A DNA stretch of 64,000 nucleotides, from positions 1 through 64,000 of the forward strand of contig JAUILK010000006.1 in NCBI GenBank assembly GCA_030433275.1, in the 5' to 3' direction. Below the pieces are notes generated by a model. The model was not told where the DNA came from. It saw only the letters and a list, made by a program, of their open reading frames with translations, and ran no database searches. Made by a program: the position numbers and the translations under genes. This document shows positions 1 to 64,000 of this stretch, one piece after another. Origin of the DNA: Gammaproteobacteria bacterium. GTDB taxonomy: Bacteria; Pseudomonadota; Gammaproteobacteria; Nitrococcales; Nitrococcaceae. Each line of letters starts with the position of its first letter. Position 1 is the first letter of the stretch.

Positions 1-2
1 GA

Positions 3-98
3 ATACAGGGCTTTCGCAAACTCGAACTCGTCATCAACAACGTCGAGTTCCATAACGGCGAGCAACTCACGGAGCAGTCAGACAGGAATGCCGCCTGA
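3..98 (+). CDS. C-terminal fragment of an unidentified ORF (possibly a transposase)
   Basis: An open frame enters from the left edge and encodes about 31 residues, beginning IQGFRKLELVINNVEF, before a TGA at 96-98. The 5' part lies outside the window. The short VINNVEF-type ending, and its position beside a tRNA gene in otherwise gene-free DNA, recall the tails of some insertion-sequence transposases, but I cannot assign a family. It could equally be the end of an ordinary protein. Confidence 0.35.
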   Translation: MQGFRKLELVINNVEFHNGEQLTEQSDRNAA

Positions 99-192
99 CG
101 GCCATACACGAGAATTGACAATAACTCTCTACATAGCCTCTACATGAGAGAAAGGTGGCTATTGGGTTGGTTAATTAACTGCTTGTTTTATT

Positions 193-268
193 TGGTGGGC
201 CGTCTAGGGTTCGAACCTAGGACCAGCGGATTAAAAGTCCGATGCTCTACCAGCTGAGCTAACGGCCC
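193..268 (-). tRNA. tRNA-Lys (anticodon TTT)
   Basis: On the minus strand the 76-nt sequence folds as a standard cloverleaf with a GGGCCGT acceptor strand, D-loop AGCTCAGCTGG, anticodon loop CTTTTAA (anticodon TTT) and T-loop GGTTCGAACC. CCA is encoded. It stands alone, downstream of queC on the same strand. Confidence 0.97.
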
Positions 269-319
269 ATAACGAATATGACCTCTAATAGTACCGAACC
301 AGCCGCCTGTTAACAATCA

Positions 320-1045
320 TTAGGTCTTCCCTCCAGGTGCTGCGTTAAAAATCGAAATGCCGGATTGATAGCGGGTGGGGTCAATTATTCCGGCTTTCTG
401 AAAACCTTTGGCCCGGTAATAACAGGCATCACAGCGACCGCAGGCACGACCGATGTGATCGGCATCGTAGCAGGAGACGGTGACTGAGTAGTCCACTCCG
501 AGTCGAGCACCGCACTGGATAATCTCGGCTTTGGTGAGTCGGATCAGGGGGGTGTTTATGCGGTAGCGGCTTCCGCTGTCTGTCGCTGATTTGGTGGCGA
601 GATTTGCCATGTGCTCGAAAGCCGCGATGAACTCGGGGCGGCAGTCTGGGTAGCCGGAGTAGTCGATAGCGTTGACGCCGATAAAAATATCATGCGCTTG
701 CAATACTTCCGCATAAGCGAGGGCATAGGCCAGAAAGATGGTGTTGCGGGCTGGGACATAGGTCGCAGGTATGCCTTTAGTTGGGGCTTCCGGTAGCGGG
801 CAAGAGGCATTGGTAAGAGCAGATCCGCCTAAATCATCGAGCCCAATTCGCAGAACCTGGTGCCCGGCGACGCCCATGGCCTTGGTAAGGGCTGTACCAG
901 CTGAGAGTTCGGCGGTATGGCGTTGGCCGTAATCGAAGGAAAGAGCGAAGCAGCAAAAGCCTTCTGCTTGGGCAACAGCAAGCGTTGTGGCGGAGTCGAG
1001 TCCGCCAGAGAGCAGCACCACAGCCCGAGGTTGGCGCTCGTTCAT
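320..1045 (-). CDS. queC: 7-cyano-7-deazaguanine synthase QueC
   Basis: QueC converts 7-carboxy-7-deazaguanine to preQ0 with ATP and ammonia, in the cytoplasmic queuosine pathway. The 241-residue length is normal. The PP-loop SGGLDS is at residues 13-18 and the zinc site is Cys192, Cys202, Cys205 and Cys208 (ACGRCDAC region). The ATG lies 2 nt after the queE stop, so the two genes are co-transcribed. They form the tail of the tol-pal cluster, as in many gammaproteobacteria. Confidence 0.97.
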
Positions 1046-1047
1046 TT

Positions 1048-1716
1048 TCAGTGCCCCGGTTGATCGCCCCAGAGGTATTTATGAAGTTGGATTTGCAGTC
1101 GCACGTTGAGGCGGTCAGCGAGTATCCAGTCGGCCAACTGCTGGGAGGAGAGTTCACCATAACTCGCGGAGAAGAAAATTGTCCAACGCTCACCGAGTTT
1201 CAGTTCACTCACCTTGGTGCGCGCCCATTCATAATCCTGCCGGTTGCAAATAATGAATTTCAACTCATCGTGTGGTCGCAGATAGTTTAGGTTTTCCCAT
1301 CGGTTTCGCCGTGTTTCTCCGGAAGCGGGGGTTTTGAGGTCCATTACCTTGACGACTCTCGGGTCGACCGCTTGCACATTGAGGGCGCCGCTGGTCTCGA
1401 GTGAAACCCGGTAGCCTTGATCACACAGCGAGCTCAGCAAAATCAGACAGCCTTTCTGAGCCAGCGGTTCACCTCCGGTGACCGTGACGAACTTTGGCGT
1501 GTGTTCCTCAACCCGGTCGAGAATTTGAATGATGCTCATCTTCTCGCCGCCGTGAAAGGCATAGGCCGTGTCACAATAATGGCAGCGGAGGGGGCAGCCC
1601 GTGAGCCGCACAAAAACCGTGGGTGCGCCTACAGTACCTGTCTCACCCTGCAGGGAGTAGAAGATCTCGGTCACGCGCAGCGTTTCTGGTCGCGACTGCA
1701 TGGCTACGCTTAGCAT
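1048..1716 (-). CDS. queE: 7-carboxy-7-deazaguanine synthase QueE (radical SAM)
   Basis: QueE is a radical SAM enzyme that contracts 6-carboxytetrahydropterin to 7-carboxy-7-deazaguanine, one step before QueC. The 4Fe-4S ligands are Cys41, Cys45 and Cys48 in the motif GCPLRCHYC. The protein has 222 residues. Two ATGs are possible (residues 1 and 6); no clear ribosome-binding site separates them. The gene starts 48 nt after cpoB and is probably transcribed mainly from the tol operon. Confidence 0.96.
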
Positions 1717-1723
1717 AGCGCTT

Positions 1724-1729
1724 ATTATA
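1724..1729 (-). promoter_or_regulatory. Perfect TATAAT -10-like element upstream of queE
   Basis: The minus strand reads TATAAT eight bases before the first queE ATG. No recognisable -35 hexamer lies 16-18 nt upstream, so this may be a weak internal promoter or chance. If used, transcription would begin at or next to the ATG. Confidence 0.25.
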
Positions 1730-1764
1730 CACCTTCCCTATTAGTGAGTTGGGAGAGTGAGCGC

Positions 1765-2649
1765 CTATTGCCGCTCGTTGCCAATAAGCCGTAGGCGCTG
1801 CTGCGCGAGATTCGCTGCGGTTGAGTTCGGGTAGCGTTGTATAACTTCGCCGAGCGTTTTGCGGGCTCGATCGAGCTTACCTTGTTCGTGCTGAATGAAG
1901 CCGATCTTGAGCTGCGCACCGGGTCTCTTGCTACTGTGGGGAAAATCGTCTAGTAGCTTTTGGAACTGCTTCATGGCTTGATCAAAGTGCCGTTCTACGT
2001 AGTAGGATTCAGCTAACCAGTAACGCGCATTATCGGCGTATTGACTGTCGGGATAATGGTGCAGGAATTCTACGAATTCTTGCTGTGATCGCGCATATCG
2101 GCCGTCTCTTAGGGTATTGAAGGCCTGATCGTATGCTGTTTGTTCTTTAGTAGAGCCAGTTGGGTTGCTATTTTGTCTCGCCGTTTGATCCCCGCCGGAT
2201 ACCTGGTTCTTTTGTCTTGCGTCTTCGTTTGGGGGGATGCCGTGATCGGCGGCTCCGTCGGCTGAATGGTGCTTATCTCCACGCGCTTGTTTAGGTGCTT
2301 TTGCTGCGGGCGGATTCGGTTTACTTCCGGAGGGCGAATCGGTGCCGCCCTGTTCCAGTTCGCGCAAACGACTATCCACATCCGAGTAAATGTCGTGCTG
2401 ACGTACTTTGATCTCTTGGAATTGGCGCTGCATCTGCTCAATTTCCCCACGCAAGTTTTGCATCTGCTGGCGCAGACCTTCCATTTGATTGGCCATTTCA
2501 CCCAGCGCGGTGCTGTCGAGCTTGTGCTCGACAAGAGTTAACCTTTTATCAAGGCTCCCACGACTCTGCGCGAGGCCGGTTCCAGTCATCGCCAGCAATA
2601 TCATAAGAGTACTGCTGGCATACCAAGAGCATCTAATTGAACTGTTCAT
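1765..2649 (-). CDS. cpoB: Cell division coordinator CpoB (YbgF)
   Basis: CpoB is a periplasmic protein that links Tol-Pal constriction to PBP1B-driven septal murein synthesis. The 294-residue product has an N-terminal signal peptide (hydrophobic stretch ending GTGLAQS). A Gln-rich coiled-coil trimerisation segment spans roughly residues 40-95, followed by a Pro/Lys/Asn-rich linker. TPR repeats fill the last 120 residues (YDQAFNTLRDGRYARS, YWLAESYYVERHFDQA). The ATG is immediately after the pal stop, the usual last position of the tol operon. Confidence 0.94.
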   Translation of the reverse strand: MNSSIRCSWYASSTLMILLAMTGTGLAQSRGSLDKRLTLVEHKLDSTALGEMANQMEGLRQQMQNLRGEIEQMQRQFQEIKVRQHDIYSDVDSRLRELEQGGTDSPSGSKPNPPAAKAPKQARGDKHHSADGAADHGIPPNEDARQKNQVSGGDQTARQNSNPTGSTKEQTAYDQAFNTLRDGRYARSQQEFVEFLHHYPDSQYADNARYWLAESYYVERHFDQAMKQFQKLLDDFPHSSKRPGAQLKIGFIQHEQGKLDRARKTLGEVIQRYPNSTAANLAQQRLRLIGNERQ

Positions 2650-2651
2650 GA

Positions 2652-3200
2652 CTATTGGTGATACACGATCAAGGCGCGGCGGTTTTTGGTCAAAGCGGCT
2701 TCGGTGTGCCCTGGATCCAACGGTTTTTCCTCTCCATAGCTAACGCTGCTTATTTGCTCTTTGGCCGCTCCGTTGAGTTCGAGAATTCGCTGCACCGCTT
2801 TGGCGCGGTGCTCGCCCAAAGCTAGATTGTATTCACGCGAGCCACGTTCGTCAGTATGGCCTTCGATGATAACTTGGTTTTCGGGGTGGGTGGCGAGATA
2901 TTCACCGTGAGCCTTGAGGATTGGCATATATTCCGTTTTGACGACGTTACTATCGAAATCAAAGTAGACGACCCGTTTGGCAAGCGGGCTGGCTGGATTC
3001 TGCAACTCTGTGCCCTGAAAGGGCTGGGCGCCTTGCGCGCCTCTGGTTGCGATACCAGCCTCGTCAGTGGCCGATGCGCTACCCCGTTCGCTCATGGGGG
3101 GGCCCCCTATAGCCTGCTCGTTATCTGTGGTCGCGCAGCCGCTCAGTACGAGAGACAAAACCAGGAATGGGGCAGCCATCTGAAATTTTAACCGGCACAT
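2652..3200 (-). CDS. pal: Peptidoglycan-associated lipoprotein Pal
   Basis: Pal is an outer-membrane lipoprotein that binds murein and interacts with TolB and TolA. I chose the ATG at 3200 because AGGAGA lies just upstream and the lipobox LSGC then falls about 20 residues in; the frame itself opens further upstream and would overlap tolB. The product is 182 residues. After a flexible Gly/Ala-rich linker comes the OmpA-like domain with EGHTDERGSREYN and the GEHRAKAV helix that bind diaminopimelate. Confidence 0.96.
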   Translation of the reverse strand: MCRLKFQMAAPFLVLSLVLSGCATTDNEQAIGGPPMSERGSASATDEAGIATRGAQGAQPFQGTELQNPASPLAKRVVYFDFDSNVVKTEYMPILKAHGEYLATHPENQVIIEGHTDERGSREYNLALGEHRAKAVQRILELNGAAKEQISSVSYGEEKPLDPGHTEAALTKNRRALIVYHQ

Positions 3201-3250
3201 TATCTTCTCCTTTGATTGTGCTTCAGAGCGATCCAGGCGTGCGATTCGGC

Positions 3251-4552
3251 TTACAAAGGTGACCACACGGGTTCCTGTACAGTGTTGCTGAATACCCCTA
3301 GCCGCTCATGGGCCCGGCCGTAAATAGAAACTGTCGCTAATTCGGATTTGCTGCCAAGCACACTGCTGTACAGCAGTGTAGCGCCGTTTGGTGCAAAGCT
3401 CGGCGACTCATCGAGTGGCCCTTCTGTTACCACACGTGTCAGTCGAGTCTGTAGGTCCAAGACAGCGATCTTGAATTTGCCATCCTTGCGGTGTACTAAT
3501 CCCAACAAGCGGCCATCGGGTGAGAGCGCAGGGCGGGCATTATAATTTCCCTCGAAAGTCAATCGCTCGGCTTCGCCGCCAGCGCTTGGAAGCCGGTAGA
3601 TTTGTGGGCTGCCGCCCCGGTCCGATGTGAAGATGATTTGTTGGCCATTCGGCGTCCAGACCGGTTCGGTGTCTATGCTCGAATTGTGTGTGAGCTGCTG
3701 TAGGTTTGCGGTCGCGAGATCAAGAACATAAATCTCCGGGTTGCCGTCTTTGGAGAGTGTCAGTGCTAACCGGTTGCCCTGCGGAGACCAGGCTGGAGCG
3801 CTGTTGATGCCATTGAACGAAGCCACCGTGCGACGTTTGCCGCTCGCCACTTCCTGTACATAGACTTCGGAACGCCCATTTTCGAAAGATACGTAACCAA
3901 TCCGTTGCCGATCGGGTGACCAGGCCGGCGACATGATGGGTGCATTGGAGGTTAAAATAATCTGCGGATTATGGCCATCGGCATCGGCCACGACGAGCTT
4001 GTGAACCGTTTGGTCCGTGTTGCGCTCGATTTCCACATAGGCAATCTGAGTATTGAAGCCGCCGGGGCGGCCGAACAGGGCTTGAAAAATGGTGTCGCTG
4101 ATGGTATGTCCCAACGTACGCAATGCAGTGGGCTGCACGCGGTAACGCTTGCCCACCAGCCGGTTCGCGGTGTAGACATCCAATAGCTCGAAGCGTACCT
4201 GATAGCCGTGATAGCCGCCATCCGGGTCCGATGCCAGAGCGCCTACCACTAAATTATCGACTCCGAGTGCGCGCCAGTTCTGGAAGTGCACTTCTTCCAG
4301 CGCGGAGGGGCGGGCGATGAGGTCCTTGTGAGGCAGCGGTTGCAGCAGTCCTGTTCGGTGGAGGTCATCTTGGATGATGGCAGTGAGTTCTTCGGGCGGG
4401 GTCGCCGCACCATTTTCGACCCGAAAGGGGACAAGGGCGATAGGTAAAGCGCCTTCGGCCCCTCCTGTGATCTGTATGGTCAGCTGTGCGGGTATTTGCT
4501 TAGATATCAATAGCATCAATAAACCGAGGGCACGTGTCCACGTGAGCTTCAT
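3251..4552 (-). CDS. tolB: Tol-Pal system beta-propeller protein TolB
   Basis: TolB is a periplasmic beta-propeller that shuttles between Pal and TolA. The 433 residues begin with a signal peptide (MKLTWTRALGLLMLLIS). An N-terminal alpha/beta domain follows, then repeated WD-like propeller blades with the signatures SPAWSPDRQRIGYVSFE, SAPAWSPQGNRLALT, TEPVWTPNGQQIIFTSDR and NARPALSPDGRLLG. It lies between tolA and pal with short gaps, as in E. coli. Confidence 0.97.
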   Translation of the reverse strand: MKLTWTRALGLLMLLISKQIPAQLTIQITGGAEGALPIALVPFRVENGAATPPEELTAIIQDDLHRTGLLQPLPHKDLIARPSALEEVHFQNWRALGVDNLVVGALASDPDGGYHGYQVRFELLDVYTANRLVGKRYRVQPTALRTLGHTISDTIFQALFGRPGGFNTQIAYVEIERNTDQTVHKLVVADADGHNPQIILTSNAPIMSPAWSPDRQRIGYVSFENGRSEVYVQEVASGKRRTVASFNGINSAPAWSPQGNRLALTLSKDGNPEIYVLDLATANLQQLTHNSSIDTEPVWTPNGQQIIFTSDRGGSPQIYRLPSAGGEAERLTFEGNYNARPALSPDGRLLGLVHRKDGKFKIAVLDLQTRLTRVVTEGPLDESPSFAPNGATLLYSSVLGSKSELATVSIYGRAHERLGVFSNTVQEPVWSPL

Positions 4553-4562
4553 GAAGCGATAC

Positions 4563-5492
4563 CTAGGAGTTTGGTTGAAATTCGAAACTCAGGTCACGAA
4601 ATGCGGTGGCGATGTCGGGATCGTTTGGCACAGGCAGCGGTGAGGCTTTGCGCACGGCGGTTTCAGCAGAATGGTCGAATGCGGTGTTGCCACTTGATTG
4701 CACCACCCGTGCATCCAGCACGATCCCGCCCGCGCCCATGCGCACGTGGATGACACATGATAGCCCATGTGGGATGCCAACTGGGCGTAACCAGTTTTGT
4801 GCTACGTTGCGCTGTATCGCTGGGATATAATCGTTCTTAGCCGCAGCCACCTTGCGGGCATGTGTGCGGGCATGTGTGCGGGCAGCGGCCTCTTCGGCCA
4901 GCTTGCGCTCTAAGGCCGCTTCACGGCGCTCCTCTTCCCGCTGTTTTTGTTTTTTCAAACGGGCAAGACGTTCCTGCTTAGCTTTGCGTTCGGCCTCGGC
5001 CTCTTGGGCATTTTTCTGTTCCAGGCGGCGTTGCGCTTTTGCTTCTGCTTTAGCCTGCTGTTTGTGCCGCTCAGCCAATTGCTGTTCTGCTTTCGCCCGC
5101 TGCGCTTTGAGCTTGGCGAGCTGTTGTTGTTCGGCCTTGTGCTGTGCCGCGAACGACTCCTGTTGCTGTTGGAGTTGCTTGCGCTGTTTCTCGAGTTCAG
5201 CCAGTGCATGTTGCTGCTGCGCTCGCTGTTGTTCGAGTTGGCGAGTCTGCTTCTCCAACTGCGCCATCTCCTCGATTTGGCTGCTTTGTTGTTCCTGGTT
5301 CTGAGCCTGCATACGTTGGATTTCTGCCTGAACTTTTCGCTCATCAATCGCAACGGCCTGGATGGCTGGCGAATTGGGTATTGGTGTGGGGGGGGGCGAA
5401 AAGGCGAAGCTTAGCATCATCAGCAACAGAACCATGGCATGCAGTGCCAGGGAACAGCCGAGATAGAGCCAGGTGCGCGCACGAATACCCAT
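4563..5492 (-). CDS. tolA: Cell envelope integrity protein TolA
   Basis: TolA spans the periplasm and transmits TolQR energy to Pal/TolB. The single N-terminal membrane helix carries the SLALH (SxxxH) motif that contacts TolQR. Domain II (about residues 50-215) is an extremely Gln/Lys/Ala/Glu-rich coiled coil. Domain III is the compact C-terminal globule with one disulphide-type region and the ending DLSFEF. The start codon overlaps the tolR stop in TAATG, implying translational coupling. The coding strand has a C9 tract and a 12-bp tandem repeat, both annotated or discussed separately. Confidence 0.96.
   Translation of the reverse strand: MGIRARTWLYLGCSLALHAMVLLLMMLSFAFSPPPTPIPNSPAIQAVAIDERKVQAEIQRMQAQNQEQQSSQIEEMAQLEKQTRQLEQQRAQQQHALAELEKQRKQLQQQQESFAAQHKAEQQQLAKLKAQRAKAEQQLAERHKQQAKAEAKAQRRLEQKNAQEAEAERKAKQERLARLKKQKQREEERREAALERKLAEEAAARTHARTHARKVAAAKNDYIPAIQRNVAQNWLRPVGIPHGLSCVIHVRMGAGGIVLDARVVQSSGNTAFDHSAETAVRKASPLPVPNDPDIATAFRDLSFEFQPNS
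4854..4885. repeat. 12-bp tandem repeat inside tolA
   Basis: Two exact copies of GCGGGCATGTGT and a partial third copy follow one another. On the coding strand they encode a repeated THAR peptide in the linker before domain III. The repeat is in phase, so copy-number change would lengthen or shorten the linker without a frameshift. Confidence 0.8.
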
Positions 5493-5938
5493 TAGTGCTC
5501 CGTGGGGGGATGCGTCATGAGTCCAACACGAGCGACTCCGGCTTGCTGCAATCGGGCCATCATTGTAACAATTTTGCCATATGCTACTTGCTCATCGCCG
5601 CGGATCAGAACCTGGGTTTTAGGTCGTTGGCGCATAACGGCGGCGACCTTCGTCAGCATGTTTATGGCGGTCAGTGCGTTCTTGGGATGTTCACCGATGT
5701 TGAGGTAGTAATTGCCGTTGCGGTCCAGCTCCACGATGAGTGGTTCATTTTGTTGAGGTGGTATTGGCTCGGCGTTGGCTTGTGGCAGATTCACATTTAC
5801 CCCTTGGTAGAGCAAGGGGGCCGTGACCATAAAAATGACCAGTAATACGAGAGAGACGTCGATATAGGGTACGACGTTAATCTCAGCCAGTACGCGGCGG
5901 CGATAACGCCGTGGGTTCACTGCAGTCGAGCCTCGCAC
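5492..5938 (-). CDS. tolR: Tol-Pal proton channel subunit TolR
   Basis: TolR forms the TolQR proton-motive-force motor. The single membrane helix contains the proton-carrying Asp in PYIDVSLVLLVIFMV, followed by a periplasmic TolR/ExbD domain. The start is a GTG at 5938, preceded by a strong GAGGAGG ribosome-binding site (5946-5952 on the plus strand) with 7 nt spacing. The product has 148 residues. Confidence 0.97.
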   Translation of the reverse strand: MRGSTAVNPRRYRRRVLAEINVVPYIDVSLVLLVIFMVTAPLLYQGVNVNLPQANAEPIPPQQNEPLIVELDRNGNYYLNIGEHPKNALTAINMLTKVAAVMRQRPKTQVLIRGDEQVAYGKIVTMMARLQQAGVARVGLMTHPPTEH

Positions 5939-5956
5939 CGGGCGACCTCCTCAAGT

Positions 5957-6661
5957 TTACTCCGTCGGTGCAGTTTTGGTGGCCAGAGGCGGGTTGTGCA
6001 CATGGCGTTGGAGAATGCTCGCGAACTCCTCCATAAAAATCTCGTAGTGATTGGTGAGTCGCTCGATCTGGCTCGCATAGCGATTGTAGGCGATTACGGC
6101 CGGGATCGCGGCGAAAAGCCCCATCGCTGTCGCTACTAGAGCCTCGGCTATACCGGGTGCGACAGTGGTGAGAGTCGCCTGTTGCATGTTGCCCAGGGCA
6201 AGGAAGGCGTTCATGATGCCCCATACAGTACCGAATAGGCCGATATAGGGGCTGGTCGAGCCGACTGTGGCGAGGAATGGGATATAGTTCTCAAGGGCAT
6301 CGATTTCGCGTTGTAAGGATACGCGCATCGCCCGGTGCGAAGCATCCACGACGGATTCGGGGTTGCTGCCTTGCTTGCGCATGCGGGTGAACTCGCGAAA
6401 GCCAGCCCGAAATATACGCTCCAATCCTCCTGTCTGCTCATGGGGTTGACTCACTTGGGCATAGATCTCTGCAAGGTTACCTCCTGACCAGAAACGATCC
6501 TCGAATGCATTCGCTCCACTTTGTGCCTGACCGATTGTCTGCCATTTTCGGAAGATCAAGGCCCACGAACTGATCGATGCGCCGAGCAGAATCAGCAAGA
6601 CAAGCTGCACAATGAGACTCGCATTCAGGACCAAACCGGCTATGGAAAGGTCAACCGACAT
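5957..6661 (-). CDS. tolQ: Tol-Pal proton channel subunit TolQ
   Basis: TolQ is the three-helix MotA/TolQ/ExbB-family partner of TolR. Helix 1 lies near residues 15-37. Helices 2 and 3 contain the conserved [18 protein letters not shown] and [17 protein letters not shown] segments. The protein is 234 residues. Its start overlaps ybgC by 11 nt, and an 18-nt gap leads to tolR. Confidence 0.97.
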
Positions 6662-7100
6662 TGATTAGCTCCGCAACTATGGCGCTTGGTATGGGCTGTG
6701 GTCGTAGATTCTGGCCGTCGACACAGACGATCTCGATATCTGCCCGGCATAGAACTCCCTTCTCTTCGCTACTGTTGTGCGCTTGCCGGATATGCTGCGC
6801 GAAACGCAAACCGACGCGGCGATGATGGACTGCACAGGTGTCGACAGTCAGCAGATCATTGAAGAAGGCGGGTTTTTGAAACTCGATTCGCACAGATCGG
6901 ACCGTGAACAAAACGCCGAGTTCACGGCGTAGCCAATCCTGTTCAAAACCAAGGGCCCGTAGCCACTCGGTTCGAGCCCGCTCCATGAACCTCAGGTAGC
7001 TGGTATGGTATACCACACCACCACTGTCGGTATCCTCGTAGTAGACCCGAATTGGCCATTGAAACACGCCGCCTCCAACGGGTACAGCTACGTCGTTCAT
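6651..7100 (-). CDS. ybgC: Tol-Pal-associated acyl-CoA thioesterase YbgC
   Basis: YbgC is a hotdog-fold thioesterase encoded first in most tol operons. The catalytic region is [16 protein letters not shown], with the active-site Asp at about residue 25. Its 149 residues match the family length. It acts in the cytoplasm or at the inner membrane on acyl-CoA/acyl-ACP; the link to Tol function remains unsettled in the literature. Confidence 0.95.
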
Positions 7101-7145
7101 GTTTTGTATCCGCGTTTGTACTCACTAGTTTAAAAAAACCGAGCC

Positions 7146-7174
7146 AATGTAGCTATCCGGTTGTACTCGGGCAA
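7146..7174 (-). promoter_or_regulatory. Candidate sigma70 promoter of the ybgC-tol-pal operon
   Basis: The minus strand contains TTGCCC (plus-strand 7169-7174), a 17-nt spacer and TACATT (7146-7151). The predicted start would leave about a 38-nt leader before the ybgC ATG. Spacing is ideal and the hexamers are moderate matches. Confidence 0.4.
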
Positions 7175-7203
7175 GCCGTATGATTTGTGATTCCGTGGCG
7201 GTA

Positions 7204-7233
7204 TTGCCGGAATGTCATGCAATGCATTAATTT
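7204..7233 (+). promoter_or_regulatory. Candidate promoter for lptD in the divergent spacer
   Basis: TTGCCG at 7204-7209 is followed after 18 nt by TAATTT at 7228-7233, in the most AT-rich part of the 346-bp ybgC-lptD divergent region. I looked for a sigmaE-like GGAACTT element, as known for E. coli lptD, and found no convincing one. Nothing else is recognisable in this spacer. Confidence 0.3.
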
Positions 7234-7446
7234 TTATAAGAAAGTTTTTCATAAACTGAGGAATGGATGCAGTAGAACCCACCTGCCGTGATTATACGTA
7301 TCGTTTGATCTCGTTTGTTAAGCACAGCGCGCGGCCTCGGTCGCCGGGCGGTTCGAATGGAAGCCGTAAGCTGCATGGGTAGCAATCGTCTGCCGTTGCG
7401 GGTCCATGCAAGCTATGCGAAGGTGAGTCCCCGCGGAGAGGACAGC

Positions 7447-9726
7447 GTGACATCTGCCAAGCTATCGCGATATTTGACAACTCTGGCTTTGTCCGGTTTG
7501 TTCCTATACGGGGAAGTTGCGCCGGCCCGTCCCTCCGGCGGGCATTGGGGATTATGTGGCGGTCCACTAACGCCTCCGCCGCTTGGTGACCCACGTCGGC
7601 GTAACGCACCGAATACCCCGCTGCACATCGAAGCCGATACGGCCCACCATGACGTGCGCAGCGGCGAGTATACATTGCTCGGCCGGCCGGTGATCACCCG
7701 GGCCGATCAGCGCCTCAAAGCCGATCGCATGCATTACAATGCGCAGACCGGACGCGTCGATGCCGAGGGCGATGTCTATTATCAGCAATCCGGTGCAACC
7801 GTTGCGGGTGAGCGTGGCCACTTCAATCTCAACACCAATTCCGGTGAATTCACTCAACTGCGTTACCGAGTCGAGGAGGGGCATATGCACGGCGATGCCA
7901 CTCTCGCAGAAATTGAGAATCCGGATCGCACGAGCTACCAAGATGCCCGCTTCAGCACCTGCCGACCCGGTGAGGAGGATTGGTGGCTGAATAGTAGTTC
8001 ACTTACCCTTGACAAGGCCGCGCACCAGGGCACTGCGCGCAATGTTTGGCTCAGCTTCCATGGTATACCGTTCGCTTATACGCCGTACTTAAGTTTTCCG
8101 GTGGGAGAAAAGCGCAAAACGGGTTTTCTGATGCCTGCTATCGGCAGCTCCAGCCAGGGCGGGTTACAGTTCGCAGTGCCGTGGTATTGGAATATCGCGC
8201 CCAATTACGATGCCACCTTCACTCCGACGGTTTTCGCCAAACGTGGTCTACGGTTTGGTACCGAGTTTCGCTACCTGCTGCCGAGCGCGAAGGGGCGCAG
8301 TCAATTCGATTTTCTACCCAACGATATGGCTGCCGGTAAAAATCGCTGGTTGCTTGATCTCGACCACGCTCTGCATGCTGGTCGGCATTTTCAGGCTCGC
8401 CTCGATGTGAACCGTGTCAGCGACAAGCAATACCTCAACGACTTCAGCACCAATCTGCAACAGAGCTCTAACATCGCACTCCCAAGTCGCGCCGATGCGA
8501 CGCTGAGTTTCCGCGATTGGAGCCTGAACGTGCAAGCGCAAAGCTGGCAGACGATCGCGCAGAATTTTGCGCCGCGCAATGAGCCGTTTTCGACCGTACC
8601 AAGCATTCGCTTTGATTATTCTCCCAGCTCAGTAGAGTTGCCAGTGCGGTTTCGGCTCGCAACGGAGGCGGTGCGTTTCCAACACTCCAAGCCGGACGTG
8701 CTCGATACGGGCTATCGCTTTGATGTCATGCCTCAGCTCAGCATGCCGTTTCGAACCCTCGGTTATTTCATCGAACCTGCTATTGCCTACCGTTATACGG
8801 CCTATCGTCTCGATCGACCGGATCCGACATTGCCGCAGAGCCCGTCACGGAGTTTGCCTGTCTACAGCCTAGATAGTGGGCTGTTTCTGGAGCGTGGGCT
8901 CAAGCTGTTCGGAACAACCCTTACCCAGACTCTGGAGCCAAGACTGTATTACTTGTATGTGGCCAGGCGTAACCAGGACGATTTGCCGGTGTTCGAAACC
9001 ACTCAGGCCACCTTTACCTTCTCGCAGCTGTTCGAGGCGAACCGTTTTACGGGCCCCGACCGGATGGGCGACGCCAATCAGCTCACTGCGGCCATGACCA
9101 GCCGAGTGTTCTCGGATGCTTCCGGCTTCGAGTACCTGCGCCTTTCCATCGGACAGATCTTTTATTTCAGTGACCGCCAGGTCACCCTGCCGGGAAGAAG
9201 TGAAGAGTTCGCCCACCGTTCGGATTACATCACGGAACTGCGTACTGGAGTGCCGGGATTGATGAAAGCCTGGATGGATTACCGCTGGGATCCTGGCGGA
9301 ACCAGCAACCAGAGGCTAACCTCGCAGCTCCAAGTTTTTTTGGGGGGGGGGAGTGTACTCAATCTTGCCTACCGGCGTCAGAAAAACAATGGCGTGAAAG
9401 TCCTTTCGGAGGCGGAAGGGAGCCTTGTCTTTCCAATCGGGGCACACTGGCAGGCTGTCGGCGGTTGGAATTATTCGTTCCTGGATGGCCGAACTCAGGA
9501 ACGTTTTGCCGGCTTGGCGTTCAACAGTTGCTGTTATGCCGTTCGTGGGCTTTTTCGGCAGTTCCAGGCAAACCGCCGGAGTGGGTCGGCGCAGCGGCAA
9601 AACGGCTCCGCGGAGTTGCAAACCGGGTTTTTACTGCAGTTCGAACTCAAAGGGCTGGGGGCGCTTGGGGATGAGATTCCGAAGTTCCTTCGCAAAACCA
9701 TCCCAGGCTTCCGCTCATCATCCTGA
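7447..9726 (+). CDS. lptD: LPS-assembly outer-membrane protein LptD
   Basis: LptD is the outer-membrane barrel that, with LptE, inserts LPS into the outer leaflet. I place the start at GTG 7447: GGAGAGG lies just upstream, and the signal peptide (TSAKLSRYLTTLALSGLFLY) follows directly. The frame is open further upstream to a TTG at 7315. The product is about 759 residues. An OstA/LptA-like jellyroll domain (HIEADTAHHDVRSGEY onward) precedes the beta-barrel. All four cysteines of the E. coli disulphide network have counterparts: one near the N-terminus (GLCGG), one in FSTCRPGEEDWW, and the adjacent pair in NSCCYAVRG. A T7-G10 run lies in the barrel region. Confidence 0.96.
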   Translation: MTSAKLSRYLTTLALSGLFLYGEVAPARPSGGHWGLCGGPLTPPPLGDPRRRNAPNTPLHIEADTAHHDVRSGEYTLLGRPVITRADQRLKADRMHYNAQTGRVDAEGDVYYQQSGATVAGERGHFNLNTNSGEFTQLRYRVEEGHMHGDATLAEIENPDRTSYQDARFSTCRPGEEDWWLNSSSLTLDKAAHQGTARNVWLSFHGIPFAYTPYLSFPVGEKRKTGFLMPAIGSSSQGGLQFAVPWYWNIAPNYDATFTPTVFAKRGLRFGTEFRYLLPSAKGRSQFDFLPNDMAAGKNRWLLDLDHALHAGRHFQARLDVNRVSDKQYLNDFSTNLQQSSNIALPSRADATLSFRDWSLNVQAQSWQTIAQNFAPRNEPFSTVPSIRFDYSPSSVELPVRFRLATEAVRFQHSKPDVLDTGYRFDVMPQLSMPFRTLGYFIEPAIAYRYTAYRLDRPDPTLPQSPSRSLPVYSLDSGLFLERGLKLFGTTLTQTLEPRLYYLYVARRNQDDLPVFETTQATFTFSQLFEANRFTGPDRMGDANQLTAAMTSRVFSDASGFEYLRLSIGQIFYFSDRQVTLPGRSEEFAHRSDYITELRTGVPGLMKAWMDYRWDPGGTSNQRLTSQLQVFLGGGSVLNLAYRRQKNNGVKVLSEAEGSLVFPIGAHWQAVGGWNYSFLDGRTQERFAGLAFNSCCYAVRGLFRQFQANRRSGSAQRQNGSAELQTGFLLQFELKGLGALGDEIPKFLRKTIPGFRSSS
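9335..9351. repeat. T7-G10 homopolymer tract within lptD
   Basis: Seven T are followed directly by ten G. The frame is intact as written, reading Val-Phe-Leu-Gly-Gly-Gly-Ser. Runs of this length are classic sites of polymerase slippage and of sequencing error. Confidence 0.85.
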
Positions 9727-9727
9727 A

Positions 9728-9746
9728 TGGATAATCTTAATATCCA
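9728..9746 (+). terminator. Weak hairpin after lptD
   Basis: TGGATA and TATCCA form a 6-bp stem around a 7-nt loop just after the lptD stop. The following GTTGTTGTT is only partly T-rich, so this is at best an attenuating terminator before surA. Confidence 0.3.
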
Positions 9747-9899
9747 GTTGTTGTTAAGAAAATGTGTGGGATTTTATAGCGTGCCGCCGTTGTCTGCTTA
9801 AGCTTTCGATTGAATTCGTCTATTGACTGCCAACCAACGCTGCGGGGCAGTGGAGGCACTTACTCACAGTGCCTCATCAAGTGTGGCTCCGGAGAAATC

Positions 9900-11192
9900 A
9901 TGTCGATGAAGATTCGCGTACTTATTATGTTCCTCGTCCTGGTTGTGTTCACTGAGGCGAGAGACCCCGTCCAAGCGGCGCAGGTTCTCGATCGTATCGT
10001 TGCAGTTGTCAACGACAGTGTGGTGCTGCAGTCCGAGCTCGAGGAAGAGCTTATCGTCGTGCGCCGACAGCTTCAGCGCCAGGACATGCAACTGCCGGAT
10101 CCCCGAAACTTGCAGCACCAAGTACTCGAGCAACTCATTTTGGAAAAACTGCAGTTGGACACGGCTTCCCGCGCTGGAATTTCCGTAGACGATGGTACCT
10201 TGGATGCTGCCGTGCGCCGTGTCGCAGAGCGCAATCAGATGACGCTCTCACAGTTTAGGGATGCGCTAGCGGCCGAGGCAATCAGCTGGGAGGATTTTCG
10301 TGACAAGCTGCGCGATCAGATCATCATCTCTCGGTTGCGGCACCAGGTGATGCAGAGCCGAATTAATGTCACCCCGCAGGAGATCGCCCAGTTCGCAGCG
10401 CAGCAGGGCAGCGGACATTCTGCTGAGTATCGGTTGGGCCATATCTTGGTTGCCTTGCCGGATGCCGCCTCCCCACAAACCATCGCCGAAGCCCGCGACA
10501 AGGCTGAGCGGATCCACCGGCAACTGGAGCAGGAGGCGAGTTTCGAGACTTTGGCGGCTTCTTACTCCGATAGCCAAACAGCACTGCAAGGGGGTGATCT
10601 CGGTTGGCGTAAGCAAGGCGAGCTACCCACACTCATAGCCAAACTGATCAGAGAATTGTCCGTGGGCAAGATTACCCCGGTATTGCGCAGTCCAAGTGGT
10701 TTCCATATCTTCAAGCTGCTCGCTCAGCGCGAGGGCGAGCGCCATATCATTACGCAAACCCATGCTCGGCATATTTTGATCGAGACGAATGCGGTGGTAA
10801 GCGACCGGGACGCGCGCAGCCGCCTTGAATCTCTGCGTAAGCGAGTCGAAAATGGAGACTCTTTTGCGGCTTTAGCGAAGGCGAACTCGGACGACTCGAC
10901 CTCGGCGTTTCAAGGCGGCGACCTCGGGTGGGTCGATCCAGGCCGTATGGTTGCCACCTTCGAGCAGGTGATGAACAGTCTACAACCGGATGAGATCAGT
11001 CAGCCATTCCATACGCGTTTCGGATGGCACATCGTGCAAGTTTTGGATCGACGCAAGCAAGATACCACGGAAGCTTATCGCCGAGAGCAAGCAGCCCAAC
11101 AGATTCAAAACCGCAAGCTGCAGGATGAGACCCAGTTGTGGCTACGACAGCTCCGTGAAGAGGCGTACGTCGATATCCGTCTGCAGAGCTGA
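9900..11192 (+). CDS. surA: Periplasmic chaperone / peptidyl-prolyl isomerase SurA
   Basis: SurA chaperones outer-membrane proteins, including LptD, through the periplasm. The ATG at 9900 has GGAGA 4-5 nt upstream and is followed by a signal peptide ending near PVQAAQ. The resulting 430 residues match E. coli SurA. After the N-terminal SurA domain ([20 protein letters not shown]) come two parvulin domains, marked by [11 protein letters not shown] and [11 protein letters not shown] with the GGDLGW motif in each. It lies between lptD and pdxA in the canonical order. Confidence 0.96.
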
Positions 11193-11204
11193 GCAACCCT
11201 AGTG

Positions 11205-12230
11205 ATGGACCAACGCGACCGCTGTCCTCGTATTGCGTTGACTACTGGTGAGCCGGCGGGAATTGGGCCGGATCTCACCGCGATGCTCGTCCAGCAGCCG
11301 CTGCCGGCTTGCCAGGTGGTAGCGGTAGGAGATCCGATCCTACTCAGCCAGCGGGCGAAAGCGATTGGCCTGCCTCTGGAGACACGGGTCTTTCGGCCCG
11401 ATGGCGTAATGACGGATCGCCAAGGCCAGATCAGTGTGTTGCCGGTCAAGCTGCGTTCTGCAGTCACCCAAGGGCAGCTCGCACCAGCCAATGCCCACTA
11501 CGTGCTGGAGACACTCGAGCGCGCTGGCCGTGGCTGCTTGGAGGGCCTTTTTGATGCAGTGGTTACGGCACCGGTTCATAAAGGCATCATCAACCGGGCC
11601 GGGGTACGATTCAGTGGCCATACGGAGTTTTTTGCCGAGTTGACCGGGGCGACCCAGCCGGTAATGTTGCTGATGGTGGGGCGGCTGCGTGTGGCGTTGG
11701 TGACCACTCATTTGCCGCTGCGAGACGTGGGTGATGCGATTACCGAGTCGCACCTGGAGAGGACCGCTCGTACTCTGCAGCGGGAGTTGCGTGTTCGCTT
11801 CGGCATCAAGAGGCCGCACATTCTGGTGGCCGGGCTCAATCCGCACGCAGGCGAGCACGGTTATCTGGGGCACGAGGAGATCGAGGTCATTCAGCCCGTG
11901 TTGGCGCGGTTACGCGCGGAGGGCTTGGATTTCGAGGGACCATTGCCGGCGGATACACTATTTACGCCGCGGCGTCTCGAGGCGGCTGATGCCGTGCTCG
12001 CGATGTATCACGATCAGGGTTTGCCCGTGCTCAAATATGCTGGCTTTGGGCGCGCTGTGAACGTTACCTTAGGGCTACCGATTGTGCGTACTTCGGTGGA
12101 TCATGGCACCGCTCTCGATTTGGCGGGTACCGGCCAGGCGGAGGAGGGTAGCCTGCGCGAGGCGGTGCACATCGCCAGTGAGCTGGCGCGGCTTCAGCGT
12201 AGTACCCAACCTTGCCGTTCGCGCCCATGA
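11205..12230 (+). CDS. pdxA: 4-hydroxythreonine-4-phosphate dehydrogenase PdxA
   Basis: PdxA oxidises 4-phosphohydroxy-L-threonine in DXP-dependent pyridoxal phosphate synthesis. The family opening ALTTGEPAGIGPDL is present, as are metal-site histidines in FSGHTEFFAELT, ILVAGLNPHAGEHGYLG and AMYHDQGLPVLKY. I take the ATG at 11205; a GTG immediately before it (11202) is equally in frame. The 3' end overlaps rsmA by 4 nt (ATGA). Confidence 0.96.
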   Translation: MDQRDRCPRIALTTGEPAGIGPDLTAMLVQQPLPACQVVAVGDPILLSQRAKAIGLPLETRVFRPDGVMTDRQGQISVLPVKLRSAVTQGQLAPANAHYVLETLERAGRGCLEGLFDAVVTAPVHKGIINRAGVRFSGHTEFFAELTGATQPVMLLMVGRLRVALVTTHLPLRDVGDAITESHLERTARTLQRELRVRFGIKRPHILVAGLNPHAGEHGYLGHEEIEVIQPVLARLRAEGLDFEGPLPADTLFTPRRLEAADAVLAMYHDQGLPVLKYAGFGRAVNVTLGLPIVRTSVDHGTALDLAGTGQAEEGSLREAVHIASELARLQRSTQPCRSRP

Positions 12231-13012
12231 GCCAGCACCGCGCGCGTCGGCGTTTTGGGCAGAATTTCCTGCATGATCCAACTATCCTGCGTCGGATGGT
12301 CGACTCCATAGCTCCATGCCCAGGACAATGCTGCATCGAGATCGGTCCGGGCTTGGGCGCGCTTACTCGGCCGCTGCTGGAGCGCGCGTGCGCGCTAGTG
12401 GCCATCGAGCTCGACCGCGATTTGATCGAGCCTCTGCGGCGCCATTGTGATGGTGCTGGAGAGCTCGAGGTTGTCCAAGCTGACGCGCTCAGTTTGGACT
12501 TTGCTTGCTTTCGTCGGGGTTCTGAAAAGCTGCGCGTAATCGGTAACCTCCCTTACAATATCGCTACACCATTACTGTTTCATGTCACTGGCTTCGCGGA
12601 ACACCTTGCGGATGCCCACTTTCTGCTGCAAAAAGAGGTGGCGGAGCGAATGGCAGCCGCTGCCGGTCAGGCGAGTTATGGCAGGCTCTCGGTTATGATT
12701 CAATACCGTTGTCGGGTTGAACCCCTGTTTGATGTCTTGCCCGGCGCCTTTCGCCCCGCTCCCAAGGTGACTTCCAGTTGGGTTCGTCTAACGCCTTTGG
12801 CCAGGCCTCCCCGCACGATAGGGGATGAAGAATCCCGGCTGGCTGATGTCGTAGCACGGGCATTTGGCCAGCGGCGCAAAACTCTGCGCAATGCTCTGCG
12901 GGGAATGCTCTCGGAGCAGCAGATCGAAGCCGCCGGCATCGAGCCTTCGGCCCGCGCCGAAGCGATCGACCTCGATCATTACCTGCGGTTGGCCGAGGTG
13001 GTGGCGAAGTGA
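12227..13012 (+). CDS. rsmA: 16S rRNA dimethyladenosine transferase RsmA (KsgA)
   Basis: RsmA dimethylates A1518 and A1519 of 16S rRNA using SAM during 30S maturation. From the ATG that overlaps the pdxA stop, the protein has 261 residues. It carries the opening RRFGQNFLHD, the SAM loop EIGPGLGALT (about residues 38-47), an acidic EID/ELDRDL segment and the catalytic IGNLPYNIATPLL motif. The C-terminal domain carries FGQRRKTLRNALRG. Confidence 0.97.
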   Translation: MSQHRARRRFGQNFLHDPTILRRMVDSIAPCPGQCCIEIGPGLGALTRPLLERACALVAIELDRDLIEPLRRHCDGAGELEVVQADALSLDFACFRRGSEKLRVIGNLPYNIATPLLFHVTGFAEHLADAHFLLQKEVAERMAAAAGQASYGRLSVMIQYRCRVEPLFDVLPGAFRPAPKVTSSWVRLTPLARPPRTIGDEESRLADVVARAFGQRRKTLRNALRGMLSEQQIEAAGIEPSARAEAIDLDHYLRLAEVVAK

Positions 13013-13560
13013 GGCCGAGGGAAATGCATCCCTAAAATCATAACAACTCAGTGTTTGCGCCAAAACAGCTTCTCTTCCTATGTATACAAGGCTTGGCGTC
13101 AATCGGGAGCGCTCGCGTGAGGTATTCAATGTTTACTGAGGTGCTGGGGTGCTAAAATCGGGAGATTTGGTTCATACGCTTTGTGACGTGCTAAATTGAT
13201 TCGGGTTGGACTACCGTATTCAGAAATACGGCAGCAAAAGCGTAATTGCCATAGCGATAATAACTGTTACGGTCAATGACATCATCAGATCTGGTTTACG
13301 AAATCGTCGCGGAGTGCCGATCATATGGCTTCCTTTCCTCGTTTCAGTGTCCGCTTTATTCATTTCATTATTATGGCATGCCACCCAACAGCTGCGGAGT
13401 AATCAAACGCAGACCACCGGCGAGACGATCCTAGATAACACAGCGAGGCGACTCAACTTGCCAAGCACATCACATAATACGAAACCTGAACGGTTTTCGC
13501 TGTCGGCGCGCAACGCTAATATTGGCTATTAGTGCAAACTTTGATGAAAATGGTGATTTT
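13013..13560. other. 548-bp spacer between rsmA and apaG, AT-rich
   Basis: In E. coli these genes are nearly contiguous. Here the spacer is visibly richer in A/T than its neighbours, contains the doubtful small ORF listed next, and probably holds a promoter for apaG-apaH. I could not settle on a -35/-10 pair. No RNA gene or repeat is evident. Confidence 0.5.
13206..13532 (+). CDS. Doubtful small ORF with one predicted membrane segment
   Basis: A TTG-initiated frame encodes 108 residues with a hydrophobic segment (IIWLPFLVSVSALFISLLW) and a polar C-terminal half. I do not recognise it. No good ribosome-binding site precedes it, and its base composition differs from adjacent genes. It may be a non-functional remnant or chance ORF rather than a gene. 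Confidence 0.25.
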   Translation: MDYRIQKYGSKSVIAIAIITVTVNDIIRSGLRNRRGVPIIWLPFLVSVSALFISLLWHATQQLRSNQTQTTGETILDNTARRLNLPSTSHNTKPERFSLSARNANIGY

Positions 13561-13944
13561 GTGACCGATCGGGGGCGCTATGCTGTGGACGTTAAAGTGG
13601 ATGCCGTCTATCTGCCGACGCAGTCCAATCCGACGGAGCGACGTTATGCTTTTGCGTACACAGTGATTATCCGGAATACGGGTGTTGTGGATGTGAAACT
13701 GCTTAGCCGCCATTGGGTTATCACGGATGCTGAGGGTGGAGTGCGCGAGGTACGGGGTGAGGGTGTGGTGGGCCAGCAACCCCTGATTGCTCCGGGGAAG
13801 AGCTTTCAATATACCAGCGGCACTGTGATTGAAACCCCAGTGGGTACTATGCACGGGAGCTATCGCATGCAGGCTTCGGATGGGATCGAGTTCGACGCCG
13901 CAATCGATGCGTTCCGCCTGGCCGATCCTCGTACTGTGCATTGA
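13561..13944 (+). CDS. apaG: Co2+/Mg2+ efflux-associated protein ApaG
   Basis: ApaG is a small fibronectin-III-like protein of unresolved biochemical function, usually co-transcribed with rsmA and apaH. The GTG at 13561 gives 127 residues, the family length; the frame is open to an upstream TTG at 13522. Conserved stretches include RYAFAYTVIIRNTG, LLSRHWVITDA, VRGEGVVGQQPLI and GTMHGSYRM. Confidence 0.93.
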   Translation: MTDRGRYAVDVKVDAVYLPTQSNPTERRYAFAYTVIIRNTGVVDVKLLSRHWVITDAEGGVREVRGEGVVGQQPLIAPGKSFQYTSGTVIETPVGTMHGSYRMQASDGIEFDAAIDAFRLADPRTVH

Positions 13945-13986
13945 GCGGTTCACGGATTTACTAACGAGTGCCGGGAGCGATTGCAA

Positions 13987-14820
13987 GTGGCTGTCTACGC
14001 CATTGGAGATATTCAAGGATGTTATGAATCCTTGCGTGCATTGCTTGAGCGCATCGACTTCCAAAGCGCGCGCGATCGGCTCTGGTTCACTGGTGATCTG
14101 GTAAACAGGGGGCCCCAATCGCTAGAGGTGTTGCGCTATATCCACTCCCTGGGAGAGCGGGCGCAAGTGGTGCTTGGTAATCATGATCTGCATTTGCTTT
14201 CTGTGTGGGCCGGTCCTGGAAAAACCAAGCGAGGTGACAATCTTCGATCTGTTCTCGATGCGCCCGATAGTGAGGAGCTCATGCATTGGCTGCGGCATCA
14301 GCCGCTGCTCTATGAGGAGCCCGGTTTTCCTTATGTTCTGGTGCATGCCGGTATTCTCCCATCCTGGACATTGACTGAGGCTCGGTCGTGTGCACGTGAG
14401 CTTGAGGCCGCGTTGAGAGGGCCCGATCTCGGCGATTTCTTCCGGTGCATCTATGGTGATCGCCCGGTTCGTTGGCATAATGGTTTGGCGGGTTGGGACC
14501 GATTGCGTTTTATTGCTAATGCCCTTACCCGTATGCGCTACTGTGCTTCTGACGGGGCGCTGCTATTCGACTACAAAGGCGCTCCCGAGACCGCGCCCTC
14601 TGGCTATTACCCATGGTTCGCCATGCCGGGACGCCGTTTCCAACAGCCAGGGGTAACCGTGATCTGCGGTCACTGGTCGACCTTGGGGCTGCGGTGTGAA
14701 ACTGGGTTACTGGCAATCGATACTGGTTGTCTTTGGGGTGGGCAGCTGACGGCCGCTCGCTTGGACGGCCAGCCACAGCTCATATCAGTTCCCTGCCAAG
14801 TCCGCATCAAACCCGGCTGA
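13987..14820 (+). CDS. apaH: Bis(5'-nucleosyl)-tetraphosphatase, symmetrical (ApaH)
   Basis: ApaH hydrolyses Ap4A to two ADP. Metallophosphoesterase motifs are in order: YAIGDIQGCYESL, FTGDLVNRGPQS, LGNHDLHLL, VHAGILPSW and CGHWSTLG. GGGAG at 13973-13977 fits the GTG at 13987 (9 nt) better than the TTG at 13981. The product then has 277 residues, starting in register with E. coli ApaH. Confidence 0.95.
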   Translation: MAVYAIGDIQGCYESLRALLERIDFQSARDRLWFTGDLVNRGPQSLEVLRYIHSLGERAQVVLGNHDLHLLSVWAGPGKTKRGDNLRSVLDAPDSEELMHWLRHQPLLYEEPGFPYVLVHAGILPSWTLTEARSCARELEAALRGPDLGDFFRCIYGDRPVRWHNGLAGWDRLRFIANALTRMRYCASDGALLFDYKGAPETAPSGYYPWFAMPGRRFQQPGVTVICGHWSTLGLRCETGLLAIDTGCLWGGQLTAARLDGQPQLISVPCQVRIKPG

Positions 14821-14898
14821 TAAGAGGTTTCCGGATGACTGAATGATTGCATTGATTGCTTACGGCACGCGTTTTTTACCGGTTGCACGGTGATATGC

Positions 14899-15921
14899 AT
14901 GGGTAAGGCAGGATCGAGATCGCATACAGATGAGCGCTTTATTCAGCTAAAAAACTGGCTTGTTGACGATCTCGGGCTGCAGGTGCGATCACTTGAACCA
15001 ATCGCTAACGATGCCAGCTTTCGGCGCTATTTTCGGGTGCACTTGGCAAAGACGACCTGTATCGCCATGGATGCGCCGCCAGCGCATGAGGATTGTTATG
15101 CCTTTGTGACGGTGGCGAAGCTGCTTCGTCAGGCTGGTGTCAATGCCCCGGCCGTTTTGGAGCAGGAGCGTGCGCAAGGGTTGTTGTTGCTTGCTGACCT
15201 GGGGCGGAGGAGCTATCTCGACGCGATTGCCCACACCGATGTCGATACGCTGTTCACAGATGCAATCGATGCGCTGATCAAGTGGCAGCTGGCGAGCGAA
15301 CCGGGGCGGTTGCCTTCCTACAGTCAGGATTTACTACAACGGGAACTGGACCTGTTTCCAGACTGGTATCTGGCCCAGCATCTAGGGTTAGAGCTTACCG
15401 CCATGGAGCGGGATGGTTGGCAGGAGGTCTGCGCTCGGCTCATCGACAGCGCACTTGGTCAGGCGGCGGTTTATGTGCATCGCGATTACATGGTGCGCAA
15501 TCTGATGTGCTGCGAGCCTAACCCCGGGATCCTCGATTTTCAGGATGCCGTCTATGGACCGGTGACCTACGATATCGTCTCGCTGCTGCGGGATGCCTTC
15601 GTTTCTTGGGAGCCTGAACGGGAGGCACGCTGGCTGCGTTACTATCGTAGCCGAGCGCACCAAGAGGGGATTACGGTAGCGGCCGATGCCGATGAGTTCG
15701 CACGCCAGTTGGATTGGATGGGCGTGCAGCGTCACCTTAAGGTCATTGGTATTTTCGCCCGTCTGTGCTATCGCGATGGCAAATCTCGTTACTTGGCGGA
15801 AACACCACGCTTTTTTAGCTACGTGCGTGCGGTGGCGGTGCGTTACTCGGAACTTGACGGGTTGTTACAGCTGCTCGATGGTCTGCAGCAGCGGCATTGC
15901 TCAAAACAGTCGCGGCCATGA
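14899..15921 (+). CDS. amgK: N-acetylmuramate/N-acetylglucosamine kinase AmgK
   Basis: AmgK phosphorylates the anomeric position of MurNAc or GlcNAc, the first step of the murein-recycling shortcut found in pseudomonads and many other Gram-negatives. The roughly 340-residue protein has the phosphotransferase (APH) fold: LEPIANDASFRRYFRV near the N-terminus, the catalytic loop VYVHRDYMVRNLM, and ILDFQDAVYGPVTYD for metal binding. It is followed by, and overlaps by 4 nt, murU. The start is uncertain (ATG 14899 or GTG 14890). Confidence 0.92.
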   Translation: MGKAGSRSHTDERFIQLKNWLVDDLGLQVRSLEPIANDASFRRYFRVHLAKTTCIAMDAPPAHEDCYAFVTVAKLLRQAGVNAPAVLEQERAQGLLLLADLGRRSYLDAIAHTDVDTLFTDAIDALIKWQLASEPGRLPSYSQDLLQRELDLFPDWYLAQHLGLELTAMERDGWQEVCARLIDSALGQAAVYVHRDYMVRNLMCCEPNPGILDFQDAVYGPVTYDIVSLLRDAFVSWEPEREARWLRYYRSRAHQEGITVAADADEFARQLDWMGVQRHLKVIGIFARLCYRDGKSRYLAETPRFFSYVRAVAVRYSELDGLLQLLDGLQQRHCSKQSRP

Positions 15922-16601
15922 GAGCGATGATTCTGGCCGCCGGCCGGGGTGTGCGTATGCGCCCGCTGACGGACCACACTCCCAAACCGATGTTGACGGT
16001 CGGTGGCCGGGCTTTGATCGACTACCAGCTGGCGGCGCTTGCGCGCGCTGGTGTGAACCGGGTGGTGATTAACGTGGCTTGGTTGGGCGCAAAGCTTGTT
16101 CACTATCTTGGCGATGGCGCGCGCTGGGGAGTTGAGATCCGGATTTCGGATGAGGGCGCGAGCGCATTGGAAACCGGTGGCGGCATACAGCGTGCGCTGC
16201 CGTTGCTCGGCCCCGATCCTTTTTGGGTCGTGAACGGGGATATTTGGAGCGATTTCCCGTTACAGAATTTGCCAACCGAGCCGCCTGGTTTGGCGCATTT
16301 GATTTTAGTGGATAATCCACCCCACCATCCATTCGGCGATTTCGCACTGATCGGGGATCGCGTGGTCGAGCCGCCTCACGGGCCACGCTTGACTTTTGCC
16401 GGTATTGGCTGTTACCGGCGCGAGCTGTTCGATCGGGCTTGCTCCAGGGCTTTTCGCTTGGCGCCGTTGCTACGCCAGGCTGCTGAGCAGGGGCAGGTGA
16501 CCGCCATGCATTATCGAGGTCGATGGCGGGATATCGGTAGCCCGGAACGGCTTGCGAGTCTGGACGTCGAGCTTTGCACATTTCAGTCAGGGCCAAGCTG
16601 A
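15918..16601 (+). CDS. murU: N-acetylmuramate alpha-1-phosphate uridylyltransferase MurU
   Basis: MurU makes UDP-MurNAc from MurNAc-1-P and UTP, bypassing MurA/MurB de novo synthesis. The nucleotidyltransferase signature AMILAAGRGVRMRPLT begins the protein, followed by KPMLTVGGRALIDYQL, ETGGGIQRALPLLG and the metal site VVNGDIWSDFP. The length is 227 residues, typical of the family. The start ATG overlaps the amgK stop (ATGA), so the pair is translationally coupled. Confidence 0.93.
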   Translation: MRAMILAAGRGVRMRPLTDHTPKPMLTVGGRALIDYQLAALARAGVNRVVINVAWLGAKLVHYLGDGARWGVEIRISDEGASALETGGGIQRALPLLGPDPFWVVNGDIWSDFPLQNLPTEPPGLAHLILVDNPPHHPFGDFALIGDRVVEPPHGPRLTFAGIGCYRRELFDRACSRAFRLAPLLRQAAEQGQVTAMHYRGRWRDIGSPERLASLDVELCTFQSGPS

Positions 16602-16605
16602 AGCT

Positions 16606-16638
16606 ACCGGGGTGCCCTTCGATTTCGGGGCACCCGGT
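16606..16638. terminator. Hairpin between convergent murU and the sulfotransferase gene
   Basis: ACCGGGGTGCCC and GGGCACCCGGT pair as an 11-bp stem with one bulged base around a 9- to 10-nt loop, immediately after the murU stop. There is no strong T run on either side, so termination efficiency is uncertain. Confidence 0.5.
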
Positions 16639-16729
16639 CGCGCCGAGCTTGATCACACCCACTCTTCCGTGCAGGGTCGAGGCAAGGCGAGCTAGGAGTG
16701 TTCCACTCTGCATATGAATCGGAACGATT

Positions 16730-17686
16730 TCAGCAGTCGACCCAATGTGAAAGATCCCTTTTCAGCAACTCCGATAGCTTCATGATCTCGCCGCGAAAAA
16801 TCTGTGCCAGCTCCTGGTGCATCCGTGAGTCGAGCTTCGGCCGTGGTTCGTTGATCGTGTTCCAATGCTGTAAGCGCTTTTGCGCTCGTTTGAGCGGCGA
16901 GCGCTTGCGTTCGCTTTTGGGAGCGTGCGGATGTATCCCCCCAACGAACAGGGCAGGCGGCCGTTTTACTAGACGTTGCAACCACCGGGACCGGTATCTG
17001 CGGTTGCTCCTTACCGGGGGGAATACGCTGCGGCCATCGTCCTCGGCGCCGATGAAGTTCAGCACTCGTTGGTAGGTGGCGGCGGGGTCGTTGATGAAAT
17101 CATCGAATACAATGACATGACAGCGTTGTTGGCCTGCGAGGTCGAAGAGCTGCTCCAGGTAGCTTCCCAGTCGACCGATCTCGGCATACTGGAGATGCCG
17201 CGGATCGCTGCAAGTGGAGGGTATCTGCAGACCTTGGGCGCGTAGACTCTGAAGCTGCCAGGCCTGACGGAAATCGCCGACGTCCTCTTGCAAAATATAG
17301 AGCAGGCGGGCGTGATATGACTGGAGCATAGCCATCGGTGAGCGCAGCATCACAATGAAACGCGCGTTTGGGTTGATCCGAAGGATATGCTCAATGGCGT
17401 CTTTCGAGTAAAGATACGATACGGAACCCTCACCGAGAATGCGCTTGTTTTCGCTGCAGTGGCTATAGAAGCGATCAATGTAGTCCCGTTGTAGATTTAA
17501 GGTATCCGAAGTGGCGAGGGGCGAGGTGAAGAAATGTGGCTCCTTGGGGCGCGCGAAGCATATTTGGGGGTGTTTGCTGAGATAACGGCTCATTGCGGTG
17601 GTTCCGCAACGGGGCGCGCCTACGATGAAAAATGTCGGTAGTATCCTGACGCGGTGGGCTGGAGGTTGACGATTAAGTGTTGCCAT
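16730..17686 (-). CDS. PAPS-dependent sulfotransferase family protein
   Basis: The 318-residue protein has the sulfotransferase 5'-phosphosulfate loop FIVGAPRCGTTAMSRYL (about residues 20-36). The 3'-phosphate-binding motif is MLRSPMAMLQSYHARL. Such enzymes move sulfate from PAPS to sugars or other acceptors; the acceptor here cannot be deduced. There is no signal peptide. It is a single-gene unit inserted between murU and lipB, with no PAPS synthesis or polysaccharide genes nearby, so it looks like an accessory acquisition. Confidence 0.85.
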   Translation of the reverse strand: MATLNRQPPAHRVRILPTFFIVGAPRCGTTAMSRYLSKHPQICFARPKEPHFFTSPLATSDTLNLQRDYIDRFYSHCSENKRILGEGSVSYLYSKDAIEHILRINPNARFIVMLRSPMAMLQSYHARLLYILQEDVGDFRQAWQLQSLRAQGLQIPSTCSDPRHLQYAEIGRLGSYLEQLFDLAGQQRCHVIVFDDFINDPAATYQRVLNFIGAEDDGRSVFPPVRSNRRYRSRWLQRLVKRPPALFVGGIHPHAPKSERKRSPLKRAQKRLQHWNTINEPRPKLDSRMHQELAQIFRGEIMKLSELLKRDLSHWVDC

Positions 17687-17860
17687 TACGATGAATCAAC
17701 CAATCTGTTGTGAGCAAGGTGGTTTTTCTGCCCTCACCGGCTTGTCGTCTGTAATACGCCGATTTATGCCAATTTATTTATTTGGAGCCGCCGGCTGCGG
17801 CTCGTAAATGGCAATCGCTGGACTTGGCCGTGGGGAGTAATACCTAGCATTCGTGGTGCG

Positions 17861-18553
17861 CTATGTAAAGTTATCGCTTGGTCGGCTTTTAACCGGGGCG
17901 GTGCGTGTCGCATCGAGCTCGCACGGCAGAATCTGTGCCATCATCCGCCCTATCGCCACCGGCGATAGCGTCACACCTTGCTCATAAAGATCCGTCACCG
18001 CCAGCCCTGAATAGCCGCAGGGATTGATTCGACTGAAAGGCTCCAGTTCCATCGCGACATTAAAGGCGAGGCCATGATAGGTACACCCCCGCCGCACCCG
18101 TAGGCCGACGGCCGCAATCTTGGCCTCGCCGACATAGACGCCAGGCGCCTCACGCCGGGCATGCGCCTCGACGCCTTGGCTGGCCAGGATGCGAATTACC
18201 GTATTTTCTAGCACCGAAACCATGCTCCGCACCCCGATGCCCCGGCGGGACAGGTCTATCAGGACGTAGGCCACCAATTGTCCCGGGCCATGGTAGGTTA
18301 CCTGGCCGCCCCGATCCACTGCCAGTATCGGAATCTCGCCTGGGGCGAGTACATGCCTATGCTTGCCGTTGACGCCGAGGGTGAAGACAGGTGGATGCTC
18401 GAGGAGCCACAATTCGTCTTCAGTGTCTGCTCCGCGTTTGGCCGTGAAGGACTGCATGGCGCGCCAGGTTGGTTCGTACTCTACCCGTCCGAGTTCGCGT
18501 ACGCGCAGTCTCGTATCTGGCAGCGCCGGCAACCAGCTTACCTCCATCATCAT
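17861..18553 (-). CDS. lipB: Octanoyltransferase LipB
   Basis: LipB transfers octanoyl from ACP to lipoyl domains. Hallmarks are [16 protein letters not shown], the catalytic Lys145 in [10 protein letters not shown] and Cys179 in [12 protein letters not shown]. The length is 230 residues. Three consecutive ATGs (18553, 18550, 18547) are possible starts. It follows dacA by 28 nt. The usual ybeD between them and lipA after it are both absent from this window. Confidence 0.96.
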
Positions 18554-18581
18554 ACTGCTCTTGAGTATAGACGCCCTGGCC

Positions 18582-19736
18582 TTATTCGAGCATGAGCAAA
18601 ACTTCGTCTGTCATGCGCCGCCAGATGCTGCCTTCGGAGACGTCCTCGAGTGCCACGAGTGGTTCCGAGGAAATCGTCTGACCGTTCAGCTGCACCTTGA
18701 CTTTGCCGTGTTGCTCGCCACGCGTCACTGGCGCCATGAGTAGCTTGTCCACGCTCATGGAGGCCTTGAGGTTGTCATACTGCTGCTCGGGGATGGTCAC
18801 GAAAAGGTCATGGCTCAAGCCAAGCGGCAGCATCTCGGCCGCGCCTTTCCATACTCGGGTTTTGGTGAGGCTCTGGCCGGCCTGGTACAGGCGGTGGGTT
18901 TTAAAGAAGCGGAAGCCGTAGTTGAGCAGAGCCTGCGTGTTACTGAGCCGCGCCTGCTCACTGCCTGCGCCCATGACCACGGAGATCAAGCGCATGTTAT
19001 CGCGCTTCGCGCTGGAGGCAAGGCAATAACCCGCTGCTTCGGTGTGGCCGGTTTTGAGCCCATCCACGGAGGGATCGCGCCAGAGTAGTTTGTTTCGATT
19101 ATATTGTTCGATTCCGTTGTAGGTGTATTTTTTCTCGGCGAACATGGCGTGGTATTGGGGGAAGTCACGCATGAGTGCCTGCGCGAGAAGGGCGGTGTCA
19201 TGCGCCGTCGTATAGTGTTTCGGGCTCGGTAATCCGGTGGCGTTGATGTAGTGGGTGTGTTTCATACCCAAAGTGCGGGCATATTGGTTCATGACCTGTG
19301 CGAAGGTCGATTCGTCGCCGGCTACGTGCTCCGCTAGCGCCACGCTGGCGTCGTTGCCAGACTGCACGATCATACCCTGGAGCAACGCTTTGACTGGGAC
19401 TTTGTCGCCGACTTCGATGAACATGCGCGAACCGGGCTCGCGCCACGCCTTTTCGCTCACGGTGACGTGATCGTCTATGGCAATGTGCTTAGACTTTAGC
19501 TCACTGAAGACCACATAAGCGGTCATCATCTTGGTCAGGCTTGCCGGATCGTGACGTTTGTCGACGTTGACGTCGACCAGTATTCGATTGCTGTCGTAGT
19601 CCATTAGGATATAGCTGTCGGCGCCTAGGGAGGGTGGCGATGGAACGGGGATGGTTTGTGGCGGTGGCGTGGCGGCAGCGACGATCAGCGTTGAGCTGAG
19701 TGCGATTAGGATGATCAATAACCTGATGGCCTGCAT
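18582..19736 (-). CDS. dacA: D-alanyl-D-alanine carboxypeptidase (PBP5/6 type, DacA/DacC)
   Basis: This is a periplasmic DD-carboxypeptidase that trims the terminal D-Ala of murein pentapeptides. An N-terminal signal peptide precedes the active-site SLTK (residues 66-69). The SGN motif is in [14 protein letters not shown], and KTG is in [13 protein letters not shown]. The C-terminal PBP5-type domain and a terminal amphipathic segment ([15 protein letters not shown]) suit membrane anchoring. The length is 384 residues. It lies in the mltB-rlpA-dacA-lipB series typical of gammaproteobacteria. Confidence 0.95.
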
Positions 19737-19879
19737 AACTTGGTTCGCTGTGTGGAGGTTGCTCGAAGGTTCGTTTGTTGTTTAGTCCGGCTCTTTGGTC
19801 CGCAGTGATTGGTATTGAGTGAAGATCCACCGGTTCAGCCCGGTTTTTGGGATTCCTAAGCAAAGACCGTATTCAGCAA

Positions 19880-19913
19880 TAAGTTGTCGGGCTGCGCTAG
19901 CGGATACAACTTA
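19880..19913. repeat. 8-bp inverted repeat between rlpA and dacA
   Basis: TAAGTTGT and ACAACTTA are perfect complements separated by 18 nt, in the 215-bp gap between rlpA and dacA. The gap may hold a dacA promoter; the dyad could be an attenuator after rlpA or an operator. No T run follows. Confidence 0.4.
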
Positions 19914-19951
19914 ACCGTCGTCGCAGCGTGGCGCCGATGATCGAATCGAGG

Positions 19952-20731
19952 CTAGGGAGAATCGATCATGTGTGCATCGTTGACACCGTAGTTTGCCAAT
20001 TGGCGGGCAAGGCGGCTGGCCGCTTTTCGGCTGCGCAATGGACCGAGTCTTACCCGGTAGTATTTGTTCCGTCCGCGCTGAATGGGTTCCACTCGTACCG
20101 GAGCTGTGAGTGGCCCGGTCTCGAGTTTCCCTTGCAGCCGATAGGCGTTTGCTTGATCAGCAAATGCGCCCGCCTGGACATAAAATACCGCATTGCGGTC
20201 GGCGTCAATGACACTCGCGGAAGAGATCGCAGGTGTCGGAACAGTGACGTTTGGGCGCCGATTATTCGTCTGTGCTGGCTTGGCGTTTAAGGCGCGGACC
20301 TCCACCATCGCGATGCCCTCATTGAGCATGCCGAGCTGCCTGGCCGCCGCATAGGAAAGATCGATGATGCGATTACGTACGAATGGACCTCGATCATTTA
20401 TGCGCACTATCGCGTGCCGCCCGTTTGTCAAATTGGTTACTTCGATCCGGCTGGGGATGGGTAAGCGCTTATGCGCGGCCGTCATGGCATACATGTTATA
20501 AAGCTCGCCACTGGAGGTGCGTCGGCCGTGAAATTTGCGGCCATACCAGGAAGCAATGCCGTGTTGGACAAAGCCATCGGCGCTACGCAGGACATGGTAG
20601 CGTTGGCCGTGCACCACGTAGCTGTTTGCTTTGGCGCTCGAACGGCTCAAGCCGTTTTCAGGGTTGACGCTGCAGCCGGTGGTTGCTAAACCGAAGAACA
20701 AAACGGTCAACCAGCGCGGCAGTGGTGTCAT
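19952..20731 (-). CDS. rlpA: Septal-ring lytic transglycosylase RlpA with SPOR domain
   Basis: RlpA cleaves peptide-poor glycan at the septum. The N-terminus has a hydrophobic stretch and a Cys (ATTGC) resembling a lipobox, though with Thr at -3. The double-psi barrel carries GIASWYGRKFHGRRTSSGE and RINDRGPF. A C-terminal SPOR domain (VFYVQAGAFADQANAYRL to YRVRLGPLRSRKAASRLA) recruits it to denuded septal murein. The length is 259 residues. The start overlaps the mltB stop by 4 nt (ATGA). Confidence 0.94.
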   Translation of the reverse strand: MTPLPRWLTVLFFGLATTGCSVNPENGLSRSSAKANSYVVHGQRYHVLRSADGFVQHGIASWYGRKFHGRRTSSGELYNMYAMTAAHKRLPIPSRIEVTNLTNGRHAIVRINDRGPFVRNRIIDLSYAAARQLGMLNEGIAMVEVRALNAKPAQTNNRRPNVTVPTPAISSASVIDADRNAVFYVQAGAFADQANAYRLQGKLETGPLTAPVRVEPIQRGRNKYYRVRLGPLRSRKAASRLARQLANYGVNDAHMIDSP

Positions 20732-21741
20732 CGGTCTGCCCCATACCGTTGGCTGATTGCCCGGCTCAATTGGTAAACGGCCATGGCATAGAGCGCACTG
20801 TGGTTATAACGCGTGATGACATAGAAATTGGGTAGTCCAACCCAGTATTGGGGTCTCTCCTTCTCCTCAAGAATCACCAGGCCTGCCGGCTGCTTGGCGG
20901 GAAGTGTGTGCTTGGGAACCACCCCACGTTTGCGCAGCTCAGCCACGCTGCTATCGGCCTTCAGTTGCGACGCGGCTTGGCGATCCTGGAACTCAGCGGC
21001 CACACTCGCCGGTACGGCCACGCTCTCGTCGCGCCGCCAACCATGTGCCTTGAAGTAGTTGGCCACGCTGCCGATGGCGTCCTCGGGCTGATCCCACAGG
21101 TCGCGGTGGCCGTCGCGGTTGAAATCAACAGCATATACACGATAGCTGCTGCTGATGAACTGCGGTATGCCCATGGCTCCGGCATAGGAACCTTCGGGCT
21201 GGAGCGGGTCGAAGCCTTCTTCCCGGGAGAGCAACAGATATTGTTCCAACTCGCTTCGGAAGAATTCGCTGCGCGGTGGATAATCGAAGGAGAGTGTGCG
21301 CAGAGCGTCGATAACCCGGTGTTTGCCACGGTAGCGACCATAACGGGTTTCAACGCCGAGGATGGCGACAATGATCTGGGGGGGGACTCCGTACTGCTGC
21401 GCGGCCCGCTCGAGCACAACTCGGTTTTGCTCCCAGAAGGTCACACCCTGACGAATTCTGGATTGCTGCAGAAAAATCGGGCGGTAACGGTACCAGGGCA
21501 GCGCTTCCGCCGGCTTGGCGATCGCAGCCAGGATGTCATCCTGGCGCGCGCTTTGTGCAAGCAGATGCTCGATTTTCCGAGCATCGAAGCCATGTCGGCT
21601 AGCCATCTGCTCGGCGAAGCGTTCGAAGGCTTTGTTATCCGAGGTGTTTGTGCCGGCCTGGGCGATGCTGACCAGCATCGCCCAGATCAGCAGGGATAAA
21701 AACCCGTTCAGGGTGTGCGGATAGTATTTTATTATCGGCAA
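20728..21741 (-). CDS. mltB: Lytic murein transglycosylase B (MltB family)
   Basis: MltB-family enzymes cleave the MurNAc-GlcNAc bond, giving anhydromuropeptides. The catalytic Glu is in AILGVETRYGRYRG, and AGAMGIPQFISSSYR is also conserved. The TTG start at 21741 is well supported by AAGGAG with 7 nt spacing. The N-terminus is a cleavable signal peptide (ending SIAQA) with no lipobox Cys, so the product should be soluble in the periplasm, unlike E. coli MltB. The length is 337 residues. A G8 tract (21378-21385 on the plus strand) lies within the gene. Confidence 0.94.
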   Translation of the reverse strand: MPIIKYYPHTLNGFLSLLIWAMLVSIAQAGTNTSDNKAFERFAEQMASRHGFDARKIEHLLAQSARQDDILAAIAKPAEALPWYRYRPIFLQQSRIRQGVTFWEQNRVVLERAAQQYGVPPQIIVAILGVETRYGRYRGKHRVIDALRTLSFDYPPRSEFFRSELEQYLLLSREEGFDPLQPEGSYAGAMGIPQFISSSYRVYAVDFNRDGHRDLWDQPEDAIGSVANYFKAHGWRRDESVAVPASVAAEFQDRQAASQLKADSSVAELRKRGVVPKHTLPAKQPAGLVILEEKERPQYWVGLPNFYVITRYNHSALYAMAVYQLSRAISQRYGADR

Positions 21742-21896
21742 ATCTGTTCTCCTTGCCGCATGACCACCCTGGGTTGCGCAACGAAGGGCAACCCTCGCCG
21801 TGTCGGCTTGCTACGCTGAGTACAGTAGCATCGAGCCCGTCGCTCTGACTGATATCGCTGCAATTCCAGATTGCCCTCTCGATACCCTGCGCCGGC

Positions 21897-23042
21897 TCAC
21901 GACACCCACAGACGCCGATGCGTATGTATGGACATGAGCATACCGAAGGCAGCGAGTAGGGTCACCATGGAGGTTCCGCCATAGCTGATCATTGGCAGTG
22001 GCAGTCCTACCACGGGCAGCAATCCCGATACCATGCCAATGTTCACAAAGAAATAGATGAAGAAGGTCAGGACAATATTGCCGGCCAGTAGTCGGCCATA
22101 ATTGTTCTGGGCATGCGAGGCGATATGCAGGCCGCGGGCAATTACCATGAAATAGAGTGCCAGTAATAGAATGACACCGATGAGCCCGAACTCTTCGGCG
22201 AGCACGGCAAAGACGAAATCGGTGTGTTGCTCCGGTAAGAAGCTTAGATGCGCTTGGGTTCCGTTAAGCCAGCCTTTGCCGTACAGGCCGCCCGAGCCGA
22301 TAGCGATTTTCGATTGGATGATGTGGTAGCCGGTGCCGAGGGGATCGCGTGTCGGGTCAAGGAAGGTTAAGACCCGCTCGCGTTGATAATCGTGTAGGAA
22401 GCAAAACCATAACAAGGGGGCGCTCGCTGCTACGGTAATGATCATGGTGAAAATCATCCACCAGGCAAGTCCGGCCAGGAAGAGTACGGAAAGGCCGGAT
22501 AAGGATACCAGCAAAGCGGTGCCGAGATCGGGTTCGATGGCGATGATTCCTGCCGGTACGAAGATGAGGAGCAGGCTAATAGCGAGACGACCCCAATGCG
22601 GGGGTAACGCCCTGGCGCCGAGAACCGCGCTCAGTACCATGGGCAAGGCGAGTTTCATCATTTCCGAGGGCTGAAAGCGCGCCACTCCCAGATCCAGCCA
22701 GCGCTTGGCTCCGCCTCCGGCGGTTCCGAACAGGAGCACGCTGAGTAGTAGCAGCAGGCTAAATCCATAGAACCAGGGCGCCCAGTACCGCAGCTGTCTC
22801 GGGGGTATTTGCGCGATCGTAAACAGTACGCCGAACGCGATGCCTAGCCTTATCAATTGCTTGTCGACTTGGTCGATCTGCGCACCAAACGCACTGTAGA
22901 GGACGATCAGGCCAAAGGCCGAGAGCAGCAGCAGCGGCGTCAACAAGGTCAGATCGACATGTAGGCGGCGTTGGATGAACGAGAGCTGCGTGGTGGTCAC
23001 GCCCGAATTGGTAGGGTTGAAGCGCACGTTAGGGCCTGTCAA
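21897..23042 (-). CDS. mrdB: Rod-shape peptidoglycan glycosyltransferase RodA (MrdB)
   Basis: RodA is the SEDS-family glycan polymerase that works with PBP2 in the elongasome. The protein has about ten membrane helices. SEDS signatures include KRWLDLGVARFQPSEMMKL, AIGSGGLYGKGWLNG, FLPEQHTDFVFAV and PVVGLPLPMISYGG. The start is uncertain: TTG 23042, or GTG 23027 preceded by CAGG. A 268-bp gap separates it from mrdA, unusual for this pair. Confidence 0.95.
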   Translation of the reverse strand: MTGPNVRFNPTNSGVTTTQLSFIQRRLHVDLTLLTPLLLLSAFGLIVLYSAFGAQIDQVDKQLIRLGIAFGVLFTIAQIPPRQLRYWAPWFYGFSLLLLLSVLLFGTAGGGAKRWLDLGVARFQPSEMMKLALPMVLSAVLGARALPPHWGRLAISLLLIFVPAGIIAIEPDLGTALLVSLSGLSVLFLAGLAWWMIFTMIITVAASAPLLWFCFLHDYQRERVLTFLDPTRDPLGTGYHIIQSKIAIGSGGLYGKGWLNGTQAHLSFLPEQHTDFVFAVLAEEFGLIGVILLLALYFMVIARGLHIASHAQNNYGRLLAGNIVLTFFIYFFVNIGMVSGLLPVVGLPLPMISYGGTSMVTLLAAFGMLMSIHTHRRLWVS

Positions 23043-23310
23043 TCACTCGTGACGCCGCACCGGCAGCCATTTTTTCGCAAGATACGCCGTTGCGAGCGCC
23101 ATATAGCCCGCTGCATAAGCGAACTATAACGCAGAATTTCGGAAAAATGGTCTCGGCCTTTCGGATGGCGCCCAAAATTCGGCCATCCGGTGTTGCTCGT
23201 CTTCCATTTGGAACAGCCAAACTTTTCTCCTCGCGCTTTGGATGACCGCATTTTGGTCCGTCAGGCGATGCTGGGTGTGATGGTTAACAAGGCTCTATGG
23301 CGTCTTCCAG
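23043..23310. other. 268-bp spacer between mrdA and mrdB
   Basis: mrdA and mrdB are normally adjacent. This spacer has short minus-strand frames, none of which I recognise. One reads about 27 residues, meets a TAG and continues with a hydrophobic stretch (FAYAAGYMALATAYLA), suggesting a decayed small membrane protein. No clear transposon ends are visible. Confidence 0.4.
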
Positions 23311-25161
23311 TCAGCCGGTAAGCCAGGCATCCATTATTTGTCGGGCGATCGGTCCTGCCACGGCACCTCCGCTGCCACCGTTTTCTACTACCACGGCAAT
23401 CGCGATGCATGGATCGCTGATCGGAGCGAATGCGATAAACAGTGCATGGTCATGTAAATGCTTGGATAGGGCGTTGTCTCCGGTGTGCTCTTCGGCGGCA
23501 TGATCCAGGCCGAAGACCTGCGCGGTTCCGGTTTTCCCGGCAATGACATAGTTCGCTCCTTCGCCCACGCGGTGGGCGGTGCCATGGCGGGCGTTGACTA
23601 CTGCTACCATGGCCTCCTTGACCCGCTCCCAATGCTCGGGCGCTTTTAACGCAAGTGCCGCTCTCGGGGGGTGCGGCAAAGGTAAAGGGCTGAGTGTGTT
23701 TTGACCAGGCGCGCGGGAGGCGCGCCCGAGATGTGGAACAATTGGTCGGCCGCGATTGGCGAGCAGCGCGCTCGCGTAGGCGAGCTGTAGAGGTGTCACC
23801 AGCAAAAACCCCTGCCCGATACCGGTAATGACTGTTTCACCGGGGTACCAGGGCTCACCCTTGGCTCGGCGTTTCCAGCGCCTCGAGGGGAGAAGTCCAG
23901 GGAGCTCGCCGTTTAGGTCGATCCCGGTCGACTGGCCGAAGCCGAATCGCGCCAGCGCATCATGGATAGCATCTATACCAAGATCATAGGCAAGCTTGTA
24001 GAAATAAACGTCGCAGGATTGGGCGATTGCCTGCTTAAAATTCATCCGGCCATGCCCCCAACGCTTCCAGTCATACCAACGGTAACTGCTGCCGGAGAGG
24101 CTGAAGTGGCCGGGGCAATAGATCGTGTCATGAGCCTGACGCACCCCCGTTTCGAGGCCAGCCAGGCCGACGAACGGTTTGATCGTCGATCCAGGGGGGT
24201 ACTGGCCGCGCAGGCTGCGGTTGAACAGCGGTTTATCCCGATTGGTTTGTAAGTGCTTGTAGTCCTCCAGGCTGATCCCGTTTACGAACAGATTTGGGTC
24301 GTAGGTTGGCTTACTGACCAAGGCGAGAATCTCGCCGTTGCGGGGGTCCAGCGCCACCACGGCGCCGCTGTGGTTACCCAGCGCGTTTTCTGCGATCCTT
24401 TGTAGACGTAAATCTAGCGTAAGATAGAGATCTCGTCCTGGTGTCGGGGCACGGTGTGAGAGCGTTCGAATGATTCGACCCAGCGCGCTCGTCTCCTGAT
24501 GCTCCAGTCCGGCCGTACCATGCAGCAAAAGCTCGTAGTAGCGCTCGATCCCGGTCTTGCCGATGTGGCTGCTGGGTTGGTACTGGGTGGGATCGGCTTG
24601 GCCGAGCTCGCGCTCGTTGATTCGCCCGACGTAGCCGAGGGCGTGTACGGCAATTTCCCCCTGCGGATAGTAGCGGGTCAAGCGTGCCTTAACCTCTACG
24701 CCAGGGAATCGTTGGCGGTTTACTGCGAAACGCGCCACTTCGACTTCGGGGAGCTCGAACTTGAGCGGAATTTCCTGAAACGACGGTGATTGCTCGAGCA
24801 GCGCTTGGAAGCGCTCCAGATCGGTCGGGCGTAATTTCACCAAACGGGTAAGGTCAGTCAGAGTGGCGTGCAGATTCTTCACCTGCTCAGGGACCAGCAC
24901 CAGGCGGAAAGATGGCCGATTTTCAGCAAGCAGCATGCCGTTGCGGTCGTAAATCAGCCCCCGGGACGGTGGTATAGCCTGCAAACGCAGCCGGTTGTCC
25001 TTCGAGAGGGTGGTATAGTGTTGGTGGTTGAATATCTGGAGGTAGCTAAGCCGGCTGATAAGGCCGCAGGCGAGCACTAACATGCCGAGCAGTGTAACGG
25101 CTAGGCGGCGGCGTATGATGCCGATATCGTGGGCATGATCGTTAAGGTGTGACCAAGGCAT
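23311..25161 (-). CDS. mrdA: Peptidoglycan DD-transpeptidase PBP2 (MrdA)
   Basis: PBP2 cross-links new murein in the elongasome. It has an N-terminal membrane anchor (residues 20-40), a pedestal dimerisation domain and the transpeptidase domain. The active-site motifs are GSTIKPF, SCDVYFYK and GKTGTAQVFG. The length is 616 residues. It starts 7 nt after mreD and belongs to the mreBCD-mrdAB run. Confidence 0.97.
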   Translation of the reverse strand: MPWSHLNDHAHDIGIIRRRLAVTLLGMLVLACGLISRLSYLQIFNHQHYTTLSKDNRLRLQAIPPSRGLIYDRNGMLLAENRPSFRLVLVPEQVKNLHATLTDLTRLVKLRPTDLERFQALLEQSPSFQEIPLKFELPEVEVARFAVNRQRFPGVEVKARLTRYYPQGEIAVHALGYVGRINERELGQADPTQYQPSSHIGKTGIERYYELLLHGTAGLEHQETSALGRIIRTLSHRAPTPGRDLYLTLDLRLQRIAENALGNHSGAVVALDPRNGEILALVSKPTYDPNLFVNGISLEDYKHLQTNRDKPLFNRSLRGQYPPGSTIKPFVGLAGLETGVRQAHDTIYCPGHFSLSGSSYRWYDWKRWGHGRMNFKQAIAQSCDVYFYKLAYDLGIDAIHDALARFGFGQSTGIDLNGELPGLLPSRRWKRRAKGEPWYPGETVITGIGQGFLLVTPLQLAYASALLANRGRPIVPHLGRASRAPGQNTLSPLPLPHPPRAALALKAPEHWERVKEAMVAVVNARHGTAHRVGEGANYVIAGKTGTAQVFGLDHAAEEHTGDNALSKHLHDHALFIAFAPISDPCIAIAVVVENGGSGGAVAGPIARQIMDAWLTG

Positions 25162-25168
25162 AGTAGCT

Positions 25169-25657
25169 CTACTGCACTTGGAAGCGGCGGCGAATCGCGC
25201 GCAGACCGAGGAATAGAGGTGGCCAGAGCGCGGTACCCGTCAGCGCCGGCAGCCAGTATTGCCAATCGGCGTCCGGGTGACCACTCAATCCCCGGACCCA
25301 AAGCAAAATCAACTGTATGACCAGCAGCAACAGCAGCGTACTCAGAGCCTGTTGCCACAGTGGAAAGACGCGAATCCGCTGATGCAGTTTGAGTGTGAGG
25401 AAAGCGGCAATACCGAAGGCGAGCGCATGCGATCCAAGCAGGAATCCTTGCAGTACATCCTGCAGAAGTCCGACGGTCCATGCCACGGTGACCCCGACCC
25501 GTTGGGGCAGTGCCATACACCAATAGATAAGAATCAGAGCGGTCCATTCGGGGCGCAGTGATTTTGCCCACATCGGCAATGGTAGGACAGTCAAAACCAA
25601 ACCCGCCAGCAGGCTCGACAGGATGATTCGAGCAGCCGAGTGCACTCGCACGCTCAC
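25169..25657 (-). CDS. mreD: Rod shape-determining protein MreD
   Basis: MreD is an integral inner-membrane protein of the elongasome. The 162 residues are almost entirely hydrophobic, with about five helices and the family signature LLQDVLQGFLLGSHALAF. The GTG start overlaps the mreC stop by 4 nt (GTGA). Confidence 0.93.
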   Translation of the reverse strand: MSVRVHSAARIILSSLLAGLVLTVLPLPMWAKSLRPEWTALILIYWCMALPQRVGVTVAWTVGLLQDVLQGFLLGSHALAFGIAAFLTLKLHQRIRVFPLWQQALSTLLLLLVIQLILLWVRGLSGHPDADWQYWLPALTGTALWPPLFLGLRAIRRRFQVQ

Positions 25658-26553
25658 GGGCGGGGCTGTTTCCCCGGCGGCGAGTTAGTCTCGTCGGTGG
25701 TGCTTGCCAACTGCACGGCTTGCTGATCGCGCTTGACCAATAGCACCTCTTGCAGCCGATCCAGCGCCGCCGTAGGGCGGGCTAGCACCCGTGCGAATGC
25801 CGGTCCTGGGTCCGTGGTAACCGATGCCACGCGAGCCACCGGGTAGCCGCGCGGAAAGCGCCCACCCAGACCTGAGGTGATCAGTAGATCTCCTACTCGA
25901 ACATCCGTGTTGTTGGGGAGGTTGAGCAGCTTCAGTTTGCGGAGGTTTCCGGTACCCACGGCGATGCTGCGGATACCGTTGCGGTTGACCCGGACGGGAA
26001 TGGCGTGGCTGGGATCGGTGGTCAGTCGCACTATGGCGCTGAGAGGCCCTACTTTGTCCACTTGGCCAACGATACCATTGGCATCGAGTACAGGTTGGCC
26101 GCGAAAGACGCCGTCGCGGACACCTTTGCCGATCTGTATCAAGTGGCTGTATGGGTCTAGGTCGATGCGCATCAGCGGCGCGATCAACACAGATGCCCCG
26201 ATATCATAGGATGAGTCGAGCAGTTGACGTAGACGAATATTCTCCTCTTCGAGTGCGTCGAGCTTTTGTAGCCGTGCTTCATTTAGAAGGCGTTGGGCTT
26301 GCAGACGCTCGTTCTCCGCCATCAATTGGCGCCGTCCGGAAAGCTCCCGCGAGACCACATTGCCCATCTTGAAGGGAAAATCCGCCACTAGCCGAATGGG
26401 ATACACCACCGCGGCGAGCATATAGCGGACGGGGTCGGGTACGCTTTGTCGTTGGTCTAGCGCCATTAGCAATATCGAAAACAGGGCCAACACGATGACG
26501 CGTGCCGCGATCGATGGGCCTTGTCTAAACAGGGGTTTGATGGTGTGCTCCAA
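25654..26553 (-). CDS. mreC: Rod shape-determining protein MreC
   Basis: MreC activates PBP2-RodA from the periplasmic side. The N-terminus has the conserved KPLFRQGPS lead, then one membrane helix and a coiled coil (LMAENERLQAQRLLNEARL). Two beta-barrel domains follow, with GVFRGQPVLDANGIVGQV and RVGDLLITSGLGGRFPRGYP. The start is TTG 26553, the only start codon before the conserved opening. The length is 299 residues. A Pro/Gln-rich tail follows the second barrel. Confidence 0.95.
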   Translation of the reverse strand: MEHTIKPLFRQGPSIAARVIVLALFSILLMALDQRQSVPDPVRYMLAAVVYPIRLVADFPFKMGNVVSRELSGRRQLMAENERLQAQRLLNEARLQKLDALEEENIRLRQLLDSSYDIGASVLIAPLMRIDLDPYSHLIQIGKGVRDGVFRGQPVLDANGIVGQVDKVGPLSAIVRLTTDPSHAIPVRVNRNGIRSIAVGTGNLRKLKLLNLPNNTDVRVGDLLITSGLGGRFPRGYPVARVASVTTDPGPAFARVLARPTAALDRLQEVLLVKRDQQAVQLASTTDETNSPPGKQPRP

Positions 26554-26737
26554 AGCTCGGTATTACGGCGATATTGCGAAGAACCTCTAGCGGCCGCATC
26601 TCTAGCAGCTGCGTCTATCGAGCGATGACGATCACCCCGTTAATGTCCGATCACCGCAGTAACTGGATAAAATTTTGGGGTATGGCGTTGCTTGAGTCCG
26701 TGAACGGCATCTCAGCCGCGCTAAAAGAGCAATTCGG

Positions 26738-27863
<1,126 letters not shown>

Positions 27864-27900
27864 TTTTCGTTTTCTCGCTTGATTGAACGGAGTCTTGATT

Positions 27901-28188
27901 ATGTCCCTTGGACCCTCGCAGGTTCGAGAAATTGCACATCTTGCACGTCTTGCAGTAGACGGCAACGATATACCGGCTTACGCAGAAAATCTATCGAGAA
28001 TTCTCGATTTCGTGGAGCAGTTGGGTTCGGTTGCAACTGAGGGCACGGCGCCATTGGCCCACCCGCTCGAGATGTCGCAACGGCTGCGCGCGGATGCGGT
28101 CGGGGAGGAGGATCAGCGCGAGTTGTTTCAGTCTATCGCGCCGGCTACGCAAGATGGGCTGTATTTGGTGCCAAAGGTGATCGAGTGA
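27901..28188 (+). CDS. gatC: Asp-tRNA(Asn)/Glu-tRNA(Gln) amidotransferase subunit GatC
   Basis: GatC is the small stabilising subunit of the GatCAB amidotransferase, which makes Gln-tRNA and/or Asn-tRNA from misacylated precursors. The ATG at 27901 with CGGAG eight bases upstream gives 95 residues, the usual length. Conserved features are VREIAHLARLAV, LSRILDFVEQL and the ending LYLVPKVIE. Confidence 0.95.
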   Translation: MSLGPSQVREIAHLARLAVDGNDIPAYAENLSRILDFVEQLGSVATEGTAPLAHPLEMSQRLRADAVGEEDQRELFQSIAPATQDGLYLVPKVIE

Positions 28189-28268
28189 CTCGGGCATAAG
28201 TGATGTCTGGGCCTGCGATTGTTTTGCAAACCTAGGGTCCCGGCCCCGTTTGACAGGATCCAAGAGCT

Positions 28269-29723
28269 ATGCATAAAAAAACCATTGCGCAGCTGGCGGC
28301 GGGTCTGCGCAGCGGTGAATTTTCCAGTATCGAGCTCACGCGGGCGTGCTTGGAGCGCATCCGGCGACTCGACTCGAAACTCAACGCGTTCATTACCGTC
28401 TCCGAGGAACAGGCTTTGGCCGCTGCGCAGGCGGCGGATAGCATTCGGGCCACTGGTCGGGGTGGCGCGCTCACAGGTATTCCAATCGCTCACAAGGATA
28501 TTTTCTGTACCCGAGGGGTCAAGACCAGCTGCGGTAGCCGCATGCTGGATAATTTTATTGCCCCCTACGATGCGTATGTGGTTGAGCGTTTGAAGGCTGC
28601 GGGCGCGGTCATGGTAGGCAAGACTAATATGGACGAGTTTGCTATGGGTTCGTCCAATGAGACCAGTTTCTTCGGCCCGGTGCATAACCCTTGGGCCGGT
28701 ACCGCTGTACCGGGCGGGTCTTCGGGTGGTTCAGCCGCAGCCGTGGCAGCGCGGTTGGTGCCTGCAGCGACAGGCACGGATACGGGCGGCTCTATCCGTC
28801 AGCCGGCAGCTCTGTGCGGCATCAGTGGTCTCAAGCCGACCTATGGTCGGGTGTCCCGCTACGGCATGATCGCCTTTGCTTCGAGCTTGGATCAGGGCGG
28901 ACCGATGGCGCGTACCGTGGAAGATCTGGCTTGGCTGATCGAGGCGATGGCGGGCTTCGATCCACGCGATTCCACCTGCGTCGAGCGTCCGGTGCCGCGC
29001 TATGCAGCTGGTATCGATGCGCCGCTAACGGGTTTGACGGTCGGTTTACCCAAAGAATACTTCGGTGCGGGGCTGAGTCCGGCGGTTGGTGATCTCATTC
29101 AGGCAGCTGTAGGGGTGGTGCAGCGTTTAGGCGCGCAAATCAAGGAGATTTCCTTGCCCAATTCGCAACTGGCGGTGCCGGTCTATTATGTGATTGCTCC
29201 AGCCGAGGCCTCATCCAATCTCTCCCGTTACGATGGGGTACGGTACGGCTATCGCTGTAGCGAACCCCGGGATCTGGATGATTTGTATGAGCGCACCCGT
29301 GGTGAGGGCTTTGGCGCCGAGGTCAAGCGCCGCATCATGGTGGGCACTTACGTGCTCTCAGCGGGTTACTACGATGCCTACTACCTCAAGGCGCAGCAAG
29401 TGCGCCGCATGATCCGGGACGATTTTATCCGCGCTTTCGAGGAAGTGGATGTCATTATGGGGCCGACTGCGCCGACGGCGGCCTTCGATCTGGGCGAGAA
29501 AACCTCGGATCCGGTGCAAATGTACTTATCGGATATCTACACGATCGCAGTCAACCTGGCGGGTTTGCCCGCGTTGTCGATTCCGGCGGGCTTCGCCGAG
29601 GGTCGGCCAGTAGGGCTCCAGCTCATAGGTGATTTCTTTGCCGAGGAGCGATTGCTCAACGTGGGGCATCGGTATCAGCAGGAGACCGATTGGCATGCGC
29701 GCATACCACGCGGCTATGAGTGA
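28269..29723 (+). CDS. gatA: Amidotransferase subunit GatA (amidase)
   Basis: GatA releases ammonia from glutamine for the GatB active site. The amidase-signature triad is Lys76 ([10 protein letters not shown]) with the two serines of [14 protein letters not shown] and [14 protein letters not shown]. The length is 484 residues. It lies 80 nt after gatC and 59 nt before gatB, so the three form one operon. Confidence 0.97.
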
Positions 29724-29782
29724 GCCGGGAGGCTGCCGATAAGCGGCGGCGCACTGATTTCTAGGACTACAGAGAGGCAGGC

Positions 29783-31216
29783 ATGGACTGGGAAGCGGTC
29801 ATCGGACTCGAAATCCATATCCAGCTAGCGACCAAGACCAAAATCTTCTCCGGGGCGGCAACAGCTTATGGTGCGGCGCCCAATACCCAGGCCTGTGCCA
29901 TCGATCTGGGTATGCCCGGTGTATTACCCGTGCTCAATGAGCAGGCCGTGCGCATGGCCGTGAAACTGGGCCTTGCGTTGGATGCGACTATTGCACCGCA
30001 CTCGGTATTCGCCCGCAAGAATTATTTCTACCCGGATTTGCCCAAGGGCTATCAGATTTCGCAATACGAACTGCCGGTCGTAACCGATGGTGAGCTCAAT
30101 ATCGAGCTCGACGGTAGTGTGAGCAAGCGCATCAGGATTATTCGGGCGCACCTGGAGGAGGACGCCGGCAAGTCCTTGCATGAGGGCTTTGAGCAGGTTA
30201 CTGCAATCGATTTAAATCGTGCCGGAACACCGCTGATTGAAGTCGTCTCGGCGCCAGATATGCGCTCCGCGAAGGAGGCCGTGGCGTATATGAAAAAGCT
30301 GCACAGTCTGGTGCGCTATTTGGAGATCAGCGATGGCAATATGCAAGAGGGATCTTTCCGCTGTGATGCCAATATCTCGGTGCGCTCTCTGGGTGAATCG
30401 CGTCTAGGGACTCGGACCGAGGTGAAGAACGTCAATTCCTTCCGCTTCGTCGAGCGTGCCATCAACTACGAAATCCAGCGCCAAATCGAACTGCTGGAAG
30501 ACGGCGGCGAGGTAGTGCAGGAGACGCGTTTGTTTGACACCGGCCGCAATGAGACCCGCCCGATGCGCACTAAGGAGGAGGCGAATGACTATCGCTATTT
30601 CCCCGATCCGGATCTGTTGCCGTTGGAGATCGAACCCGCGCTGATCGAGGGAGTTCGCAAGACACTGCCGGAGCTTCCCGATGCCAAACGCGCGCGTTTT
30701 ATGCTTAACTATGGGTTGGATGCCTACGACAGCACGGTGTTGACCGCAAGCCGGGCCCTGGCCGATTACTTCGAGGCGGTGACAGCACAGTGCGATGATG
30801 CCAAGTTGGCCGGCAATTGGGTCATGGGAGAATTATCTGGGGCTTTGAACAAGGCGGGGCTCGATATTACCGAGGCGCCGGTCAGTTCCGAGATGCTTGG
30901 TGTTTTGCTCCAGCGAATCAAGGACAATACTCTGTCGGGCAAAATTGCCAAGGAGGTCTTCGAGGCCATGTGGAACGGCGAAGGTGGGGCCGATACCGTG
31001 ATCGAGCAGCGCGGGTTGAAACAGCTCACCGATTGTTCCGCCCTCGAGGCCATTATTGAGGAAGTCATCGCAGCCAATCCGAACCAGGCGCAGCAATACC
31101 GTGCGGGCAAGGAGAAATTGCTAGGTTTTTTTGTTGGTCAGGTGATGAAGGCAACAAAAGGCCAAGCCCATCCGCAACTTGTCAACGAGTTGCTGCAAAA
31201 AAAACTCGGCGCCTGA
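29783..31216 (+). CDS. gatB: Amidotransferase subunit GatB (tRNA-dependent kinase)
   Basis: GatB phosphorylates the misacylated tRNA-bound Glu or Asp and amidates it. The opening [22 protein letters not shown] and the block [14 protein letters not shown] are diagnostic. The C-terminal YqeY-like tRNA-binding tail ends in [13 protein letters not shown]. The length is 477 residues. GAGAGG precedes the ATG. It ends only 4 nt from the convergent moeB-like gene. Confidence 0.97.
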
Positions 31217-31220
31217 AAGA

Positions 31221-32021
31221 TTACGAAGTGAGGCCGGCCGTTGCCGTAGTGCTGGGTGTTCCTGGCGCAACACTTCCGGGGGCGCTACAAATTGGGCACT
31301 TCGGATCCGAGCGCAGGCGCAGTATGCGGAATTGCATGGTCATGGCCTCGACGATCAGCAACCGAGAATCGAGCGGTTGCCCCAGCCTTGTCAGGCTCTT
31401 TATGGCTTCTACCGCTTGAATGCTGCCGATAACGCCCGGCAGTGGGGCTAGGACACCGGTTTCGCTGCAGGTCTCGCCGGCTTCGCCGGCTTCGGGATAG
31501 ACGCAGTGATAGCAGGGCTCGCCGGGACGGTCGGTGCGGAACACCGCGACCTGCCCCTCCATGCGGATTACTGATCCGGAGACCAGTGGGCGTCTTGCGG
31601 CCACGCAGGCGGCATTCACCGCATAACGGGTGGCGAAGTTATCGCTGCCGTCCACGACTAAGTCAACGGTTTCGACCAACGTGGGCAGATTATCCGAGTC
31701 GAGCGTTTTCGTAATCGGCTCCACCCGAACTTCCGGGTTGAGCGCCTGGATGGCCGTGGTGGCCGAATCAACCTTCAAGCGGCCGATATCGGTACTGCGG
31801 TGGATGATCTGGCGCTGCAGATTGGAAAGCTCGACCCGGTCGAAATCCGCTAGTACGAGCGTGCCGATTCCGGCCCCGGCCAAGTACATGGCTGCCGGTG
31901 AGCCCAATCCACCTAGGCCAACGATCAATACTCGGCTGTCAAGGAGTTTCTCCTGGCCTTCGATGTCTAATCCAGGGAGCATGATTTGGCGGCTGTAGCG
32001 AAGCAATTGATCATCATTCAT
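31221..32021 (-). CDS. moeB: HesA/MoeB/ThiF family adenylyltransferase
   Basis: E1-like enzymes of this family adenylate the C-terminus of MoaD or ThiS for sulfur transfer in molybdopterin or thiamine synthesis. Visible motifs are SRQIMLPGLDIEGQEKL, the nucleotide loop VGLGGLGSPAAMYLAGAG, DGSDNFATRYAVN and zinc ligands CYHC and CPIC. The ATG at 32021 gives 266 residues; the frame continues upstream to a GTG (32120) but without family similarity. MoeB and ThiF cannot be told apart here. A MoeB role would suit a genome with a molybdenum oxidoreductase. Confidence 0.88.
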   Translation of the reverse strand: MNDDQLLRYSRQIMLPGLDIEGQEKLLDSRVLIVGLGGLGSPAAMYLAGAGIGTLVLADFDRVELSNLQRQIIHRSTDIGRLKVDSATTAIQALNPEVRVEPITKTLDSDNLPTLVETVDLVVDGSDNFATRYAVNAACVAARRPLVSGSVIRMEGQVAVFRTDRPGEPCYHCVYPEAGEAGETCSETGVLAPLPGVIGSIQAVEAIKSLTRLGQPLDSRLLIVEAMTMQFRILRLRSDPKCPICSAPGSVAPGTPSTTATAGLTS

Positions 32022-32252
32022 GGCAAGGATGAACTCGTCAGCTAAACGGTCCGAGCTGAATAGAGAGCTTACAACTATAAGCCCTGTGCCCCTGGGCTGG
32101 CTAGCCGCGGGAAAAGACACGTGTTCGCTCCAGCGAATTGGGCTTTGGCAGGCTCGCCCGGCACCGAAAAAGGCCTCAGTTCCCTGGAATTTTTGCCAGG
32201 AGATATGTTAAAAAGTCATCCTTATAGAAATGCATTGTATTCGTGTTCATGG

Positions 32253-32278
32253 TTGAGCCGGTGCTACTCTTGGCTCAA
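32253..32278. promoter_or_regulatory. Perfect 7-bp palindrome upstream of exbB (possible operator)
   Basis: TTGAGCC and GGCTCAA flank a 12-nt spacer, 39 nt before the exbB start. It does not match the Fur consensus. A repressor/activator site or a leader hairpin are both possible. Confidence 0.35.
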
Positions 32279-32316
32279 AGGCATCATCCTGTTCGGAGCA
32301 ACGAGAGTCCGCATTT

Positions 32317-33102
32317 ATGAATGGATTGGACGAGGGTCAAATTGGTTCCTCGAGTATAGCCGGCACACTTGTCCGTGTGCGTGAATTAATCGACGCTGGC
32401 GGACCTGTGGTCGTGATTCTAGGCTTCATGTCCATTATTGCACTTGCAATTCTATTCCTTAAGTTGTGGCAATTTCGCAGCCTACAACTCGGCGATCGAC
32501 GCACCGCCCACGAAATGCTCCGGCTCTACCGCGGTGGGCGTGGCAAAGAAGCGGTTGCATTGGCTCGCCGGTCGCGCAATCCGGTGGCGCAGGTGCTCGC
32601 GCTTGCGATTGGCGGCCGGCGTCGCAGCGAGCTTTCCGAAGTCTCGGAAGCGCAGGTGCGCGAAGAGGTTGTCCGGGTCGCAACCGATCAACTCGAGGTG
32701 CTGCGCTCTTATTTCAGGCCGCTTGAGGTCATCGCTTCGCTTGCACCGCTGCTTGGCCTGTTCGGCACGGTGTTGGGTATGATCACGGCTTTCCAGCAGC
32801 TCCAGCAGGCTGGCAATCAGGTTGACCCGGCCATTCTCTCGGGGGGCATTTGGGAGGCGCTGCTGACGACCGCCGTCGGTCTGGCTGTTGCAATACCAGT
32901 GGTTGTGGCGGTCAATTGGCTGGAGCGTAAAGTCGACCGTTTGGCGCATGAGATGCAGAGCACGGTTACCCAGGTTTTTACGTTGGGTCTTGCAGAGGCC
33001 GACGAGGATTTTGCACCGAGCGCTGAGGGGGACGATGGACAGAAAAACGCTGATTTCCGCGTCGATGACGTCGGCTTTCGCGCCCGCGTCGCTGGCGAAT
33101 AG
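32317..33102 (+). CDS. exbB: ExbB/TolQ-family proton channel protein
   Basis: This is the three-helix stator subunit of a TonB energising complex. Helix 1 is VVVILGFMSIIALAILFLKL. The conserved block LEVIASLAPLLGLFGTVLGM and the helix LLTTAVGLAVAIPVVVAVNW follow. The length is 261 residues, with a polar C-terminal extension after the last helix. It starts an exbB-exbD-exbD-tonB operon that is separate from, and paralogous to, tolQRA in this window. Confidence 0.93.
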   Translation: MNGLDEGQIGSSSIAGTLVRVRELIDAGGPVVVILGFMSIIALAILFLKLWQFRSLQLGDRRTAHEMLRLYRGGRGKEAVALARRSRNPVAQVLALAIGGRRRSELSEVSEAQVREEVVRVATDQLEVLRSYFRPLEVIASLAPLLGLFGTVLGMITAFQQLQQAGNQVDPAILSGGIWEALLTTAVGLAVAIPVVVAVNWLERKVDRLAHEMQSTVTQVFTLGLAEADEDFAPSAEGDDGQKNADFRVDDVGFRARVAGE

Positions 33103-33487
33103 GCCTAGACCGCGCCGGGCGCTGGTTAGTCTGACGCCGCTCATCGACGTCGTATTCATTCTCCTCGTTTTCTTTATGTTGGCTTCCTCGTTTTCGAATT
33201 GGCGATCCATTGAGCTCAATACCCCTGTTCATGCCGGGGGGCGCTCCACAATCGGGCAAGCGCTGTTGGTCGAGGTGCGCCAGGATGGCCTGCGTCTTGC
33301 CGGGGTCCCCGTTGCGCGCGCCGCTCTTGCCAGCCGGGTGAAAGAGCGGTTGGGACAGCAGCCGGATTTGCGTGTTTTGGTTCGGTTGGCGGATGGTGTG
33401 GTTCTGCAGGAGGCAATCACGGTTTTCGATCGGCTTACTGCCGCAGGGATAAAGGATCTATCGCTGGCCGGTAGTTCACCGCAGTGA
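33035..33487 (+). CDS. exbD: ExbD-family protein 1 (canonical Asp)
   Basis: ExbD/TolR-family proteins supply the proton-carrying Asp of the motor. Here it is in the membrane helix LTPLIDVVFILLVFFMLAS. The rest is a small periplasmic domain. The start ATG at 33035, with GAGGGG just upstream, overlaps the exbB end by 68 nt and gives 150 residues; ATG 33065 is an alternative. Confidence 0.91.
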   Translation: MDRKTLISASMTSAFAPASLANRPRPRRALVSLTPLIDVVFILLVFFMLASSFSNWRSIELNTPVHAGGRSTIGQALLVEVRQDGLRLAGVPVARAALASRVKERLGQQPDLRVLVRLADGVVLQEAITVFDRLTAAGIKDLSLAGSSPQ

Positions 33488-33499
33488 GCGAGGTTTGCT

Positions 33500-33901
33500 A
33501 TGCAGTTTCAGCCGAGCCGCCCCAAAAACGACGAAGAGCGTATTCTGCCATTGATCAACGTGGTTTTTCTGTTGTTGATCTTTTTTATGCTGGCCGGACG
33601 GCTTGCGGCCTCCGATCCTTTTAAGGTGAGTCCGCCGACCTCAGCTAATGAGCGCCCGGCTTCTGATACGGAGGCGACCGTGCTGATTGCCGCCGACCAA
33701 CGGCTCGCCTTGGATGGCGAGGTGATGAGTGCGGGCGCACTCGAGAAAGCCATGGCCGAGCGCATCCGCAGCGGCGGGTCGACCGTGGTCCGGGTTAAGG
33801 CCGATGGCATGGCGGAAGGGCGACGTGTGGTTGATCTCATGGAGCGGCTGCGCCGGGCTGGTGTTGCAAAATTGCGTTTGCTGACGGTACCGGCCGGATG
33901 A
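33500..33901 (+). CDS. ExbD-family protein 2 (Asp replaced by Asn)
   Basis: This is a second ExbD-like protein of 133 residues, 12 nt after the first. Its membrane helix reads LPLINVVFLLLIFFMLAG, so the position of the essential ExbD/TolR Asp is Asn (codon AAC). The periplasmic domain is normal in size. A plausible role is a structural, non-proton-carrying partner of ExbD1 in a mixed ExbB-ExbD complex. It overlaps tonB by 4 nt. Confidence 0.9.
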   Translation: MQFQPSRPKNDEERILPLINVVFLLLIFFMLAGRLAASDPFKVSPPTSANERPASDTEATVLIAADQRLALDGEVMSAGALEKAMAERIRSGGSTVVRVKADGMAEGRRVVDLMERLRRAGVAKLRLLTVPAG

Positions 33902-34842
33902 CAACACTCTCGGGCCGGCATTGGCTAGCGGCGTTTGCAATCGCAGCGGCTGCGCATGCCGGTATACTAGTCGGATTTTTATGGCAGACGCCGTCGCCGA
34001 GTGCCCAGAGCGCCGGATTCGGTGGTATCGAGATTTCACTAGGCCCGGTCGGTGGCGGCGGTGCTACTAAGGCGAGCGCCGATATGCCGCCGCCCGAGCC
34101 TGCGCGCGAGGTGAAAACTCCCGAGTCAATCGCCTCGGAGCCGGAGGCGGCGCACCCAACTCCGCCGCCAGCAGAAGAAACGGTCGCGGTTGCAGAGCAA
34201 AAGCCGGCCGAGCCTGTGATCGACAATGAGCCGCAAGTTCCAACGCCGCCACCGATCCCGGTCAAGCCGGCCAAGAGCGAGCCCGTGGTGGAGCAGACAC
34301 CGCTCAAAAGCACACTGCGAGAGCATACTCCGAAGCCTCCCGAGCCGCCGCAGCCCAAGCCGCAACCGGAAAAAGCCGCCGAATCGGCGTCGCCGCCCGC
34401 ACCGCCCAAACCTCCCGCCTCGACCCATAATTCGGCTGGCGAGCGCGTGGCCGCGTTGGTGCCTTCGGTCAAGGGGGCAACGGCTAGTCCTGGACAGGCG
34501 GTCGGGCAGGCAACCGATCATAGCGATGCGGCTGCGGGCGGAGAATCACCTGGTGCGACGGCCGATTATGCAGGACTCATCCGGGCCTGGTTGGAGCGCC
34601 ACAAACGCTATCCGCGCCGCGCCCAGTTGCGCCGTCTCGAGGGTACGGCGCTGCTCTACTTCGTCATGGACCGCCAGGGGCAGGTGTTGAATTACCGCAT
34701 AAGACGGAGTGCCGGTTCAGCCATCCTCGACCGGGCGGTAAAAGCCATGATCGAGCGGGCGAATCCGCTGCCCGCAATGCCGCAGGATATGCATCAGGCG
34801 CGCCTGGAGTTGGTTATTCCGGTCCGATTTTCGCTGCGGTAA
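33898..34842 (+). CDS. tonB: TonB-family energy transducer
   Basis: TonB couples the ExbBD motor to outer-membrane receptors. The 314-residue protein has an N-terminal membrane anchor (WLAAFAIAAAAHAGILVGFLW) that keeps the channel-contacting His but has Ala where E. coli TonB has Ser. A long Pro/Glu/Lys-rich periplasm-spanning linker follows. The C-terminal TonB domain contains HKRYPRRAQLRRLEGTALL and DRQGQVLNYRIRRSAGS. No TonB-dependent receptor is present in this window. Confidence 0.93.
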   Translation: MTTLSGRHWLAAFAIAAAAHAGILVGFLWQTPSPSAQSAGFGGIEISLGPVGGGGATKASADMPPPEPAREVKTPESIASEPEAAHPTPPPAEETVAVAEQKPAEPVIDNEPQVPTPPPIPVKPAKSEPVVEQTPLKSTLREHTPKPPEPPQPKPQPEKAAESASPPAPPKPPASTHNSAGERVAALVPSVKGATASPGQAVGQATDHSDAAAGGESPGATADYAGLIRAWLERHKRYPRRAQLRRLEGTALLYFVMDRQGQVLNYRIRRSAGSAILDRAVKAMIERANPLPAMPQDMHQARLELVIPVRFSLR

Positions 34843-34856
34843 GCAAGCGCAGCCAT

Positions 34857-34879
34857 ACGAGGTTGGAATCGGGCCTCGT
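34857..34879 (+). terminator. Hairpin just after tonB
   Basis: ACGAGG and CCTCGT pair around an 11-nt loop 15 nt after the tonB stop. No T run follows, so it is a weak candidate terminator for the exb-tonB operon. The next 250 bases hold nothing I recognise. Confidence 0.35.
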
Positions 34880-35126
34880 GTTAATGCATCGTGCACGATA
34901 CCCAGGCCGCTTTATTGCCCGCTGCGAAACGAGCTCTCTGGCGCACTCTACCGAGTAGCGATGCGCAATCTTGCTGAAATAAAGCGGCGATTGAGGCGCT
35001 TCGGCGGGTCATGGCGAATGAAGTGGCTTCAGGGCATGCGATTCGAAAACTACCCGTAACGCACACGCTGATCACGATTTACTGCGTTAAGGTTCAAGCT
35101 GGGCTGATGAATGATTCTGCAGGGCA

Positions 35127-35590
35127 GTGTTCAAATTGCGCCGCCGGCCAAGCCGATTCCAGCTCAGCGCCTGCTGGGAGTCGCTGGAGGAAGCCATGCC
35201 GGATCGGCCCAGTATGGTAGTCTCCTTCTGCTGGACCATTATCGAGACCATCTGCAAGATTATTCTTGCCGATCGCAATACCCCGATGGATACAAATTGG
35301 AAGGCACTGAAGCTGATATCCGAGGCGATGGAATGCCTCAGTCTTGGAACAAACGGTGATGCGGGTGCGAATGCCAAACTTCAAAGCGCCGCGAAGCCGC
35401 GCTAGTAGTTGAGCTCAACCAGATTATCAGCGCCGTGGTAGAGACCCGCAATGCTCATCACGGGGCTGAGTGGTCTGCGGCACTTAATGTCCGCGTGCCT
35501 TTGCTAGACAGCCGTTACGCGGCCATTCTGGCCTATTCCAGCGATGCGGTGGCCGGTCTGCTGTTTCTTTCGCGTCCATTTGCAGCTCCC
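35127..35590 (+). pseudogene. Frameshifted remnant resembling an abortive-infection C-terminal domain
   Basis: Two frames read in succession. Around 35127-35405 is a segment with ACWESLEEAMPDRPSMVV and IIETICKIILADR. From about 35390, in a different frame, come VVELNQIISAVVETRNAHHG and an Ala/Val-rich end. The W..L..A..DP / LLE.VCK.IL pattern, followed by RN...HG, is what I remember of Abi_C-type proteins. The assignment is from memory of the pattern only. A stop and a frame change make a functional product unlikely. Confidence 0.35.
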
Positions 35591-35734
35591 CCGAGGCAGC
35601 CCCTGGTGGCGTGCTTTGCGTATGCAGAGCACGCCGATTTCACGACTACATCGACAACGATCAGAACCCTTCGAAGTGCTGGAAATCCCGCTGATCGACA
35701 GCGAGTCACTCTACCGCGCAGACTTTGAGACCTG

Positions 35735-36290
35735 CCGGGCGGCGAGGTGGCCCAGATCCGCGCCCTTACTGCGGGGGCCGATTATATCTTTGAGCAGAAT
35801 GACGGCAAGTAACGCTTCATGAAAATGGTGGCAGGCCTGTCAAAAGCTTTTCCTCTGGCCGTGCCACGTCCGGAAACCGAAGCCATCCGTGTCGATTTGG
35901 CCTATTTCCAGTCTGTACGTGCTGCTATCCGAAAAGGCTTGGTCGACGATGGCCTGCCGTCGGCCTCGTCGGGCAGGATGTGGGCATTCTCTCCGAAGAA
36001 TTCCTCGGCCGTTGACCGGCATGTCGCAAAAGAACACCTGGCGTTGGAGACACTGTGAAAGTTGTTGAACGACCAAATTAGGGGGCGCGAGCGAGTGAAC
36101 ATCGTGCAGTCGCGAGGTTTCCGTGAACCGCTGGTGGCCGTGGTTAGGCGTTGCGCTCTAACCGTGCCATTGCTACGGCCGAGGTGGTCGAGGAGATGAT
36201 TAGCCTAGCCGGCACCATCCATGCCGCGGTGCGTCGCGACGAGGGAAAGGGCCTGTCGGAAGACGAGGCGCCGGATCGCTCATGAACTGG
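35735..36290 (+). pseudogene. Decayed C-terminal part of a type I restriction endonuclease R subunit (HsdR)
   Basis: Pieces of the HsdR C-terminus appear in order in shifting frames: ALTAGADYIFEQNDGK then a TAA; RFMKMVAGLSKAFPLAVPRP and AYFQSVRAAI; VGILSEEFLG; LLNDQIRGRERVNIVQSRGF; then EVVEEMISLAGTIHAAVRRD and GLSEDEAPD. At least three frameshifts and several stops interrupt them. No hsdM, hsdS or helicase portion remains nearby. It is a relic, not an active restriction system. Confidence 0.7.
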
Positions 36291-36299
36291 CGGAGAATG

Positions 36300-36745
36300 T
36301 TGTTGAGTAGAGCGCGGTTGCGTCATCTGAATCGCCTGTCGCGCCACTTGCTAACGTGGCGAGCGCTACGCTTTGAGCAAGGATAGATTCTGCGCTTGCC
36401 GTCCATACGAAGGGATTGTCGCCGCGGTTGTAGTGATCGAGAAGCGTTGGATTTTTGCGATCAGCTCTTTGACGCAGGAGAACGAGCCCCATCGTATAGC
36501 TTGCTGGGTAAAATGATGCCGACCCAATGCTCGACCTGATTGAGTCAGGACGCATAGCTGGGTCGTAGTGGATATGGTATCGATGCCGCTTGGCCAACCA
36601 GGCTTTGACCCGAGCGTGTTTGTGCGTGGCGTAGTTGTCGAGGCCGAGCGTGGCGAACAGCGTCGTTGTGCCATGACGCACGTAGTCATGCGTTACGTTT
36701 TCCACGTAGCCAATCTCCATAGGCTGCGAAAAACTGCTGAAAAGC
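36300..36745 (-). pseudogene. IS630-family transposase remnant
   Basis: The minus strand encodes fragments typical of IS630-type DDE transposases: RHGTTTLFATL, LDNYATHKHARVKAWLA, then in a neighbouring frame QQAIRWGSFSCVKELIAKI, and again in the first frame DHYNRGDNPFVWTASAESIL. The segment between TTTLFATL and LDNYATH is missing, so the catalytic core has an internal deletion as well as frameshifts. It lies 45 nt from tRNA-Leu. I could not define its inverted repeats. Confidence 0.75.
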
Positions 36746-36790
36746 CGATCGTTGCGAGGCCCTTGCCGGTCTGTGATAGGCTGTTTGAAA

Positions 36791-36877
36791 TGGTGCCGAG
36801 GAGAGGACTTGAACCTCCACGGGGTTACCCCCACTAGCACCTGAAGCTAGCGCGTCTACCAATTCCGCCACCTCGGC
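36791..36877 (-). tRNA. tRNA-Leu (anticodon CAG)
   Basis: An 87-nt class II tRNA on the minus strand. The acceptor begins GCCGAGG, the anticodon loop is TTCAGGT (CAG), a long variable arm GTGGGGGTAACCCCGT follows, and CCA is encoded. It borders the defence/IS graveyard and may have served as an integration site. Confidence 0.97.
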
Positions 36878-37038
36878 GTGTGCGGCACTCGCGCACCAAA
36901 GGGCGCGGGTCGCACATTGTGCAAGTGGTGGGCGGGTCTGTCAATGCCGTGCCGAGAGGGCGTGAGCGCGCGGTGTCTGGCCGCATTCCTGAATAGCCTT
37001 AGATGAATTTAACCTCACATCGAGACGAATAGTAGCGA

Positions 37039-39324
37039 ATGACCAAAGAACATGGCGTAAGTCGGGAGGAAGACCCTTATCTCGAACGTGAACGGGGCAA
37101 ATACGCGCAACCGATTCCCAGTCGCGAATACATCATCGACCGGCTCGCCGAGCAGGCTCGTCCGCTTACTAGGGCGCAGCTTGCGGAGCTCTTCGCGCTT
37201 ACCCAGCCCGACGAGCTAGAGGGGCTGCGCCGACGTTTGCGGGCGATGGAGCGCGACGGCCAGTTGATCCGCAATCGACGTGGCGGCTACGTCATCGTAG
37301 ACAATTGCGAGCTGATTCGTGGTCGAGTGCGTGCTGCAGCGGATGGCTCGGGTTGGCTCAAACCGGATCGTCCGGGCTCAGAAGTTTACCTCCCGCCGCG
37401 CGCGATGTGTAGCTTGCTGCACGGCGATCGGGTGGTGGCCCGAGTAGTGAATCTCGATACGCACGGCCGCCCTGAAGGTGAGTTAGTGGAGATTCTGGAG
37501 CGAGCCAATCGGCGGGTGGTGGGCCGCTATTATGAAGAGAGGGGGGTGGGTTTTGTAGTTCCGGCGAGCCGGCATATTCACCAAGATATCATTATACCCG
37601 CCGCAGAGCGCGACGATGCGGCTTACGGACAGCTGGTAGTCACCGAGATCCTCAGCCAGCCGGCCAGGCGTCGCCAGCCCATCGGCCGTATTGTCGAGGT
37701 ATTAGGGGCGCATATCGAGGTTGGCCAGGAGATCACAGTCGCCGCAAACGCCCATGGGATCCCGGTCGATTGGCCTGCTGAGGTCGAAGCAACGCTTGCC
37801 GGGTTTACCGATCAGGTGCCGGAATCGGCCAAGCAGGGACGGGTGGATTTGCGCCACCTGCCTTTGGTTACCATCGACGGAGCTAGCGCGCGCGATTTCG
37901 ACGACGCGGTCTATGCCGAGCCAATGACCAATGGTTGGCGCCTCTACGTGGCGATTGCCGATGTTTCTCACTACGTTCGCCCTGGGACCCCGCTCGAGCG
38001 CGAGGCCGTCAAGCGCGGCAATTCCGTTTACTTCCCCCGCAGCGTGGTGCCCATGCTGCCGGCAATACTCTCCAACGGATTGTGCTCTTTGAATCCCCGC
38101 CTGGATCGCCTTTGCGTGGTTTGTGAGATGCAGATCAGCCGGGAGGGGGGCTTGCGACGTTCACGCTTCTATGAAGCGGTCATGCGTTCCCGGGCACGGT
38201 TGACCTACGAGGTGGTCTCAGCGTTGCATGGGGAACGCGATCCGGTGCTGCGGCGGCGCCACCGCGGGCTGCTCAAGCATCTTGATCATCTCTTCGGTGT
38301 CTACCGTGCGCTTCGCAAGGAACGTGATCGTCGCGGCGCGATTGACTTCGAGACCACCGAAAGCACCATCGAATTCGACTCTGAGGGGCGGATCCGCGCC
38401 ATTCATCCGGCTCGTCGCACCGAGGCCCACCGAATGATCGAAGAGTGTATGGTGAAGGCCAATTTGGCGGCGGCGCGCTTTCTGCGCCGCCATCGCATGC
38501 CGACTCTGTATCGGGTCCACGAGCCGCCGGAGACGGCACGGCTTGAAAAGCTACGTGCCTTCCTTGGTCAGACCGGGCTGCGCTTAACCGGCAGCGAGAA
38601 ACCTCGGCCGAAGGACTTTGCCCGGCTGATGCAACGGGTACGCGAGCGAACCGATCGTCATTTGATCGAGACGGTATTGCTACGCTCCATGATGGCCGCT
38701 GAGTATCGGCCTGATAACGCAGGGCATTTCGGGTTGGCGTTGGATACCTACACACACTTCACTTCGCCGATTCGACGTTATCCCGACCTGATCGTGCACC
38801 GGGCCATCAAGCACGTTCTCTCGGGCGGTCGTGCCGCGACCTTCGAACTCAGCCATGATCAGTTGACCACTCTCGGGGAGCATTGCTCCATGACGGATCG
38901 GCGCGCTGAGGAGGCTACCCGGGACGCGGTGATGACTCTCAAATGCCGCTATATGGCCGGGCGCGTGGGGGAGGAACTACCTGGGGTGATCAGCGCAGTG
39001 ACCTCATTTGGTTTGTTTGTCGAACTCGATGAGGTCTATGTCGACGGGCTCATCCACGTCACCAATCTGGAGAGTGATTACTTTCATTTCGATCCCATCG
39101 GCCATCGCCTTGTCGGTGAGCGCACAGGTAAGGAGTATCGATTAGCCGATCGGTTGCGGGTGCGGGTCGCGCAAGTGGATATCGACGAGCGCAAGCTCGA
39201 TCTGGTGTTGGTGGCGCATCCAGTGGATGCGCATGGCAATCCAATGGAACCTCCACGGCGCGGACCGGGGCGCCGCCGCAAGGCTAGCGGCGGGAAAGGC
39301 TCGCGGACTAAGCGCGTGCGATAG
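37039..39324 (+). CDS. rnr: Ribonuclease R
   Basis: RNase R is a processive 3'-5' exoribonuclease able to degrade structured RNA. Domain order is an N-terminal winged-helix region, two cold-shock domains, the RNB catalytic domain (SARDFDDAVYAE with the metal-binding Asp cluster, and FTSPIRRYPDLIVHR), an S1 domain (GVISAVTSFGLFVELDE) and a basic tail. The 761 residues are slightly shorter than in E. coli. It is followed after 4 nt by rlmB, the usual gammaproteobacterial pair. Confidence 0.97.
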   Translation: MTKEHGVSREEDPYLERERGKYAQPIPSREYIIDRLAEQARPLTRAQLAELFALTQPDELEGLRRRLRAMERDGQLIRNRRGGYVIVDNCELIRGRVRAAADGSGWLKPDRPGSEVYLPPRAMCSLLHGDRVVARVVNLDTHGRPEGELVEILERANRRVVGRYYEERGVGFVVPASRHIHQDIIIPAAERDDAAYGQLVVTEILSQPARRRQPIGRIVEVLGAHIEVGQEITVAANAHGIPVDWPAEVEATLAGFTDQVPESAKQGRVDLRHLPLVTIDGASARDFDDAVYAEPMTNGWRLYVAIADVSHYVRPGTPLEREAVKRGNSVYFPRSVVPMLPAILSNGLCSLNPRLDRLCVVCEMQISREGGLRRSRFYEAVMRSRARLTYEVVSALHGERDPVLRRRHRGLLKHLDHLFGVYRALRKERDRRGAIDFETTESTIEFDSEGRIRAIHPARRTEAHRMIEECMVKANLAAARFLRRHRMPTLYRVHEPPETARLEKLRAFLGQTGLRLTGSEKPRPKDFARLMQRVRERTDRHLIETVLLRSMMAAEYRPDNAGHFGLALDTYTHFTSPIRRYPDLIVHRAIKHVLSGGRAATFELSHDQLTTLGEHCSMTDRRAEEATRDAVMTLKCRYMAGRVGEELPGVISAVTSFGLFVELDEVYVDGLIHVTNLESDYFHFDPIGHRLVGERTGKEYRLADRLRVRVAQVDIDERKLDLVLVAHPVDAHGNPMEPPRRGPGRRRKASGGKGSRTKRVR

Positions 39325-39328
39325 CGCA

Positions 39329-40099
39329 ATGACACAAAATCGTATTATCCACGGTCTGCATAGCGTCCGTGCTGCGCTACGCTATGATCCCACCCATGTC
39401 GTTGAGGTGTGGCTCGATCGGCAGGGCCGCAGCGGGCGCTGGCAGACGCTGCGCCGGCAGCTAGAAGTGCTCGCCTGCCCTGTGCATTTGGTCGATCGCC
39501 GGCAGTTGGACCGCCTTACGAAGGGGCAGGTACACCAGGGCGTGGCGATTCGATACGCTGGGCAGCCGCCTCGGGCCGAGCACGAGTTAGACGCATTGCT
39601 CGGCGAGCTTATCCAGGATCCTTTGCTATTGGTGCTCGACCAAGTGCAGGATCCTCATAATCTAGGGGCCTGCTTGCGCACGGCCAATGGGGCTGGCGTC
39701 CAGGCTGTGATTACTCCGCGGGATCGCGCGGTTGGTTTGACATCGGCGGTGTACAAGACCGCCGCAGGTGCCGTGCAGCACATTCCTTTGTTCCAGGTGA
39801 CTAATCTGGCGCGCACTTTGCGCAAGCTGCGGGAAGCCGGTATGTGGCTGGTTGGCGCGGCTGATCAGGCCGACGTTACACTTTATGAGGTGGATCTGAG
39901 TGGCCCGCTGGTCGTTGTAATGGGTGCGGAGGATGCTGGTTTGCGCCGACTTACGCGCGCCTGCTGCGATCGATTGGTTCGAATCCCTATGCTTGGAGCG
40001 ATCGACAGCCTCAACGTCTCGGTCGCTACCGGTGTGGTGCTCTATGAGGTCATGCGTCAACGTATGCATGGCTTTACCAGGCCCCCATTGCGGGAGTAA
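39329..40099 (+). CDS. rlmB: 23S rRNA (guanosine-2'-O-)-methyltransferase RlmB
   Basis: RlmB methylates G2251 of 23S rRNA. It has the N-terminal substrate-binding domain (IIHGLHSVRAALR) and the SPOUT knot with motifs NLGACLRTANGAG, VMGAEDAGLRR and SLNVSVATGVVLYE. The ATG at 39329, 4 nt after the rnr stop, gives 256 residues. The frame extends upstream inside rnr but without conserved sequence. Confidence 0.96.
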   Translation: MTQNRIIHGLHSVRAALRYDPTHVVEVWLDRQGRSGRWQTLRRQLEVLACPVHLVDRRQLDRLTKGQVHQGVAIRYAGQPPRAEHELDALLGELIQDPLLLVLDQVQDPHNLGACLRTANGAGVQAVITPRDRAVGLTSAVYKTAAGAVQHIPLFQVTNLARTLRKLREAGMWLVGAADQADVTLYEVDLSGPLVVVMGAEDAGLRRLTRACCDRLVRIPMLGAIDSLNVSVATGVVLYEVMRQRMHGFTRPPLRE

Positions 40100-40177
40100 A
40101 CTCTGCCGCCTATTACCCGTTGCTTGAGCTGATCCGTAGTTATGGGCAGCGGTTCTCCTTGCCGACCGCTACTATGC

Positions 40178-40220
40178 GCGGGCGGCTTTTCAGACTGCGC
40201 AATGTGGTCCGATCACCCGC
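40178..40220 (+). promoter_or_regulatory. Possible S6:S18-binding leader of the rpsF operon
   Basis: Just before the rpsF ribosome-binding site, GCGGG (40178-40182) can pair with CCCGC (40216-40220), and an unpaired CCG lies at 40209-40211. Known rpsF leaders bind the S6:S18 complex through a CCG presented beside a long stem. The resemblance here is limited to these elements. Confidence 0.35.
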
Positions 40221-40232
40221 AAGGAGTTACGT

Positions 40233-40658
40233 ATGCGGCATTATGAAGTTGTGTTCCTGGTTCACCCGGATCAGAGCGATCAGGTCTCAGCCATGATCGA
40301 ACGCTACCGGAATCTGATGGAAGGTAACGGCGGCCAGATTCACCGTTTGGAGGACTGGGGGCGTCGCCAGCTGGCCTACCCGATCAAGAAACTCATCAAG
40401 GCGCACTACATTCTCATGAACGTGGAGTGTCAACCTGAGAATATGGAAGAACTCGTCTCCATGTTCCGTTTCAACGATGCGGTCATTCGCCATATGGTTT
40501 TGTCCCGGCAAGAAGCAATCACCGAGCCCTCGCCGCTGGCGAAAAGCCAGGATGAGGAAAGAGGCGCTCGGGCCGAGCGCTTGGACAAGCAGGGGCGAAC
40601 CGACAGGGCCGACAGGAGCGAGGCGGAAAGTGAGCAGGAGGAACCTGTCGAGCTCTGA
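40233..40658 (+). CDS. rpsF: 30S ribosomal protein S6
   Basis: S6 binds the central domain of 16S rRNA together with S18. The 141-residue protein has the conserved [26 protein letters not shown] and HYILMNVE segments. A long charged Arg/Asp/Glu-rich tail follows. AAGGAG lies 6 nt before the ATG. It opens the rpsF-priB-rpsR-rplI run. Confidence 0.97.
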
Positions 40659-40697
40659 TGAGGTTGATCGGCGGCGGGGCTGAGGCTTGAATCAAGT

Positions 40698-41030
40698 ATG
40701 CCGTTGGCCTCGCTCGATAGCCACATCAATATAATAACGCTGACCGGAGTACTAGTGACGCCGGTCGAGCTGCGTTACTCCCCGGCGGGTATTCCGATCG
40801 CCCGTTTCCTGCTGGAACACCTCTCCGAGCAGTGCGAGGCGGGCGCGCGCCGACAGGTGCGTCTGCGGATCGGCGTGCGGGCTTCGGGGCAACCGTTGGC
40901 GGATTCACTGCGGAAAGTAGCGCCTGGTACGTGTTTGCGCGTGGTTGGATTTTTAATCCGATCCCGGCAGCGCCGCGGGGAATACCCATTGATCATCAGT
41001 GCCAGCCAAATTGAGTGGCTGGCATCATAG
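40698..41030 (+). CDS. priB: Primosomal replication protein N (PriB)
   Basis: PriB is a single OB-fold DNA-binding protein that helps PriA restart stalled forks. The 110 residues include INIITLTGVLVTPVELRYSPAGIP and the C-terminal PLIISASQIEWL. Placement between rpsF and rpsR is diagnostic in gammaproteobacteria and betaproteobacteria. Confidence 0.93.
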   Translation: MPLASLDSHINIITLTGVLVTPVELRYSPAGIPIARFLLEHLSEQCEAGARRQVRLRIGVRASGQPLADSLRKVAPGTCLRVVGFLIRSRQRRGEYPLIISASQIEWLAS

Positions 41031-41054
41031 AGCAAGCAGCATAAGGTAGAGGCT

Positions 41055-41279
41055 ATGGCTCGTTTTTTCCGTCGCAGAAAATATTGTCGATTTACAGCTG
41101 AGGGCGTTAGGGAAATCGACTACAAAGATCTTAATACGCTCAAGGGTTACGTTACTGAAACCGGTAAAATTGTCCCCAGCAGGATTACCGGGACGCGAGC
41201 CAAGTATCAGCGCCAGCTCGCTAGCGCCATCAAGCGTGCGCGCTACCTGGCGTTGCTACCCTACACCGATCGTCATTGA
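41055..41279 (+). CDS. rpsR: 30S ribosomal protein S18
   Basis: S18 is the partner of S6 in the small-subunit platform. The 74 residues include [10 protein letters not shown], the linker [19 protein letters not shown] and the strongly basic helix [25 protein letters not shown] precedes the ATG. Confidence 0.98.
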
Positions 41280-41328
41280 CGCAGTCTGCCGTTCGGGTTT
41301 GTCTGTGAGGCATTTCGCCGATTTTATA

Positions 41329-42186
41329 ATGCGTGGCCGGGTGTCGGCGGTTTTGGTGATCTTCGCGAGCGCGATGGTGCCTCTCCTCTTTTGGGTTGGT
41401 GGTGGCGCGCTATCCCTTGTTACTCTGCGGCGTGGTGCTGTGGAAGGTGCTTTCGCCGTAGGCGCTGCAGCGCTCGTGCTTTTGACTGCAGTCGGTGTCT
41501 TGGCCGGCTCTCCGCAACCCGCTATACAGCCGATTCTGCAGCTCTGGTTGCCGGTCTTTTTGATTGCTTTGTGGTTGCGCTACAGCGTCTCTTTGGCTCA
41601 ATCCTTAGAGGTTGCGGCGGGGTTGGCGGCACTGGCTGTCGCTGTGTTCCATTTTTTGTACCCGAATACCGTTGGCTATTGGCGTGAGGTTTTTGCGCAG
41701 GCCCGGGCTTTATTCCCCGCTCCATCGCAGCTAGACCCTAAGGCCTGGGAAGAGCTGGTGGCGGTGCTCGCTCCGGAGATGACGGGGTTATGGGCGGTGA
41801 ATGTGCTTGGCTTGGCTGTCGGCAGTTTGTTTTTGGGCCGTTGGTGGCAAGCTTTGCTGTATAATCCGGGTGGGTTTCGCGCGGAGTTTCATGCTCTGCG
41901 TTTGGAGCGCTGGTTCGCGTGGCTGATTTTGGCATGGTTGGCCGCAGCGGCGGCGTTGGGCCATGGATTGGTCTACGATATTGCCTTCGTGCTCAGTGCG
42001 GTATTTGTGCTGCAGGCCTTGGCCGTATTGCATGCATTTTTGGCCGGGCGGCGTTTGGGTAAATTGTGGCTGGGACTAGTCTACTTCTTTTTGTTCTTGC
42101 CGTTGATGCTCCAGCTGGTGGCAGTGCTGGGTATCATCGATGTGTTCCTGGATATGCGGCGGCGTGGGCAAGACTTGTCGGGCTAG
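41329..42186 (+). CDS. DUF2232 (YybS-like) integral membrane protein
   Basis: A roughly 285-residue polytopic membrane protein with about eight helices and few charged residues. Its position between rpsR and rplI matches the YybS/DUF2232 family seen in many Chromatiales and some Firmicutes. Function is unknown; members resemble transporter membrane domains. The ATG at 41329 precedes the first helix (VSAVLVIFASAMVPLLFWVG). The frame opens further upstream inside rpsR. Confidence 0.85.
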   Translation: MRGRVSAVLVIFASAMVPLLFWVGGGALSLVTLRRGAVEGAFAVGAAALVLLTAVGVLAGSPQPAIQPILQLWLPVFLIALWLRYSVSLAQSLEVAAGLAALAVAVFHFLYPNTVGYWREVFAQARALFPAPSQLDPKAWEELVAVLAPEMTGLWAVNVLGLAVGSLFLGRWWQALLYNPGGFRAEFHALRLERWFAWLILAWLAAAAALGHGLVYDIAFVLSAVFVLQALAVLHAFLAGRRLGKLWLGLVYFFLFLPLMLQLVAVLGIIDVFLDMRRRGQDLSG

Positions 42187-42509
42187 TATAGTGTGTCGCT
42201 CTATTTGGGGCTTATAACGCAAGTGCCGGGCAGTCGATTTAAGGTGCGGTTGCGTCGGTGTGGTGTCACTGCTACGGCAAGCAAGCCGCAATATCGTGGA
42301 TGGCCCCGCTTGGCCTTGCGTCTGCAGGGAGCCAGGCTAGTGCCCGCGTTGTGTTGGTGCTCTTGGCAAGAGCGACAACAATTGCCGGTGAGTATTGCTT
42401 TGCGTTGGTATTGCCCTGGGGCCATATAAAGTGCCAAACAGGGCAGTACGCTACACTTGGCTCGCCTTGAACGGTGGTTGCGAGAGCAGATTTTTTTGAG
42501 GGTTCAGTG
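42187..42509. other. 323-bp spacer between the DUF2232 gene and rplI
   Basis: Only short frames with no recognisable similarity are present on either strand. It may contain a secondary promoter for rplI-dnaB-alr. I see no terminator hairpin, RNA gene or repeat. Confidence 0.5.
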
Positions 42510-42959
42510 ATGGAAGTCATCCTACTTGAGAAGGTGGAGAACCTCGGCAGCCTAGGCGACCGAGTGCGTGTGCGCCCCGGGTACGGGCGGAATTTTCTGA
42601 TTCCTTATGGTAAGGCCAAACTGGCTACACCAGAGAACATCAAAGACCTTGAGGCCCGCGCCGCGGAGCTGGCGCGTGCGGCGGCCGAGGCATTGCAGGC
42701 GGCGCAGCGGCGTGCCGAGCAACTCACTGGGTTGCGCGTGACCCTGGCTGCGAAGGCGGGTGAGGAGGGTAAACTGTTCGGCTCGATCGGCACCGCTGAT
42801 ATCGCGGATGCGATTACCCGCGCCGGGGTCGAGATCCAGCGCAGCGAGGTGCGCCTGCCTGAGGGTCCATTGCGCAGCTGTGGCGAGTTCGATGTCGCTC
42901 TGCACTTGCATACGGATGTGAATACTCTGGTCAGAGTGATCATTGCTCCCGAAGGGTAA
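42510..42959 (+). CDS. rplI: 50S ribosomal protein L9
   Basis: L9 bridges ribosomes through a long helix between two domains. The N-terminal domain has [19 protein letters not shown] and [16 protein letters not shown]. The connecting helix is Ala/Arg-rich, and the C-terminal domain has [16 protein letters not shown]. The ATG at 42510 has GAGGG upstream and gives 149 residues. Confidence 0.97.
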
Positions 42960-43175
42960 TCGGAAGGGATCGTGGCTGGCCCGCACAGCGCGCTGAGCCG
43001 ATGAGCGCGGATGGGCTTGCCCGACCCAGTAGGGTCGCGATCAACCCCGTTCGTTTTCTGTCGGCGATCTGTCGTGTGCGGTTTGGCTCTGCGGTCGGGA
43101 TTAAGCGCTTTGCAATCCGCTGGGTAAGGTCGTTTGCCGTCATTGTGCTCGACCCCGCCGTGCAGAGGACCATCG

Positions 43176-44561
43176 ATGGTGGGTATGGACGCGGTTTTGA
43201 GCGAAACCGAAGCGCTTAAGATTCCACCGCACTCAATCGAGGCTGAGCAAGCCGTGCTCGGCGGTCTGATGGTCGACAACGACGCCTGGGATCAGGTGGC
43301 CGATCGGGTCGTCGATGCCGATCTCTATCGTCGTGATCACCGCTTGGTATTTCGCGCCATAGAGGCCCTGGCTGAAGCCGGTCAACCGATGGATGTGGTG
43401 ACACTCTCCGAGTGGTTGAAAGCTCAGGGCTTGCTTGAGGAAGCCGGCGGCCTTGCCTACTTGGGGGCCCTCGCCAGGGATACGCCCAGTTCCGCCAACA
43501 TCCGCGCTTATGCCGATATAGTCCGAGAGAAATCGGTGTTACGGCATCTAATCAAAGCTGGGACAGAGGTTGCGGGCAGTGGTTATCGGCCTGAAGGTCG
43601 TAGTAGCAGCGATTTGCTTGATGCGGCCGAGCGTTTGATCTTTGAGATCGGTGAGCGGCTTCAGCGCCATCGGCAAGGGTTCACCAGCGTAAAAGATATC
43701 CTCCCGGCGGTGGTGGAACGTATTGATACGCTCTACCTCCAGGAGGGTGATGTCACTGGTTTGCCGACCGGTTTTACCGACTTTGATCGCATGACGGCCG
43801 GCTTGCAGGTCGGTGATCTGGTGATCGTTGCCGGTCGGCCTTCCATGGGTAAGACGACCTTCGCTCTGAACCTCGCGGAGGTTGCTGCTATGCGTGGGGA
43901 TCAACCGGTGGCGCTGTTTAGCATGGAAATGCCCGGGGAGGCTCTGGCCATGCGCATGCTTTCTTCACTTGGGCGAGTGGAGCTGCAAAGAATCCGCACC
44001 GGTCGTTTGGAAGACAGTGATTGGCCACGCCTGACCAGCACCATGAATTTGCTCTCCCAAGCGCGGCTTTTCATCGACGATACACCGGCCTTGACTCCCA
44101 TGGAGATGCGCGCCCGTGCTCGGCGGCTCAAACGCGAGCACGGATTGGGTCTGATCGTGGTCGACTATCTCCAGCTCATGCACTTGCCTGGCCATAAAGA
44201 AAATCGGGCCACCCAGATCGCCGAGATTTCCCGAGCGCTCAAAGCGATGGCCAAGGAGCTGGGAGTGCCGGTGGTCGCATTGTCGCAGCTCAACCGCAGC
44301 TTGGAGCAACGTCCGAATAAGCGTCCGGCGATGTCTGATCTACGCGAGTCCGGTGCAATCGAGCAAGACGCCGACGTTATCGTCTTTATTTATCGTGACG
44401 AAGTCTACAACCCGGACAGCCCTGACAAAGGCGTTGCGGAGATCATCATCGGCAAGCAGCGCAATGGTCCCATCGGAACCGTACGGTTGACGTTTCTCGG
44501 TAAATATACTCGGTTTGAAAACTACGTCGACGACGACTATCGAGGTGAGGGCTTTTCGTGA
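43176..44561 (+). CDS. dnaB: Replicative DNA helicase DnaB
   Basis: DnaB is the hexameric fork helicase. The N-terminal domain carries PPHSIEAEQAVLGGL. The RecA-like domain has Walker A GRPSMGKTTFALNLA, Walker B LIVVDYLQLM and SQLNRSLEQRPNKRP. The ATG at 43176 is preceded by AGAGGA and gives 461 residues; ATG 43185 is possible. The stop overlaps the alr GTG by 4 nt. No intein is present. Confidence 0.97.
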   Translation: MVGMDAVLSETEALKIPPHSIEAEQAVLGGLMVDNDAWDQVADRVVDADLYRRDHRLVFRAIEALAEAGQPMDVVTLSEWLKAQGLLEEAGGLAYLGALARDTPSSANIRAYADIVREKSVLRHLIKAGTEVAGSGYRPEGRSSSDLLDAAERLIFEIGERLQRHRQGFTSVKDILPAVVERIDTLYLQEGDVTGLPTGFTDFDRMTAGLQVGDLVIVAGRPSMGKTTFALNLAEVAAMRGDQPVALFSMEMPGEALAMRMLSSLGRVELQRIRTGRLEDSDWPRLTSTMNLLSQARLFIDDTPALTPMEMRARARRLKREHGLGLIVVDYLQLMHLPGHKENRATQIAEISRALKAMAKELGVPVVALSQLNRSLEQRPNKRPAMSDLRESGAIEQDADVIVFIYRDEVYNPDSPDKGVAEIIIGKQRNGPIGTVRLTFLGKYTRFENYVDDDYRGEGFS

Positions 44562-45655
44562 CCCGTCTGGCCCGGGCAACCGTTGACCTCGGAGCGTTGC
44601 GCCACAACTTGGCGGTAGCCCGCCGATCGGCCCCGGGTGCGCGCGTCATTGCGGTGCTAAAGGCCAACGGTTACGGGCACGGGCTACTTCAAGTCGCTGC
44701 GGCGCTGGCGCAGGCGGATGCTTTTGCGGTGAGCTGTATGGCCGAGGCGAGCCGGCTGCGTTTGGCTGGGTATCGGCACCGTATCATTCTGTTGGCAGGC
44801 TATTTCGAGCGGGATGAGCTGCCATTGTATGATCGGTATGCGCTCGATCCGGTCATCCATGCCGAGTGGCAAATTGTGCTGCTGGGGCGCTCAACCCTAC
44901 AGCGGCCGTTGGATGTTTGGCTCAAAGTGGATACGGGCATGCACCGGCTTGGTTTCCCCGCCGAGCAAGTGCATGAGGTTTATCAACGGCTGCGCTCCAT
45001 GCACTCGGTGGCCAACATACGTCTTATGACCCATCTCGCGCGTGCCGATAACCGACGCGATGCAACCACCCGGGTGCAATTGGAGGCTTTTGAAGCCGCC
45101 TGCCAGGGGCTCCCTGGCGAGCGTAGCATCGCCAACTCGGCGGCAACGCTTGCTTGGCCGAAAACCCATGCGCAATGGGTTCGCCCGGGTATCATGCTCT
45201 ATGGGTGCTCTCCTTTCATCGACGGTTTCGAGAGCCCGGCTCTGCGGCCTGTGCAAACCCTGGAGGCAGGCTTGGTGGCGATCAATTATCACCGGCAAGG
45301 AGATCTGATCGGCTATGGCGGGATCTATGCCTGTCCTGAGGCAATGCCGGTGGGCGTTGTTTCCGTTGGCTATGGCGACGGATATCCGCGGCATGCTCCC
45401 AGCGGGACCCCGTTGTTGGTTGCAGGGCGCGAAGTGAGCTTGGTGGGTCGTGTATCGATGGATATGCTTAGTGTGGATCTGCGCTCGGCTCCGCATGCGC
45501 GGGTTGGGGATCCGGTCGTGCTCTGGGGTGAGAACCTGCCGGTGGGGCGCGTCGCTGAACGATGTGGCACTATTGCCTATGAGCTGCTGTGTAAGCTTAC
45601 GAGCCGAGTCCAGTTCCGTTATGTGAACCGATTCCCCAACATGGGAAAGACCTAG
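44558..45655 (+). CDS. alr: Alanine racemase
   Basis: Alr interconverts L- and D-alanine for murein. The PLP lysine is Lys35 in AVLKANGYGHG. The second catalytic region is in LVGRVSMDMLSVDL, and the barrel motif VDTGMHRLGF is present. The length is 365 residues. The GTG start overlaps the dnaB stop (GTGA), giving the well-known dnaB-alr coupling. Confidence 0.97.
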   Translation: MTRLARATVDLGALRHNLAVARRSAPGARVIAVLKANGYGHGLLQVAAALAQADAFAVSCMAEASRLRLAGYRHRIILLAGYFERDELPLYDRYALDPVIHAEWQIVLLGRSTLQRPLDVWLKVDTGMHRLGFPAEQVHEVYQRLRSMHSVANIRLMTHLARADNRRDATTRVQLEAFEAACQGLPGERSIANSAATLAWPKTHAQWVRPGIMLYGCSPFIDGFESPALRPVQTLEAGLVAINYHRQGDLIGYGGIYACPEAMPVGVVSVGYGDGYPRHAPSGTPLLVAGREVSLVGRVSMDMLSVDLRSAPHARVGDPVVLWGENLPVGRVAERCGTIAYELLCKLTSRVQFRYVNRFPNMGKT

Positions 45656-45685
45656 AGGGGATGAGTTCAGGCACGGTGCTGACCG

Positions 45686-45714
45686 CGGCTGCCACCATAG
45701 AGGGGTGGCAGCCG
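45686..45714. terminator. Strong hairpin between convergent alr and folD
   Basis: CGGCTGCCACC and GGTGGCAGCCG form a perfect 11-bp stem around a 7-nt loop, in the 84-bp gap between the two stops. No T run follows on either strand, but location and stability suggest a bidirectional terminator or mRNA 3'-end stabiliser. Confidence 0.65.
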
Positions 45715-45739
45715 TCGCCCGCCTGCTCGGCGCACGATT

Positions 45740-46600
45740 TCAGGGCCGCTGGCTGTGCCGCTCCGCAGCGAGTAGTGTATTTTCCAGCAGCGCGGCGCGG
45801 GTCATGGGGCCCACGCCGCCGGGTACCGGGGTGATCCAGGCTGCCCGCTCGCAAGCTGTAGCGAAATCGACATCGCCTACCAGTTTGCCGAGCGCATTGC
45901 GGTTGATGCCGACGTCGATAACGATCGCACCAGTTTTGATCCAAGAGCCGGGAATGAAACCGTCGCGGCCAACTGCAGCAATCACGATATCGGCGCGGTG
46001 TATTTTAGCTTGTAGATCCTGGGTGCGGCTGTGGCAGATGGTGGGTGTACAGCGCGCATTGAGCAGTTCGATGGCCATGGGGCGACCGACAATATTCGAT
46101 TGACCGATGACGATCGCATCCTTACCTTCAAGCGGTTCGCCGGTGTGCCGTAGCAGGCTCATTATGCCGTATGGGGTGCATGGGCGCATGCTCGGTAGGC
46201 GCAGCAGCAAGCGCCCGATATTCTCTGGATGGAATCCGTCCACATCTTTTCCGGGATCGATGCGCTCGATCACCGCTTGTGCGTTCATGTGTCCCGGTAG
46301 CGGCAGCTGAACCAATATGCCGTCGATTGCAGCATTCTTATTTAGCCGTTCCACTAGGGTTACCAGCTCTTTTTGACTGGTCTGAACAGGCAGTTCGTAG
46401 GCCTCGGAGTGGAAGCCGACCTCTGTGCAGTCTCGGCGCTTATGGCTGACATAGACGCTTGAGGCGGGGTTATCCCCCACTTGAATCACGGCGAGACCGG
46501 GCCGGGGCAATCCAGAGGCGATGCGTTCGCGAACGGCCCCGCTGATGTGCCGGCGAATTGTCGCAGCGATGGACTTGCCGTCGATGATGCGCACGCTCAT
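45740..46600 (-). CDS. folD: Methylenetetrahydrofolate dehydrogenase/cyclohydrolase FolD
   Basis: FolD is bifunctional, interconverting 5,10-methylene-, methenyl- and 10-formyl-tetrahydrofolate. The catalytic Tyr50/Lys54 pair is in [34 protein letters not shown], the NADP site [14 protein letters not shown] and [13 protein letters not shown] are all present. The ATG at 46600 gives 286 residues. It is a single-gene unit pointing away from the tRNA cluster. Confidence 0.97.
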
Positions 46601-46798
46601 AACGATTAGGCTTCTATTTGCCAAAATTTACCAATTTCACGACAATAACAAAATGCGGATTCTCGCACGTGGTGCCAGATCTTCACAAGGCGATACGGTA
46701 TGGCTGTTTGACGGGAGGTCTAGGCGTGCGTATTATGCAGACGTTCCGTGCCGGAGGGTTTAGGGGACGGGCGTGGCGCGCATCGGGCAAGAGTCCAG

Positions 46799-46875
46799 CG
46801 GGGTGTAGCGCAGCCTGGTAGCGCGCCTGCTTTGGGAGCAGGAAGTCGGGGGTTCGAATCCCTCCACCCCGACCA
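46799..46875 (+). tRNA. tRNA-Pro (anticodon TGG)
   Basis: A 77-nt cloverleaf. Acceptor CGGGGTG pairs with CACCCCG, the anticodon loop is TTTGGGA (TGG), the T-loop is GGTTCGAATCC, and CCA is encoded. It is the first of five tRNAs upstream of tig. Confidence 0.97.
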
Positions 46876-46971
46876 TTCGGGTCTCGCGCGGGTTTTGCCG
46901 ATCGTGACAGATCTAGGGCAGCCGATGTGACGGCGTTGTGGCCCGCGGCGGGCACTGAGACGGTTGGTTAT

Positions 46972-47048
46972 GCGCCCGTGGCTCAATCGGATAGAGCATC
47001 GGCCTTCTAAGCCGACGGTTGCAGGTTCGAATCCTGCCGGGCGCGCCA
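46972..47048 (+). tRNA. tRNA-Arg (anticodon TCT)
   Basis: A 77-nt cloverleaf. Acceptor GCGCCCG pairs with CGGGCGC, the anticodon loop is CTTCTAA (TCT), and CCA is encoded. Confidence 0.97.
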
Positions 47049-47089
47049 GTCCTCGGCGGATCTCAAGTATGACGAGCAACCCGCACAAT

Positions 47090-47166
47090 GGTGGGCGTAG
47101 CTCAGTTGGTAGAGCTCCGGATTGTGGCTCCGGCGGTCGTGGGTTCAAATCCCATCGCTCACCCCA
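47090..47166 (+). tRNA. tRNA-His (anticodon GTG)
   Basis: The acceptor GTGGGCG pairs with CGCTCAC, the anticodon loop is TTGTGGC (GTG), the discriminator is C, and CCA is encoded. A genomically encoded G sits at the -1 position (47090), as expected for bacterial tRNA-His. Confidence 0.97.
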
Positions 47167-47176
47167 AAATTAAATT

Positions 47177-47252
47177 GGGCCGCTAGCTCAACTGGTAGAG
47201 CAGCAGACTCTTAATCTGTCGGTTCGGGGTTCGAGTCCCTGGCGGCCCACCA
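47177..47252 (+). tRNA. tRNA-Lys (anticodon CTT)
   Basis: A 76-nt cloverleaf. Acceptor GGGCCGC pairs with GCGGCCC, the anticodon loop is CTCTTAA (CTT), and CCA is encoded. With the TTT isoacceptor at 193-268, both lysine codons are read by dedicated tRNAs. Confidence 0.97.
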
Positions 47253-47388
47253 ATTTCGCCTTGTGCCATACTCGATTATTGTTCTCGTCTTGTGTGCAAA
47301 TAACTCCCGCATCATTATAGGTTGCTCGCAACGGCAAGCGCCTTTTGGCCGCTTGCCGACTGCTTGTATAATCCAGCTGCAAATCCAG

Positions 47389-47475
47389 GCGAAAGTGGCG
47401 GAATCGGTAGACGCGCTGGGTTTAGGTCCCAGTGGGGTGCTCCCCGTGAGAGTTCGAGTCTCTCCTTTCGCACCA
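47389..47475 (+). tRNA. tRNA-Leu (anticodon TAG)
   Basis: An 87-nt class II tRNA. Acceptor GCGAAAG pairs with CTTTCGC, the anticodon loop is TTTAGGT (TAG), the variable arm is TGGGGTGCTCCCCGT, and CCA is encoded. It ends 70 nt before tig. Confidence 0.97.
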
Positions 47476-47545
47476 AACAATGAATCGGCGTCCACCTGCC
47501 GATTATGATCCGAGGCCGAAATAGCCGCGCAACGAGGTAGGCTCG

Positions 47546-48907
47546 ATGCAAGTATCCGTGGAAACAACCCAGGGCCTGGAGCGACGCTTGAGATTCCAGG
47601 TTTCTAACGAGCGTATTGATAATGAGGTCAAATCGCGTTTGGCCTCATTGAAAGGCAAAGTGCGACTGGATGGCTTTCGACCGGGTAAGGTTCCCTACAA
47701 GGTCGTGGAAAAGCGCTACGGTGCCGAGGTCCGCGATGAAGTGTTAACCGAGCTGCTCCGGGCAAGCTATGTAGAGGCCATGGAGCAGGAAGGGTTGCGC
47801 CCGGCAGGTGCACCAGATATTCAACCCTTACCCACAGCGGAAGGTGAGGATCTCGAATACACGGCGACCTTCGAGGTGTTGCCGGAGGTTGAGATCAAGG
47901 GCCTCAATGAATTGGAAGTGGATCGCCCGGTTGTGGAAATCGCGGACGCAGACCTTGACAAGGTGCTTGAACAGTTGCGCCGGCAAAAGGTCGATTATGT
48001 GGAGGTGGAGCGGCCGTCGACCGATGATGATCGAATCATCATCGATTTTACCGGGCAGGTTGATGGCGCGGGATTCAAGGGCGACCGAGGCAAGGATGTA
48101 GGAGTGCGTATCGGCTCCGGACAGATGCCTGCGGAGTTTGAGCAGGCGCTGAAGGGTTTGCGCGCCGAGGATGTGAAGGATATCTCGTATCATTTTCCAG
48201 AAAATGTTCCAGATCAACAGCTTGCTGGTAAGGTGGCCGTTTTTCACGTTACCGTCAACCGGGTCGAGGAACCGCAGTTGCCGGCGCTCGACGATGAGTT
48301 TGCAAAGCGGCTGGGCATTGAAGAGGGCGGCCTCGAACAGGTTCGTGCTCAGATTCGTGAAAGCCTCGAGTTCGAACGTGACCGAGCGGTGCGTACACGG
48401 CTTAAGCAGCAGGTGTTGGACAAGCTGCTGGTCTGCAATGATGCGTTGGAATTGCCGCAGTCGTTAGTGAGCGCTGAGCTCAAGGTGCTGCGGGAGCGCG
48501 CGTTGCGGCGGATGCAGCAAGCCGGTTCTGACGAGCAGACGCCGGATATCCCCGACTCAGCGCTTGAGCAGGGCGCGCGGCGCCGTGTCACATTGTATTT
48601 ACTGATCAATGAGATCGTTCGCAGTAACGATCTTCGACTGGATGAAGGGCGTTTGCAGGAAGCTTTGAACGAGCTCGCCTCCAAACACGATCGGCCCCAG
48701 GAGCTCCTGCAATATTACATGGAGCATCGGCAGATGATGGAAAGCTTGGAGCTGGCCGTTATCGAAGATCAAGCCGTGGACTGGATTCTTGAGCGAGTGA
48801 CAGCGGTCGATCGGGTGATGAGTTTCGACGAGTTGATGGGTATCAACAGCGGAACTGGAGACCAAGGCGGTGAGTCTGAAGGTGAAGGCAGCGAGGTGAA
48901 CGCATGA
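47546..48907 (+). CDS. tig: Trigger factor
   Basis: Trigger factor is the ribosome-bound folding chaperone. The N-terminal ribosome-binding domain has the signature GFRPGKVP (residues about 43-50). A PPIase domain with [14 protein letters not shown] and a long helical C-terminal chaperone domain follow. The length is 453 residues. The stop overlaps the clpP start (ATGA). Confidence 0.97.
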
Positions 48908-49548
48908 GCACATCAAGTGATCGGCGCTATCAGCCGGTGGCCACTGGCCTTGTGCCGATGGTGGTGGAGCAGACCGCTCGAGGCGAACGCGCCTATGACA
49001 TTTACTCGCGGCTGCTCAAGGAGCGGGTTATCTTTCTGGTGGGCCCGGTGGAGGATCACCAGGCCAATTTGTTGATTGCACAGTTACTTTTTCTGGAATC
49101 GGAGAATCCCGACAAGGACATCCATCTTTACATAAACAGTCCCGGTGGAGTTGTAAGCGCGGGTTTGGCCATTTACGACACCATGCAATTCGTCAAGCCG
49201 GATGTTAGTACGGTGTGTCTCGGTCAGGCAGCGAGCATGGGCGCGCTCTTGCTCACGGGTGGTGCCGCCGGTAAACGTTATTGCTTGCCGAATTCCCGCA
49301 TCATGATCCACCAGCCGCTCGGCGGTTTTCAGGGGCAGGCGACAGACGTCGAGATTCATGCGCGCGAGATATTGGCCATGCGCGAGCGCTTGAATCAAAT
49401 TCTAGCTGAGCATACCGGGCAAGATATCGAGACGATCCAGCAGGACACCGAGCGCGATAATTTCATGGGCCCGGAGGCGGCGCAATCCTACGGGATAGTA
49501 GATGGTGTATTGCGCGATCGGGGGAAACTTGCGGCGCCCGAGTCATAA
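48904..49548 (+). CDS. clpP: ATP-dependent Clp protease proteolytic subunit ClpP
   Basis: ClpP is the tetradecameric serine peptidase used by ClpX and ClpA. The catalytic residues are Ser111 ([10 protein letters not shown]), His136 ([10 protein letters not shown]) and Asp downstream in the [10 protein letters not shown] region. The length is 214 residues. It is translationally coupled to tig. Confidence 0.98.
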
Positions 49549-49776
49549 CGGCCCGAGGGTTGGCGTCACCTGTGTGCAATATAATGATAATTTGGTGCTT
49601 GAACTAATGGCCTGCTCGGCTCATTCTTGGAGATAGGTGAATCGCGGAGTGTTGCTCGACCCACAGTGGGTGGAGGCAGTTGAGTTCTTAGAGGGCGGTA
49701 ATGGCGCTCTTGCATGAGTCGCTTAAAGAAGGCATGGTTTGAAGGGAGTCCTTCTGCCACGTTCGAGGTTGATATA

Positions 49777-51054
49777 ATGACTGACAGAGAGAACGGCAGA
49801 GGCGATGGGAGCGGCAAGCTGCTCTACTGTTCCTTTTGCGGTAAGAGTCAGCATGAGGTGCGCAAGCTTATTGCGGGCCCGTCCGTTTTCGTCTGCGACG
49901 AATGTGTCGAGCTCTGTAACGACATCATTCGTGAAGAGATGGAGGAGAAGGCGGCGGGGACGGGTAGCAAGCTGCCCAAGCCGCATGAAATTAAGACCGT
50001 ACTGGATGACTACGTCATCGGCCAGGAGCAGGCGAAGAAAGTTCTGTCGGTGGCGGTGTACAATCATTACAAGCGCATGGAGGCCAGTCACTCGAAGAGC
50101 GAGGTCGAGCTCTCCAAGAGCAATATCTTGTTGATTGGCCCTACGGGTTCGGGAAAGACTTTGCTGGCGGAAACGCTGGCGCGTTTGCTTGATGTTCCAT
50201 TTACTATCGCCGATGCGACCACCTTAACAGAGGCGGGATATGTCGGCGAGGACGTAGAGAACATCATCCAGAAGCTGTTGCAGAAATGCGATTACGATGT
50301 CGAGAAGGCTCAGCAGGGAATTGTCTACATCGATGAGATCGATAAGATTTCGCGCAAGGCAGATAACCCGTCCATTACTCGCGATGTCTCGGGTGAAGGT
50401 GTTCAACAGGCCTTGTTGAAGCTGATTGAGGGGACAATCGCCTCGGTTCCACCGCAGGGTGGCCGTAAGCACCCGCAGCAAGAGTTCCTTCAGGTAAATA
50501 CGGGGAACATCTTGTTCATTTGTGGCGGCGCTTTCGCTGGATTGGAGAAGATCATCCAACAGCGTTCCGAGCGTGGCGGAATCGGCTTTTCAGCCGAAAT
50601 CAAAGGGCGTGAACAACGCAAGAGTATCGGGGATTCACTGCGGGATGTGGAACCGGAAGATCTGATCCGCTATGGATTGATTCCTGAATTTGTCGGTCGC
50701 ATGCCGGTAGTGGCGACTTTGACCGAGCTCGATGAGGAGGCCTTGATGCGCATTCTCATAGAGCCCAAGAACGCCCTGGTTAAGCAGTATCAGAAACTCT
50801 TCACGATGGAAGGTGCGGCGCTTGAGTTTCGCGAGGACGCTTTGCGCGGAGTAGCCCGCAACGCGATGGAGCGCAAGACGGGCGCCCGTGGTTTACGTAC
50901 GCTGATCGAGCGGGTATTGCTGGATACTATGTACGAGCTACCTTCGATGGAGCACGTCAGCAAGGTGGTCGTTGATGAGTCAGTTATAAGCGGTGAGTCC
51001 AAGCCCTTCATTATTTATGCAGGCGCGGATCAGCCGGTGGCGGCATCCGACTGA
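49777..51054 (+). CDS. clpX: Clp protease ATP-binding subunit ClpX
   Basis: ClpX unfolds substrates and feeds them to ClpP. The N-terminal zinc domain has CSFCGKSQ and CDECVELC. The AAA+ core has Walker [13 protein letters not shown], Walker [11 protein letters not shown] and the sensor region [11 protein letters not shown]. The ATG at 49777, with GAGG 8 nt upstream, gives 425 residues; the frame opens earlier without conservation. It is 228 nt from clpP and may have its own promoter. Confidence 0.98.
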
Positions 51055-51105
51055 CTCAACCCGAGTCAGACCAAATCGGACCCGCTCGCTGCTCCGTGGG
51101 CAAAT

Positions 51106-51136
51106 CGCCGGCCGTTTTGCGCGACCGGCGTTTTTT
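51106..51136 (+). terminator. Rho-independent terminator after clpX
   Basis: CGCCGG (51106-51111) pairs with CCGGCG (51125-51130), with a further CG/CG pairing inside, and is followed directly by six T. It separates clpX from lon. Confidence 0.8.
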
Positions 51137-51244
51137 CTGTGTTGAAAACGGACCAGGATGGCCGCATGTTAGAACGTGATTCCTATACGGGCCGCCATAG
51201 TGGTGGTCGTGCCATCTAAGTCGAGTTCGATGAGGATTTCCGGT

Positions 51245-53674
51245 ATGGCGAGTGACACCGTGACCGAAGATATCGATACTGCACCGGTGCTGCCCTTGCG
51301 CGACGTTGTCGTTTACCCGCATATGGTAATTCCGCTGTTCGTGGGCCGAGAGAAATCGATCCGTGCGCTGGAAGCCGCGATGGAAGTGGATAAGCGGATC
51401 TTCCTGGCCGCACAGAAAAGCGCTGAGATCGATGATCCAGGACGCAACGACATCTATCGGGTCGGCACTGTGGCCAATATCTTGCAGATGCTCAAGTTGC
51501 CCGATGGCACGGTAAAAGTGTTGGTTGAGGGCGCGGAGCGAGCCCGTATCGTGCATCTTGATGCGACGGGCTCTTATTTTTCGGCTCGTGTCGAGGGGCT
51601 TGAAGAAAACGGTTATCGCGGTAATCGCGAGGTCGGAATCATTATGCGCTCGCTGCTCGCCTTGTTTGAGCAGTATGTCAAATTGAATAAGAAAATTCCG
51701 CCTGAAATCCTCTCTTCACTATCCGGCATCGATGATCCGGGTCGTTTGGCCGACACGATTGCTGCGCATATGTCGCTCAGGATCGAGGAGAAGCAAAAGA
51801 TCCTTGAGATAGAGAATGTGCAGAAACGCTTGGAGCATATGATGGCCCTGATAGAAGGGGAGCTCGATGTCCTCCAAGTGGAAAAGCGTATCCGTGGGCG
51901 CGTCAAGCAGCAGATGGAGAAATCCCAGCGCGAGTACTACCTCAACGAACAGATGAAGGCGATCCAAAAGGAGCTTGGTGAGCTGGAGGATGCTCCGAAC
52001 GAACTTGAGGAGCTCGAGAAGAAAATCAAGTCTTCGGGTATGCCCAAAGAAGCTCGCGAAAAGGCGGAGCAGGAGCTCAATAAGCTGCGATTGATGTCGC
52101 CAATGTCAGCTGAAGCCACTGTGGTTCGTAATTATTTGGATTGGATCATCAGCGTGCCGTGGAAGAAACGCACGCGAGTGAGCCACGATTTGCGCCATGC
52201 CAAGAAGATTCTGGATGCCGATCATTATGGCTTGGAACGCGTCAAAGAGCGAATCGTCGAGTATCTGGCGGTGCAACAGCGTGTACGCAAGCTCAGAGGT
52301 CCTATTTTGTGCCTGGTTGGCCCGCCCGGTGTGGGTAAGACTTCCCTGGGGCAGTCCATTGCCCGCACAGTCAATCGCAAATTCGTGCGCATGTCATTGG
52401 GTGGTGTAAGGGATGAGGCAGAGATACGAGGCCATCGTCGGACTTACATTGGATCGTTGCCTGGTAAGATCTTGCAAAAACTTGCCAAGGTGGGGACGCG
52501 AAATCCACTATTTTTATTTGATGAAGTGGATAAGATGGCGATGGATTTCCGGGGCGATCCGGCCTCAGCGTTACTTGAAGTGCTCGACCCCGAGCAGAAT
52601 TCGACATTCAACGACCACTATCTGGAAGTCGATTTCGATCTCTCCGATGTTATGTTCGTGTGTACCGCCAACACACTGAGTATTCCTGCTCCGTTGCTGG
52701 ATCGTATGGAGGTGATCCGTTTACCGGGCTATACGGAAGAGGAAAAAGTTAATATCGCCCTGCGTTACTTGGTTCCGAAACAGCGCAATGCCAACGGTAT
52801 CAGAAAGGGTGAAATGGATATCAGCGAGAACGCAATCCGTGGCATTGTCCGCTATTACACGCGTGAGGCGGGCGTGCGTAACCTTGAAAGGGAAATCGCC
52901 AAAATTTGCCGAAAAGTGGTCAAAAGTGTATTGCTCAAGCCACGTGACAAAAAGGTTCTGATTACCCAGCAGAATTTGGATAAATACCTTGGCGTGCAGC
53001 GTTATCGCTATGGTGTTGTGGAGGAAAGCGATCAGGTTGGGCGTGTCACGGGGCTCGCCTGGACTGAGGTTGGCGGTGAATTGCTCACCATCGAGACCGC
53101 TGTCGTGCCGGGAAAAGGCCGGTTGACTAATACGGGTCAGTTGGGCGAGGTGATGCGTGAGTCCATTCAGGCAGCTATGACGGTAGTGCGCAGCCGAACT
53201 CGAGCGCTTGGGATCGATCCGGAGTTTCATCAGAAGCTGGATGTCCATATTCATGTTCCGGAAGGGGCCATTCCGAAAGACGGCCCGAGTGCGGGTATAG
53301 GAATGTGCTTGGCCTTGGTGTCGGCGCTAACAGGGATACCGGTTCGTGCGGATGTGGCTATGACCGGCGAGATTACTTTGCGCGGCGAAGTCCTGCCTAT
53401 CGGAGGACTCAAGGAAAAGCTTTTGGCCGCGTTACGTGGTGGAATCAAAACCGTATTGATCCCGGAAGAAAATCGAAAGGATCTGGCCGATATCACCAAG
53501 GATGTAAAGAGTCGGCTTGATATCCGTCCGGTGCGTTGGATTGACGAGGTTCTAGAGGTCGCTTTGACCCAGCAGCCAACCCCGCTGCCCGAAAACGAAG
53601 TTCAAGAGCCTGTTAAAGATGAACGTCGTTCTAGCAAGGGGCGCAAAAAAAGAGATGTGGTCCGGCCCCACTAA
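51245..53674 (+). CDS. lon: ATP-dependent protease La (Lon)
   Basis: Lon degrades misfolded and regulatory proteins. The N-terminal LON domain begins [20 protein letters not shown]. The AAA+ domain has Walker [15 protein letters not shown] and [10 protein letters not shown]. The protease domain has the catalytic Ser in [11 protein letters not shown] and the Lys in the [13 protein letters not shown] region. The ATG at 51245 follows GAGGAT and gives 809 residues, with a charged C-terminal tail beyond the family end. Confidence 0.97.
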
Positions 53675-54019
53675 AGAACTGGGTCCGTGTTGACGTCTTT
53701 CCAGGGCGTCTGCATATATAAAAATATGCGTGGCTGGCCGGTTTCGGTGCGGTGTGCGTATAATAAAATATCCGTTGTTTGCGAGTTTTATCCACACGCA
53801 GATTATCGGGTGCTAAGAGGCGCAATAGGATGAGGGGCAGCGCTCCTGTCGCTCCGAATGTCAAGATTGTTCTCAACAAATGAGGACGCTAGCATACCGC
53901 TATAATGTTCGTGGTATTGCTTCAGGGCTTGTAGAGAGAGCTGGGGTTTTTGCTTTTGGCTAGGCGGGTTGCGTCCAAGGAATTTGCTAATGCTCAGAGA
54001 ACAACAGGGGAATACTTGA
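53675..54019. other. 345-bp lon-hupB spacer with a TATAAT element
   Basis: A consensus TATAAT lies at 53901-53906, but no good -35 hexamer is at the correct distance. A GCATAT/ATATGC dyad (53712-53729) shortly after lon could help end its transcript, although no T run follows. E. coli hupB also has its own promoters here. No ORF of interest is visible. Confidence 0.4.
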
Positions 54020-54292
54020 ATGAACAAGTCGGAACTGATCGAAGTCGTTGCCCAATCTGCCGACCTTTCTAAGGCAGCCGCAAGCCGTGCTGTCGACGCG
54101 TTCGTTGCTTCCGTGACGGATGCTCTAAAGGAAGGCGATCAGGTAACCTTGGTCGGGTTTGGAACATTTGCTGTTCGCGAGCGTGCCGCGCGTACTGGCC
54201 GCAACCCCAGGACGGGTGAAAGCATTACTATCCCGGCATCCAAAACGCCCGGGTTCAAGGCTGGTAAGGCTTTGAAGGATGCGGTAAATTAG
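54020..54292 (+). CDS. hupB: DNA-binding protein HU-beta
   Basis: HU is a nucleoid-shaping dimer that bends DNA without sequence preference. The 90 residues begin [18 protein letters not shown] and contain [22 protein letters not shown], the beta-arm signature. AGGGGAA precedes the ATG. It lies between lon and ppiD, as in E. coli. Confidence 0.97.
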
Positions 54293-54304
54293 CCGACTAC
54301 GTTC

Positions 54305-54377
54305 GGGTGGTTAGCTCAGCTGGGAGAGCGTCGCCCTTACAAGGCGGATGTCGGGGGTTCGAGCCCCTCACCACCCA
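54305..54377 (+). tRNA. tRNA-Val (anticodon TAC), CCA not encoded
   Basis: Acceptor GGGTGGT pairs with ACCACCC, the anticodon loop is CTTACAA (TAC) and the T-loop is GGTTCGAGCC. After the discriminator A the genome reads TTA, so CCA must be added post-transcriptionally. Every other tRNA gene in this window encodes CCA. Confidence 0.96.
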
Positions 54378-54389
54378 TTAAGAAAATTT

Positions 54390-54466
54390 GGAGCGGTAGT
54401 TCAGCTGGTTAGAATGCCGGCCTGTCACGCCGGAGGTCGCGGGTTCAAGTCCCGTCCGCTCCGCCA
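54390..54466 (+). tRNA. tRNA-Asp (anticodon GTC)
   Basis: A 77-nt cloverleaf. Acceptor GGAGCGG pairs with CCGCTCC, the anticodon loop is CTGTCAC (GTC), the discriminator is G, and CCA is encoded. It lies 12 nt after tRNA-Val and is probably co-transcribed with it and hupB. Confidence 0.97.
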
Positions 54467-54510
54467 CTTTGTTTTGGAAATCATTGTAGCGCGTCGATGC
54501 ACTACCTTAG

Positions 54511-54536
54511 AAAGGCGCCTTGCGAGGCGCCTTTTT
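54511..54536 (+). terminator. Rho-independent terminator after tRNA-Asp
   Basis: AAAGGCGCC pairs with GGCGCCTTT around a 6-nt loop (TTGCGA), and the 3' side runs into five T. It ends the hupB/tRNA transcript before ppiD. Confidence 0.88.
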
Positions 54537-54664
54537 ACTTATATTCGTCCAAGCCGGGTTGGCTAAGTGTGGCTTCAGCGCCTGTTTCATAGAACCTGCC
54601 CGGAGCGGTTGTGTTGGTTGTCGGGTCTTTTAAAAGGCGCGAGTACTGAACGGGTAGTTCTACC

Positions 54665-56611
54665 ATGCTGCAAACCATCCGAGATCGGGCGCAAGGTATA
54701 GTGGCCTACATCATCGTTGGTCTGCTGATTATTCCTTTCGCTTTTTTCGGTCTTTACAATTATTTTACGGGAGATTCAAATCCGGTCGTTGCGACCGTCA
54801 ACGGCATCGATATCACGCGTGCCGAATTGGATGCGGCCGTGCAGCGTCAGCAAAGTCAATTACGTAAGTTGTTGGGTGATCAATACAATCCGACGCTGTT
54901 TGATGAGAACCATCTGCGCCCGAAGGTGCTCGACCGCCTGATTGACCAGGCTGTGCTATTGTATTTCGTGCGTAGCCATGGGTTTCGCGCGACGGATGAA
55001 TCGCTGCGTTCATTTATTCAGAGTCAGCCGTATTTCCTCGTCGACGGTCAATTCTCAAAGGAGCGCTACCGGGCGGTATTGCGGCAGAATGGCTATTCTT
55101 CGGACCAATACGAGGCTCAACTGCGCCAGCAGCAGTTATTGCGGCAACTGGAAGTCGGTATCGCCGGCACGGCCGTGACTAGTGAGCACGAAGTGGCGCG
55201 ATTCGTGGCGCTCGAGCACCAAAGCCGCGACCTGGCGTGGCTCAAGGTCGACTCAGCAAATTTCCAGGACCCGTCCCAAGCGTCCCAAGTGGACGCAAAG
55301 GCCATCAAAAAATATTACGATACGCACAAACAAGCGTTTGAACAGCCCGCGCAAGTCAAGGTTTCTTATATAGAGCTCTCCGAGAACGCCCTGGCAGCTC
55401 ATCTCGAGCTGGATGCCACAACAGTGCGCCGGTTTTACGAGGAATTCAAAGACAGTCGGTTTACAGTTCCTGGGGCGCGCCGAGTTCGTCATATCCTAGT
55501 CAAACTGCCGAAGGCTGCGAGCCAGCAACAGGTCGAAGCCGCCCGTGGGCAAGTTGAGGCATTGCGCCAGCGAATCATGAGGGGGGTGAGTTTCGCCGAA
55601 GTCGCCCGCAGCGAGTCTCAGGATTTGGGCTCGGCGCGGCAGGGCGGTGATCTTGGTTTCGTGCGTCGGGGAGAGATGGTTAAGGCGATCGATGAGGCGG
55701 CTTTCAAGCTCTCAATCGATGAGGTCAGTAAGCCCGTGCGTAGTCGGTTCGGCTGGCATCTCATCGAGGTTACGGCCAGTCGCCCCGGTGGGGTCAAGCC
55801 GTTCAGTGAGGTCGAAGCACAGCTTCGCCAGGAATTGCTTAAGCAGCAGTCGGATAAGCGTTTCTATGAGCTTAGCAATCAGGTGGCCAATTATGCCTAT
55901 GAGCATCCAGACAGCCTTGAGCCAGTAGCCGCCAAATTCGGCCTCAAAATTCGTCGGAGCAATTGGTTCTCGCAAACCGGCACTGAGGGAGGTATCGCCT
56001 CACACCGCAAGGTCATCAAGGCCGCTTTCAGCGACGAAGTTCTGAAACAAGGACTCAACAGTCAAAGCATCGATCTCGGCGATGAACAGCAGGTGATTTT
56101 GCGTGTCGATCAGCACAAACCGGCTACTGCGCGCCCCTTGGCCGAGGTGCGGGATCGAATCCGCGAGCATCTGGTCACCGTAAGAGCATCTGAACAGGCC
56201 CAAAAGCTTGGTGTGCAGTTGCTCGAAAAAGCGCAATCCGGACAGACCCTCAAGGCTTTGGCTGAGGCTAATCAGCACGCTCGGTACTCGGCCATGGGGT
56301 GGGTACAACGTGGCAGCAACAAAGCGCCAGCTGCCATTGTGGAACAAGGTTTTCGCCTACCGCATCCAAACGGTGATGCGCCTGCTCTGGCGGGGATCGA
56401 GCTGTCGGATGGAGGCTATGGTGTAGTGGAAGTGCGCGGTGTACGTGACGGCGCGCTCGACAATCTCGACGCGGCCGAGCGCACGCAGGTACGCCAAGCG
56501 CTGCAGCGTTTGAACTCCGAGTCCACTCTGCAGGCGATGATCCACATGCTACGCCAACAGGCTGACGTGCAACTCGATCGAAAGCAGGTCCCGGTGGGCG
56601 ATGAATCGTGA
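54665..56611 (+). CDS. ppiD: Periplasmic folding chaperone PpiD (SurA N-terminal + PpiC domain)
   Basis: PpiD is anchored to the inner membrane and assists proteins leaving the Sec translocon. The N-terminal helix is GIVAYIIVGLLIIPFAFFGLY. A SurA-like chaperone domain (VATVNGIDITRAELDAAVQ) follows, then one parvulin domain (ARRVRHILVKLPKA ... GGDLGFVRRGEMV) and a C-terminal chaperone region. The length is 648 residues. It ends 8 nt from convergent fabI. Confidence 0.95.
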   Translation: MLQTIRDRAQGIVAYIIVGLLIIPFAFFGLYNYFTGDSNPVVATVNGIDITRAELDAAVQRQQSQLRKLLGDQYNPTLFDENHLRPKVLDRLIDQAVLLYFVRSHGFRATDESLRSFIQSQPYFLVDGQFSKERYRAVLRQNGYSSDQYEAQLRQQQLLRQLEVGIAGTAVTSEHEVARFVALEHQSRDLAWLKVDSANFQDPSQASQVDAKAIKKYYDTHKQAFEQPAQVKVSYIELSENALAAHLELDATTVRRFYEEFKDSRFTVPGARRVRHILVKLPKAASQQQVEAARGQVEALRQRIMRGVSFAEVARSESQDLGSARQGGDLGFVRRGEMVKAIDEAAFKLSIDEVSKPVRSRFGWHLIEVTASRPGGVKPFSEVEAQLRQELLKQQSDKRFYELSNQVANYAYEHPDSLEPVAAKFGLKIRRSNWFSQTGTEGGIASHRKVIKAAFSDEVLKQGLNSQSIDLGDEQQVILRVDQHKPATARPLAEVRDRIREHLVTVRASEQAQKLGVQLLEKAQSGQTLKALAEANQHARYSAMGWVQRGSNKAPAAIVEQGFRLPHPNGDAPALAGIELSDGGYGVVEVRGVRDGALDNLDAAERTQVRQALQRLNSESTLQAMIHMLRQQADVQLDRKQVPVGDES

Positions 56612-56619
56612 TGTGTCGG

Positions 56620-57420
56620 CTATGGGTTGTCAGTCAGTTCGGCTCCGGAGAGCGCAACCGCATGGAAGCCGGCGTCCACATGCAGCACCTCGCCGGTGAT
56701 GCCCAACGCCAAATCCGAGCAGAGAAATGCGCTGGCGTTGCCGACCTCCTCAAGGGTCACATTACGTCGCAGCGGCGCGGCCCTGAGATTAAAGTCTAGC
56801 ATCTTGCGGAAATTGCCTATTCCGGAGGCCGCAAGAGTACGGACAGGGCCGGCCGAAACTGCATTTACCCGAATTCCGTCCGGTCCGAGATCATAGGCCA
56901 TATACCGCACATTGGCTTCGAGGCTTGCCTTGGCGGGCCCCATGACATTGTAGCTCGGCAGCGCGCGCTCGCCGCCCAGATAGGTTAGCGTCAGCAGTGC
57001 GGCGTTGCGGCCTTGCATCAGTGGGCGTCCAGACCGCGCCAGGGCGATGAAACTATAGCTGCTAATATCTTGTGCAATCCGAAATCCTTCGCGGGTCGTA
57101 TTAGCGACGAAGGAGCCTTGCAACTCTTCGCGGGGTGCAAAGCCGACGGCATGAACCACTATATCGACACCTTCCCAGCTCTTACCGAGCGTTTCGAAAA
57201 CGGTCTCGATTTGATCATCGTCGGTAACATCCAGCGGTAATATAAGCTCGCTGCCGCACTCCCGAGCACACTGTTCTACGCGTGATCTGAGCTTGTCGTT
57301 CTGATAGGTGAGGGCGAGTGTTGCCCCTTCCCGATACATGGCTTTTGCAATACCCCAGGCAATGGAACGATTGCTGGCGATGCCGACAATGAGGGCGCGC
57401 TTATCTTTAAGAAATCCCAT
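56620..57420 (-). CDS. fabI: Enoyl-[acyl-carrier-protein] reductase FabI (NADH)
   Basis: FabI performs the last reductive step of type II fatty acid elongation and is the triclosan target. The 266-residue SDR protein opens with [20 protein letters not shown]. The divergent FabI active site is in [20 protein letters not shown] (Tyr and Lys). AGGAAA precedes the ATG. Confidence 0.97.
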
Positions 57421-57790
57421 GTCATTTTCCTGGCTTCGGCAGTCTAGGGAGGGGACCGAATTGGTTCGGCCGGCTATCTGTTTATTTTCCTATCGCACCC
57501 GCGCAAGCAGTACTCGCGAGCGTTAGCTCCAGGGTGCTGCAGTCGTGCTCGGCGCCGCCTAATGCTACCATTAAACATTGGTCTCCGCCGAAGCTGCGTA
57601 TGCCTTACCGCAATACATGCCATTTGGCCAGTGGTATTCTCTGCGCGGCCATAAATACACATTGCTGTACCACGGCGTAGGGCGTCCAAGCGGGGTAGGT
57701 GGCGCGGCTATGCGGAGCACCCCGGCGACGTCTGCTTTAGGGCCACGTTAACTTACTAAACGGCTTTGATTGGGCGGAAAGCGTGAATCC
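57421..57790. other. 370-bp divergent spacer between fabI and der
   Basis: This should hold promoters for both genes. I found no confident -35/-10 pair, hairpin, repeat or RNA gene. A few short frames exist without recognisable content. Confidence 0.5.
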
Positions 57791-59221
57791 ATGGAACCGG
57801 TAATCGTTTTGGTAGGGCGCCCCAACGTCGGCAAATCGACCTTATTTAATTGCCTCACTCGTAGCCGCAATGCCTTGGTCGCCGATTTCCCCGAGCTGAC
57901 CCGTGACCGTCAGTATGGTCAAGGCCGGATTGGATCGCGTGCCTATATCGTCGTCGATACTGGTGGTATGGGGCAGGGCAATGGTGCTATTAGCGATGGT
58001 GTCCAAGCCCAGACACGGCGCGCGGTGGCGCAAGCTGACGCGGTGCTGTTCCTGGTCGATGCACGCAGCGGGCCCACCGCGGCGGACGAGGTGCTTGCAA
58101 GCGAGTTGCGTGCGCAGGGCAAGCAGCTGTTTTTGATCCCCAACAAGGTGGATGGGCTCGACGCGCGCGCCGTAGCGGCGGACTTTTATGCGCTCGGTTT
58201 AGGAGACCCCTACCCCATAGCTGCTGCGCACGGTACTGGTGTGGCTCGGCTTATGGCCACCGTGCTGCAGGGGGTGACGGTAGCGGGTAGCGAGGCCGGG
58301 GAGTCCGACCATGGCAGCGATGCCGCCGGCGAGCGTATCCGGGTCGCCATAGTCGGGCGTCCTAACGTTGGTAAGAGCACACTGATTAATCGGCTTTTGG
58401 GCGAAGAGCGCGTGCTCGTTCACGATCAGCCGGGCACGACAAGGGACAGTATTTTTATCCCCTTTGAGCGCGACGGACTCGCCTACACTCTGATCGATAC
58501 AGCCGGGATGCGGCGTCGCAGCCGGGTCTATGAGGCCGTGGAGAAGTTCAGCGCCCTCAAAACCCTGCAGGCGGTTAGGGCAGCTCAGGTCGTGATCTTG
58601 CTGCTGAACGCTCATGAGGGCATTGCCGAGCAGGATGCTCGTATCATCAGCTACGTGCTCGATGCCGGTCGTGCGTTGGTGCTGGCAGTTAATAAATGGG
58701 ATGGGCTAGAGCCTTCGCGGAGAGAGGAAATTCGCCGTACGCTGGAGCGCAAGTTGGGCTTTCTCGATTTCGCCAAACTGTATTTCATCTCGGCACTCTA
58801 CGGTACCGGTGTGGGTTTGTTGTACGAAGCAGTGCAACAGGCTCATGCAGCGTCTTGCCGCGAACTCGATACGCCGCAGCTCAACCGAATATTGACCGAG
58901 GCAGTGGCGGCGCATCAGCCCCCATTGGTACGAGGACGCCGGGTGAAGCTGCGCTATGCCCACCAGGGCGGACGCAATCCGCCGGTGATTGTTATCCACG
59001 GCAATCAAACCTCCCGGTTGCCAACCGCCTACCGGCGCTACCTAGTCAATGCCTTCCGGCGCCAGTTGAACCTCTGGGGCACCCCCATCCGCTTGGAGCT
59101 TCGGGTTGGATCAAACCCTTACGCAGGGCGTGTCAACGTGCTCTCCCCTCGCCAGCAGGCCCGCCGGAAACGGCTGCTGGCGTTCGTCAAGCGGAACCGG
59201 TTGCGGCGCAAACGCGGCTAG
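57791..59221 (+). CDS. der: Ribosome-associated GTPase Der (EngA)
   Basis: Der is a tandem GTPase needed for 50S assembly. Both G domains are complete: [12 protein letters not shown] near residue 9 with DTGGM, and [12 protein letters not shown] near residue 193 with DTAGM and NKWD. A KH-like C-terminal domain ([21 protein letters not shown]) follows. The ATG at 57791 gives 476 residues. It stands alone, without the hisS-yfgM-bamB genes that precede it in many relatives. Confidence 0.97.
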
Positions 59222-59377
59222 GCGGCCGGCTAGGCTTTTGGAAGCGAGTCCGGGCGATATACGTGTCCCGTGTTTTACCAGTCCAGTTGCTGGCAACAGC
59301 AGTACCTGTACGGCGTGAACAAGGTTTCAAGTGACGCGTGGCTGTAGGCAAATTGCTGACAGCCGCGCGCGGGTCTC

Positions 59378-59406
59378 TTGAAAAAGGTTGAGTCGCGTGC
59401 TACATA
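59378..59406 (+). promoter_or_regulatory. Sigma70-type promoter of the cytochrome c-nar/nxr operon
   Basis: TTGAAA (59378-59383), exactly 17 nt, then TACATA (59401-59406). Hexamers and spacing are the best promoter match I found in the window. The leader would be about 170 nt. No canonical FNR box (TTGAT-N4-ATCAA) was found nearby. Confidence 0.6.
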
Positions 59407-59422
59407 TCGTGGCACGGGTTGT

Positions 59423-59438
59423 TGCAAATTTCTTTGCA
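59423..59438. promoter_or_regulatory. TGCAAA-N4-TTTGCA dyad just downstream of the promoter
   Basis: A perfect 6-bp inverted repeat with a 4-nt spacer lies roughly 10-25 nt after the predicted transcription start. The position suits a repressor operator. The sequence is not a standard FNR or NarL site. Confidence 0.4.
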
Positions 59439-59474
59439 GCTTTTCTTCACAACAGGGGCGTCGTACGTGGCGCG

Positions 59475-59497
59475 CGGCTCACGCGGAGCGTGAGCCG
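59475..59497. promoter_or_regulatory. Perfect 10-bp hairpin in the operon leader
   Basis: CGGCTCACGC and GCGTGAGCCG form a 10-bp stem with the 3-nt loop GGA, about 90 nt before the cytochrome c start. No T run follows, so it is more likely an mRNA leader structure or protein-binding site than a terminator. Confidence 0.5.
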
Positions 59498-59585
59498 TTC
59501 GCGTAGATGCGGGCGGGCCTTTTCGTAGACGCGCGCGGGACGTTGAAAATAAGGAATTCAGCGCCCTGGGCAAGGAGGTTAAGCG

Positions 59586-60464
59586 ATGCTGAATGCCCCG
59601 AGCAGGCGGCGAGCGCGGTTTAAGCAGGTGTTGTTGGTGTCGGCGGCGATCGGTCTTGGAGTGTCTACCACGGGCACCTGGGCAGGCGATGCGTCCGCTG
59701 GCGCTACTCTTTTCCAGCAAAAATGCGCGGCCTGTCATACTATTGGCCAAGGTGACAGGGTGGGTCCGGATCTCAAGGGAGTTACCAAAGAGCGCGATGA
59801 AGCGTGGTTGAAGGAATGGCTTAAAGACCCGGCCGCGATGATCGCTTCGGGCGATCCGGGCGCCAAAGAACTCAGTTCAAAATATCCTATGACTATGCCC
59901 AACCTGGGGCTGTCGGACCAGCAGATTGATGATCTGATCGCTTATATGGCTCAAGATGGAGCCGCGGGTGCTCAGTCCTCAGCAGGCGGCGCCGCCGAAT
60001 CGGCCGCGGCTCCTGCGGCCGCGGCTTCGGCGGAGAGCGCGGGCTCGGCCGACCAGGGCGAGCTGTTGTTCACTGGTGAGGCGAGTTTTCGAAACGGTGG
60101 TCCATCCTGTGCCGCTTGCCATAGCGTAGCCGGGTTGGGTGGCGGCAGCATGGGGCCAGATCTGACGAGCACGCACAGTCGGCTCGGCGATGCCATGATC
60201 ACTTGGCCATCGGCGATGGCGCCGATGCAGCCGATCTTCTCTGCCGACCCATTGACGGATTCCGAGAAGGCCGATTTGCTTGCTTTCTTCAAGGCGAAAG
60301 CGGCAAATCCCAATCAGTCCTCCGGCGGGCCGGTAGGTATGCTGCTTGGCTTGTCCATCATCGGGGTTGCGGCGCTCGGGGCGATCGTGAGCTTCGTTTG
60401 GCGGCGTCGGATTATTGCGGTCCGTGAGCCCATGGTGTCGGGTACCGGCCGTTGGCGGCGTTGA
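59586..60464 (+). CDS. Membrane-anchored di-heme cytochrome c
   Basis: The 292-residue protein has an N-terminal signal peptide (residues 13-33). A first class I cytochrome c domain binds heme at CAACH (47-51). An Ala/Ser/Gly-rich linker (125-155) leads to a second domain with CAACH (175-179), and a C-terminal membrane helix (about 256-276) ends in a basic cytoplasmic tail. Probable axial Met residues are in KYPMTMPN and APMQPIF. AAGGAGG precedes the ATG. It lies 62 nt before the alpha subunit of a NarG/NxrA enzyme, so it probably passes electrons to or from that complex on the periplasmic side. Thermus narC and the Nitrobacter-type nxr cluster have comparable cytochromes in this position. 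Confidence 0.9.
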   Translation: MLNAPSRRRARFKQVLLVSAAIGLGVSTTGTWAGDASAGATLFQQKCAACHTIGQGDRVGPDLKGVTKERDEAWLKEWLKDPAAMIASGDPGAKELSSKYPMTMPNLGLSDQQIDDLIAYMAQDGAAGAQSSAGGAAESAAAPAAAASAESAGSADQGELLFTGEASFRNGGPSCAACHSVAGLGGGSMGPDLTSTHSRLGDAMITWPSAMAPMQPIFSADPLTDSEKADLLAFFKAKAANPNQSSGGPVGMLLGLSIIGVAALGAIVSFVWRRRIIAVREPMVSGTGRWRR

Positions 60465-60526
60465 GCGCCAATGACCGGGAAACAATGACCACTGAATTGC
60501 GATTTCGACGAGGAGGCTACTAAGCT

Positions 60527-63500
60527 ATGGGCTGGATTCAGGATCTTATCAATCCCAAGACACGCCGGTGGGAGGAGTTTTACCGCAACCGCTGGCAGCA
60601 CGATAACATCTTCCGCAGCACCCACGGCGTGAACTGCACGGGTGGCTGTTCGTGGGCGATTTACGTTAAAGACGGCATTATCACCTGGGAGATGCAGCAG
60701 ACTGACTACCCCTTGCTCGGGCGGGGTGAAGGCGGCCGTGGTATACCACCTTATGAGCCGCGTGGTTGTCAGCGCGGCATCTCTGCGTCCTGGTATGTCT
60801 ACAGCCCGATTCGCGTCAAATACCCTTATGGTAAGGGTGTGTTGCTGGATTTCTGGCGCGAGGCTCGCTCCAGCCACAACAACCCGATCGAGGCGTGGAG
60901 CTCCATCGTCACCGATGAAAACAAGCGCAAGCGTTGGCAAAAGGCCCGCGGCAAGGGCGGCTACCGGCGCACGACCTGGGACGAACTCCTTGAGCTCATC
61001 TCCTCCGCTTGTCTTTACACCGCGCAGAAGTATGGGCCCGATCGGGTGATGGGTTTCTCCCCGATCCCGGCCATGTCGATGCTCTCTTATGCGGCCGGTG
61101 CGCGCTTCCTGCAGCTCTTCGGCGGCGTGAACATGAGCTTCTACGACTGGTACGCCGATCTGCCCAACTCCTTCCCGGAGATCTGGGGTGACCAGACCGA
61201 CGTCTGCGAGAGTGCCGACTGGTACAACAGCAAGTTCATCGTGTCGATGGCCTCCAACCTCAACATGACCCGCACCCCGGATGTGCACTTCATCTCCGAG
61301 GCGCGTCATGAAGGTGCCAAGTTTGTGGTGTTGGCGCCGGATTTCAGCCAAGTCAGCAAGTACGCTGACTGGTGGATTCCGGTCAAAAAAGGGCAAGATC
61401 TGGCCTTGTGGATGGCCGCGGGTCATGTCATTTATACCGAGTTTTACGTCAAGCGCCAGGTACCCTACTTCGTCGACTACGTGTCCCGTTACACGGATAT
61501 GCCGTTCCTGGTCAAGCTCGAGAAGGAGGGTGACGGCTATCGTCCGGGTCGCTACCTGACTAGCGAAGAGGTCAAGAAGTATAAGAAGCAGGAGAACGCC
61601 ACCTGGAAGCAGATGGTGTTCGATCGTAAAAGCGGCGAGACCCGCTGCCCGAAAGGTCAGGTCGGCCACCGACACGGCAAGCACGGCCAGTGGAACCTCA
61701 AGATGGAGGACGGTCTCGACAACAGCCCCATCGATCCAGTGCTGAGCTTCATCGGTGAGAGCGACGAAGTCGCGATGGTGCAGTTCTACGAGTTCGCCTC
61801 AGAGACCATGTACAAGCGCGGCGTGCCGGCGAAGAAGATCGACACCGGCAGCGGCAATGTATTGGTCGCCACCGTGTATGACCTCAACATGGGCCAGTAT
61901 GCCGTGAATCGCGGGCTTCCGGGGGATTACCCGGAGAGCTACGACGATCTCAAGCCCTACACTCCGGCCTGGCAGGAGCAATTCAGCGGCATCGGCCGGC
62001 AGACGGTCATCCGTTTCGCCCGCGAGTTTGCCGGCACCGCGGAGAAGACCAAGGGCCGCTCGATGGTCATCGTCGGCGCCAGCGCTAACCACTGGTATCA
62101 CAACAACCACATCTATCGGGCCGCGATCAACTGTCTGATCGCATGCGGTTGCTGTGGGCGCAACGGTGGCGGCATGAACCACTACGTCGGGCAGGAGAAG
62201 CTCGCGATCGTGGCGCCGTGGAACGCCCTCGCACTGAGCGGCGATTGGGGTATCAAGCCGCGTCTGCAGCAGTCGCCGATCTGGCATTATGTCAACAGCG
62301 ACAGCTGGCGCTATGAGGGCTCGTTCGAGGAGTATGCGCCCTCGCCACCCAATGCCAAGTGGGCCAAAGGCCACTCCGTCGATTTGGTTGCCAAGTCGGT
62401 GCGGCTTGGCTGGATGCCGCACTATCCGCAGTTCAATCGCAGTCCGCTGGAAATCGCCAACGAGGCGCAAAAAGCGGGTGCGAAGGACGAGAAGGGGATG
62501 GCCGACTACGTGGTGCAGGCCCTGAAAAAGAAGAACTTGAGCTTCTCGGTCGACGATCCGGATGCTCCGGAGAACTGGCCGCGAGTGTGGTTCATCTGGC
62601 GGGGCAACGCCATGCAGTCGAGCGCCAAGGGCGCAGAGTTCTTCCTGCGGCATTACCTCGGCACGCATGACAACGCGGTTGCCGAAGAGCGGGCCAAACC
62701 GCACGTCAAGCATGTCAAATTCCGGGAGCCGGCACCGCGCGGCAAGTTTGACCTAGTGGTCGACATCAACTTCCGGATGGACTCCACGGCGCTGTATTCC
62801 GATATCGTTCTACCGACGGCCTTCTGGTACGAGAAGAACGATCTCAACAGCACCGATTTGCACTCGTTCATCCATCCGTTGGGTCAGGCGGTGCCGCCGG
62901 TCTGGGAGTCCAAGAGCGATTGGGATATCTTCAAGGCGTTTGCCAAGAAGATCAGCGAAATGGCACCCAGCGTGTTCCCTGAGCCGGTGAAAGACATCGT
63001 CGCGGGACCGCTTACGCACGACACGCCGGATGAGCTTGCCCAGCACGACGTGAAGGACTGGCTGACAGGCGAGTGTGAGCCCATTCCGGGCAAGACCATG
63101 CCGCATTTCCGGGTTGTCGAGCGTGATTACAGTCTGATCTACAACAAGTACATTTCCTTGGGTACCGCTATTCGGGAAAACGGTATCAGCGGTAATGGTT
63201 GTGGCTTCCCGATCACGAAGCAGTACGACGAGCTCTGCAATCAGCCGGTTGGAGGCTCTCCCGACCCGCGCCATCGTCGAGCGGTCGAGTGGGGCGGCAA
63301 GCGTTATCCGTGCGTCGAGGACGCGCTCGATGCCGCCAATGTTCTGTTGTATCTGGCGCCGGAGACCAATGGTGAGGTCTGCTACCAGGCGTTCAAGTCG
63401 GAAGAGGAGCACTGCGGCGTTCCGTTGACCGATTTGGCTGAGCCTTACCGCGGTCACCAGGTAACCTTCTATGACCTCACCCGTCAGCCGCGACGGTTGC

Positions 63501-64000
63501 TGTGCAGTCCGGTTTGGACCGGTAATTGTGGTGATGGTCGGGCCTATTCAGCGTGGACGCTGCAGATCGATCGGCTGATTCCGTTCCGGACGCTGACCGG
63601 GCGGCAGCACATCTACATCGATCATCCTTGGTATATGGACTTCGGCGAGCATCTGTGCACCTATCGGCCGAAGCTCGACTACAAGAAGATCCATGACCTG
63701 GATAATAGCCCGATCGATGACAAGACCTTGATCCTGAACTACATCACACCGCACGGGAAGTGGAATATCCATTCCACCTACAAGGACAACCACCGCATGT
63801 TGACCTTGTCCCGCGGCATGGATCCGGTATGGATCAACGACAAGGATGCGGAGCGGGTCGGTCTGAAGGACAACGACTGGGTCGAAGTCTATAATGATAA
63901 CGGCGTGATCGTGACGCGTGCGAACGTGAGCCGTCGAGTGCAGTCGGGTATGTGCCTGTACTACCACGCCGTCGAGCGGACTATCTACATACCCAAGTCG
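60527..64000 (+). CDS. narG/nxrA: Nitrate reductase / nitrite oxidoreductase alpha subunit (NarG/NxrA), 3' end outside window
   Basis: The frame is open from ATG 60527 (AGGAGG 10 nt upstream) to the window edge, 1158 residues, nearly the whole of this family of about 1200. It is the Mo-bis-MGD catalytic subunit. The FS0 cluster ligands are His33, Cys37, Cys41 ([13 protein letters not shown]) and Cys81 (YEPRGCQRG). The Mo-ligand Asp is Asp211 in FYDWYADLP. Family blocks such as [34 protein letters not shown] and [19 protein letters not shown] are present. There is no Tat signal, so it faces the cytoplasm. The short N-terminus beginning [20 protein letters not shown] and the preceding cytochrome c resemble Nitrobacter/Nitrococcus-type NxrA more than E. 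coli NarG; direction of the reaction is inferred. The Cys41-Cys81 gap is five residues longer than in E. coli. Confidence 0.93.

Follow-up and report, generated by a model that had tools for sequence, protein, structure and literature searches.

The operon that begins near the downstream end of the window (the whole stretch of 64,000 nucleotides analysed here, from contig JAUILK010000006.1 of assembly GCA_030433275.1) very probably encodes, to judge from its sequence, a Nitrobacter-type nitrite oxidoreductase (Nxr), a membrane-bound enzyme that faces the cytoplasm. Most likely, this enzyme is a further case of a known type and not something new. Because curated models name the protein narG, annotation would list the organism with the nitrate reducers, although it is most likely a nitrite oxidiser. 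Its family make-up is consistent with Nitrococcaceae, and on this basis the organism probably belongs within or very near Nitrococcus, a genus of known marine nitrite oxidisers; the core genome termed “Chromatiales-like” in a preliminary description would be better read as that of the GTDB order Nitrococcales. An 18-base Nitrococcus probe had no match in the five genomes of the genus and one match, outside the rRNA, in 144 genomes; the rRNA may be missing or masked, or the probe sequence may be wrong.

Gene content and order of the operon

The contig carries the genes for cytochrome c, alpha, beta, narJ and narI in this order (Table 1), followed by a gene for a DnaQ-like exonuclease; narK is absent after narI. 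The same operon is present in all four genomes of the genus with complete loci, in each of which the cytochrome gene precedes alpha (4/4), and the partial fifth locus agrees. The alpha subunits of the four other genomes are 82–97% identical to the one described here, which sets the gene far beyond chance.

Table 1. Positions of the operon genes in the window and on the contig
Feature	Position	Strand	Remark
narC-like membrane-anchored di-heme cytochrome c, 292 aa	window 59586–60464	+	proposed electron exit point
putative nxrA, alpha subunit, 1218 aa	window 60527–64000, on to contig base 64183	+	TIGR01580 and tree
beta	contig 64265–65803		beyond window
narJ	contig 65823–66599		beyond window
narI	contig 66612–67301		beyond window

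The window contains the first 1158 residues of alpha, and the frame remains open to its end on the contig. Alpha scores 1476 bits against TIGR01580 narG (cut-off 1084), and narH and narJ also pass their curated cut-offs. Its N-terminus (22 residues) has neither a Tat nor a hydrophobic leader by eye, which agrees with the cytoplasm-facing NarG-type subunit with a short N-terminus described previously. No second NarG-type gene was found in the genome, the completeness of which is rated 100%. The Mo, Fe-S and heme b ligands of the enzyme are intact, as in E. coli NarGHI, and the closest solved structures to alpha are those of E. coli NarG. Alpha is not close to the periplasmic NxrA of the Nitrospira or anammox type, scoring 1218.8 bits to E. 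coli NarG vs. 110.8 to anammox NxrA (7b04).

The protein encoded ahead of alpha scores 77 bits against Pfam Cytochrom_C (PF00034) and has CxxCH at residues 47 and 175, and by eye its N-terminus is signal-like and its C-terminus hydrophobic over a stretch; the membrane-anchored di-heme cytochrome c of the preliminary description was thereby confirmed. It is 41% identical to the cytochrome preceding nxrA in the Nitrobacter-like genome G207. The nearest upstream genes were named by sequence inspection as clpX, lon, hupB, ppiD, fabI and der. As had been claimed, no narK, narX or narL was seen upstream when the window genes were inspected, and for narK a tblastn search of contig bases 1–98000 with two NarK-like proteins of genome G110 likewise gave no match. 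The genome's own NorB, used as a query over the same bases, matched nothing there.

Phylogenetic position of the alpha subunit

Among the alpha sequences collected, 182 had at least 1150 residues, of which 154 were distinct; the trees do not use the shorter ones, among them both G004 copies, G292 and G296 C54. In a 40-row tree, built from 18 of the 22 Nxr-clade rows, 17 NarC-type rows (including G826 and four Chloroflexota rows at 60%) and five ordinary rows, the window genus, the Nitrobacter-like alphas and eight Chloroflexota alphas form an Nxr clade with support of 100/100 that excludes the Thermus-type rows L054 and L050. The same clade was recovered in a 90-row tree comprising 74 rows and 16 of the 80 rows labelled ordinary. 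The Nitrobacter- and Nitrolancea-like rows were named by gene order and taxon, with the Nitrobacter order matched to that in the available part of PMC4786786. Within the 40-row tree the window genus is sister to the Nitrobacter-like alphas (99/95), and the clade as a whole is nested within Thermus-like NarC-type reductases (alpha identity 50–63%), which puts the rise of cytoplasmic Nxr within that group. Two labels disagree with tree position: L053_18418, labelled narC, falls among ordinary NarG, and L117, labelled ordinary, falls among the NarC-type sequences.

A tree in which alpha is forced to group with ordinary NarG is worse by 99 log-likelihood units (p-AU 0.0002), and an Nxr clade that consists of the 13 remaining rows and leaves out the window genus is weakly rejected (p-AU 0.028). 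Alpha is 66–70% identical to the Nitrobacter-like copies, which occur in six out of 391 genomes from the Afipia massiliensis family, every other match among these genomes being 53% or less; it is 71–73% identical to the eight Chloroflexota sequences and about 45–53% identical to full-length ordinary NarG. The preliminary description had proposed Nxr rather than nitrate reductase, and had taken a grouping with denitrifier NarG, plain narHJI order, and nearby nitrite reductase and NO reductase genes as signs of the opposite. The plain order was found; the tree places alpha with the Nitrobacter-like NxrA and the Chloroflexota Nxr-like group and not with denitrifier NarG, NorB is not on contig bases 1–98000 and NirK has no match genome-wide. 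The proposal thus gains support from the tree.

The absence of nxrX

The downstream genes expected for Nxr were found in part: homologues of nxrB, narJ and narI are present, whereas the 81 bases between alpha and beta leave no nxrX there. This absence is non-discriminating, because of the eight Chloroflexota loci in this clade five have no nxrX either and three have it, and for the same reason plain narHJI order combined with a missing nxrX was dropped as a sign of a nitrate reductase. It follows that nxrX, a proposed marker, is dispensable in this enzyme clade; its presence is usual in Nitrobacter but does not define the enzyme. The gene itself is FKBP/SlyD-like in the Nitrobacter-like and Chloroflexota loci, rather than PpiC-like as previously supposed.

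A gene of the FKBP/SlyD-like kind lies away from the operon in all five genomes of the genus (G000 C42). Its local identity to Nitrobacter-like NxrX is 53–57%; in a further comparison it is 49–50% identical to Nitrobacter-like NxrX and 48–50% to SlyD of E. coli and P. aeruginosa. One and the same best tree groups the unlinked gene with the NxrX rows (89/93) and sets the genus gene and SlyD apart from the other NxrX rows (74/80); a second FKBP/SlyD tree excludes slyD2_CFX_G1077, by eye a piece of isocitrate dehydrogenase. The unlinked gene may be either NxrX or a housekeeping SlyD.

Residues that distinguish the Nxr clade

In 22 alignment columns, one residue occurs in at least 95% of the 22 Nxr rows and in at most 6% each of the 50 NarC-type and 82 ordinary rows, and single rows possess at most four of these 22 states outside Nxr and at least 20 inside. 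Outside these columns, an Ala beside the Mo-ligand Asp is found in 22/22 Nxr, 2/50 NarC-type and 12/82 ordinary rows. Counted more loosely, clade-unique columns number 27 in the Nxr clade and 7 and 4 in two NarC-type clades (14 and 11 rows), while other groups of four to nine rows reach 8 to 82. The signature was rejected as proof in view of these small groups, and because common descent alone can yield such a set. It is tempting, if rather doubtful, to speculate that the NarG branch saw a single switch from reductase to Nxr within the NarC-type enzymes, fixed by a few direction-setting substitutions in alpha. With the list of residues, the long-standing question of why Nar and Nxr run in different directions could be tested.

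Proposed electron route

From the five genes and their order, the intact cofactor ligands, the position in the tree and the partner enzymes, we infer the following path. The Mo-bisMGD centre of NxrA would take two electrons from nitrite and water, yielding nitrate, and pass them by way of the Fe-S clusters in NxrA and NxrB to the NarI-like subunit with its two hemes b. From there they would reach the periplasm-facing di-heme cytochrome, a soluble cytochrome c and the aa3 oxidase, and a share would be pushed uphill to NAD+ for CO2 fixation via form I RuBisCO. NarJ would act as the Mo-cofactor chaperone, and the enzyme could probably also work in reverse as a nitrate reductase. The available part of PMC7694296 describes the path that electrons take in the Nitrobacter enzyme. 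The large and small subunits of form I RuBisCO, CbbX and the aa3 oxidase CtaD were all found in the genome above cut-offs; the RuBisCO locus is not of the carboxysomal form IA that N. mobilis is reported to have.

Alternative readings

Several observations count against Nxr: the missing nxrX and plain narHJI order, the curated models that name the protein nitrate reductase, and the lack of a nitrate/nitrite transporter on contig bases 1–98000, since a cytoplasmic active site would need one somewhere in the genome. The missing nxrX would suit a Thermus-type NarCGHJI respiratory nitrate reductase working reductively, in which the cytochrome serves assembly and electron branching. The narC-G-H-J-I layout matches that of Thermus (locus L054; PMC7694296, as far as the available text goes), the Nxr clade branches from within enzymes of this kind, and the genome does encode NorB, away from this operon. 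However, alpha is 66–73% identical to the Nxr clade but only 57–58% to Thermus and Meiothermus NarG, the latter among the best 80 of 593 stretches in a scan from which records near the window's genome were possibly left out, and both genera fall outside that clade (100/100). Moreover, many of the NarC-type operons compared have a narK-like gene nearby, whereas none was seen here (bases 1–98000), and the genome-wide search for NirK found nothing. This explanation is quite improbable.

Still less credence is due to an ordinary denitrifier NarGHJI as in E. coli, with the cytochrome adjoining by chance: the curated scores of narG, narH and narJ and the nearest solved structures speak for it, but the rejected NarG grouping, the low identity to ordinary NarG and the constant place of the cytochrome before alpha in the genus argue the other way. 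Light-driven nitrite oxidation by an anoxygenic phototroph, as reported for Thiocapsa KS1, is just as hard to credit; the accessible part of PMC3578206 recounts a proposed phototrophic ancestry of Nitrobacter and Nitrococcus and mentions phototrophic nitrite oxidisers among their relatives, but the genome encodes an aa3 oxidase, and no Thiocapsa KS1-like Nxr was found, with no alpha more than 49% identical among 210 genomes of the order of G145.

Comparison with known systems

E. coli NarGHI (PDB 1Q16 and others) has the same fold family and the same Mo, Fe-S and heme b ligands as the Nitrobacter-type enzyme proposed here, but it lies on another main branch of the tree, has no cytochrome c gene and has narK directly upstream. 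Thermus NarCGHJI has the same gene layout as the operon, as the preliminary description had noted and locus L054 bears out, with the cytochrome as a fourth subunit; its alpha lies outside the Nxr clade at the identity given above, and the Thermus nar operon also includes narK and narT (both points on the operon from the available part of PMC7694296). The Nxr-like operons of Chloroflexota (Nitrolancea and relatives) lack nxrX, as here, in five of eight cases, three of which have a second narCGHJI set nearby that is 58–60% identical.

The order cytochrome c, alpha, beta, narJ, narI is common to the operon and the Nxr cluster of N. winogradskyi (nwi_0773-0780). Alpha and beta of the Nitrobacter-like genomes G207, G229, G265 and G165 are 69–70% and about 69% identical, respectively, to the genes here. 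These loci differ in having nxrX between alpha and beta, and G207 and G229 in having NarK-like and TDT-like genes behind narI; Nitrobacter-like genomes also contain orphan extra nxrA copies, whereas the genome of the window has one alpha copy and neither of these additions to the locus. The order in G207 (cytochrome c, nxrA, FKBP-like gene, nxrB, narJ, narI, NarK-like, TDT-like) is that printed for N. winogradskyi in the portion of PMC4786786 consulted, and Nitrobacter, Nitrococcus, Nitrolancea and Thiocapsa KS1 form one Nitrobacter-type group in the available part of PMC8387239.

Operon Layout and Family Assignment

The window covers the first 64,000 bases of its contig (C19, 110,527 bases; genome of 3.41 Mb in 104 contigs, completeness rating 100%), and the operon of the NarG-type alpha gene extends beyond the window's edge. 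Of the genes that the preliminary description proposed to look for downstream of alpha, beta (nxrB), narJ and narI are present; nxrX, which lies between alpha and beta in Nitrobacter, is missing from the operon, where the 81-base gap between alpha and beta leaves no space for it. All four complete loci of the genus (G000, the window's genome, and G001–G003) share the order der, cytochrome, alpha, beta, narJ, narI, exonuclease, and in the fifth genome (G004), where the contig stops within alpha, the order from alpha to the exonuclease agrees. A search of bases 1–98000 of the contig turned up neither a NarK-like nor a NorB homologue. Some 3 kb before the start of the cytochrome gene, and separated from it by a hupB-like gene, lies a gene judged PpiD-like by eye; it is an ordinary housekeeping gene rather than nxrX.

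Coordinates of the operon and of other genes discussed
Feature	Contig or locus	Coordinates	Remarks
PpiD-like gene	C19	54665-56611	
Cytochrome c gene	C19	59586-60464	
alpha (nxrA)	C19	60527-64183	1218 aa
beta	C19	64265-65803	512 aa
narJ	C19	65823-66599	Start codon picked by hand
narI	C19	66612-67301	
DnaQ-like exonuclease gene	C19		541 bases past narI
NorB gene	L200 (G000 C2)	1890-4160	756 aa, single subunit
RuBisCO large and small subunit genes, cbbX, LysR-like gene	L198 (G000 C7)	1867-5088	
FKBP/SlyD-like gene	L213 (G000 C42)	9116-9703	
Stand-alone nxrA	L035 (G001)	8723-12385	
ORF between nxrA and nxrB	L184 (G825)	8391-10154	587 aa

The alpha product (1476 bits against TIGR01580) and the beta product (648 bits against TIGR01660) score above the cut-offs, NarJ barely exceeds its own (60.8 vs. 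59.35), and NarI falls slightly below the NCBIfam cut-off (99.2 vs. 105.55) and far above that of Pfam (192 vs. 22.9); none of these models tells Nxr and Nar apart. Among solved structures, E. coli NarG matches alpha best (1218.8 bits) whereas anammox NxrA reaches 110.8 bits, and alpha is therefore not of the periplasmic NXR type.

Phylogenetic Placement and Distribution of Alpha

A 90-row FastTree phylogeny and a 40-row IQ-TREE phylogeny with bootstraps both unite the window's genus with the Nitrobacter-like rows and with eight Chloroflexota rows in a single clade (support 100 and 100/100, respectively), in which the Nitrobacter-like rows are the sister group of the genus (95 and 99/95). The Nitrobacter-like rows were identified through genome G207, where cytochrome c, nxrA, a 233-aa FKBP-like gene, nxrB, narJ, narI, a NarK-like gene and a TDT-like transporter gene (TDT by eye) follow the same order as nwi_0773-0780 of N. 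winogradskyi (PMC4786786). The Nxr clade is nested among the Thermus-like NarC-type reductases, including those of Thermus (L054) and Meiothermus (L050), and ordinary NarG, including that of E. coli, lies outside this group in both trees. Constraining the genus to ordinary NarG cost 99 log-likelihood units (p-AU 0.0002). The tree supports the suggestion of a nitrite oxidoreductase in the preliminary description. A topology in which the remaining 13 Nxr rows group together to the exclusion of the window's genus is only weakly rejected (p-AU 0.028), and the branching within the Nxr clade is thus less sure than membership of it. In addition, 22 alignment columns set 22 Nxr rows apart from the reductases (50 NarC-type and 82 ordinary rows); since control groups indicate that related clades acquire such columns through descent, this signature is a lead and not a test.

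Matches to alpha at E 1e-100 or better occur in 36 of 144 genomes, the window's own counted: the four others of the genus are 82–97% identical, followed by G110 (56%), which carries a narC-G-H-J-I cluster and then two MFS genes taken as narK by eye, and beyond these identities are 47–50%, except for two short pieces at 55 and 59%. The family of Afipia massiliensis has matches in 106 of 391 genomes. Copies at 66–70% are confined to six of these (G165, G207, G229, G265, G292, and G296), of which five carry two such copies, and the remaining matches are at 45–53%. N. winogradskyi has two nxrA copies (PMC4786786) and several are described in Nitrobacter (PMC12815253, PMC13101473), whose nxrA is 47% identical to narG of related denitrifiers (PMC13101473). 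Among 400 Chloroflexota genomes, 21 contain a match with an E-value of 1e-300 or lower (eight at 71–73%, G826 at 63%, second copies and G905 at 59–60%, others at 46–49%). Alphas of the Nxr clade occur in 8 of these 400 genomes (loci L180-L188 and L178). The order of G145 has matching genes in 36 of 210 genomes, none above 49%.

The nxrX Gene

An uninterrupted alpha-nxrX-beta arrangement was seen in G207 and G229; in G265, G165 and G296, nxrX stands immediately behind alpha and a full beta was not seen there. Three of the eight Chloroflexota loci contain nxrX (G871, G1061, and G935), it is missing from the other five (G1077, G763, G146, G825, and G809), and the alphas with and without it form separate subclades (100/100 each, IQ-TREE). 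The ORF between nxrA and nxrB in G825 is of unknown kind. G1077, G763 and G146 (Anaerolineales MAG) carry a second narCGHJI set, of the 58–60% group, close to the Nxr locus, and these loci offer a natural Nxr/Nar pair for comparison.

The nxrX product had been described as PpiC-like, which was not borne out: the NxrX family is FKBP-like (PF00254) and close to SlyD, the SlyD model NF008008 scoring below its cut-off. Away from the operon, all five genomes of the window's genus keep an FKBP/SlyD-like gene that neighbors a small mono-heme cytochrome c; the FKBP/SlyD-like product stands halfway between NxrX and SlyD and may be either.

Cofactors, Electron Route, and Partner Enzymes

The cofactor ligands are retained: alpha keeps the Asp that binds Mo and the His and Cys that bind FS0. 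The 15 cluster cysteines and Trp220 of NarH and the four heme histidines of NarI are retained, and the operon cytochrome c has two heme motifs and a hydrophobic stretch at the C-terminus. The Thermus counterpart of this cytochrome acts as a fourth subunit, which contacts NarI and on which maturation depends, and for the Nitrobacter homologue the described route leads from the NarG homologue through the NarI and NarC homologues to complex III or IV (PMC7694296).

The window's genome encodes an aa3-type oxidase (CtaD above cut-off; neighbors coxB- and coxC-like by eye), a NorB, both RuBisCO subunits together with CbbX, and another RuBisCO-like protein; NirK had no match in this genome, where NorB perhaps serves in NO defense. 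This complement fits an aerobic autotrophic nitrite oxidizer. In the cell, the enzyme would presumably work in the oxidative direction.

Comparison with Known Nitrite Oxidizers

A second, stand-alone nxrA occurs in G001 (89% identical to the window's nxrA) and in G004 (L039, 85%). The G001 copy lies about 1.8 kb from nsrR-nnrS-like genes and has no beta gene beside it, and the matching nnrS region of the window's genome (L212) lacks such a copy. Since the Nitrobacter-like genomes have orphan nxrA copies of their own and such copies are also reported in Nitrolancea (PMC7365893), this duplication looks recurrent.

The 144-genome set includes 23 genomes of the family, namely five of the window's genus (3.2–3.7 Mb), 14 of another genus (1.2–2.2 Mb) and four others (2.7–4.6 Mb). 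This make-up fits Nitrococcaceae, which include Nitrococcus, Spiribacter and Arhodomonas (PMC10408702), Spiribacter having a small genome (PMC3832224). A putative Nitrococcus probe had no match in the window's genus. A limited search of the open-licence literature found no publication on the Nxr operon of this species. N. mobilis is reported to have a carboxysomal form IA RuBisCO (PMC1904183), whereas the RuBisCO genes here are flanked by CbbX and no carboxysome genes were recognized around them by eye, which counts against plain N. mobilis. The genus is nevertheless quite probably Nitrococcus, for which a Nitrobacter-type NXR has already been published (PMC8387239, PMC3578206).
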